Source of the DNA: Owenia fusiformis | Lineage: Eukaryota; Annelida; Polychaeta; Sabellida; Oweniidae | NCBI GenBank assembly: GCA_903813345.2 | Contig: CAIIXF020000011.1 | Span: forward strand, 18,149,754-18,213,753 | Length of the DNA: 64,000 nucleotides | Direction of reading: 5' to 3' | Shown: positions 1 through 64,000 of the stretch, piece by piece | How positions within the stretch are numbered: position 1 is the stretch's first letter | Layout: every line of letters begins with the position of its first letter | Notes under the pieces: model-generated | Seen by the model: the letters and a program-made list of their open reading frames with translations, nothing else | What the model was told of the DNA's origin: nothing | Databases searched by the model: none | Program-made: the position numbers and the translations under genes

Positions 1-489
1 AATTTATCCTGCTGTTATTTATCAAAAATCAAAAATGGCTGCATTTGAAGAACAAAATAACATACAACTATAAAGCTACCAATTAAAAGCATGAAGACTG
101 CTCCTGATATATGCTGCTCTTCGCTAATTTTTAGCTAGCTCACATGGATGAATTTTTATAATCACCAATTTGTTAATTTTGCAACAATACTGTTATGTAT
201 TATAAAACTGAATTGTTCTAATGACATTTCACTGCCAATAGCTGTAATAACACAAATTATCGTACACGCATTGAATTTATGATCAATGATATAGTGGTGA
301 ACTATATTAAAGGTAATGCATATGGCGAACAGGAACTTCTGGATATTTTGTCTTTTTAGTTATATGCATTACATGTACTTTTAGCTGACAGGTGATTTCT
401 CAATGTTGTGTTATTTTCCCAAAAAATAGTAAGTTTAAATGTAAATTAGTTGGTTCTAAACTTGTATGAGTGTGGAATATATGTACTTT

Positions 490-640
490 GACAGTAGCCC
501 AGGGCTAGTAAGAAAAGTTCCATATTTTCACATCCAAGTTAGAAATTGACCTTAATTTGACAGTAGCCCTGCAGCAGCCCAGGGATGATAAATAGCCTTA
601 CTCTTACAGTAGCCCAGGGCAAATAAGAAATTGTGCTTAC
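490..640. repeat. Short tandem repeat with ACAGTAGCCCAGGG
   Basis: The words ACAGTAGCCCAGGG and AGTAAGAAA recur three to four times with irregular spacing of roughly 55 to 65 bp. The array is imperfect. No coding potential is seen; open frames on either strand here are by-products of the repeat. Confidence 0.6.
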
Positions 641-1169
641 TTTGAGACAAGCCCAAGGTTGTTGGAAAATGGCCTGTGGTTTAACGATTTTGAAGATTAT
701 TTTGGGAACCTTGAGATATAAGATGGAAATTTTTGTAGCAATCGATCTTATTGAATATTTTATAATCAGATTTTTTAGTATTCCTATTAGGCACTCCTGG
801 GTCAGCATGCCTCTTTTCTGACATTTAATTAATATGTGCAAAAATGGATCAAGATAGAAAAACTAAAAGAAGGTCACATAAAGGATTAACAATTTATGAA
901 ATGATAATTAGTATTGAATTTCCACTATGCCCTTGAAATCACATATGTTATCCTATTGATTGCACAAAATATTTTTCAATGCAAATGTCAATGAAGCAAT
1001 TTTAATTAACATACTTAGATTCATCTAAAGTAAAAGCCATGTTATTGCACTTTAGCCTTTTATATTCCTGTATTACTTTATACAGTAGAGTCAATACAAC
1101 ATATTAGCCTTTGTATTGTTCTGGAAACTCTGGGAATGCATACTTTTCAGTGAGAATGCTGCTTTCATA

Positions 1170-1300
1170 TACAGTAAAACTTGTCTTAGTGAACACCTTT
1201 CTCTAATAAACACCTCTCTCTAGTACACACCCTTCCTTAGCACATTCTCCTCTGTAGTTAACCTCTCTGTAATGAACACCTACCAACACTGAATGTTTTC
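1170..1300. mobile_element. CAGTRAAACCTGT MITE, partial copy
   Basis: Begins TACAGTAAAACTTGT and continues with repeated GAACACCT/AAACACCT words, as in the other seven family members in this window. The matching inverted end is not evident, so this looks like a one-ended or decayed copy. Confidence 0.5.
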
Positions 1301-2345
1301 TTGGCAACAGACAATACATTTGTGTTTTTTTTAGATAGGAACATTGACAAAACTTTCAATCATGTTACATAATAGATACTGTAGGATTTTTTCAATTATT
1401 TTAAAGATATCAGGCTTGAAATTTCCATTTGTGTGAGTTCACTGGTTTCATTTTCTGTAATGTTTTTTTTTTAACAAAATTCTGTGCTGTTTTGAGGAAT
1501 TTTAAACTGATTCAGTGCTTGTATTATAATTTCCATTAATTTTCATTAGTCAGGGTTATATTTAAATAATTATGTAATAATTATATATTATTATATTCAA
1601 CTTCATTTAAGTTTTTAACAGAGTAAACAAGTCTAGTTTTTTGGATAGGAAAAAGAATCCTTTATCTGTAATCAATATGCATGCTTTTATAGCCATACCA
1701 CAGTTCATGTTAAATTTAACCATAGAATGTTACAAAAATATAAAGTTAAACAAGGAGAAGGAAGAGCTATATTTAATTTATACATCTATAATAAAATGTA
1801 TCTACTTTACTTTTGAGGTCTATCAGTCCAAATACTATTGGATTAACTGCAGAAAAATATATAAAACAGTTATGAATTTTATAAATCCCGGGAGATATTT
1901 TCTATGGATTAATGTGCTATATTTTATCGATCTACAGTATACCGCTGTGTTCCATTTATGTTTCTCTATTGATGTACAGCTAGACCAACATAGCATAAAG
2001 TAAAGGAATTTACTTTGTATTGATATTTTCTTGAATTGTAGAGTTGAAAAAGCATGGATGAGATTACTGGCTGTTTGTATATTGGTGTCATCAAGCATTA
2101 TTGATAGCTACAGATCAGGTTTCTTGTTTTGTATTTTTATGTTGTTTGTACTGAGTTATTTTTAATTTCTTTAAGTACATTCAGGATAGGGCTTGAGGTG
2201 GTCAATCCTTTATTAAAGAGGCATTGGCTGATTGTTAGTAGATATGTAACCGTCCTTTTAGTATGTGCAGTGCAGTTAGGCTTTCTTTAACAGTGATTAA
2301 GGTCAGTTTCCCTAGTTGTGTCTCTATAAACATGATTACTCTATT

Positions 2346-2482
2346 ATGTCACCACCAGAAGTTGTGACATTTGTTATTGTCTCTTTTTGTGGATGGTGTT
2401 CTGTGGTTGGCATTTAGTGGTCGGTAGTCGATGTCTGTAGCAAATTGCAGGTGGTGACATTTTGAATGTTAATGCCTTGTTA
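2346..2482. repeat. Dispersed repeat family A, copy 1 (TGTCACCACC / GGTGGTGACATTTTG)
   Basis: Opens with TGTCACCACCAGAAGTTGTG and closes with AGGTGGTGACATTTTGAATG followed by TTAATGCCTTGTT. The same layout recurs at least eight more times in the window, so this is a dispersed non-autonomous repeat. Its class is unknown; no clear target duplication was seen. Confidence 0.7.
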
Positions 2483-4194
2483 CTTGTTACCTTAATATGT
2501 TACATCGATGTCTAGCTTTATAGCAGAGCTCTTGTAATTGTATAACTGTGTTTGTTATTAACAATCAGTGGTCATAAAACCACATGTGTATTTAGAAACA
2601 TCAGACTGAAAAGACAGCCAAATTTCTCCATTTTCCATCAAGGTCTTGTGTTATGATCATCTGCATCACATGTATATGCAAGAAATATTGCAGACAATCA
2701 CCAAATTGTTTTGTAAACAACCTGATGACTGTGAAAATTGACATCATTGAGGAAGTCATTTTTTTTAATGTTGTTAATCTAAGGACACAAACCTTTATGG
2801 GGTCATGAATGGTGAAACCAGCCTACTCTTAGAATATGTTTTCTCTAGAAGGCAGCTAAAGTACATCTTGAAGGTAGATTCATCATATCTGAAAATTAAA
2901 AGCAACATATTATTTATTATTTACATGCCATTTATTGTCGTATACTTGGAAAACGGCATGTGTCTCTTTAATACTTTTTGATCAACTTCCTGAAAAATAA
3001 TAAAATTCATTTCTTGGATTGTTTTATATAAAATTGTTTTGGTTGATATCAATTGATGTCAATTTGTTGACCTGGGTAACAGTAGAAGACAAACTTTTCC
3101 AAAGAATGCACAATTAGATTTTACACAAAATAACCGCAAACAGTTTCTATTCATATATTTCCAAACATGAACATTATATTAGATGCTGAATATATATGTA
3201 TATGAGCTTTCCAACTGTAAGACATGCCTTGAAATATGATACTGTTGTAATCTCCCGTTTTATCATTTCATGATTTTTCTTTTTTAACATTGACATATTT
3301 TCAATGTTTTTCTATCAATGATAATGTTGATGTTGATCTCCATGGCAGCGGCCCCCTGAAGATGATTAATGATTACTTTATGAAACGTTATAAACTTGCC
3401 GATCGTCATTTCTAAAATTGAACGATATATCAGACCACAAATCTATATTTTTGTAAATCCAACAACATTCAAGAATACCACATGAATGATTAATAACATA
3501 TGGTTCTCAAATAAAAATAATTTCAAACAAATGGTTTATTATATTCAGGATAACACTCTGTGTAACATAGCATAAATTGAACATCTTCGCACGTTTGGTC
3601 TTCACTGCGTTCTGACATGAGCCAAGTGAACGAAGGTGTGCATTTAAGCTTTTTTACTGTATATACCATTATCTGTTTTTATACTGACTGATGTAAAAGT
3701 GAGTGGAATGTCTAATAATATAACTTGACTTTATCTATCTGTAGGACTTAGAGAGAGATGTAACAATCGTAAGCATCAGTACCCTTGAGACACAGACAAT
3801 CTGTTGTGCCAAGTACACTGACAACCCTTCATGTCTAATGTGTAAACCCTTTCAATATATATCACACAAGTTACTTGATTTTAAAAATGTGCTCATAAAT
3901 CAGAATTATTCTGTTGGTTTGTGTAATTCAAAATTTGCTTTGAGTTCATTGTTATAGCAATTTCACCGAAAGCTTTTCATAGACTGAGTACATGTGAAAT
4001 GAATGTATGTTAATCATTCTGGATGTAAGGGCTCACAATTGAACTATGCAAAGATGTATCAGGAGGATGTCTTGAAATATTGGTGTCACTTCCAGAGCTT
4101 TGGAGATAATTGGAAATATTGGTCTTGGTTCTTTCTTTGAATTGAAATTGGCAACAATACTAAATTCAGCTATAAAATAATACAGTGATTCCTT

Positions 4195-4365
4195 GGACAT
4201 TTGCAGCAGTACTGAAATTCAGTTATAAAATAGTACAGTGGTTCCTTGGACATTTTCGACAGTACTGAAATTCAGTTACAAAATAGTACAGTGGTTCCAT
4301 GGACATTTTCGACAGTACTGAAATTCAACTATAAAATAATACAGCGATTCCTTGAACGTTCAGGT
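4195..4365. repeat. Tandem repeat, about 60 bp period
   Basis: Three to four copies of a unit containing TACAGTGGTTCCTTGGACAT and ACAGTACTGAAATTCAGTTA. The short open frame across it arises from the repeat. Confidence 0.7.
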
Positions 4366-4439
4366 ATTGATGTTTTTAGATCTTTCCCCATTGGCAGATG
4401 TGATATTTTGTCACCCGCTCCCTCCCCCTGCATATTTAA

Positions 4440-4975
4440 CACTACATTGCTATCTAGACACATTTGATATGTTGCTACCAACACAGATTTGATATTACTG
4501 TACATGTAGTTACATACTGTCACTTAAACAGATATGATATATTGTTAACAAGACAAATATGATGTCACTTAGACAGATATGATATATTGTTACCAAGACA
4601 GATATGATATATTGTTACCAAGACAAATATGATATATTGTTACCTAAACAGATATGATATGTAGTTACCCTCAGGAGATGTGGTATATTGTTACAATACA
4701 ATCATTATCTATTATTATACCCAACAGATGTGATATATCGTTCTTCCCCCCCCCCCAGCTTTCAAATATGATATATTGTTACCTCAACAGATATAATGTG
4801 TAGTTATCCTCAGGAGATGGGGTATATCGTTACAATACAATCATAATCTATTATTATACCCAACTGATGTGATATATCATCCCCCCTCCCCGGCTTACCT
4901 CCAGCAGATATGATATATTGTTGCCTAGACAGATATGGTATATTGTTACCTAGACAGATATAAAGGAGGGATTTT
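4440..4975. repeat. GATATGATATATTGTTACC tandem repeat region
   Basis: Many variants of ACAGATATGATATATTGTTA occur with spacings of about 25 to 35 bp, broken by C-rich runs near 4747 and 4884. Two more copies follow near 5405-5465. Simple intronic satellite-like sequence. Confidence 0.7.
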
Positions 4976-6521
4976 ATATAGGGAATGTCACAAGGATGGT
5001 GTCAAATATTTCCTGAGGGAATACAGTGACCGAGGGAAATATTGACATCATACTAGGGATATTCCTCATATCATCCCCACAGGTGAATAACAACCTTTAC
5101 CATAGTCAAGAGCAACTTCTACCTAATTTGTAGAAATGAAAATATGAAAATATAGAATTTTTGAACATATACTGGGGTTGATACCATATCATCCCTGATA
5201 TCATCCCTCTAATCCTAATATCATCCTTGATATCACCCATATCCCAAATATGTGATTTATCACTTGCTTTTACAAATCTGATATTACTCTGACCATGATA
5301 TACAATACAATTATTGACTTCTCCAGAGGTCAACTGGTAAAATTGTTTACTAAAACTGTAAACCAAGAAAATGCTGTTGACAGAATCTCCCACCAGATAA
5401 TCAGATATGTTATATTCTTATCCCTATCAGATATGATATATTGTTACCTAGACAGAAATGATATATAGTTTGTCTATAAAGGTGACACAATATTGACAGG
5501 GTGAAACATTATTCCTTTGATATCATTTGTTATTATCATGGAATTGGTAAATCTGCACATCTGCAGAAAGCTTCTTATCCCATGTTCTATTGTATTTCAA
5601 TTATCTCCAGTTTGACATGTTTTGTATATTGCCAACAATGTTGAAAAACATAGGCAATAATATTGTATTATATTTTTATATATTATATATGGAATAAATG
5701 AGAAATGGAAAAAAAATCCCATGTTCCCCATTCTTCAACTCTGAGAAAGGAATATTATTGCTAGAAACAGGCAGAATTACTTGCCTTGGGTAATTGATTC
5801 AATCTCATGAAAGCAAATTATTCAATTACAGAACTTTTTACATATTATATCTTTGCCTACCCTCAGAAAACTCACAAAATTGTTTCCCTCATCTTATTTT
5901 TCCATCTTGCATAGAAATGCCATCAACAATGTTAAAAAGCATTTCTTATTGATTATCGACCAGTAGATTGTTTGGAAATATCTTAGAGTAAATTGATTGA
6001 CTAATGGAAAAGGTCTGCAAGGTTTATGATCTGTATTAGGTGCAGTGATGCATATATCAGTGGGAAAACTGGGTCATATTACAACCAATAAATGATGTTG
6101 ATCCTTTCTGTGAGACTGATTAAATTATTTCCAAGGCTCAAAAGAATGTGGTTATCACAATCAAAAATATAGAACTCAATTTGGATTAATACTCAAGCTT
6201 AACATTGGTAATATATTTTTTTCATTGTTATATATTTTTCAGCTAGAGTATACATGTATGCTGCATTCAATGTTGCCATAATGGTTAAATCATGGCATAT
6301 TTCTTGGTGTAAATAAGTACAGAATCCTGACATGCTGTTATTACATGCTAAAGTGTGATCCTATCCAGTCTAGTGATAATTTGTCTAGCGTTTTATTAAC
6401 ATAGATCTTGCTTGGAACAATTGATAGCATTCACACTTGTATGAGAACTCAGTATTGATTTTCTATGAAATACTCTAATCTGGCCTTAGAAACACTCAAT
6501 AATATTGTATATACGGGTTAG

Positions 6522-7095
6522 TTGCTTTCAGAACATTCCGCTTTATCATATACATACCCAGAGCATTCTATGTTATCATATTCAGATTCTGAGCATTCTA
6601 TGTTAACATATACAGATCCAGAGCATTCTATGTTATCATATACAGATCCAGAGCATTCTATGTTATCATATTCAGATCCTGAGCATTCTATGTTATCATA
6701 TACAAATCCAGAGCATTCTATGTTATCATATACAGATCCAGAGCATTCTATGTTATCATATACAGATCCTCAGCAATCTGTGTAATCATATACAGATTCT
6801 GAGCAATTTTTGTTATCATATTTAGATTATGAGCAACTTTTGTTATCATATACAGAACCTGAGTAATCTATCTTATCATGTACAGATCCTGAGCAATCTA
6901 TATTATCATATACAGATCGTTATCATTATACACATTCTGAGCAACTCATGTTATTGTTTACAGCTAGATTCTAGAAAACCTTTTTATCATATAAGGAGTC
7001 TGAGCAAATTATCATATACAGTACCTCACCAACTCATGTTGTCATTTACAGATTCTAAGTAACATTTTCATCACTTATAGAATCTGGGCAACTTT
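6522..7095. repeat. 30-bp tandem repeat (GAGCATTCTATGTTATCATA)
   Basis: About eight well-kept 30-bp units from 6525 to 6785, then degenerate copies to about 7095. The period is a multiple of three, so one frame stays open and would read a repeated EHSMLSYTDP decapeptide. No homology or splice context supports a gene. Confidence 0.8.
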
Positions 7096-7841
7096 TGTTA
7101 TCATAAGATCCTGAAGTTAGAACAAAACCTGATAATTACTCTGATTTGCTTTAATTACAAAAACACTTAACGAGAGAAAACAAGTTGCACGTCAAAGCAG
7201 AGTTTTATTGTAAACATTGTCCAGTGTCTCGGTGTAATGACCGCAGTCTGGAGAATAAACTTGGAATATTGATTATCTTTATACATTTGTCTTCCAGATT
7301 GTAGAATTGCTAATACCTCTGCAATTGTCTTATATGGTAATGTCTTGTGTTTTAAGAGTGCCCATGTCATATTTAGATTTACTAGAGGTAAACGCATATG
7401 ATACTCAGAGACAAATAGAAACTATGATTATCACCTATACATGTACCACCTATACATGTAGATGTACTTGCACATATAGATGTCGTTTGATGAGAATGCC
7501 ATTTGGATAGGATAATAATGATGTCCAAGTACTTATATAGAATTCATAAAAAAACAAGTTGTAACAGTGTCAAATACTTTGTTCTTCGACACCATCTTGT
7601 TGAAGATAATTGTCAGGGTCGTGAAAAATCAGATAGAAACGAACCTAAAAACAAACCTTTTGCAGATTGCCCCAAGTGGGTTAAGTTCCTCCTTACTGAA
7701 GAGCTAAATTGTGGTTCATCCCTCCTGATTGAAGAGCTCAACCACAATTGGAAGAATTATATGGCTAAAAAGACAAGTCACTTGGCACTCCTTGACATAT
7801 CGCATTATTGGAATGTTTGATCTCTAGAGGATGTGCTCCTT

Positions 7842-7965
7842 AGGTGAAAATACAGTATTTTGATGTCACCTCAATATACGTGGAAAACCTCAAGAGGATG
7901 TGCTCCCTCAATAGTTGATAATACAGTATTTTGATGTTACCTCAATATACGTGGCAAACCCAAGT
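7842..7965. repeat. Direct repeat, two copies of about 65 bp
   Basis: Two adjacent copies share AGAGGATGTGCTCC, ATACAGTATTTTGATGT and ACCTCAATATACGTGG with a few differences. Intronic duplication. Confidence 0.65.
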
Positions 7966-8649
7966 ATTTCCCTGTCTATAAGTGCATTCTAAGGACATCA
8001 CCTGAGACATTAAGACTTATTGAATACAGGATGACATTTAGGTTCCATCAAGGGACCTCATACTAACTCTAATTAATTACATCAGGTGTGGTGTAGGTCT
8101 TATTGCGAGTCTGGATCTGGAGACACTTTGATATCCCACTAACTGAACTTCATTTAAAATCACATATTTATATAACAATAAATGCACCCCAGAGGGTATT
8201 CATTAAATTATTTTGAAAATCTTACCTGATTATACAACAAATCTTGTTATTGTTTTGATTATTTCAGTAGATGTTGAAAAGTGCCCCTGGAGTGTTTGTG
8301 ACTTGGTTAGTATTAAGGACATGAGATTGGGCCATTGACACCAGAGAATCTTAAAATGTCATTATGAAAACATACCATGGGGATTTTGTCTCTGTGTACA
8401 ATTTTTGAAATCTAAATTCAACAAAGAAATAAATCAGACAATTCATTTTAATTTAAGAGAAGAAGAATTATCTCACCAGATTCAGATCATGTTTGAATAC
8501 ATGTACAGCAGATTTGGGTCAGTTTAGATTCACCTCAAGTCAGCTGTAGTCTAACGGTTTATACGTTAAAACCTGTTTATATAAACTTTTTATATTTATT
8601 ATTCAATTAATAAAATTAAATATGTTTGCATCCTTAACATTCGACTCAG

Positions 8650-8731
8650 ATTTGGAAGACCTGGGGTAGATTGTCATACTGGACATCCAGATGAGGTTGC
8701 TGTCATACAAATACTCTTTTTAATCAATGAG
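8650..8731 (+). CDS. STXBP5: Tomosyn exon W1 (WD40 propeller 1)
   Basis: 82 nt, entered at phase 2 after CATTCGACTCAG and left at phase 0 through GAG|GTAAGT. Encodes FGRPGVDCHTGHP...ILFLINE, aligned to human FGRPGVECYCQHD...LQFLINE. The last 44 nt and the donor are the seed of the 53-bp array that follows. Confidence 0.9.
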
Positions 8732-11700
8732 GTAAGTCCCCAGATGAGGTTGCTGTCATACAAAGACTCTTTTTAATCAATGAGGTAAGTCCCCAAATGA
8801 GGTTGCTGTCATACAAAGACTCTTTTTAATCAATGAGGTAAGTCTCCCAGATGAGGTTGCTGTCATACAAATACTCTTTTTAATCAATGAGAAAAAAAAT
8901 TAATCAATGAGGTAAAATACTATTTTTAGTCAATGAGGTAATCTTGAGGTTGCAGTCATACACATACTGTTTTTAATCAATGAACCAGAATGAGGTATTC
9001 TCTCATAAAAACTCTTTAATTAATGAGGTAAAACACTTTATTCAATGAGGTACATCTTACAAATATTCTTAAATCAATGAGGTAAGTACAACAGACGGTT
9101 TTACATTTATATAAATACTCGTGAACTGACTTCATGAATAAAACATTTTAGATACATTTAAGAAATAAAATATTTAGCAAAATGTATATACCCCAAAGAA
9201 TCAATTGTTATTGCTAGAAGGCCTCCCAATCCAAAATCATGTCAAGCAAATCTTCCCAAAAATAGTGTTCATAAATTAACTTTTTACCTATAAAGTCTAA
9301 AAGTATTTGTTTCTATTCCAGGGGGCTATGATTACAGTATGCTCCGATGACACTTTACATCTCTGGAATTTACGTCAAAAACGACCTGACATAGTTCATT
9401 CACTGCGGTTCCAGCGGGAGAGGTGAGATTTTGCATTATAACCAATGTTAGATAATAGCACAAAAACCCTACTAGCTTTCAATTTAACTTCTCCTCGCTT
9501 ATCCTTTGTCTAATCTAACTCTCAACTCATTTTGTGACGTAACTCTGTTTAAAGAGTCAGGATCAGATCTAGCAGGAAGGCAAAAAATTGTTTCAATTTT
9601 AGAATTTTTCCGGCTCATGTCATTTATTGTCATGTCTACTTTCTAAAAATCCCCAAAGTGCACACTTTATTTCATGAAAACTAGATTTTTACAATAATGT
9701 ATTCTTTTTTTACAATTTTTAAGAATGGTAAACCATTCTTATTATTTGATAGACTTTAAACATTTTTCACCCCTTTTTGCACTTTGAATCCATAATAACT
9801 TCACCAATTTATAACATATCGTGAATCTTTTGGGAGATATTGTATTTGTGATTGTAGGGAATGTATTGGTAGGTCAATTGTACATATTGCTTGTAACTTT
9901 GTCACCCTTATCGATCTGATTCTGCCTTTAATTTGAGAAAAATAAAGAGATAATGTTTATCAATCCTGAAATAAACAACACTTAGATTTGCTTCTTCTTA
10001 CTTATGGTACATTTTGAATTGTTGTTTATAGATATAAGGAGTCTGCCGAATATCCCCAAAAACATTTTTACCCTGACCTCTCAAAGCAAAGTAAAATAAC
10101 TACAAATATTAAACTTGTGCAAACATTTTTGCAAACCCTTATTTTCTTATGGAATTTTGATGAGACGCCCATTGTATTAGCTCTGGGGAGAAGTGCAAAT
10201 ACTGATCATCTACCATACTTATCTATCTTAAAAAGCAAATTGTTAAATAACATTTTAAATTTTGTTTTGAAAAAATATATCTTTGTGCATGTGCCAAAGT
10301 TACACGTTCTGGTATTTCCTGCCAAGAAATTGACTCATTAGAGCATTTTTTGAATATTATTAATTTATACGTTTAGTATATATGCCCATACAATTATTAA
10401 TGATACCTGAAGACCCTGGGAGAATCTAACCATAATTGTTAATATGACTTTTAATGGTTGATACAACAGTTGAATAAAACAAGCATTGAATGGTGTAATT
10501 GTTACTAGGTGTATGTTTGAAAAATATGTGGTCAGATATTGTTGGCTTATATATGTATACCTGGTGTTAGTAATAGCTTATACTAGCTATATTTATGGCT
10601 TATACTGGGTGTATTCATAGCTTATATTGGCTATATTCCTAGCAAATATTGGCTATTTTCATAGCTTATTGATGCTGTATTGAAACTGGCATTTATATTT
10701 GTGGCTTATATTGGCTGCATTTATGGCTTAAATTGGCTATATTTATGACTAACCATATACTGACTGTATGTATGGTTCATGTTCAGGGCTTATACTGGCA
10801 ATATATTCAAGGCTAATATTAGCTAATATAGTGACAAATTAGATGGCTTATTCTAATGGCTATATATAATACAGAGCTGAGTATATTTCATAATTCATTG
10901 CTTATAATGGGAAAATCTTGGCTTATACTGGCTATAGCCATGGCTTTTATTGGCTATTTCATCTCTTCATACTGGGTATATTCATGGATGGCTGATACTG
11001 GCTGATACTGGCTAAATGCAAGCTTATACATGGTGTTATTCTTTCTACTTTGCAGCATATCAATGTTCCGTCAAAGTAATGCCAGTAGCAGGACTGATAA
11101 TCTAGATACTGAGGCAAATGATGTCAAGTCAAGGTAGATGTGCTTGTATTTTGGCATCGATATTTATTGTTGTTCACTATTGCACATTCTGCCTTGATGT
11201 TTTGTTTATTGTTACTATGACATATTTTGCCTTGATTCTTCCTTTAGTTGTTTACCATTGTGCATTCTGCCTTAAGTTGATGTTTACTATTGTTGTTCAC
11301 TATTCTGCCTTGATGTTTACTTTTGCTGTATACTATCATTGACTTATTCTGCTTGATGTTTACTATAGTATACATTATGATACATTCTGCTTTGACATTT
11401 ACTTTTGTTTACTATGACATATTTTGCTTAAAAATGATGTTTACTATTGTTGTTTACTATTCTCCCTTGATGCTTACTTTTGGTGTCTACTATCTGTAAC
11501 ACTTTCTGCTTGATGTTTTCCAAAGTGTATATTATGATACCTTCTGCCTTGACATATACTTTTGTTTACAATGACACATTCTGCTTAAAGTTGATGTTTA
11601 CTATTGTTGTTCACTATTCTGCCTTGATGTTTATTTTTGCTGTTTACTATCATTGACTTATTCTGCTTGATGTTTACTATAGTATACATTATGATACCTT

Positions 11701-14700
11701 CTGCCTTGACATTTACTTTTGTTTACTATGACATATTTTGCTTAAAAATGATGTTTACTATTGTTGTTTACTATTCTCCCTTGATGCTTACTTTTGGTGT
11801 CTACTATCTGTAACACTTTCTGCTTGATGTTTTCCAAAGTGTATATTATGATACACTCTGCTTTGAGATTTACTTTTGTTTACTATGACACATTCTGCTT
11901 AAAATTGATGTTTACTATTGTTGTTTACTATTTTCCCTTGATGCTTACATTTGGTGTCTACTATCTGTAACACTTTCTGCTTGATGTTTTCCAAAGTGTA
12001 TATTATGATACATTCTGCCTTGACATTTACTTTTGTTTACTATGACACATTCTGCTTAAAGTTGATGTATACTATTGTTTCTGCTTGATGTTTTCCAAAG
12101 TGTATATTATGATACACTCTGCCTTGACATTTACTTTTGTTTACTATGACACATTCTGCTTAAAATTGATGTTTACCATTGTTGTTCACTATTCTGCCTT
12201 GATGTTTACTTTTGCTGTTTACTATCCGTGACTTATTCTGCTTGATGTTTACTATAGTATACATTATGATACATTCTGCCTTGACATTTACTTTTGTTTA
12301 CGATGACACATTCTGCTTAAAATTGATGTTTACTATTGTTGTTTACTATAATACATCATTGGCATCATTATGTCATCACCATCAAGTAAGACGATGGGTA
12401 GCTCTATGAAACCTCCTCTGTTGGAGCAATTATTCAGAGATAGCTTTTACCTTTATGGATTAGGTAAGTTGTATTAAATAATAATTACATGGTAAGTGAG
12501 TTCTATATGTGATACAATTATAAGCTGATATGGGTGTAAATCTAAAAGACAAAATTGAAGGTTGCATGTGAATTGTATCCCAGCTAGAATGATACCTACC
12601 GAGTGCTTATTATTTAGTAAATGAACAATATTTTAGTGCTAAATGAGCAATTTTTTAGTACTAAAAGAGCGCTCAAGTAATTTAGTATTCGGCATATCTA
12701 CCTGTGTAGGTATGCTACGATGCTTGTTTTATTTTTCCCATATGTTGTTTGTGTGGGTTAGGTATGCTACGATGCTTGTTTTATTTTCCCCATATGTTGC
12801 TTGTATGGGGTAGGTATGCTACGATGCTTGTTTTATTTCCTACCCTCCCCATAATGCATTCACTCAACAATGTGTTAAGAATGGAGTGGGTAATGGGCTT
12901 AATGTAAACCTAAGAGCATAAAAAGCAATTGTAGCATTTAGCTGGCGTTATAATTCAAAATCTCACACCATTAAAGCATTGAATCCTGCTAGTGTGATAG
13001 AACTATGAATAAATTGTCACCCTATGCCCATGCTGTTATTTGAGTTAAAGCCTTTTTGCATTACGCAAAATATCAAACATTCCAATTCTATATTCTTCTT
13101 AATGTATACAGGTAGATATGCCGAATACTAAATTAGTACAAAATTAGTACTAAATTAGCACTCGTGACATGAGTACTCATGAGTGCACTTTTGCCAGAGT
13201 GCTAATTTATTACTACTTGAGTGCTATTTTAGTACTAATTTTGTGACAATTTTGTGTTTATTTTAGTACCATTTTAGTAACAATATTTTAACCGATGATC
13301 TAGTGCTACTTGAGCGCTCTTTTAGTACTAAAAAATTGCTCATTTAGCACTAAAATATTGTTCATTTACTAAATAATAAGCACTCGGTAGGTATCATTCT
13401 AGCTGGGATACAATTCACATGCAACCTTCAATTTTGTCTTTTAGATTTACACCCATATCAGCTTATAATTGTATCACATATAGAACTCACTTACCATGTA
13501 ATTATTATTTAATACAACTTACCTAATCTTTCACTTATTCTAGTTAACAAAGCAGTGTATATATATATGCACTTTTCTCAAGAATAGAACAATATGGTGT
13601 CTGTCATTTTGTTTCCTAGCTTCAACCCATTACATGAAATAGCTACAGGAATGGGAATTTTCAGAAAAACTTCATGATATATTTACCCATGTTTTCGTTT
13701 AGTTAAAATGTAATTTATTGCGTATTCTATATTTTACTTCATCAATTAAAAAAAATTATCAACATTTTAATTTGTGAGTACTAATCTATCACTCGTGAAA
13801 CATGTGCAACAAATTAGTACTCTTAATATGAGCGCTCATTGAGTAAAATCAATGAAATTAGCGCTATTTTATCACTCATCATATGAGTACTCATTTAGTA
13901 CTAAAACATGCAATTAATTAGTGCTCATAGTATGAGTGCTCATTGAGTAATGAAAAATCAATGAAATAAGCGCTATTTTATCACTCATCATACGAGTACT
14001 CATTTAGTACTAAAACATGCAATAAATCAGTACTCATGTCACAAGTGCTCATTTAGTACTAATATTTACTGAAATGAGTACTCAATTAGCGCTAAAATGC
14101 CATGAGTACTTTTTTAGTACTCAGCATATCTCCCTGTGTACCCCACACAAACAACATATGGGGAAAATAAAACAAGCATCGTAGCATATCTACCCCACAC
14201 AAACAACATATGGGGAAAATAAAACAAGCACCGTAGTATAACCTAACCCACACAAACAACATATGGGGAAAATAAAACAAGCATCGTAGCATACCTACAC
14301 CACACAGGCATTATGATGCTGGCCCAAGATTATTGCACTTCATATGATTCTATTCTTAGTTCTCAAGTGATATCTAAAAACGTGTTTAGGAAATATTTTA
14401 TTCAAATGTGTTTTTTGTTGTTTTTGTATTTATACCATTTTCCTGTTTCTGAATGCTAGGAAATATTTTATTCGAATGTGTTGTTTGTTGTTTTTGTATG
14501 GATTTCATTTTCCTGTTTCTGAATGCTTTTGGTAAATACCATTACCCAGTGATCTCCAGTTCAAAGAGGATGCTGCAACACCCAGTTAAAATATGCACCC
14601 AGTTGATATTTTAAGAATATCAAAAACTATATGATACTTTCACTGATTATGCATCATTCTGTTTTACCATTAGATTATAAGATACACACTCTACTATACC

Positions 14701-17700
14701 TTGCATTTGGTGTTCATGAGCAACCCATTTGGCTTATTAGTAATGATTATGCATTTGTTTTTATTTGTCTGTTCCTTATTAATGGTTAATCAGATGACTG
14801 TTAGATGTAAATAAGGTACTTTCAAAAATATACTAAACAATACAATTAGACAAACAGAGATCACGTGCATTTCTAGGTGTTCGGTATAGTAGTGATACAA
14901 TATAAGATCCCTTTTTAAATTAGAAATGATTTAATAATGATTGAACTTTGATTTATTTAGGATGGGAGCATGCTAGTTTATTCTTTCCAAAACAGATTAA
15001 GCTTGAACTTGTTTTTATAACAAAATATATGCTTCTACAGTTTTTTGAAACATCTAATTTAACTACAAAAATTAAATATTAAGTGTTTGATGGGGCTTGA
15101 TACATTGTATCATTTATATGCTGGTACATTTTTTAAAAACAAAAACAAAAGAATTAGTTAAAGAACAGCGTCATCATAACCATTGACTGTCCAGGGCACA
15201 AAATGTGTTTACCCTCACAGCATTTGTATTACTTAACCCAGTTAATTGCTCAGTTTAAATTATAACAGCAGATCATTATATAATTTTTTGCTGTTCATTT
15301 TGTCAATAGACATCACCTATGTGTATTTATTAGAGATCCAGGGAATAAAATTAAAAAAATTAAGTAATTTCTATGTTTTGCTGTTGTTCAGATTCAGTCT
15401 ATTTCAAATAGGATCTCTTTTGTTATGATTTTCCTCTTGGCTCTTGGCCTTCTTGTTCTTGTTAAGTGAGAATCAGATGCATTTAGACTGACAAAATTGC
15501 AAACAGCTTTTACGATATCAATTATAATTTTTTATGTGATAAAATCTTGCATACAGTTTCATAGTGAATTTCCCAGTTTTACTAAATTTGGGCGGTTTTT
15601 TTAATGGTTGTAACTTACGATTCTGGGAAAACCATTGTCTCTCTTTTGTCTCGATGAACAATGACTTGCTACCAAATCAAATCAAGTTACGACAGTTCCA
15701 AAAATAGACCCCTGCTTAACCTAAAATTCCTGGGATGAAAGGAAAAAAGTTGACAAGAGAAAGAAAAATTATCAAAGCAAATCTAGAACAGACAATTTTG
15801 CATAGGTACTAATGCAATATTTTTTTTGCGATATACAGTGAAACCTGTAAAGTAGAAAACCTCTAGAAGTGGAATACCTCTGTTAGTAGAACATGTTTAA
15901 GAGTCCCAAAAACAACAGATTTAATGTTTAATGAATCTCTTTAAGTAGAACACCTCCCAAGTGGTACACTTTTTACAGTACCAAAGGTATTCTACTTAGA
16001 CAAGTGTTACTGTAAATTTTCTCAAAAAATGGCAAAAATTGTATATTCTCCACTCTCTCCATGTTTTTTGTCTATTTTACTTGTGTATTATGGTGTAAAG
16101 ATGGCTCAATCTGAGTTACAGTAAAATTTTAAATGTTAGGAACTACTTTGAATTTAAAAAATAAGCAATCAAATGACTATATTGCAACAGTATATAAAAA
16201 ATAGAAACATATGTACTTGTCCTAACTTTTGTATATTTCAGATATTTATGTATAATGTGCAGCAAAGCTGTGGCCTTTTGTAAATTAGGGAGTTTCACCC
16301 ATGTTAATTTTTTCCGAAAATAACATGTCGGAGAAGCATCAAAATATAAGAGGGCACAGATATGATAGCTAAACTACAAAACAAACTAAAATATACAAAA
16401 GTTAGGACATGTATAAATGTTTCTATTTTTACATATACTGCTTCAATATGGTCCTTTGATTGCTTATTTTTTAAATTCAAAGTAGTTACTAACTTTTAAC
16501 ATTTTACTGTAGTCACGTGAAAAAAAAGTTTATTTATAGGACGGCACATAATATTGAAGTATCAGTTATTATCACCCCTATATAAAGTGAAAAAAGTAAA
16601 AGTCTTATTCTACTAAAGAAAGTGTTGCTAATTGAATTTGGACCAAAGGGGTGCATATTTTATTGAAATATATATATTTTTATGGTTTATTTATATGTAA
16701 TATAATTACCCCCATATTTGTTTATTCATGTATTTTATACTATTTATATCTTATGTAATTATTCCCATATCTATTTATGTTAGGTTGCCCTCCAGTTGTT
16801 ATGTGTTTCATATATATACGAGACCAAAGGATTGATTTCATTCGATACATTATTATTAGTATTTTGGTTTTGGTTTCCTGTGCAAATTCCTCCTCACAAC
16901 CAACCAAACAATTATTGAAGCTACTTCTTGGTTATTTTGACTTCTATCATTAAGATATCATTTAAAAATATAATTGAAAGACACAATTCACTGTCTCAAA
17001 ATTTTGTAGAGAACTATAAAAAATGTAAATGCAATTTTAGGAAGCTAATCAAAGGACTATGGATTAATATGGCACATCGGGCAAACTGTATTAAAACACT
17101 AAATATTCTTCATTATAGCAAAATTAGCACATTAATTCTCACCATAATACAGTAAAAACCTGTCAAATCTGAACACCCTTGACACTGGCAGAATAGTGTT
17201 CAGATTAGCAGGTGTTCACTTTTAAGCTTTTTCTAACATGTGAGTCAATGGAAGGTTAAAAATGAGGGACCAAGAAAAAGTGTTCACATTGAGAGGTGTT
17301 CGGATTAGAGAGGTGTTCAGATATGTACATGTGTTACTTTGGTTTAAAGTCGGTCTTATTCTGTATGTTCCAGGATCACATTCTGCCACCTGCCATTCCA
17401 GAGTAAATGGTTGTATATCGGCACAGAGCGAGGAAATGTTCACATCGTTAATATTGAAAAGTTTGAGCTGTCGGGATATGTCATCAACTGGAACAAAGCG
17501 ATAGAGTTGTAAGTTAAATGAAATTGTTTCTTCATTTAATGGATCACCTAGCTTGGGATCAGCTTAGGATCAATTACATAGCAAAGTCACATCCAATAAG
17601 GAATTTTGAAACTGAATATATTATATTAAGGCCAGGCTATATAAACCAAGCATTTAAGTGACTCTGTATATTTTTCAGTATTCTTGAGTAAAATAAAGAT

Positions 17701-20700
17701 TTTCTCCTCACCCATTTGTATTCCCAATGGATTACTGAGAATTTTTACAGAATCTTGGCACTTGAATAAAATGAATCCTCGTTCCCTTCAATTTGATGAA
17801 TTGAAAGAATGTTATACTCCCTGAAGTACATGTTATGATTGTATATCTGTTATACTCCTCATTTTAAAATTTCCAAGAGGATATTTTCATTTATTCTCCA
17901 TAGATGAGCAGTTTGTTATTTATTTGAAATTGATGTTCAACTTTTTGCCAAAGATGATTTTATATTATATCATGTTTGTTTACAGATCAAGAAAGACACA
18001 TCCAGGACCTATTGTTCATCTGAGTGACTGTCCAATAGATCCAAATAAGGTAAATGTAATGTGCTAATTTTGTAGATCTTAATATGGTAATAACGTCAGT
18101 CACTTGGTTAAATGTACGAACTAGCATTCAAGTATACATGTAGTACTTCCTTAAAATTGTGGTTTGCCTACCATTGAATAGAATTATTTGCCTCTAAAAT
18201 GATGACTAAAATGGATACACAGCAAATTTGACCAGTGGTAACCAACGATATAGTAACACTTAATCTCGACAACTTTGTGTATTTTTAAATGCCCCCGTGT
18301 ACTGTATCCTTGGGTACTACTACATAATATTACAAATTAAAGAATTAAAGCTTTAATGTTTTTGCAATGGTTTCCTTAGCAACAGGTGGTTTTCTGTAGT
18401 TGTTTATATCAAATTGTTCCATTGTTTTGAGGAATTTCGCATTTGTTGTTCTAATGTAATCCCCAGTCATTGGACCTAATTAGATCATCAAATATGGAAG
18501 TCCATAGTTATCACTTGTACAAGTGAGGCTTAAAGATTTCACATAAAATCCATGATATTTTACATTTTCTCAATCCTTCAAGCTATTATATTCCAATTTA
18601 ATCCGAAATAAACAGGAAGATCAATCCCAGCAGCCCTTGTGTTAATCATGTGACTACATTAACCAATCAGAATTCAGAATGGAAGTAAAAGTCTTTGGTT
18701 ATTTAATGAATTATTTTAAGAGATAACTGGAGAATCAGAAAGTGTCATAAACCCAATCCCCATGCAGCGTGTTATGTTTCACGCTCGCTGCTCCGAATCT
18801 TTGAATTATTTTATTGAAATTGAGTTCTCATGTCGTAAATCCCAAATGAGTTTGATTGGCTGGCCTATTAACGTACTAGACATGTTCCATGTAATGTTAT
18901 GTTCTTCCAGTTCAGCGGTGATTCAGTTTTTATCAATAAATTCCATGCATATGATACTTATTTTGTCTATCAGAGAGTTTTTTATTCATTAGTCCTCACA
19001 TATATGCTCTCTCAACTTGTAGCTAAACAGGGGTGAGGTTATTTGCTTCAAAATGGTTTTGATTTGAAAGTACATGTTGATATTTTAAAGAAGGTATAGC
19101 TAGGTTTAGCTGTTTGATCACATATTGATTCCATACTCATGAATGTCAGATGTACTATTGGATATCATTGTGCCTATTTTTCACCCAGAATCTTTGCATC
19201 GTATTTTATTGTTCTAGCATCAGGAATGTAGAATATAGCATAAAACAGAGAGTTAAATATCAGATAGTAATTACAAGGTTAATTAACGACAAAACCCTGA
19301 AAATGTAATCTGTAACTTGAAGTGCCACACCTATTTTTCTACTCAGCATCTCTTAGCATCACATTCCAGTGTTTTCCCCAGGATTTTTTCTTTAGTGGGT
19401 GCAAAATTCTCATTTTCACAATTCAGTCCAAAATATGCTAATTTTACATGATTTTTCTCATTTTCAAGTTGGTGCAAATGGATTTTCAGATGGTTGCAAG
19501 CCTGTTTTATTACATTATCTATGACCTATAACAGTTATCTAACATTTCTTTTATAATGGCCATCGCAAAAACTCTACATTGGGTTTACAACGAAGAAAAC
19601 CACATTTTTGTAGCTGCAAGTTGAGAAAACCTATTTCAGTTGTCCTTTAATATTGAACCAACAATATTGTGAGCAACTGAACTAGGTGGTGACATTTTGT
19701 CATGTTAATGCCTTGTCTTATACTGGAATATCTTGAAACAATATCTGAAATCACTTGTTCTCGTTCTTCAGAAAAAAATGTTTTGAAAAAATTGGTATTC
19801 ATCAAATTACTCCTTTGAACCTTGGAACAATTTGTGTCATTTATTTTCAATTATGTAGCAGACTCTAAAGCTTGTTGCTAAGCTAATGATTGTTGTGTTA
19901 GCTGTAATTAAGGTGATATTTTTCAAAACAATAGATACTTCTATTTTTGTTATAATTAATTCAGCCAGACCCCCAGATGGAATCCTTGACATAGCTGGGG
20001 TTCAATGTTTTTTTGTTCATTTTTGTAATGTATGGTATTCTCTCTAATGAGCACACTGTGCACTTTCCAGATTGAAACTTAAAAGACACTCCAATAAGCG
20101 CATATACAAAAAAATTAGAAAAAATATTGCTGATAATCTTTTTAAGTTGTTATCACTAAGGTTTACACACTCTACATCTATACATCTCCTGTTTTTCTTT
20201 TTCTGCATTAAATATAATCATCAATCGATATCTATTGTAAATGATGGAAACTAATCTTGAGACCAAATTCATCATAAAAGTTGCATGTGTGCTTGCTCAT
20301 TTAAACTGTGCGCTCAGTAATTAGACTCATGGTGAGCTTGTGGAATCATGTACTTATCTCTCTCACCCGTCAGTCCATCCATCTGTCCATACAAGAAAAT
20401 AACTTTGTGAATCCAAATTCTTCTAGTTCCAAGAATTTTACCAGAATTAAAGTGTTATCAAACAGGCAGGTCCTTGTTAATGAAATATGTGAATCTCCTA
20501 TAAAAAAGAAATTGGAAAATATTGGTTGAGTGATAGATTAGTAGAGTGATTGACCGATTAATTGATTGGTTGATTGATTGATTATTTTTTGTTGTTGTTT
20601 TTGCAGCTGTTGATAGGATTTGAGAGCGGTGCAATATCATTATGGGACCTCAAGACTAAGACTGCAGAGCAACACTATGGTGATGGTTCAAATGTGGTGA

Positions 20701-23700
20701 GTTATCAATACAACTATGGGTAAATGGTTCAAATGTGGTGAGTTGTCAGTACTGATTTACAATTACCGGTAAATGGTTCAAATGTGGTGAGTTATCAATA
20801 CTGATTTACAACTATGGGTATATGGTACAAATGTGTTGAGTTATCAGAACTGATTTACAACTATGGGTAAATGGTACAAATGTGTTGAGTTATCTATACT
20901 TATTTTAAAGTATGGGTAAATGGGTTAAATGTGGTGAGTTATCAATACTGATCTACAACTATGGGTAAATGGTACAAATGTGTTGAGCTATCTATACTGA
21001 TTTACATCTATGGGTAAATGCTTCAAATGTGTTGAGTTATCTATACTGATTTACATCTATGGGTAAATGGTTCAAATGTGGCGAGTTATCTATACTGATT
21101 CATAACTATGCGTAAATGGTTCAAATGTGGCGAGTTATCTATACTGATTTACAACTATGGGTAAATGGTTCAAATGTGTTGAGTTATCTATACTGATTTA
21201 CAACTATGGGTAAATGGTTCAAATGTGTTGAGTTATCAGTACTGATTTACAACTACGGGTAAATGGTTCAAATGTGTTGAGTTATCAATACTGATTTACA
21301 ACTATGGAAAAATGGTTCAAATGTGGTGAGTTATCTATACTGATTTACAACTAAGGGTAAATGGTTCAAATGTGGTGAGTTATCAATACTGATTTACATC
21401 TATGGGTTAATTGTTCAAATATGGTGAGTTATCAGTACTGATTTACAACTAAGGGTAAATGGTTCAAATGTGGTGAGTTATCAATACTGATTTACATCTA
21501 TGGGTAAATGGTTCAAATGTGGTGTGTTATCAGTACTGATATACAACTTGGGTAAATGGTTCAAATGTGGTGTGTTATCAGTACTGATTAACAACTATGG
21601 GTAAATGGTTCAAATGTTTTGAGTTATCAATACTGATTTACAACTATGGGTAAATGGTTCAAATGTTTTGAGTTATCAGTACTGATTTACAACTAAGGGT
21701 AAATGGTTCAAATGTGGTGAGTTATCAATACTGATTTACATGTATGGGTTAATTGTTCAAATATGGTGAGTTGTCAGTACTGATTTAGAACTATGAGTAA
21801 ATGGTTCAAATGTGGTAAGTTATCAATACTGATTTTCAACTATGGGTAAATGGTTCAAATGTTTTGAGTTATCAGTACTGATTTACAACTACGGGTAAAT
21901 GGTTCAAATGTGGTGAGTTATCAATACTGATTTACATCTATGGGTTAATTGTTCAAATATGGTGAGTTGTCAGTACTGATTTAGAACTATGGGTAAATGG
22001 TTCAAATGTGGTGAGTTATCAGTACTGATTTACAACTATGGGTAAATGGTTCAAATGTGGTGAGGTATCAGTGCTGATTTACAACTAAGGGTAACTGGTT
22101 CAAATATTGAGTTGTCAGAATTGATTTACAACTATTGGTAAATTCCCTGTATACCAGCCTTGCCAGCTTTTAGTGCAAAAACCAGATAATAATGAGCAGT
22201 AATTTATTTATTTATATAATGGTATCAAATGAATTTTATAATACAGATAAATAAATCTGGGATGTGAAATGCTATTAACTCTTTATCTTTAATATCCATA
22301 AAATATACCAAACATTTTTTTGTTGATGGTGTTGGGTGTTAGGAGTTTGGTGTTCCATGTCTGCAACATATGGCAGGTGGTGACATTTTGCATGTTAATG
22401 ACTTGTGTTTCTCTTTTTGTGATTGCTTGAACATGTGTCGTATTATATTCTGGGATATTTTCCTCTGATATTACTTTTGAAAATGACAAAAATGAAAAAA
22501 AATATCTAAATGGGGAAGACATCATGAAATATAGTGTCCTATGTAAACTTTTTCCAGTCAATTTTCTATCTATTCCAGCCATTAAAGTCAGTAGCGTGGC
22601 ACCATGAAGGTAAACAGTTTATGTGCAGTCACACAGACGGCAGTTTAACAACTTGGAACATAAGAATACCTCAAAAGGCCAGCATCATGCGACCACATGG
22701 TAAGTAAGGATGATGTGAAAATATTACAAGATTTCTGGGTAGTTATCCCACAGAATGAAGCTACTGACCACAGGCCCGTAGCCAGGATTTGCCAAGGGGG
22801 GGGGGTCAGTTTTCAAAAATTTCCAGGGGGGTTCACATTTGAAAATTTTGGCCAAAATATGGCTAAAATCACTTGAGAAGTGCTCAAAATGGTGAAAAAC
22901 TGCATGGTTTTGAAAGAATTTTTGGCCAGGGGGGGTTCGCCCAAACCCTGCGAACCCCCCTGGCTACGGGCCTGGACTAGCTTTTTTGTAAGATCAAGGG
23001 GTTGAGTTAAGGTTCTGAGAGCAGCTGGTGAAAATGGCATTATGGACCAGTTGCCATTTTACTTTTCCATACATACTAAAAAATAACCTGGTCTGCATTC
23101 GAAAGTGACCTGGCAAATGACAAGTGGACATGCCCTTAACTCGAGCCCTGTCTGTAACTGGCGGTTACTATTAACATAGGGGTAAAGTATTTGGACATAA
23201 ATCAACTTCTCCAAAGTATGGCTATATTATACTCAAATTGAAGGAATTTTTGAGTAGGGTCACAGTTATGGATCACAATTATTGGAGATCTCTTCAAAGT
23301 ATTGTTATTACAATATACTGTATTAGATCTCAAATATTGTTTTGTTTTTATTATGATTTTTGCACTTGAAACTCCTAAATGGCAGTTAAAACAGTGGAAA
23401 TTCTGATATAGACTCTATCTCTTGTTTATGTCTTTTAATATCTGGCAATTTAATCAAGGGTAGATTAGATGGTAAACATTTCATTGTGACATATATAGAT
23501 TCATGAATATAGTGTTCATTGGGGCTACTGCCTAGAGTTGCCGATTTCTAGTCTAGTACATTGAAAGCTAATCATCTCTATGAATGGTTGAAGGCCACTT
23601 TAACTTCTATTTCACTGTTATATTGTCTAATCCTTTTTGATTTTGTTGTTTAATCTGCATACTATGTATTGTATCAAATACTTGATAACAACAGTGACAA

Positions 23701-26700
23701 TACCACCAAACATAACCAAAGAGCACACGGCCAGTGTAATTATATCAAGAAGATAGTACTGGAAAAAATTTAGGTTGTTTTCTGCATCGGACCTCAAATG
23801 ATGTGCCCCTTTGTGTTTGATGACATACTCTATCCAATACATAAGCTTTTTCTTCGGATCAATAGGTTGGCTATGGTAGATATCAGCAGCTTTATTTGCA
23901 TTATCTTTATAGCGTTTATCACTGATCACCTCCTGCATGGTGTTCTTAAGCTTTTCACTCGTCATTTCTGTCAACAAAACTGTTTTCCCAGACTTAACTT
24001 TGTGAGTTAGTTTGTGGCAGTTAAAAGGCTGGTCCCAAAAGAATGGCACTCCAACAATCGGTGTAGCATAATGCAATGCTTGGAATAATGCAGAGGCTCC
24101 ACAGTGTGTCACAAATAACTTTGTCGAGGGATGTGCCAACAGACTCTCTTGAGGGTACCATTTTTTCACGATGGTATTATTTCCAAGTCCTTTTGGTAGT
24201 GGACCCTCATAGCTCCATATAACAGTCTGAGGCATTGCAGCGAAGGCAATTGCGAACTTTTTACTTGTTTTAGGATCTAATCGTCGTTGCATTGATCCAA
24301 AACTAGCAACGATTATGCCATGTTCTCCCGCTTTATTCATGATATTACTGTACTCTGTATTCAAAGGTTCAATTTCAGACATTAAGAAAAATCCTTCAAT
24401 AGATATGACATGTGGCATATATGGGGCAGGGTAATGGATAGCGTCATTTCTATTCATCATGAATAGTGATATAGTCTTGTATGCATCTCGTATATTGTAA
24501 CATGCATCACCGTAGCCATGTTTTCTGCAGATAGAGATAAATCTATTGTACATATTGTACCATATCCACTTTACTCGCAAATACTCTACAACATTCATAA
24601 TCCGTTCTGTAAATGTCATTTCATCAGTGAACATTGCAGGGAAAAAAGCATGAACAAATGCCAAATTAAATTTTGGTGAAAAATTGGCATCAAGTGACAT
24701 TGGACCCCAGTTACAGTACACAATTAGAGGTATGTCAAAATATGCAGAAACCATTCTCGGGAAAAATACACCTTCGTCTGCAAAAATTAAATCAAATTTT
24801 GATGCTGCTATTTCATTCCATACATCCTGGTCTTCTAATGCAAATGTTAAGCTATCTTCAAAAGGTTGCCTCATGATGTGTAAAAGAGTGGCATATGGTT
24901 TGTATATCATAGAGTCGAGCCATTCCTGATTTACCGAGGATTGAGCTGTATCCGGATCAAAGGCGGGTGTCTTGTATTTTAAAACTTTAAATTCAGATTC
25001 CAAGTTGGAGCCCTCTGCTTGCTTAAACAGAGATTCATTCTCTATCCTATCTGACACGATTACGGTCACGTCATGACCAGCTTGTAGTAACATTCGCCCA
25101 ATTCTTAGAACATTTCTAATTCTACTATTATAGCCTGTATCAAATGGTGCAAGAAGTATATTACTGCTGTTAGAAAACTCCAAACAAAGTGTCATCAGAA
25201 GGAGAAATTTGATGAAAGCCATAATTCATGTGCTTCAGTATGTGCCTTGCAATGAGAATGACGACATACATGTGATGAACGATGAACACTTGGTTATCTT
25301 GAAGATTGACCATAATGACCAATGCCACATGTTTTTACTACGTAAATTAATATCACTTACCAATTATGTCATTACAATATGCTAAAAGCTACCATAGTCA
25401 CCTTTTATTGGAACAATTATTTTCTACTTTCACTTTCACTTTCGGTTTCCCGGAAGCCCCGCCCACTTTACGTCATAGTTGCGCATGCGCACCATTCATT
25501 TTTCTACCATTTTGAAAGTCACACAAATTTTTCAAAAGTGCGATAAATTGGTCCAAAAACGAGCGTTACAAGTCTACTATGTCGACAAATACAACGCAGT
25601 TCGATACAACAGAAGGGGTTAATACCCAGGGTGATCAGCGAGTTAGCCCAGCGCGCTCAAACAAAGGTAAATCACCGGTTGTGAAGTCTAAAGTTCTAGA
25701 AAAAGTTCGGCGTGGCCGTAGAGAAAGTCGAAGTAATTCAACTTCAAGTGGGTCAGACTCTGACACTTCGTTTAAAAGACGTAAAAAACATCGTCACCGA
25801 GATTCGGCTTCTCCTAAACGGCGACGTCACAGAACTAAATCTATTTCCTCAAGTCCGAGGGGTAGATACAGATCGAGATCCAGGTCTAGATCCAGGTCTA
25901 GATCAAGGAGATCACGTTCTCATTCCTCAAGTCCGAGGGTGAGATACAGATCTAAAGATAGACTTCACAATCGTAAAAGGTCTAGATCTAAGTCCAGGTC
26001 TAGATACAAGTACAAACATAGATCAAAGTCCAGGTCTAGATCAAAGTCTTTGTCCTCAAGTCCGAGGAAAAGACACAAATCTTCACATCATAGATCTGCT
26101 TATAGGTCTCATAGATCTCCTTCTTTAAGTCCAAAGAAGAGGTACTATCGTAAACAATCTCCTTCTATAAGTCCTAAAAGGAGACGTTACAGAAATGATA
26201 AAGATTCACCCAGGTACGATAAGTATCAATGGGAGAGAGATCAATTTATCAATCCGAGAATTGATCAAAGACAGGAAATGTTTCAGAATTTCTTGCAAGA
26301 CCAGCAAGTTCTGAGAGCGATGTATGCAGGATCATCTGCATACATACCTCAAAATATTTCCAAGAGAACACAGTCAAGGCCATGGTCTGTGAAGGATGAT
26401 CACATTCAAATAAATGATGATCAACAATTTAAATCACCTCCTACTCTTACAAGAACCATTTCTCTTAATAGAGATGATGATTCAGTTACTATAGAGTTGG
26501 AGAATGATGGTGAACAGGAAGATCCTGATACTAAGCCATCAAATGAGGTGGCAAGAGCCAAATTAGAATTTTTGGCAGCCACTGAAGTCGTTAAAAAATC
26601 TTTCCCTGAGATAGCAGAGATGTCAACACCTAAGAATAAGGTCAAATCTTGGTCTCTAGTGAAAGATAAACCTTCAGTATTGACTAATTCTTTACAACTG

Positions 26701-29700
26701 CCACTTTGCCCAGGTGTGAAGAATAACTTGATTGAAGGAGTCAAAATCTTTAACGACTTACCCCAGGATGCCTTTTCCAAAGATTTACCAAATCTTTGTA
26801 AGAAAAGATACAAACTTCCTAAAGCCTTATACCAAATCGTACCAGATGAGGATAAGTTTGAACCCTGCAAAATAGACGAAGATTTTTCGTCCATTGCCAA
26901 AACATTCAAGAAGAATGATTCGCAAAAGGCCAAATTAGACCCTCATTTTGCGAATCTGTCATTGAAGACATTGACAGATTGGGAGGGTGTGTCTAGAGAA
27001 AATCTAGTTACTTCCTCTCACACTGAATGGTTCATTGGTTCTGTTAAACCACTGTTTGAGGATCTGTTAAAAGAAGAAGGAATGGATCCTTCTTTATGTC
27101 AGAAAATAGAACAGGCTTTGACATTAATCAAAGCAGCTGGTCACTGCATTGAGGATGGGTATCGTCTTAATGCTTTTTTGCTCAATCAAATAGTAGCATG
27201 CAGGAGACATTCTTACCTTTCCATGAAGGCGGATAAAGATATCCCCTTTGCAGATCTCAAAGAACTTATGACTCTTGAGCCCCAAACTGGGAAGTTGTTT
27301 CAAGACAACTTGGCCAAAGTGAAAGAAAATTTGAGGAAAGCTAAAAATGATATAGCGCAGAATCAAATTCTAGACTACACCTCTAAAAAGGAGGACAAAA
27401 ACAAACCCAAAACTTCCAATAAGTTCCAGAACAAAGACAGTTCTTTTCGTGGAAAAGGACGGGGTTCAAAGAGTTTTCCTCGAGGAAGAGGCAGAGGTAA
27501 ATCTGTCGGTAGAGGAAAGTCCACTGATAAACAGTGACTTATTCCAGGTCGAAAATTACCTCCATACATCGTCAAACGACAAAGTGGGTGGGAGGTTGAT
27601 GGAATTCTGGCAGGAATGGAGTCAAATAAATGCTTTGGCTAAAGTGATAAACCTTTTAAAAGAAGGCTATTATCTTCCATTCAAAGAAAAGCCAAAGTTA
27701 CAAAAGACTCCCCTTTGGTCAGAATTCCACAATCCTCTAAAAAGAGCGGCAGTTTTCGACCTAATCAACACTCTCCTAGAGGAGAATGCTATAGAACAAG
27801 TAGAAGACATTTCTTCCCCAGGGTTTTACAGTCGAATATTTCTGGTTCCAAAAAAGTCATCCGACAAATGGAGACCCGTGACAGACCTGTCAACTCTAAA
27901 TCTATTTCTGAATGTCCCATCATTCAAGATGGACACTCCAGAAATCATCAAAAGAAATCTGGAGAAGGGAATGTACATGACTTCTATAGACCTTCGACAG
28001 GCCTATTTGCATGTCCCTATCGCCAGGTCTCACCAGAAATATCTGAGATTTGCCGTGAAAAATCGGGGAGTCTTCCAATGGAAATGTCTTCCATTTGGTC
28101 TAGCAACAGCTCCTTTAATTTTCACAGAGATAGTTTCTCAGATCAAAAAATTCCTTCATTCAATAAATATAAAGATGTTCCAGTATCTCGACGATTGGAT
28201 GATAATAGCATCATCACACCAAGTAAGTTCAGAGAACACAAAGACTGTGTGCAACTTAACGAAAAAGTTAGGCTTTCTCCTAAATCTGGAGAAGTCAGAG
28301 TTAAATCCAACTCAGCAACTTACTTACCTGGGCTCACTTTACGACCTAAAGAAAGGTCTAATTTTACCAACTCAATACAGAGTAGAGTTACTCGAAACAG
28401 AGATACAGCGTTTCCTAGCGAAACCTTTACAAACAGCAAAATTCTGGAAAAGAATTTTGGGTCTCCTAGCGGCAACAGAGAAAATTGTGCCACTAGGCCT
28501 AGGGAGATTGTTCATGAGGGAGATGCAATACGATCTCCAGAGAAATTGGAATGCCTCAAAGGACATGAACATTTTGATTCCATGGTCCAAAATGACAAGA
28601 CAAGACTTAGTCTGGTGGCTAAACAAGGACAATCTTGTGAAAGGTGTTCCAATTCAAATGCAGAATTCAATAGATCTAAAACTGTTCACAGACAGTTCAA
28701 TGACAGCTTGGGGAGCACATTTAGAAAATCTAGAAGTTTCAAAGATGTGGTCCAAACAAGATCTGAACCTGCACATCAACATGAAGGAGTTGATGGCAGT
28801 AGAGTTAAGTCTCAAACATTTTCAACCTCAAGTACAGGGGAAAAGGATACAAGTATCCTCAGACAATGCATCCACTGTGGCCTATTTGAAAAATCAAGGC
28901 GGCACACATTCTTACCAGTTATTCAAGGTAACAAGAAGAATTCTGCTATGGAATCAAGTCAACAATATAGAAATGACAATACGTCATATTCCAGGGAGAT
29001 TGAACATTCTGGCAGATGCTCTGTCCAGGAAGTCTCAGATTCTGTCGACAGAGTGGAGTCTGAAAGATCAAATTTTCCATGCAATTTGCAGGAAATGGGG
29101 AAAACCTCTAGTAGACCTTTTTGCGACACGACACAACACGAAATTACCTCTATTTGTGTCACCAGTCCCGGATATGCTAGCATGGGAGGTAGATGCTCTA
29201 AGTATGGATTGGAAAGGTCTGTGGGCTTATGCCTTTCCCCCGACACCATTAATCTCTCTAGTTCTGAACAAGATGTTGCAAACGACAAATGTAGAAATGA
29301 TTCTCATTGCCCCATTATGGGAGAAACAAGCATGGTATCCCAGACTGTTAGAGTCTCTTGTAGAGAAACCTCTACACATTCCAGTAGTTCCAAAAATGTT
29401 GAAACAGACAAGACAATGGGTATTTCATCAAAATCCCCAAATATTCAAGCTTCACGCTTGGAGGCTGTCAAACAATCCTTTAAAAACAAAGGCTTTTCAA
29501 ACAAGGTTGCAGAAAGAATTGCAAAACCTCAAAGAAACTCCTCGATCAAGGTATATGACTCGAAATGGAGAGTCTGGGCTAGTTGGTGTTCTGAACGGAA
29601 TAGAGATCCATTCAGAACTTCTGTTACTGTAGTAGCCGATTTTCTGAATTGGTTATTTGAAGATAGAAAACTTCAACCAGTTACTATAGCAGGATACAGA

Positions 29701-32700
29701 ACAGCCTTAGGTAATACTCTGAAAGAAACTTCGAATTTAGATATTGGTTCAGATCCTTTGATTTCTTGTTTGTTATCTAATTTCAAACAAGAAAGACCGA
29801 GGAATATCTCTAATAAAATTCCAAACTGGGATTTAAATGTGGTCCTACAAGGTCTTATGAGACCTCCTTTTGAACCTATCGAGATAGTTGATTTAAAATT
29901 TGTCACGTGGAAAACAGTTTTTCTCACTCTGTTAGCATCTGCAGCAAGACGCAGTGAGATACATGCCTTGGTGCTTAAGAAGGTGTCACATAGTATTGAC
30001 TGGCAATCCATTTTTCTAGGATTCAAATCTGACTTTGTATCCAAGACCTTACTAAAGGCTGGAGGTACTGTCCTGAAGGACATTGAGATAAAAGCCTTAA
30101 CAGGTTTTTTGACACCAGATCTTCAAGATGATAAGCTTTTATGCCCTGTTAGAGCATTAAAAGTTTATATGAGAAGATCAAAGCCCATGAGAGATAAACA
30201 ACAAAGATTGTTTATATCATACAAGAAAGGCTATAAAGAAGAGATACATGCTAACACAATAACTTCATGGGTGAAGAATTGTGTAGCAAAGGCATTACAG
30301 TCTTTTCCCAAGCATGCTGAGCAGGTTTATAAGGTTAAAACTCACCAACTCAGAGCCTTATCAACTTCCATTGCTTTTGCGAAGAATTGCACTCTAGACG
30401 AGATTATTCAAGCTGGAAGATGGACTAACTTTAACACGTTCGCTTCATTTTACTTAAAGGAAGTGTCCTTGAAAGACTTCGAAGGCAACCACTTCATTGC
30501 TGCGAACAAAACTGTTTAAGTAAGTTTAAAAGTCTTATAGTTCATTATCCTACCAATAAAAGGTGGAAAGTTTTTTGTTATTCATATCCATTTATTTGTT
30601 ATCAATAATTAAGATATGAATAACAAAGGAGTGTGCTTGGATAAATTATTTTCACTTGTTACTTTTAGTTTTGCGTTGCAAAATTATTTAACTTAATATC
30701 CTATGGTAAGGATAGTGATTCAAGTACGAATTCTAATCAGTTAATGCTGTTTTTGGAGTATTTTATTTTCTAAGCTAATATCCCTCCACCTGCTCTGGTG
30801 GGATTCAGCATATTGTAATGACATAATTGGTAAGTGATATTAATTTACGTAGTAAAATTCCAAAATTTTATGTAATTTTGGTTTTTATAAGTTAATTATA
30901 CTTACCTATTATGTCATTACATCAAAAGCCCTCCCTTGCCACCCCGCTTATCAGCTTTAAAATAAGCGTTTCACCTAGTGAAAAATGAATGGTGCGCATG
31001 CGCAACTATGACGTAAAGTGGACGGGGCTTCCGGGAAACCGAAAGTGAAAGTGAAAGTAGAAAATAATTGTTCCAATAAAAGGTGACTATGGTAGCTTTT
31101 AGCATATTGTAATGACATAATAGGTAAGTATAATTAACTTATAAAAACCAAAATTACATAAAATTTTGGGAATTTGCGCTATCTACTTTTGATAAAATAC
31201 ATGTATACTATGAATGACCTGAATAGAAGTGGATCGATTGCAAACATCCATTGATAGTGGTTGTCCAAAATGGTTGTCCTAAAGAGTTCATTAGGCCATG
31301 AAAAAATATTTTGTTTCTCATCTGCAGGCTTTCAAATTTCAATCCATCCTCCATATTTGCCTATGCATTTCCAGAGCAAAAAAGGCGCTATTTTTTTGAT
31401 TTGCAATATGAACTGTGGTTAAAAGAACAAAACAGGTTGACCATCAGTGCCTGTTTCATAGTTACATGTATATTGCAAATTAATATGAAAAAGAAAAATC
31501 TGATTTTTAAGATATAAGAATGCCACTGAATTTTTAAAACTTTGAGGAAATATCAGTGTCGCTTTGCCTCATGTCCCCTTTTGCCCTTTGCACCCATGTA
31601 CAAGGTGATACAACTGATATAAATTACATAGGCCTAAATAGACCTATTTCTGATTATTTTGAGGTAGATTATTACAAATACACTCAAATGACTTTTGATA
31701 AACATAGTCATTGGTGTTACTGTTTGTAGACCTTGAGGTCAACTATTTTTATCAACATCTACCTTATTATCCCAACGGATGGAGTTCAGTAGGGATATAG
31801 TGAAGCCCTCCATCCGTCAGTTAGTCAGTCAATCCATCTGCCCATTCGTGTATCCATGGGAATATAACTTGAATACTGGTTGAAGGATTTTCCCCATATA
31901 TGTTGGAAAGATGTACATTGGTAGTATGTATTAAAATAAGTCAAGGGGTTTTCAAATAGAATATGTCCATTCTTAATACATGTAAGTGGCGATTCTCCCT
32001 ATATATATTGTGACCAATGTAATTCATTCTAATAATAAACAAGATTGTGTTCATTCATGTTAACTTTACCACTAAGTTTCCGTTAAGGATATCACTAATT
32101 TGCAGTTGATCTCAGTAACATGTAATATTTTGTCATTTCAGCCAAATTAAGCAAAGACAACAAACCAGAGCCATGTAGACCTATTAGTAAATTAGAGTGG
32201 AAGACAAATAAAACTGGGTAGGTCAGAGATTCTAAGTGTTAAAGAGATTTTGTGGTGACATATACCATATACCATATATGGTATATAAGTTGTGACATAT
32301 TGTTATGGTCTCTATTTTTATAAAACCAGTTGGCATCCAACATTTGTAACAAATGGTAGATGGTGACATTTTGCATGTTTATGCCTTGTTACATAAATCT
32401 TATTTCCTTGCAGTGAACAAATCATCGTGTTTAGCGGTGGGATGTCGTATGATAAAGCAGGGAAAATGCCAAGTATAACCGTGATGCATGGGAAAAGTAC
32501 AACAGTTCTAGAAATGGAGCATCAAGTTGTAGAATTCTTCTTACTTTGTGACTCTCCTTATAATAATGGTAAGTGATATACTAAATAGGCCCGTAGCCAG
32601 GATTTGCCAAGGGTGGGTTCAGTTTTCAAAAATTTCCAGGGGGGTTCACATTTGGCAATTTTGGCCCAAATATGGCCAAAATCACTTGAGAAGTGCTCAA

Positions 32701-35700
32701 AATGGTGAAAAACTGCATGATTTTGAAAGAATTTTTGGCCAGGGGGGGGGGGTTTGCCTGAACCCTGCGAACCCACCTGGCTACGGGCCTGACTAAATGA
32801 CTATTCTATACATGTGCTCGTAATAATAAGAAGCAACTTACTAATTGACTATATGCTATACCATACAGGTACTTGGGTAATTATAAAAAATCCAGTTTTG
32901 GAATGCAGTATAAACACCATAATTTTACTTGCATTTTCTAACTTTATTAACTCTCATTGTAATAATGGTGAGAAACATTCTTATTGACTATACCATACCA
33001 TACATTACATGTACTTAAAGTATTATTTTGAAAAATCCAGTATTGGAATGTAGTTAAGTGAAATGACTAGAAATAGTGCAATAATTTTCCTGAAAAAATC
33101 TTGATTTGTATGACCTTTGGATATTTCATATTATTACCACCTTACCAGGCCTGTTCTAGGGGTATTAGTGCTAGTTTAGAAGGCATTTATTTAACTATAT
33201 CGACTTGAGCAGTATGAGACGTCATAGTGGCGGGCCATATTGCAATTATTCCCCTTCGACCCAAGGTCCAATATTTCACTATATTGCCCTTCGAAATGAT
33301 GTTATTGTACTGTTGTTACACCAGTCTTACATTAATGTTTTTCAGACACTCAAGACCCCCAGGCTATAGTAGTGCTGTTACAGAATGATCTGGTAGTTGT
33401 GGACCTCACCTCACCAGGGTAAGATAACAGGATGAAAAACTAATTAAATTTATAAATAAATAGATTCTGTTCATTGGTTGTATTTATTGGACATTAAAAG
33501 TGATTTGGAAATGAAATTTAAAATTGTTTCATATTTGATTCAACATTTTTATGCTCTAATTTGAACCATTAATTTAGCTGTTTAATCGCATTAAACCATG
33601 ATAAAGTGACATTGTGTTTGATAAACTTCTGTTAAAATCACTTGTAACATTCACAAATCATAATCATATTAATCAACAAATTCGACAAAATTCATCAATA
33701 TTTTAGGATGTTCCTTATTAACTTTCAGTTATCCCTGCTACGAGAACCCATACCCCATGGACATACACGAATCTCCAGTCACTGCCTGCCAATACTATGC
33801 GGACTGCCCAAGCAATCTAGTGCCAGCATTTTACTCAGTTGGGCATAAGCAGAAGAAATCAGGTTTTAGCGAGAAGGATTGGCCGATACAGGGGGGAGAG
33901 TGGGGGTCTACTACATGTAGCTACCCTGAAATAGTCATAACAGGGTAAGTAGTCATGACAACATGATGGGTAGTCATAATACAAGCTTGTCAGTTAAGTC
34001 TTGCAACCTCGATCAGTTATTGTGATAAGTTAGTGATCCAACAATTGTTTTTGAAAAAATCCTGCAGTATATAGTTTTTTGTTAAAGTGTAAATATAAAA
34101 GGTCAGAGTCAAAAAATGTTTATTTTTGGAGGGCTGGTATACCACCTAAATATTTCTTGTATACAACATTTTATTTGATATACACAAATTTGAGGGGAGG
34201 TATATTGTGTAAAACATTTCATATAAGAATATGGAATTATAATTATCAAACTATTTCCCAATATGATGTATGAAAAAAATTACAAATGTATTATATTATG
34301 TTCATATTCCAGGCACGCAGATGGCTCATTGAAGTTCTGGGATGCATCATCAGTTACACTACAAGTATTGTACAAACTAAAAACTGCCAAATTATTCGAG
34401 AAGCACAAGCATAAAAAGACCCCTGAAGGATCGACCGATTCTCCTGTAGATGAGGATCCATTTGCGATTCAACACATCAGTCTGGACTTAGAGAGTCGCA
34501 TACTTTGTGTGGCAGGATACAGTCACCTTATGTTGTTTAGATACAGCAAGCAGGACGCTTCTATAGAATTCCCAGTAAGTGAATGTTGCACTTAGTTCCT
34601 AATTTTTATGTTACCACCAGAAATGGTAACATATTGTTATATTCTCCAACTTTTTTGTTGATGGTGTTCAGTGGTCAATGTTTGGCATTTAGTGGCTGGT
34701 GTTCGCTAGTCGGTGTCTGTAAAAAATGGCAGGTGGTGACATATTTGTATGTTAATGCCTTGTTTTATGTTATTATATTATCATCATCAGGATGATGCAA
34801 TCAGATTTTTAACTGTACAAAATGGTAGAATAATGGTAAAATAAACAATAAAATATACAGTGTATATGATGCATAGGCTTCCTCAAATAATTATGTCATG
34901 TATTTATGGAAATATTGAGAATATATTAAAAATTGAATTATCTGTCAAATGATATATCATATGTAAGCAATATTGGAATTACTAGAAAAGGATTTAAACA
35001 TAAAGGTGTTAACATTTTTAGGACACCCTGTACATGTTCAGCTTGCAGTTGGTTAAAGAAACCGTAAAATGATAAAAACCTATACAGTCAACTTAATAAA
35101 AAAAAAAATTTATTTACAGGTAATAGACATTGCAATACAATATGAAATATATGACGAGATTGACTCGCCAGAGATAGAGTTTCCACCCCCCAGGCCTCCC
35201 CTTAGTCAGGTCTCCCAGAGTGGCAGTGGAAGTGTGGGCTCGTATTCCAGTACGGCATCTGACTCAAACTATAAGGTAAGTGATTGTGAAAATGCTTGTA
35301 ATGAGATTAGGAAATTGGAGCTCTTGCGGTTATCACGGTGTACCACAATTGGCCTCAACTACTATATGCTTTGCTTATAAGTTGATTGGTCCTGTTTTTG
35401 ATTCATCTAAAGAAATATTCTCATTACATTATTATATTATTATATGCGTATATACGTTAAAAACTGTTAGCACCAAAATATTTAAACTAAGAATTAAGCA
35501 CCTTACTGAGGACGCTATATTTTATGTGTTCAGCTTGTCTATATCTTATTGTAGGGTTCAGATAACCAAACATGTGTCAAAGTGAAAGGTGGACCACGTA
35601 AGCAGAGCACGGGGTACCAACCTGATCTAGTCTGTCTACTGACTTATGTAGATGGGGAAGCACCTGCTCCTATTACTAGCATGTGTATCAACTCTTCATA

Positions 35701-38700
35701 TGGCCTGTGAGTATATGTTATCTCAACCAATGGGTGATACATGGAACATTTGTCCATAATATCCACTTTCAGTTTTCTCTAGAAACTGGTTCCTCCCAAT
35801 TTTAAAATGAGCTGAAACCAAACCACAGATCATAACATAACAGACCTTGTCTGATTACTGATTAGGCTCCTCTTGAAATACAGATGTTTTCTGACACTGT
35901 AGCCTTTCAAGAAAATAAAATGAAAAATGTAAGGAGTTCACCGTATTTGATGCCAAGTTTCATCAGGAATTCACAAAACAAAGTCATAATATGCGTGACA
36001 TGGACATCTCCCCACGTATTCACACCCACAGGAGCCAAGTGAACAAAGATGTTACATGGAGTGCAAAAAAATGAATCAACATTCTCTCTATTATGCTTGT
36101 AGTCAGAGGGCAGTGCTCTTGTGCTAGTGCTCTGTGCCCAAGGTGTTCAATGAATACTTCATCAGTATAAAGTACCTGTTAAGAATTTTAAACTTGATTC
36201 AATTTGTTCGACATGAATGAACTTAATGCTGGTGTTTATTCTTATTATTTCAGTCTGGCCTTCGGTAATGAATGCGGGTTAGCAGTGGTAGATATTGTAC
36301 AAAAAATCTGTCTCTGGAATATGGGAACCCCAGATCTCTATGGTAACCATTTTCAACAACGATTTGTACTCACTTCAAGTTTTTTGTATTGGTTGTATTT
36401 CCCATTAAAAATTGCAGTCAGTTAGTCAAAACTGTAGAATCAATTTAGACTCAATTTAAACTGCCACTAAAGTTTTTCAACTTTGGCAGTCACTACATGT
36501 GTATTTTGTATGTACTAAAATTGAATAAAGAAGAATAAAAAACTCAATTTATCAAATCAAGGAAGTCAATCTTTTTTGTTAGTAAATTAATTCTCATGTT
36601 AGTTTATTGCATAGTAGACATAGATACATTACTTTTTATTATTTTAGGTTCTATGGACCCTTACCAAAGAGCACCAAGATCCCCTAAAGTGCGAAAACCA
36701 GGAGATAGTTTCTCCCAAAGTCTGAACAACGATGAGTGTAAATCTCCAAGCAGTGACCAGGTATGTTTTCTAACCTGCATGGAGTTTGCTTACATTTGAT
36801 CTGGCAGACAGCCCAAAGAATTTTTGTAATTTTGGCGAAAAGAATTGAATGAACTTTTGGAAGTTGTAATGTTTTTGTCAATTTGGATTAAAAAAAATTG
36901 AATGAACTTTTGCAAATGGTTATGTTTTTGTCATTTTGGCTTAAAGATTTGAATGAACTTTTGGAAAGTTATGTTTTTGTCATTTTGGCTTAAAAGTTTG
37001 AGTGAACTTTAATATTTTCATGGCTTTATATGAACAGTATGTAAACTAAATTCATAATTATTTTTCTGTCAAAAAATCACATGAATCAAAAGTCACATGA
37101 CCACTGAGCTGTCAAAATCCATTTGTCTGCCTTGTTAGTTTCTTATCAGTCAAGGAGAAAATATTTGTGTATGAAGATTTTGGATATTGATTTTATCCAT
37201 TATGAATACAATAAATACCCCCAAAGTTATGAAATTGTATCTCCACAAGCCAATAATGTGTAAACTTAGGCTTGTTTTTCCATGTTACTTGTATGAAGGA
37301 TTGTACATGACCTATGATTATGGAAATAAAATAACCTTGAGTTAAAAAATATCTATTTAAAATCTGTTTGCTGTCAAACTATGGATGTCAAGTATTTTTT
37401 CCAAAGAGTACTTTACTTTAGCTAAATCTGAATTTACGATAACAGAATGAAGATTGCCAATAATATAACAGAATGTGAAACTATCTTATAAGCTTTCATA
37501 AACCTATAATAATATTATATAGTATTCATATGCACATAGGCGTTTAGTTAGAGAGCTATAGCACCATTTAGCAAAAGCACTATGCATTTAACCTTATTGC
37601 TAATAATATTTTGTCATTTTCAGATCCAGATTTGCTAAGAAGACAGTCATATAAATGTTTCCTTGATATTTAACAACAAGAAGTTTAAGTGAAAATTAAA
37701 GTATGAATCTGACTTGGATGGTTCAATTTTGAATTTTGGAAATTTTCCTAATCTGTATTTGATACAAATTACAACTCAATTTCTCAACTTGTTATTTTAT
37801 GACTGTCTTCAAATGCAGATTATACCAAGACTGCTACCCTCATATATATGTTGAAGAAAATGCTTGAGAATTATTAATGATATTTTTTTAGGTTATTTCA
37901 GCACCCCGGTTTCTCATGTCTTCTTTTGCTGTAAGATATCATTTTCCAAAAAACCATCTGAACTCCATATATTTCAATCTGTATTACAATATACATGGGA
38001 CCTGTCACTATATAGGAAAATCAGATCCCACGGTCATATAAACTTTTGATAATAGATGCAGAAAGTACCAGGATGCCACATCCCCCCCCCCCCCCCCATT
38101 ATATCATGCTACCTAAAACCGTCCAATAAGCTTTCAATGTGTTTATAGCCAAGTGTGAGTTTCAAGAGAAAAATCAAAGTGTTGATTGCAGCAAATAGAG
38201 CATTTAAACTTGATAGATCTCCCCAGGTAAATTGTGCCCAGTAACCCGCACATTTATTGTGCTCTATCTACAAATAATAAGTTTATGTATGTATCTACAG
38301 TGAAACCTGTGACGATTGAACAGTTTTGGTTCAGTTATGAAATATCTTTAATTTTAAAACTCAAGAATAGACCAGGCTATGTGGAAACCAACCAAGGTGT
38401 TTATTCAGAGTAGTTTACCTGTTTTTAATTTTTAACATTTAACAACCTATACATTTGATGTTTCGCTTATTCAGGGCCAGTTGACAAATTATTTCCTTGC
38501 TAAATATGTGAATGCTGACCATGTTCTAATGTCACACCTCGCTAATACCACAGTGAAATCCTTTTAAGTGAAAGTCTCTCAACTGATCAAAGTGAAAACT
38601 GAGCACTTTTTTAATTCAATGTCACACTCTGCTAATAATACCACAGTGAAATATTTTTAAGTGAAAGTCTCTAACTGATCAAAGTGAAAATTGAACACTT

Positions 38701-41700
38701 TTAGTCGAATGTAACACCCTGCTAAGACCACAGTGAAAGCCTCTCAACTGATCATAGTAAATACTGAACACTTAATGGTTTCACAAGTTGTTCAATGTCC
38801 ACAGGTTTCACTGTATATTATGTGTCAAAATGAAGCTAGACCTTCAACATACTTCAACCATAATGCATGCAGATGTCTATGTGACTAAGTCTGTCTTCTG
38901 TTAATTGCCTCGACAAGACAGAAGCATATCTTTCATATTAACAGAAATACAATAATACCTGTAAAATGGAACACCTTTGTAAGTGGAACACCTCCATAAA
39001 AGGTTATCTTCAAACCCCCATTATTCTTAAATGAACCTCTTTAGCGGCACACTGTTTTTAGGTACTAAAGGTGTTCCATTTACACATGTTTTACTGTAAA
39101 TCTTATTTCTTGTCCCATGTTTGCTAAATCTTCTAAATTTAGTTTGTGGACAGATCTATCCTAGCTCTGTTGTTTTCTTTATGAAACTTCTTTGTATTGA
39201 CAGTGTACTATGTATTAATGTATAGTTATATATGTATGTAATAAATACCTAGTTTTCTCTACAAGATGGTATTAACTTAGACCACTTTTATTGTTGTTAG
39301 TATTACTACATGTAGTTCCTTTTTTAGTTAATTAAGAAACCTATTTCCAATGTATATTTTTTGTAGATATATGGCTCTTTTTGATCATTTATTCATTGCT
39401 AGTATATATTTTTGAGAATATTTCAAGTTGTTTTGCTTATTTTATTACTTTAAATATTGATATTTAATTGGTAGTTCTATTCAACATTTCTCATGTTTTT
39501 TATTTATTTTTCATCCTACCTAGTATAGTAAATTTATAATGTGGCTATTCATACAATACTTCATAAAGTCTATAGGTCTTCTCATTGCATATGTTCTAGA
39601 AAACCAAAATGGAATGACATCTGACATCTCCCATGTTCTCATTCCTTGTGTTTTAGAAAACAAAACTTGATTGTTTAAAATGCAGCATTTAAGGAGTTAC
39701 ATCTGACATCTCCCATTTTCTCCTTAAGGAGTCTCAATTGCCTCTTTCAAAGCTTCATAGATTCAGTTTGTCAGCCATGAATTTTATTGAATGAGACTGG
39801 TTATAAAGTATGGTATGAATGTGTGGCTCTGTGTTACCCTCATAAAATGCTGATGTGCTATCTCCTTATAAGGCATACATACAGAATATTTTTCCGTATT
39901 TGATCAAGAGGTTTCCAAAGTATCAATTGATCATCAGAATTCAGAAAATGTTTAACAACCATGTACAAATCATATCAACATTACTATATCTTCAATATCA
40001 GTAGATGATTTTCATTATAGCATCAAATAATTCTTCTGTCCATTAACATGTTTAAAAAGAAGAAATGACATGTTGAGAAAGGATTTTGTGATGACTGGCT
40101 CATTTACTTTTTTTATTGCATTGAAGGCTGAATTTGATAAAATGATTTTCAAATGGTCATGATCAGCATTTTATAAGGGTAAACATTTGTTTTGCTTAAA
40201 TTGTTATTTGCTGTTGTATTCGTGGTAGTAGATGTTGTATAGTTGTTAGCTATACTGTTATTGTTTTCACAGAGTCCTGAAGGTGGCGTCACCAGTCCTA
40301 ATGGCACCAGTAACCGAGTCTCGCTCTGCCCTGACCTGGATAGTATTAATGAATCAGGCTCCCCAAAGATGCGCTCAAAGCACCCATCGGGGGACCGTAG
40401 ATCAAAGCCAGGGTCAAGGTCACCAGTCAATAAGGAAAAATTTAATCACGTTGCCCCAGCTCGCCCACCTCCGCCTCGACCACCGCCTCCTAAATCAGGC
40501 TCTAAGTCCCCAGATAACGTACTCAATAATGATAGTGACATCACAGTAGATGAAGCAGATGAGGCTGTTGATGTCGTTGTTGATGATATAACTGTTGATG
40601 TGAATGCAAATAAGGAAGAGCAAGAAACTGTGCCCATAGCCAAACCTCGCATGAGGAAAAAACCAGTGTATCACAGACTTGAAAGTGATGACGAATTAAG
40701 ACATGAACTACGGAAAATCTCCACTGAAGATCTTCCTCCACAAAAACTTCCTTTAACAAAAGCATTATCTGACACACATGCAATGCAACAGGATGCCAGT
40801 ATGAGGCCAAATACACTTAAGGTACCCTCAAAGTCTGCAGGTGATCTAAGTGACCACGAGGCATCAGATAATGAAAATGAGACCAAATCAAATGAAAATA
40901 ATGACACTAATAAACATAGTGTGAGATTTGAATCCCCCGAGCTGGATGACTCTGAGGGGAAAGGGAAAGGAAAAGGATTCCTACGCAGGATGAGCGTGAA
41001 AATGCGAGACGCTTTACACATAGAAGCACCCCCTAGGCAGTCTCGTCAAAGACCATTTTCAACGAACGATCTTAAATTGTTAACAGATGAGGATAAGGAA
41101 ATGTTCTTGAAAGAGGAACGAGATCGGATGCGACCGAAGGATCCTGAGAGGAAACGGAAAGTTTCTAGACAAGCTGATGACATCATGATGAGTATGTTAG
41201 ACCTACGATCAGAAGATGTCAAAGCTAAACCTAGAATGCGTAAGATTAGCTACGCCACCTATTTGGAACTAGATTCTGGTATGTGTACGCAAGCATGAGA
41301 TTTAAGAAAAATTGATAATTGCTTACACCATTACACTCCCAATGCTAAATATTATCTTTTTCAAATGTCCTTTATTTCCTAAGATCTTTGGGTTTCCTTG
41401 AATATGGAAAATGTTGATAAAAGGTACAGTTTGAAAAAGTTGATATTTTGCAGTACTCATTTAGTTTGTGTATGTGCATATTAATAGCTGTGACCTTGTA
41501 GCATTTTTCTTCTTATTTTTATTTAATATGTGCTTTTATTGGTTAACCTCTACTTTATCCTAATCGTGGCAAATTGCTTTTCTGAATACATGTATAACCC
41601 CAACCCACCCCTACATTAAGCATACACGATTGCCTTAACATTTCAGTCCGTGCTAACATACTATTTATTTGATTGTAGATTTGAACAAATTCTTTATGTC

Positions 41701-44700
41701 ATAATAATTTCAACACTTAGGAATACACAGTGCCTTTGTGCAATCTAATGGTGATGGTGCAGACCTACTTTGCTTCTGAGGGACACGTGCTATAAATATT
41801 TCCATATGTAAAAATATGAAAATGTTTTTGTAATGTCCAGCATGGATGTATGATTATTTCAGGATCTCAGAAACTGATAATATTAATCTTAATATTTATC
41901 TAACTCTAGGTTGCCTTGCATGTTGCATGTTTACTAATCACAGAAGGTGGCGGATTTATCCATAACATGTCCCTTTAAGTGGATGTCATAATGAGTTAAA
42001 GGGTCAGATCAGATTTGTATGAGTCACATCTACAATAGGAGCGCCTAATCGGCAAGCCTGTAATTATCTTTAATAATTCCAACCAATGTGTTCTCATTTC
42101 CCATTTTTGATCTGATCTTTTAATTTTTTAACCTGCTCAAGCCCCATTAATAATGACACTATCTTACATATGACACTCACTAGCATACACATGCTCTTAG
42201 TAACTAACATCTACATATCAGTGCTTCTACTCTAGATTAACGGTGTCTGTATAAGCCCAACTGTGGCTAAACAGAAACGCCCCTGGCCTCACCCCCCAGA
42301 GCTACGACGCACAAAGTCCCAAGGTATCCGTAAACTTCAAAAAGCCGGCTCCAGCGCTTCAATGGAGGAAACCAATGGTGGAGGTGCTTAACTACCTGTT
42401 GTCATGGCAGCAATGTCACCTTTGTTGTCATGGTGACACATTTGTTGTCATGATGATATTTCTTTTGTCATGGTGACAATTTGTTGTCATGGTGACACCT
42501 CTGTTATCATGGTGACACTGTCACATCTCAAAATACTGCATCGTATTTTATGTTCTGTGTGCCAGAGACAGTGGGGTCCCGCATGGTGTATAGTCTGGTC
42601 TCTCTATCTATCATACTGAATTCTTGCAGAGGAGGCTCATGTTTCCCATCATACTCCAGTGCTCTGTTTATGGTTCCCTCGGGGGTCTTTTCATGTCAAT
42701 GTAAAATACTGTATTTGAAACATTTGAAATAAAGTGAATTGAATTGAATTGAATTGAATTGAATTCCAGACAGAGTCTCCTCTGATCATGTTTTTCACAA
42801 TTTTTCAACAAGCTTTGCCTATGCAAACGATTTATGTGTTTTTGTGAGACATTGTCTGATTTTATTGTCTTAACAGTATTCAGTATTTTATACAACTAAT
42901 TTTTTGCCTTGGCATAATAATAACAATTGATTCCTATCAACTTTGGTCCAAACCTTTCAATGTACCCTATTACCTCTGTCTCTGGCTTAATCTGGGCAAA
43001 ATAACAATTTTTTGACAAAAATGGATTCATTATTATTCATTTACTTTTTACACCAGAAGTAGTGACATATTGTTAGTCTCCAACTTTTTTTGGATGATTA
43101 TCTGTGGTCAGCGGCTGAACAAATGAAACAAATGGCAGGTGGTGACATTTTGCATGTAGATGCCTTGTTTACTCTTATCTTAGACTACATGTACTGAGAA
43201 AGAAATATAAAAATATTATCAACATTAAAGTCAAGGAATTGATATTTTGCCTGACAGGTCGTAAATTACATGTAGCATATCCCTGACACCCAATCATGTG
43301 ACTTCCCTGCACCAATAGGAGCGCTCATATTGGATAAACCAGTCATCAAATTTTTAGAAAGAAATTCTCGATTTTAAAAATATTTTTCTTCACTTCTTCA
43401 CGTGACAGTTCAACCATCACCAAAGTGCAGGTATGTGGAACTTAGGACGCGTTTCGGCACATGCAAATTTTATCTCAACAAAATTCACGTTTTCATTGTT
43501 CTGTTCTAAGATTAGGGTTTTATAATTAGCTAAATTCACCTTTACTTCAATTCTGTGTATTTTGGAGAGGGTTTCTAAATTTCTTTAATTGTTGTGTCTT
43601 GGTTAAAGTTAATAAGGTTAGCAAGAACCGGTTTATTCCTAAAGTGTGAACTCTGAGGGAAATTAAAAAATGCATTTTCTGATTTCTTTTGAAAAAATCT
43701 TATTCCTACACGTTCTGTGTTGAACAACAAAGTATATTTGAAAGTGTCAATAGAAACAATTTCCCAAAGATATCTTATTTGAAATATTGTCAGAAAGAAC
43801 TTAATCTGAACAAAAGTTCATGAATTTTCTATTTTTATTTCATATTTTCGAAAAGATCAGATTTAAAATGCATGTTCCACTTCGCTTGAAAAGTTAGTTT
43901 TGGGTACTTAGATAAATTCAGTTCTAGATAATTTCATATTAGAAATATAGTAAATTAGTTGTTTTCAAAATTTTCTTATTTACTAGAGCACTTTTCAATA
44001 TTTTACTGAGAAATCCTAGTGACTGAAACTGTAATTGGGATGTGAATCTAAATGAGGTCAGCTCCCTCTATTTGTGTTTTGAAAAACTAAACAATGAGAC
44101 TTTTGGCTTTATTTATTGTTGTTTCGATATTTTGTGGTAAGGGTTTTGTAAGATTTACCAGCTTTACTGGGTAACGGTTTGATTCCTAGTTATATAAAAA
44201 AAATATTGAAACATAAAAATTTTACCATTCACAAGAGATTTCCATACTTACACAGTCAGTCTGCAACAATACCGTATGGTACCCTTTTGGCTACGGTACT
44301 GTATGGTACTATGAAATATAGTACCGTAGATTAATACGGTACTGTGAATGGAGTATGGTGCCATACTCAAACGATGTCATATGATATTATGATTTTAGAA
44401 TGCGGATTATAGGGGTGTATACTTGTTGGACGTGTTACTCAGTAAATAAAGCCAAAAATTTCACAGTTGGTTCTGGATCTCCATATATGGATAAATAAAG
44501 ATATATCTCCAATTCTCCATATATGGATAAATAAGATATTTGTTTACTTGTTTGCATGCTTTTATTTTCTGATTTTCTCATTTGGTTGTGGAGTGATTTA
44601 TATATATTTTATGTTTTATATTAGAATAGACATTAAGAATAATATATTCATTATTATTTTCTGATGTTTTTATAACAGAATATTTTGAGTAGTAGAACAA

Positions 44701-47700
44701 TTTGCTAGCTAACTAAAAATCACAAGTATAAAATAATATTTGAGTAGCTGTGTTATCTATTTCTTTTAAGATTCTAATTTGAAAGATAGTTTAGTCTCAT
44801 ACAATTCTATACTATTAATAATATATGTTCATTTTGTATCAAAACTGAAAACTGAAATATGTGATGCAGTGCCACCTATATTTATTTAACAGAACAAGCG
44901 TGGGATATTTCAGTTTTGATACAATCAATAAATTGCAAAGATCACTTGAGTCTCATGCAAAAGCTTTGCTGTTGATGACAGGACTGCTATAGGGAAAGAA
45001 AAAGCCGTTATAGAGCAGCAAAATAGGCTTGCAAAATTGCACATTTCCACTTTTTTCACCTTTTCACCTATCACATTATCAAAATTCCTCGCTTCCAGTC
45101 ACATGACCTCAATTGATCACACTGCAATTATATAATTCTTTATTATTTGCATACATGCTATAACATTAGAACCATTTTAGGATTATAATCACAATGGGAC
45201 TCTCTTAATTATAACATTGAATTTGAACATAACTCATAAGTGGGTTGTATATTTAAGAGACTCATTTTGCACAATGCATTATAATTATATTATTTATCTC
45301 ATACAAATATATTAATTTACATGAGATTCATAATATAAATACACAGCCTAATCACAGCAATACAGTTCATATATATGCTAACAAAAGAATTCAAGAGTTA
45401 AACTTGAGTACTATATAAAATGTTTAAAACACAAAGAATTCCGAGATGACATTTTTGAATGTATTGTTAGCATAGTAGTCCAACCCGCAAAGTTAATAAT
45501 TTCAAATTAGCTAAGTGAAGCAACCCACAAAGTTAAAAAAAATTGATTCATAATTTCAAACTAGCTAAGTGAAGCTTCAAACAGGACAGAGCAAATGTCT
45601 ATATTCTTCAGTAATTGTCTTTCTATATTGAAAAGTTACATTCTTGAAAAATCTCGACATTGTGTGTTGGATTGAACTGTAGCCCACAGTGCTAACTACT
45701 GAGTAGTGAGTGAATTTTGCGTTCTATTCTAGCGACGTCTGGTAGTAGTTATGGGGCTACTCTCAGTGTGGACTCATGTGGGTCACACACAAGTGGTGAG
45801 CATTCACGCAGATATTCCAGCTACCTGGTTTCTCTACCTGATTTTTACACGTTGTTCAACAGCAGCGCACTCTTTGAATATGCTTCATCACTGCCATCTA
45901 TATAGTTCTATAGCAACCTGCATATATGGAGTGTCACTATGGTGACATCAATTTGTGAAATAAAAATCATTTCATTGGTGATTGTTTATAGCGAAATAGA
46001 CACGTCAAGCGTACTGACATTTTATATATGCAGGAATGCATGATTACGATATCACATTCATACCAATAAGCGTACATATTTCCATGGTTTCATTTTGCGT
46101 TTCATTTCTATATTTTTCGAGGAATGTACTGTGCTCTTATTGAGATGAATGTGTTTACTGTTTTGATTGACAGTTGATTTCAAGTCAATTTTAAGATTTT
46201 TATCACTTTTTATGTTGTAAGTAAATTAAAATCTCTAAATTTTTCAATGTGCATTTCTTGATTTTAGCATTCATATTGTATGCTAATTTGACACTATACT
46301 TGTACTACTTCATTGTTCGTTCTAAACATTGTAATGCTTAAGCATAACATAAATATTGATTACTAATGAGACTAAAATGCAAGAATAAATTTTAACATTT
46401 GTAAATAAAGTATCCTTTGAAACATACAAACTTTCAAAAAAAAACATAAATCAGCTACCATTTTAAAGCTTTTCAAAATTGTTATATTTCTCCTTAATAG
46501 GCTATGATGACATTATCTAAAAATTGAGCTTTACTAACCCATTCAAGTGATTGAAAATTGGTATATTTCTTCTTAATAGACTATGATGACATTATCTAAA
46601 AATTGAGCTTTACTAACCCATTCAAGTGATTGAAAATTGACATATTTCTTCTTAATAGACTATGATGACATCATCTAAAAATTGAGCTTTACTAGCCCAC
46701 TCAATAGTGATTGAAATTATTCACATTTTCTTCATAGCTTATGATGACATAATGACTATAGAAAACAGTTATCAAAAAATTGAGCTTTACTAACCCATTC
46801 AGTATTTGCAATTCAATATTTGCGTTTGAGATTCATAATTCATGAAAAGCAATCATATTATATGATAAAAAATGGATAAATTGAATGTGTTTTAATTTTA
46901 GGTGTATTTGATGTAAAGTAATCTTTGAATGCATCATCTCTGTTTATCTTTAAATGTCTCTTTATTCTGTGTGTCTTTCATTCATGCTAACATGATAATT
47001 GTTATTTTCATCTTTCTGAACCTTTAAAAACTACACATTTCATAATAAATCTTTGAAAACCTTAAAATTCAATTTTAGAGATTATATTCCAAAATGATAT
47101 ATTAAGCTAAAAGCTTGCTGTATATGACTGTCGGCACTCATACACACTCATTAATGAATGTTTGTCAGTTGTACTTTTTTGTTTTCGATGTTATATTTTT
47201 TATCAAATTATAACCTTCCAATAAACAAATAAAAAAATCATATAAATGTCTAATTGTGTGTCTCATATCATTCTCTCATTCCAAAAACACCATTGAAATA
47301 TTTGCAACATTTAATTTACATTATACTACTAATGTTTTTACAACATGACTTTGGGGCCTTATAATCATAGTCGGTCAATAAACTATGAGTTAAAAACATT
47401 TTAGGGATTTTTTGACATCAGTACGTGGATTTTTAACCACTAAAGTGATAGACTCCCTAGACTTGTTCTAGAATTCCCCTAGCCATGTGTTACTGTATAT
47501 ATGTAGATGTGTAAATGCTAATGTTTGATTCTGGCAGATAAAACGGACAGTTCTTCATTCTCGCGGTCCCGCAGTTCCAGCATGTCCAGCCTAGAGAATA
47601 TCACAAAGGAAGCCATTCAGTGTATAGTGTTTGCTGACTCCTTTACAAGAAAAACAGGTAAAGCTAGCAGCTGATTCCATGTTGCTGGTTTTCTTACAGA

Positions 47701-50700
47701 GCTGGCATCTTATTCAATGCATTTCCTTGTATTTTCACCAATACAGGAATAATGCAGGCTTTTGTATTTGGCAAGCTTTAGGTACTACAGTCCATCTTTA
47801 ATTTTATAAATTACACTTTTTCATTCAAACGGTACAAATCTGAGAAATCCCAAGAAGTGAAAATAAGAATTTAAAGATGGAAGCACAGTACCACTCCCAA
47901 GCAAAGCCAACCCAAAGTTCCCATCCTTTGTTTCCCATTTTATCTGAATCTATCTTTATATGTGTACTTTTCTAGACAAAGTTGACGGCAATCACCCGTC
48001 ACGATCCCGGAGCCCCAGTACATCAAGTTCTGAGAATAATGTCACTAAAGAAGCTATCTCTGCTCTCTTATTCACAGATTCTTTCACCAATAAAACTGGT
48101 AATTTATATTGTATTGTGACATCACACTAGGATACCCTGGAAATAGCTACTGCAGAAACTGTTGTCAACAAAAAATGCAGACATATTTTTCACTATAGGC
48201 TCATCTTAGCGCGTGCACCAAAGGTCTGATACTGAAAGCTTTATCATAATGGTTAATATTAAATAGTGCCTCATATCTGAAACAGACGATATTTCGACTA
48301 TTTAAAAATGAGCATTGAACATGTGTTTTGCATGGTAATTGGAGGAACAAGAGTGATTTCGGATATTTTTTGCAGTGTCGAATTTTCTTTTTTCGAAATG
48401 ACCATAATAAAGAGACTATTCTGACAGTCTTTGATGATAAAAGATGAAGGACTATTCTGTGATTAATAGCAATAATTGGTCAACATGGGTATTGTATATA
48501 AGTGAGGAGAACTCAGTCAATCATCACATTCGCTATTGTTAACGACAGATTCTGCAGTCACAGTTTCCATGGTATCCTGGTGTTTCATTGTGAAATACTT
48601 CTACAATGTAATACATATCTCAATAACTATCTTAAATAGTGAAAATATGAAGTATTTTCCAATGGTGTTTGATAAGCATGTAGTGGTTTGAAATTATGAA
48701 CTAGGTGCCAGTTTTCCCTTAGACCCCGATTGTTTTGATATGTCTCCTCTGGTTTGCTCAGGTGCTTTTTGTAGGCTTTCTAGATGTTGTAAAAAATCCT
48801 TCATCAATTTGATCTCAGTAATGCCACAGATTTAGACCACTGAGATCCCATTTTAGACCAATGATGTCACATTTTTAGACCAATGCGATCACATTTTAGA
48901 CCAATGAGGTCACAATTTAAACCAATGATGCCACATTTTTAGACCAAGGTGATCACATTTTAGACCAATGATGCCACATTTGTAGACCAATGAGGTCACA
49001 GTTTAGACCAGTGATGCCACATTTTTAGACCAGTGAGGTCAAATTTTAGACCAATGATGTCACATTTTTTGACCAATGAGGTCAAATCTTAGACTGATGA
49101 TGCCACATTTTTAGACCAATGATGCCACATTTGTAGACCAATGATGCCACATTTTTAGACCAGTGAGGTCACAGTTTAGACCAATAATGTCACATTTTTT
49201 GACCAATGAGGTCACATTTTAGACTAATAATGCCACATTTTTAGACCGATGAGGTCACATTTTAAGCTAATGATGCCACATTTTTAGACCATTGAGATCA
49301 CATTCTGGACCAACAATATTTTATTTATTTTTAATCCAATGAGGTCATATTTTACACCATAATTGGATATTTTTAGATCAATGAGGTCACATTTTAGACA
49401 ATGAGGCCATATTTTGACACTAATAAAGCCACATTTTGACACCAATTGTGTCACATTTTACACTACTGAGGCTGCATTTTTACAACAGGAAGGCCACATT
49501 TTGGCACCAATTAGGTTTCATTTTGACAGAACTGTACCATACTTTTGACAAATTTTACTAGCACTATAGTAACATAGTTTTCCATCCTGTGTATGTTAGT
49601 AGAATATGCAACTTGACACCCTCCCCATTGTTCTTTAGCCCCCAGTCTAGAATCACTATTCCTTGGTTATTTGGATCTACATTATTTATTATTGAATTAT
49701 TGAAATATTGTGTCAGATAGAAATACAATGAATATCAGCAGATAAAAGTAAACAATAATACATTGACACATTTGTCTTATTACCATTTATGATATTCATT
49801 TGCTCAAAATGTTATTTTTCCTGTTTTAGATAGCTACACATCACCGAGCCTGTGGGTGGGGACAAGTCTTGGGTCAGTGCTGGTCATTGCCCTCAATCTT
49901 CCCCCCTCAGGGGAACAGAGACTCACCCAGCCAGTTATGGTCTCCCCCAGTGGTAAGATACACAGATATTCTCAAATTACATACAGTGAAACCTACATAT
50001 CCGAACACCTCTCAATACAAACACTTTTTCTTGGTCTTAAACTTGTTATCTCCTATTGACTCGCATAGAAGAAAGAAGAGGAAACCTTAAAATGTGATCA
50101 GCTGCTAGTTGGCCCCCTTTGTTCAATTGACTTCAAATTTCTCATTAATATTTCATGTTTTTTTATTGTTATCGTTTATATGTCATGTGAAAATATTTTT
50201 TACTTGGTAATAATTTAATTCTGTTTGTTCTTTCATTGACCAAGTTCATCCATAACGGTTATGTAATGACAGGTTTTGGTTAATATTTTATCCTATATCC
50301 AGGACTGACTTTACATAAAGAGGATATTCTATACTATTATTTATATAATTTTCTGTACAAGGTTTAGTTCAGGATAGTGCATAATAAAAATATTTCTTAA
50401 TCCTATGTAGGTACAATATTTCGGCTTAAGGGCACAATCCTAGCAATGTCATTCCTCGACTGCAATGGGGGCCTCATTCCTACTTTGTCAGATACATGGA
50501 AAGACAACACGAAAGAAAGTCGCGATGAAGTCAAAACTAAATCAAGAAGTAAGTTTATTAGAATGTATTTGGTGTGGTCATATTTTACAATTTGAGCTGT
50601 ATGTTATGGGATATCTAATCTGTATCTATTTAGGAGTGTAATCCCTATAGATGGAATATACTTTTCTTTCCATGGGTTAGCTTGTAATCTGGGTTTGAAT

Positions 50701-53700
50701 ATATTACAAAATCCAGATAATCTTCCCATTGCTCTCCATGTTAAAAATTTCTAATCAAGGTGGGATTGGTGGGAAATGTCATGATGTAAGCCTACATGAT
50801 AAAGTCCAAATTTATTTTCTATTTTACTCATGTTCTGCCTTCCTTAAACCAATGTTCTACCATGTTGGACATCGAGTGGAAAATCAATCAATTTTCATTT
50901 TTGTACATCAGATTTGGATTCACTTTTTATATCATAATGCATTTCATGATTGTTGTATTTTGCTATATCAGAATGGCTAAGCCTTCTATGAGCCATGTCC
51001 TAATTTGCATAAAACTAATTATTTGATTATTACTAATTAATATGTTGTCCTGCTATTGCATCAGTGTCAATTACTAACATTGCTGTTTTAATATTTTGTT
51101 GCCTGTTACTATAGCTACCAAAGTTACTATAGTTACCATTTGAACAATAAACAAGTCTAGAGTGTGGTAAAATGTCAAGGGTTAATTGTCAAATTCATGC
51201 TTTTTTATTACGCATTTTATTTTCATAACTAATTCATGTAGTTCGGTGTAATGTTTCATGTATTGTACACTGGGACTTAAGAACCAACACATAACAATGG
51301 ATTAATTAGAGCTCAAACAATTAAAACTAAGCAGATATATTTTATGGAAATATGAAATTATTTATTACGAGACTTGCGTTCAACTTCCTAGATTTTATGG
51401 GATTTTAGATGTGTCTTTTGTGTTGTGAAATGAACGATAAAAACTTGTTGTTTAAATGCATTTTTCATTACATAGTGCATTGGATCAAAAACAAATCATT
51501 AAGTGTTGCTACAGGTTTGTAGGCCTATCTCCTTAGCCTGGCTGTCTGTCCTGCTAATGATACAATTCTCTTTAGAATTTTCCAAGAATGAAATGTACTG
51601 TGCTACCCAAGAGGGGAGCCTTCTATCGTTCCTTGGTTCTAATTATGAGCTTTCAAGAGAGCTATGAATGCCTTTGCTCTTACATAAAAAAGAACCACTG
51701 TTTGATTTGTCTATTATGACTTCTTAAAGACTTCATGTCATCATTGCTGATTGGTCAAATATTATTTACGAATCTTGTGGTTTAGTAAAAAGGAAAATTG
51801 TGTTTTATATAACTGCTTAAATGATAACATTTTAGTTTTTCGTCACCATTTCGCATCAAAATACAGAAAGATGTATATCAAATCAAAATGAGATATACAG
51901 ATAATTAATTTTTGGAAATAAAGGTGCGCTGAAATGGACATTATGAGCTCAACTGTGAACTGTTGTTCATCTTCTTTTCTTGTGTATTTTATCATGAACC
52001 ACCACATGTAGAACCCTCCCTGAGTCACTAAACCATGAGTCACCACATTTGATCTCTTGAAAGCTCTTAATATTATCAAAATTAGAAAATTCTAAAGGTT
52101 TGTAGTGTATTATATACTAGGCTACACTTTTGGAAAATAATCTATGCTTTTAGTCTCACAGTGTTATTGAGTTGAATGAAAATTTCAAGTTTCTGTAACA
52201 CACTGTATCAAATCACGATTCAATCAAACTTGCAGAAAAAATCTTGATCGAAACACAGTGAGCAAGAATATTAAACTACGCGCCATCCCCTAGGTGCGCT
52301 ATTTCATTATACACTGGACGAAAATATAGTATGACATCATTCCCGTCATATATAATATATGACATCATATAATATATATTTGACGTCACATAATATATAT
52401 TTGATGTCATATAATATATATTTATAGCGCAAGACATCTATCGGCGAGCTCAGGAATGAAAAGCATGAACCAATTTGACGCGTCAGAACAGCAATTCGCC
52501 CGCTGTGAAATATGGCTAGATTATTTCCAAAATTGTGACTCAAGTTATGTTAGCTTTCATCTTGTAGCAATCCAGTGTTGTTGCATGGACACATAGTATG
52601 TAAATATGACACATAGTATGTATATATGACACATAGTATATATAGACCACACATATTGGATTGTTGAATAAAATATGCTTCATAGCACAGAATAGTATTT
52701 ATGTATGCAGAGTAGGTGAAATTGCCATTGCGAAGATAATCAGATGGTTTTATTAAGGTGGATGTTCCATTCAAGATCTGAAAACAGAATAAGTATTTTC
52801 TCAATTGGGGAATGAACCGTGCCATGATGTTATCCTATCATCTGAGGATGGATGTACCAAAATTTCATATATCATACATTCCATGTCACCATGGAAACTA
52901 ACAGAAATATACACTATCAATGTTGATGTCGGAAAAAATGATTCATACATTTACTCCAGTTGCGTTACTTTATTAGACACATGCATATGGCGTTAATTTA
53001 CATACAATGAAAATCAACTGATTTTGTTAGTATAATTATGTCACCACCAAAAAGTGATGACATATTGTTATGGTCTCTGTTTATTTTTGACGGTGGTTGG
53101 CGATCGGCGGTTGGCGATCGGCATATGTAGCAAATTCTTACAACTTCTAATAACTTAACAAATAAATACTGACTTCAATTTTTTTCAAAATCATCTACAA
53201 GTTTTCAGAAGTTCAAATCTGACTTCATATTTAAGATTTGACCCTCAATGACTTTTTCAAAAAAGGTTAAAAGGATATTTTTGGGCTCACACAGTGAGCC
53301 TATGGGATCGACCAGGCGTCCGTCCGTCCGTTGGTCCGTCCGTCCGTTGGTCCGTCCGTCCGTCCCGCCAACATTGGCCGCACAAATTAAAACTGCTATT
53401 CGGATTGAGTCATTACCACATTCATTTTATGCATATCCATAATGCCTATTTTACCTATCATCGCCATTTCCCAAGTTCGCCCGGTTTCCGAGAAATTGCT
53501 GATTTTGACGTCAAAAAGTCAAATTTTCTGTAAATTCTAGACACTTTGTTGAAGTAGAACTTTCAAATAACTTGTAGTAGTTGCTGTATATGCAACTTAT
53601 GTCCTCTGAAGATTTCAAAGCTCTAGGAATTACAGTTTTTGGTGCTTACTCTATAAAATTTGACAAAAAGTAGGACTTAGTCATTTTCAGGAAACTTTCT

Positions 53701-56700
53701 TATGTATAAAGTCAATGGCAGGTTTTGTGATTGACAAGTTTCTCAAAGTTTGCCTTATACTTGATCATTTCTTGCAATGAATTACATCATAACTAGATTT
53801 AAGCATTCCCTACATATTGCTCAATATATGTCAGCATCAAATTTTTACCGTTTTTGAGATATTTGACGTAAAAAAAAACACAGTAAAAATAAGTTATTTT
53901 TCAACTTGCTTCAATTTGACCAAATTTTTTTTGAAAATCATCTACAAGTTACCAGGAGTTCAAATCTGACATTAGTTTTAGGATTTGACCTTTACTTGAC
54001 CTCCAGTGACCTTTACTTGACCTCCAGTGACCTTTGAAAGGTCCAAAAGGTTGATTTTTCAAATTGATTTTTGGATGTAAATTTTGTTCAGCTTAATCAC
54101 AAAAGACCTTACTGAGCTCTAAATAATTAAAATTTTCAAGGTCAAAGGTCATCAAACTAGGTCACACAACTGTGCTGTCTTAGTTTCTTAAAGTTCGAGA
54201 CTACAAATCCAAATCAACATTTTTGTTTGAAAGTCAGGATATACATTCCTCTGAAGGTTCCAAACTGTGTGAGCACAGGACCGTGGGTCCTATTTTTTTC
54301 TATTAGTTATTAGACATTCAAATCTGACTTAGATTTGAGATTTGACCTTCTCAAGGTCAAAAAAAGAGATCAAATTGACCAATTATTTTTCAAAATCATC
54401 TACAAATTCTCAAAAGTTTAAATCTTATCTGGCTATAGATTTGACCTTCAATGACCTTCTCAAGGTCAAAAAGGTATGCTTCAAATTGACCAATTTTTTC
54501 AAAATCGTCTACAAGTTATCAGACGTTCAAATCATCACTTTAGATTTGGCCTTCAATGACCTTCTCTAGGTCAAAAAGGTCTTTAATCAACTTGCTTCAA
54601 ATTGACCAATTTATTTTTTCAAAGTCATCAACGAGTTTTCAAAAGTTCAGATCTGACTTCAGATTGAACTCATAATATTGTGAGCAACTAGGTGGTGACA
54701 TTTTGTCATGTTGATGCCTCGTTTCACCTTCTGATCGCAAATGCGTTATATGAGCATGTGGTCACTCATTTTATTTTATTTTCATTGCACACTTTTAACA
54801 CTTGTTCATTTTCTAAAAAACACCCACTTCTTTATACTCTCTTTATCTTAAAGTCGCAACTTAAAAATAACTGTTAGAAAAAATAATGTATTAATTTATC
54901 TTTGTCCCAATATATCATCTTAACTTCTCATTCTCTTTAACTACCAGTGCCTTTACATTTAAAAACTTCATATAAATGAACTATCTCTAAAACTTGTATC
55001 TCTCTGTCTCTTAAAGTTCACTATCAGCTTTAAAACATTGAAATCTACTTACTATTTGTTCTGTTGAGAGTTTTATATTGTTTCACCATCTAAGCTTATT
55101 GACATTGTATTTCACCAACTAAATCATATTTCTTGTTTTGTGGTATAATAATTGGTGGATGCCGTGCTAGTAAAGGTACGTCATACCATATATGGTAATG
55201 GATCGCACTCTTCCCAGCATGCATTACTAACCCTTTGCACTTCTCTTTATTTCAGTTTGGGTAACGGGAACTCCCTTATGTTAAGGTGGTCAATTCATAT
55301 AAAATATTGGTTTAATATTTTCCTCATTTTCAAATATTTAAAGCCTATGGTGATATTTCCAAGATTTTTTTCCAACTTTAAAAAAAAGTTAGTAGACATT
55401 TCATTTTTAAGATAATGTAAATTCTTTTTGCCTTGTTGAAACATACCCCCCTCCCCTTTCCTCTAAAATGCATAAAAGTAATGCATTTTTGCCCAGATGA
55501 GTTTTCTCTCCCTATGTACCCCTACCCCAGAAGGTTGTGTGTACACTATTCCTTCCCCCTCTCCCTCTACTCCCCTCCCCCCTCCCCCACAGTGATACCA
55601 CCAAACATTGACCACCATGGCATACTAGATAATGTGGAATTTCCAGACTCTAAAATCTTATTGTAAACTTTATATTCTATTGTAAATAAGGGGCTACATT
55701 ATAATAATATTAATGCTGTAATAAGGATTTTACAGTATAATTAGGGTACTTTACTTTAATAAGGGTGCTATATTATGATAAGGGTGCTACTACATTCTAT
55801 TAAATAAGGTGCTTTATCTTAATAAGGGTGCTATATAATAAATGGTGCTGTATATAATGAGGGTTTGCATTATAATAGGGTATTGTAGTCATGATAATGT
55901 ACATGTACATAGATTTGTATGGTCTGCTAATTTAATATGGGTGGGTATACTGAATGGCTCTTTGACAAAAAAGCTTGAAAATTTCCTTCTTTTTATATGA
56001 GGAATGAGTAAGTTGGAAAAATATGGAATTATGCTTTTCTAGCAAATCACCGTCTTTTGTTGTTGAAAATGGCATTGCTTAGCTTGACTAACATAATTAA
56101 TGTAGCAATGAAAATGGCTGTCTGGGTGAGATTTTTGAGAGCTTGGGGCTATATGGCTTTAGGTATGAATGTGGGATATCAACATTTTTACATTATAATG
56201 TGTCAGATGAATATACATACCATATAAACTCAAGAAATATTTGTGTATAACTATTAGTATAACTATCGATATAGTGGATGATTTCCTTAATGTAATTTTA
56301 CCTAATATGGTGTTGCTATGGTTACAGGGGCGGAGTCCCAACTAGCTCGACAACCACGTCTCAGTCCAACTTCTTCCACAGAATCAAGTGATCGCCAGTT
56401 TGCTGTCATATGTTCAGAAAAACAAGCAAGGGTAGGTTGTTTGGATCTGTTATTTGTTTGTTTGTCTGTTAAGGACCATTGTGATGTCACAATAATAAAA
56501 TGTCAACATTACAAATAGTGGTCTTCTAAATTTTTCATTTACTCTCCATCTTTTTGTAAGTCCTAGGATACTGCACACAATAAACAGAAGACCAAAGGAG
56601 TATTGGAATCAATAGAGCAGCTATCCTCATAAATAGTTTGATTTTGCATAAATAAAGGAGAGCTTTATCTACACACTTCGAACAGAATAAAGTCCTCGAA

Positions 56701-59699: not shown

Positions 59700-62050
59700 G
59701 ACTGAACACAAGCACAGAGGTTCTTATTTCATCTGTCTTGCACAAGATATTATAGGTGTCACCCTTTGCAGTTCCACCTAGGCAACCAGTGGCCATTTTG
59801 AATGTTGCTAAGGACACATGCTGCCACATAGTGGCCAAAAGGTGAACTAGCCAAGCAGAATATATTGGAGAGCAGAATAGAAAATAATGCATTCCAAATT
59901 GCAAGAATTCCAATGCAAGGATTTGCCAAATGAGAGTGTGATACTATTTTTAGGTTCATGTTGTACAAAGGGAGCTACTGTGGAAGAATGATATTACACA
60001 TTGCTTGTTTTACATTTCCAAATAATTCTATGACACATTCTGAGACTTGTATGAGTTAATTAATTGTATCTTAGAATTGCTTTTATTGAGTCGCATCAAG
60101 CTGACTGTATTGTTGATTTGAAATACAAGTGAACATTCTGTAACGTATCAATATTCTTAAAATATTGTAATTTTACATGTATGATATAGCTACAAACTAT
60201 ATGTGAACCAAATGATAAGTGTATATATAATAGGACTACAAAACAGGGTTGAGAGGCTTAGAATGTTCAATATAAAATTGCAAAAATTCAAAATTGAAAT
60301 TGATTTGACAGTTTACCTATTTATGGATTCTGTATTTTTAGAACATTTCAGTTTCATCATTGTCTCTTTTATGTTTGCTTTCTTGATACCATTTGTATGT
60401 CCATATATTCCAAGTGTCTGCTGTGTCAAGGTCAAGTGGTTGTCTGTATTTGTTGCAATGCATTATGGGTCAGAGTACTTGTCTGCTTCTGTAACAATGT
60501 ATTGACAAGGTTCATTCTCCCAGAAGGGTTCATCTTTGATTACTGGGTTATTCCTCTCAGTTGTCAACCATGATAACAGCATGTTGCATTATGGGACTTT
60601 TTCTCTTTCACCTGGCAAAAATGCATTATGGGTCATGGTTTTATCCATGCATTATGGGTCTAAGATTCAGTTGTTGTTAGTGTGGTGCATTGTGGCCATT
60701 AGTTAAATTTTGCTTCTTACGTTGCATTATGGTCATTCATACTTCTTTTGTGGCACTGTGGGCCTTTCTGCCATCTGATTGAGGCTTATAAATGTCCGTC
60801 TGCTTCTGACACAAATGCATTATGGGCCTTGGTATCTGTCTGCATTAGGTAAAGTGAAATATTGGATATTTTCGTTTCAATATCATTGTGACAATTTTTG
60901 ACAATATCTTTAGTCTTCAAATATTAATGATTTTTGAACGAGACTGTCTTCATGATCGCCTCCATATTTGGCAATGTTAGATGTTAAAATAATTGTTGAT
61001 CGTGAGATAAGTTGAAGGATTTGTGTGATGTAGAGTGTGTTCAAGTAGTAATACCTTTAAAGTATTACAATAATTGTAAATATGTGAATAGAACGAAATG
61101 TAGATTTAATATATAAAGCTGTCGGACGTTATATACTATGAATATAGAATACAGTTCCAAGTATGCTGTAAAGAAGAGATATATAAATGTATAAATATGT
61201 GTAAATACATAATTTGCGCCCATGTAGAGAATTTTACTCTGACTAGGCTTAATCCGCAAACTGGCAAAACTATATATTGTTGTCATACTGTCATACATCG
61301 TTCCTGAATTTTATGGATTCCTCACTTGATTGGGTTCACCTTTAAAGCCTGGCCACTGAAATTTTATACATGGGTCATCTGTTCTGACTTATGAATGCCA
61401 CATGCTTTACTTGACCAGCACATAGAATAAGTTCTTACATTCGTTGCATTTATTCTCTTCTATTTCTTATATTTATTCTACAAATCGAGCATGGTATCTT
61501 GATATTTTATGGCATGTCATTGTATAACCATTTCTATGTTGCACTTTTACAAACTATATGGTGTTATCAAGTATGGGCCACACCTGAAAAAATTAACATC
61601 AAAGGGAAAAATTATGATTCCCAAGCTGTCTTTTGTGAAGTTTTACTATGTTTGTACACTGTACAGTGCTAAAATTAGCTGGTTTCTCAATATAAGTAAA
61701 TTGAAATCTAACTCGCAGATGTATGTACGCAATTAAAAAAAGTACTCAAACATTCACCCATTTTGTGATATTTGTTATTTTGGTGTATCTTATCTAGAAT
61801 GTAATTTAACTGAATCGAAAAGAATGATGCATTTGTAATATTTTATATACCAAGTTAAGATGCCCTTACAATAATATGACTCCATGCAGTCAATGACTAT
61901 GAGTCATGTTACTAGTCAAGTTATGTTTCTATGACAACAATGTTGAGTCTTTGTTATAACTTTGTTTTGGTATCAAAATGAATTCCATTTGGTATCCAAT
62001 ATTTCTACTACCAGACCAGTTTCAAAAGATGTCTTTTCTTGAAATAAATA
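59700..62050 (+). other. Probable 3' UTR of tomosyn and flank
   Basis: AT-rich with no long open frame. AATAAA at about 62042-62047 is a candidate polyadenylation signal, which would give a ~2.3-kb 3' UTR; this is unproven. Contains the TGCATTATGGG cluster. Confidence 0.45.
60459..60830. promoter_or_regulatory. Cluster of seven TGCATTATGGG motifs
   Basis: TGCATTATGGGTC or close variants occur at about 60459, 60585, 60622, 60648, 60686, 60723 and 60816 in one orientation, in otherwise dissimilar sequence. The reverse complement CCCATAATGCA resembles half of the ZNF143/Staf binding site. Regulatory role is inference. Confidence 0.5.
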
Positions 62051-62389
62051 TTGAAACTTCTATATGATTATGAGATGCTACCCAATATTGTATAAATAAT
62101 GTAACTATGTGTACTTAAATTGTACAAATACTTGGTAACTTTGTACATACAATACTATATAGTGTTTCCATACAATATATGTGCAGTGTTATATAGAAAT
62201 TTGATCTTTACATGTTTTTTGAACAAAATTCATTACTACGCAGTCTATGAATATCCAAGCTAGCGAATATCAAATTGGTAAATGGTCATACACGTATTTA
62301 AAGGTTCATTTGCTAATGTATTAGAATGTGTCCAGTGTAAAACCACGTGTTTTATGGCTATTGTTTGGTCTTGTTTCCAATACATCAAT

Positions 62390-62508
62390 ATACAATAAAA
62401 CCTGTCCTGGTGAACACCTCATTCTAGCGAACACCTGTCTGGACATGCACCACCAACACTGTACGTTTTATCTCGGCAAAAAATGTTCATTATGCACAGG
62501 TTTTACTG
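62390..62508. mobile_element. CAGTRAAACCTGT MITE, about 120 bp
   Basis: Starts TACAATAAAACCTGTCCTGG with GTGAACACCTCATT and ends TTATGCACAGGTTTTACTG. Complementary ends; short interior. Confidence 0.75.
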
Positions 62509-62825
62509 AACATCCAATATATTAATAATTCCAATTATAACCAATTTGATGTTTGATTCTCATGGATAGCAATTTGATTATACATCAGTCTTGTGGGAGC
62601 TTTTGTCCTCAATTTTTAATACTAGTCTCTGGGTATAATCCTTCAAAGTCAGAATGCTTGAAAACCATATTAGTTTGGCATGTAATCTTTTGACATCCCC
62701 TCACCCCTCAACCCCCCCCCCCCCTTACCTGCCTGTGAGGGCATCGCAGTAACATGATACCAGTAGACTGCATATTTATACAGTATAAACTGTTATATTG
62801 ATATTCAACACGCACTGTAATATAA

Positions 62826-62935
62826 TGTGACCGCTAAAAGTGGTGACATATTGTTATGGTCTCCATTTTTTGTAACAGCATTCAGTATCTGTAACAAATG
62901 GCAGGTGGTGACATTTTGCATGTAATGCCTTGTTT
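62826..62935. repeat. Repeat family A, copy 9
   Basis: TGTGACCGCTAAAAGTGGTG, ACATATTGTTATGGTCTCCA and GGCAGGTGGTGACATTTTGC with TAATGCCTTGTTT. A compact full-layout copy. Confidence 0.75.
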
Positions 62936-63304
62936 ACAGACAAGGTCTTAAAAACTCTGGCTACCCTACCCTTAAACCTCAAACATTTAGACTAATGCTA
63001 TATTCATTGTACACTTAAAGCCAAGGCCTTAAAGACTGATGCCTTATAGATAGGAAATTCAAAACTTTAAGCATTCAGTCTTGAATTGAATGCATGTATT
63101 CATTATAAAGTAGTCTATTCAGCACTTCCTGAAATCATATTTTGTACATGCAGTTTTATTGTTATTATTTTATGGTCATAATTGTTATATATTTGTTTAT
63201 GTAGTTAAAGCAACATGTTGATGTTGAGCGTTGCTATAGTAACAGTAATGAAGTGTTTTTAAAACAGTGCAGATTTGTGTTTGTACAATAGAATACTGTA
63301 TGCT

Positions 63305-63540
63305 CTCATGCAAATTTAGTACTGTATGTATGTGTACTTGCAATATAGTACTGTATGTATTTGCAATATAATATGTACTTGCAATATAATTCTATATGTA
63401 CTTGCAATATAATACTGTATGTACTTGCAATATGATACTGTGTGATATATTTGCAATATAATACGTATGTACCTGCAATATAATACTGCTTGTACTTGCA
63501 ATGTAATACTGTTTGTATTTGCATGCAATATAATTACTTG
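63305..63540. repeat. 25-bp tandem repeat TGTACTTGCAATATAATACT
   Basis: About nine copies of a 24-27 bp unit with GTACTTGCAATATAATACTG. The minus-strand open frames here are repeat-derived. Confidence 0.85.
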
Positions 63541-63802
63541 CTAAATAAAATCTTGGTTATTGCTATTGAGATTCTTACTAAACTAAGTTCACGTATTAGA
63601 ATGTTTTGACTTCCAATGGTCATTCTTGGTCATGTTATATCCAGCTGGCAATGCATACACTTGACTAGGATACAAAAAGTTGCATGTCTGCATTAACTTG
63701 CGATGTTTCTAAATAACATTATTTCAATGAATTTATTCTTTGGTTTCTGTAAAATCGGTTATTTTGGTGCCTCTGTTGATTTGACAAAATTCAAAACTTG
63801 AT

Positions 63803-63974
63803 ATAGTAAAACCTGTTCAAGGAACACCTTTCTGAAGGGAACACCTCTGAAGAATATACTGGTTTTGGATTGGTGCAAAATACAGACCCTCTCTGTAAAG
63901 AACACCTGTCTACATGGGAATGGAACAGCCTGGTCAGTACCATTGGTGTTACCTGTACACAGGTTTTACTTTAT
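63803..63974. mobile_element. CAGTRAAACCTGT MITE, about 170 bp
   Basis: Starts TATAGTAAAACCTGTTCAAG with GGAACACCTTTCTG and ends TGTACACAGGTTTTACTTTA. Complete copy near the window end. Confidence 0.75.
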
Positions 63975-64000
63975 ATTGGGAATTCTGAATTTGTTTTGGA

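Follow-up and report, generated by a model that had tools for sequence, protein, structure and literature searches.

The end of exon W5 in a tomosyn-like gene of Owenia fusiformis is repeated, together with its splice donor, in a tandem array of about 29 copies in the following intron. The array is probably a neutral minisatellite, of the kind named a "mirage" in amphioxus, that was born across the exon end and donor. In such an arrangement the exon-adjacent donor would work and the remaining copies would be silent decoys. The array most likely has no function of its own. A second array of this type lies in the same gene and 17 of 19 further arrays read from the genome begin at an apparent exon end; the W5 array therefore looks like a known kind of repeat and not a one-off.

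Exon W5 and its 49-bp array

The window, that is, the whole 64-kb stretch of DNA analysed, contains the bulk of the tomosyn-like gene on the + strand, with exons placed from about 8650 to 59700. Placement relied on similarity to LLGL2 and LLGL1 chains and on tblastn with a human STXBP5 sequence that did not come from a database, so that the latter match counts as a lead. Four features define the W5 region.

20607..20696, + strand: exon W5, reading LLIGFESGAISLWDLKTKTAEQHYGDGSNV, placed by frame continuity and by similarity to LLGL2/LLGL1 and the STXBP5 query
20697..20702, + strand: the true donor GTGAGT, exon-adjacent, counted as copy 1
20709..22143, + strand: 49-bp tandem array in the W5 intron (TRF: 29.3 copies, 88% matches)
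22579..22699, + strand: the next exon, following the W5 intron at its acceptor side, starting PLKSVAWHHEGKQF and in frame with W5

Exon W5 ends in phase 0, with GTG followed directly by GTGAGT. The exon end at 20696, on which the original prediction depended, is backed by the in-frame join to the exon at 22579 and by the similarity to LLGL2/LLGL1 and the STXBP5 query.

The array of about 29 copies of the exon end and donor is real. Counting by donor position gives 29 copies, the exon border itself and 28 downstream. The repeat unit is identical to the last 14 exon bases (20683–20696) and, allowing small indels, matches about 13 further bases. The first copy spacing is 41 bp, one is 48 bp, and all others are 49 bp. 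No higher-order period stands out, with lags 1–13 all 0.87–0.89 identical.

The downstream copies differ in their donors. Twelve carry GTGAGT (nine identical copies of GTGGTGAGT and three of ATGGTGAGT), one GTAAGT, two GTGTGT, and one GTGAGG, while ten carry TT and two GC at this position. The expected dozen or more intact donor copies are thus present, but GT is lost in 12 of the 28 copies and kept in 16. The accompanying claim that the array holds no matching acceptors is nearly right: a small weight matrix was built from gene acceptors, using the 17 of the 26 on the list that show AG where expected, and on it the best AG sites of the array score 5.1, compared with 3.8–14.1 for those 17. Selection against decoy donors was considered as well and is not convincing, the +1 column being the fourth most variable of the 49.

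Predicted U1 pairing and frame consequences

Predicted pairing with the U1 5′ end is −9.2 kcal/mol for the true W5 donor and likewise for each of the 12 GTGAGT copies. The TT copies reach −1.6 to −2.7 kcal/mol. Together with the GTAAGT copy, 13 downstream donors equal the true donor in predicted pairing, which counts against reading them as silent decoys. Past the true donor, the reading frame extends 24 nt into the intron before a stop, which lies ahead of copy 2. Any form made with a downstream donor would therefore be non-productive. Variable W5 ends, which had been suggested from the array, are possible, yet judged from the frame they would be of this non-productive kind.

The same features could be taken as a regulated set of alternative donors, in which downstream use leads to the stop and destruction of the transcript, and array length tunes protein dose. 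The 13 downstream donors equal the true donor in predicted U1 pairing, and the nearby stop would make their products non-productive, as such regulation would have it. However, the loss of GT in 12 copies means that the set is not kept intact, and unrelated genes carry similar arrays. We regard regulation of this kind as unlikely.

Another array of the tomosyn-like gene

An upstream exon of the tomosyn-like gene also has an array across its donor.

8650..8731, + strand: second exon with a donor-born array, ending in GHPDEVAVIQILFLINE (...FLINE) before GTAAGT
8687..8891, + strand: 53-bp array (TRF: 3.8 copies), with a unit of 45 exon bases and 8 intron bases
9322..9422, + strand: the exon after the second array, starting GAMITVCSDDTLHLWNLRQKRP

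Copies 2 and 3 have the same donor as the exon, with a predicted U1 pairing of −10.7 kcal/mol. Beyond them, decayed copies with further donor-like sites reach about 9090. The last such site, at 9082, has a predicted pairing of −12.1 kcal/mol versus −10.7 at the true donor, which again argues against silent decoys. The 45 exonic bases of the unit encode AVIQ..FLINE, a conserved stretch.

Similar arrays elsewhere in the genome

The window's own assembly (498 Mb; the 12 contigs encountered measure 31.9–62.2 Mb) was searched for three occurrences of AGGTAAGT within set ranges of spacing. At 30–60 bp, 536 matches were found versus 352 for the reversed word, and at 30–51 bp 268 versus 265. Matches do not equal arrays, because a single long array yields many of them. 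Six arrays at 30–60 bp and 14 at 30–51 bp, one of them shared, were recognized among the matches listed, giving 19 arrays that were read; from three neighbouring places on contig C6, one was taken into this set.

Judged by eye, 17 of these 19 further arrays, all containing three or more AGGTAAGT, start at an apparent exon end, defined as an acceptor-like AG and then an open frame running into the first copy. The exceptions are L053 and L058. For 10 of the 17, the exon has a homolog by domain or PDB match: tetraspanin (two exons joined), Muted, NIF phosphatase, UDP-glucose dehydrogenase, mL52, I-set, kringle (below cut-off), Ras (weak, E 0.027, below cut-off), an Il2rg-like family, and neuronal calcium sensor 1. 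The exon of L035 has an LRR match below cut-off. Those of L060 and L061 gave no match in the PDB set, and L061 may be DIP2-like.

At some loci, the exon has a further array on its acceptor side. These are L032 and L036, with arrays of 120 bp × 2.0 and 130 bp × 7.0, and L061, with a 24-bp array of 3.2 copies. An introner-like dispersed element was tried as a candidate and rejected: a probe of 121 bases spanning the W5 border matched its own locus only, in a search that skips common words and gives a lower bound.

The frame consequence differs among loci. In a scoring of 18 exon-born arrays, which leaves out L055, a stop lies ahead of copy 2 in 13, both arrays of the tomosyn-like gene included. 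The frame is open into copy 2 in five, and at the tetraspanin-like locus it stays open for 996 nt. Products of downstream donors would therefore not always be broken. At the tetraspanin-like and UGDH-like loci the unit length is divisible by 3.

These loci also bear on the order of events. An intronic array with donor-like units might have come first and later taken in the exon end, which would leave W5 with a repeat-derived end. The W5 tail, GDGSNV, exceeds the corresponding part of the human sequence by two residues, and the exact unit match covers just 14 exon bases; both points are consistent with an array that came first. In the second array of the gene, however, the unit includes a conserved coding stretch, and known homology of the exon in 10 of the 17 genomic arrays likewise indicates that the exon came first at those loci. 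The reverse order is thus improbable as an account of W5, although for W5 taken alone either order of exon end and array may apply.

An assembly artefact or a wrong copy number is very unlikely. Misassembly is common in tandem arrays, but the W5 copies differ from one another (88% matches) and show no preferred higher-order lag, and other loci have the same architecture.

Association of arrays with exon ends

The original prediction regarded the birth of an array exactly on an exon border as exceptional. This is not supported, either by the recurrence of exon-end arrays in the genome or by the frequency of duplicated donors in the window. Of 25 donors and 26 acceptors, two donors and no acceptor lie in local duplicates of at least 75% identity, versus 9.5% of 2504 window positions, with several exon borders off by a base or more in this identity-based count. 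The corresponding values for donors are 4 of 25 versus 11.0% at 70% identity and 1 of 25 versus 8.5% at 80%. Gapped local alignment, for which borders were corrected while not every acceptor has AG at its listed place, gave two of the 25 donors and none of the 26 acceptors versus 12.5% of 600 positions at a score of at least 50. At a score of at least 40, it gave 3 of 25 donors and 1 of 26 acceptors versus 15.7% of positions.

Local duplicates thus show no excess at donors over random positions in the 64-kb window, and coincidence suffices there with no need for a special cause. The 29-copy array itself is not chance; its donor position can be. Arrays with a period of at least 15 bp make up 11.1% of the window, compared with 12.1% of a 140-kb sample from 14 other places (34.9% G+C), very unevenly, at 0 to 44% per 10 kb. 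A donor word is absent from every array in that random sample.

On the scale of the genome, AGGTAAGT occurs 19,107 times, compared with a Markov expectation of 10,091–14,679 for orders 1–4. Three control words occur 18,559 (TAGGATGA), 14,223 (GATAGTGA), and 33,894 times (TGAATGGA). Arrays with a period of 30–51 bp were counted by eye, those of the control words whatever their genomic position. AGGTAAGT has at least 14 among the matches listed, which extend to C7:31.3 Mb (279 Mb), or 16 if the three C6 places are counted apart. The complete lists of TAGGATGA and GATAGTGA contain nine and four arrays, and TGAATGGA has at least 13 among the matches listed, over about 106 Mb, three of which share one unit.

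The array rate per word is 0.13% for AGGTAAGT versus 0.048%, 0.028%, and 0.18% for the three control words. Per occurrence, AGGTAAGT is 2.0-fold above the pooled controls (p 0.05). It exceeds two of the controls taken together (p 0.003) and does not differ from the third (p 0.44), and the spread among control words is as large as the AGGTAAGT effect.

In a Pfam search of 242 nt upstream of each donor, a match at E 0.05 was obtained for 9 of 19 arrays versus three among 20 consecutive single AGGTAAGT on contig C1, the two sets being handled unequally: 15 of the singles were searched (9 + 6), and the other five, three without an open piece of 12 residues and two with a short one only, were scored as no match. 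For six singles one piece per locus was used, which at L084 was a coding-looking piece and not the longest. The one-sided p value is 0.03, or 0.01 without reverse transcriptase, one of the three single matches; three of the nine array matches (tetraspanin, kringle, and Ras) fall below the curated cut-off. Codon scoring did not separate true donors from other AGGTAAGT, the 95% line being passed by three members of each set (17 known donors, 20 singles, and 19 arrays).

These comparisons hint at, and do not prove, an over-representation of exon ends among arrays genome-wide, and the control words disagree. A broader proposal remains tentative and is rather doubtful: splice donors may be preferred sites of birth or survival of minisatellites in this genome, with the exon-adjacent donor always winning and position alone deciding among up to about 30 near-identical donors. 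If so, an innermost-pair rule would be expected at exons flanked by arrays on either side, as in the UGDH-like and tetraspanin-like loci and at L061.

Proposed origin of the W5 array

The W5 array probably started as a tandem duplication across the exon 3′ end and donor and then grew into the intron by slippage or unequal exchange. The exon-adjacent copy would stay the working donor, defined by the coding exon and its acceptor (exon definition), and would be used almost exclusively. Downstream copies would be removed with the intron as silent decoys. Should a downstream donor be used, the frame would end almost at once, and the misspliced transcript should be degraded. Such a duplication leaves the exon, the acceptor, and the exon-adjacent donor intact. 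It would therefore be nearly neutral if that donor is taken, and later growth of the array would be growth of the intron.

The choice of the spliceosome among identical 5′ splice sites has been studied mostly with artificial minigenes. In that work, of two identical strong donors the intron-proximal one can win, which argues against automatic use of the exon-adjacent donor. Natural exons with up to about 30 near-identical and regularly spaced donors, found in several genes and some with upstream acceptor copies, constitute a natural test of donor choice. The W5 array points to this wider set of exon-end arrays in the same genome. Sequestration of U1 snRNP or binding of splicing factors by the array, with effects on other transcripts, is exceedingly improbable. 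One intron does offer many predicted U1-complementary sites, but U1 snRNP is very abundant, which makes the effect implausible on general knowledge.

Comparison with known systems

Tandem alternative donors also place several donors near one exon end. Those described in PMC2423196 overlap and lie 3–6 nt apart, whereas the donors here are 41–53 nt apart and belong to long arrays derived from duplication of an exon border. Intronic VNTRs described as altering splicing, such as those of ABCA7 and TERT (VNTR6-1), are likewise tandem arrays within introns beside splicing decisions.

The closest likeness is to the mirages of amphioxus. These are minisatellite-like tandem duplications of exon–intron boundaries, described in Adh3, troponin C, and the globins BflGb6 and BflGb9, with a similar case in PGBD5 (PMC3087553, PMC3902484). 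Splicing is reported in these accounts to be undisturbed (PMC3087553, PMC3902484), and mirages have been put forward as a route to new introns (PMC3087553). The W5 array has the same structure, with a unit spanning the exon–intron boundary and containing at least 14 exon bases and the donor. Splice signals are also retained in its copies, GT in 16 of 28 and the full GTGAGT in 12. In both amphioxus and the arrays here, the unit lies over an exon–intron border with its splice signal, donor and acceptor sides both occur, and units range from tens of bp to about 160 bp. The arrays here differ in having many more copies at some loci. In the open-licence papers searched, exon-boundary tandem arrays are confined to the amphioxus cases. 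With its large contigs and about 35% G+C, the assembly studied here does not resemble amphioxus. The W5 array probably extends mirages beyond amphioxus to another lineage.

Exons with arrays at their borders

The tomosyn-like gene carries a second donor-born array, that is, a tandem unit spanning an exon 3' end and its splice donor, and two exons elsewhere in the same genome bear tandem duplications on both sides.

8650-9092: second donor-born array of the tomosyn-like gene; repeated unit of 45 exon bases plus GTAAGTCC
G000:C2:33702500-33706000: UDP-glucose dehydrogenase-like exon (L036), flanked by arrays at both ends
G000:C1:441000-445500: tetraspanin-like exon (L032), with a donor-side array and an acceptor duplication

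In the tomosyn-like gene, decayed donor-like copies extend as far as 9082. The acceptor of L036 is spanned by an array of 7.0 copies of a 130-bp unit, and its donor by 12.7 copies of a 45-bp unit. The donor-side array of L032 has a 54-bp unit, with the frame remaining open for 996 nt beyond the donor; a 120-bp duplication spans the acceptor.

Other features of the tomosyn-like gene

Two consecutive stretches, 47552-47671 and 47981-48097, both match approximately residues 770-812 of the human STXBP5 sequence used for comparison. By sequence, the pair is assigned as a tandem exon duplication, and the two copies are perhaps alternative exons. A possible additional exon of 78 nt lies at 11056-11133, between the RER and ITF exons. 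It is bordered by TTTGCAG|CATATCAATG...TCAAG|GTAGAT and has no counterpart in that human STXBP5 sequence.

The intron after 22699 contains three long, overlapping open frames of 673, 752, and 958 residues at 25516-30516, a putative retroelement with a reverse transcriptase and a recombinase. On its minus strand, an open frame of 532 residues (23630-25225) is a putative UGT-type glycosyltransferase.

Further tandem arrays

On the minus strand of G000:C1:192594-196103, GATAGTGA recurs every 59 bp among the matches listed for this word; the locus is a long array of 59-bp period. Within the window, two 52-bp tandem arrays, 12706-12838 and 14139-14306, are separated by about 1.3 kb. Their consensus units are near reverse complements, an arrangement like that of the paired termini of a mobile element.
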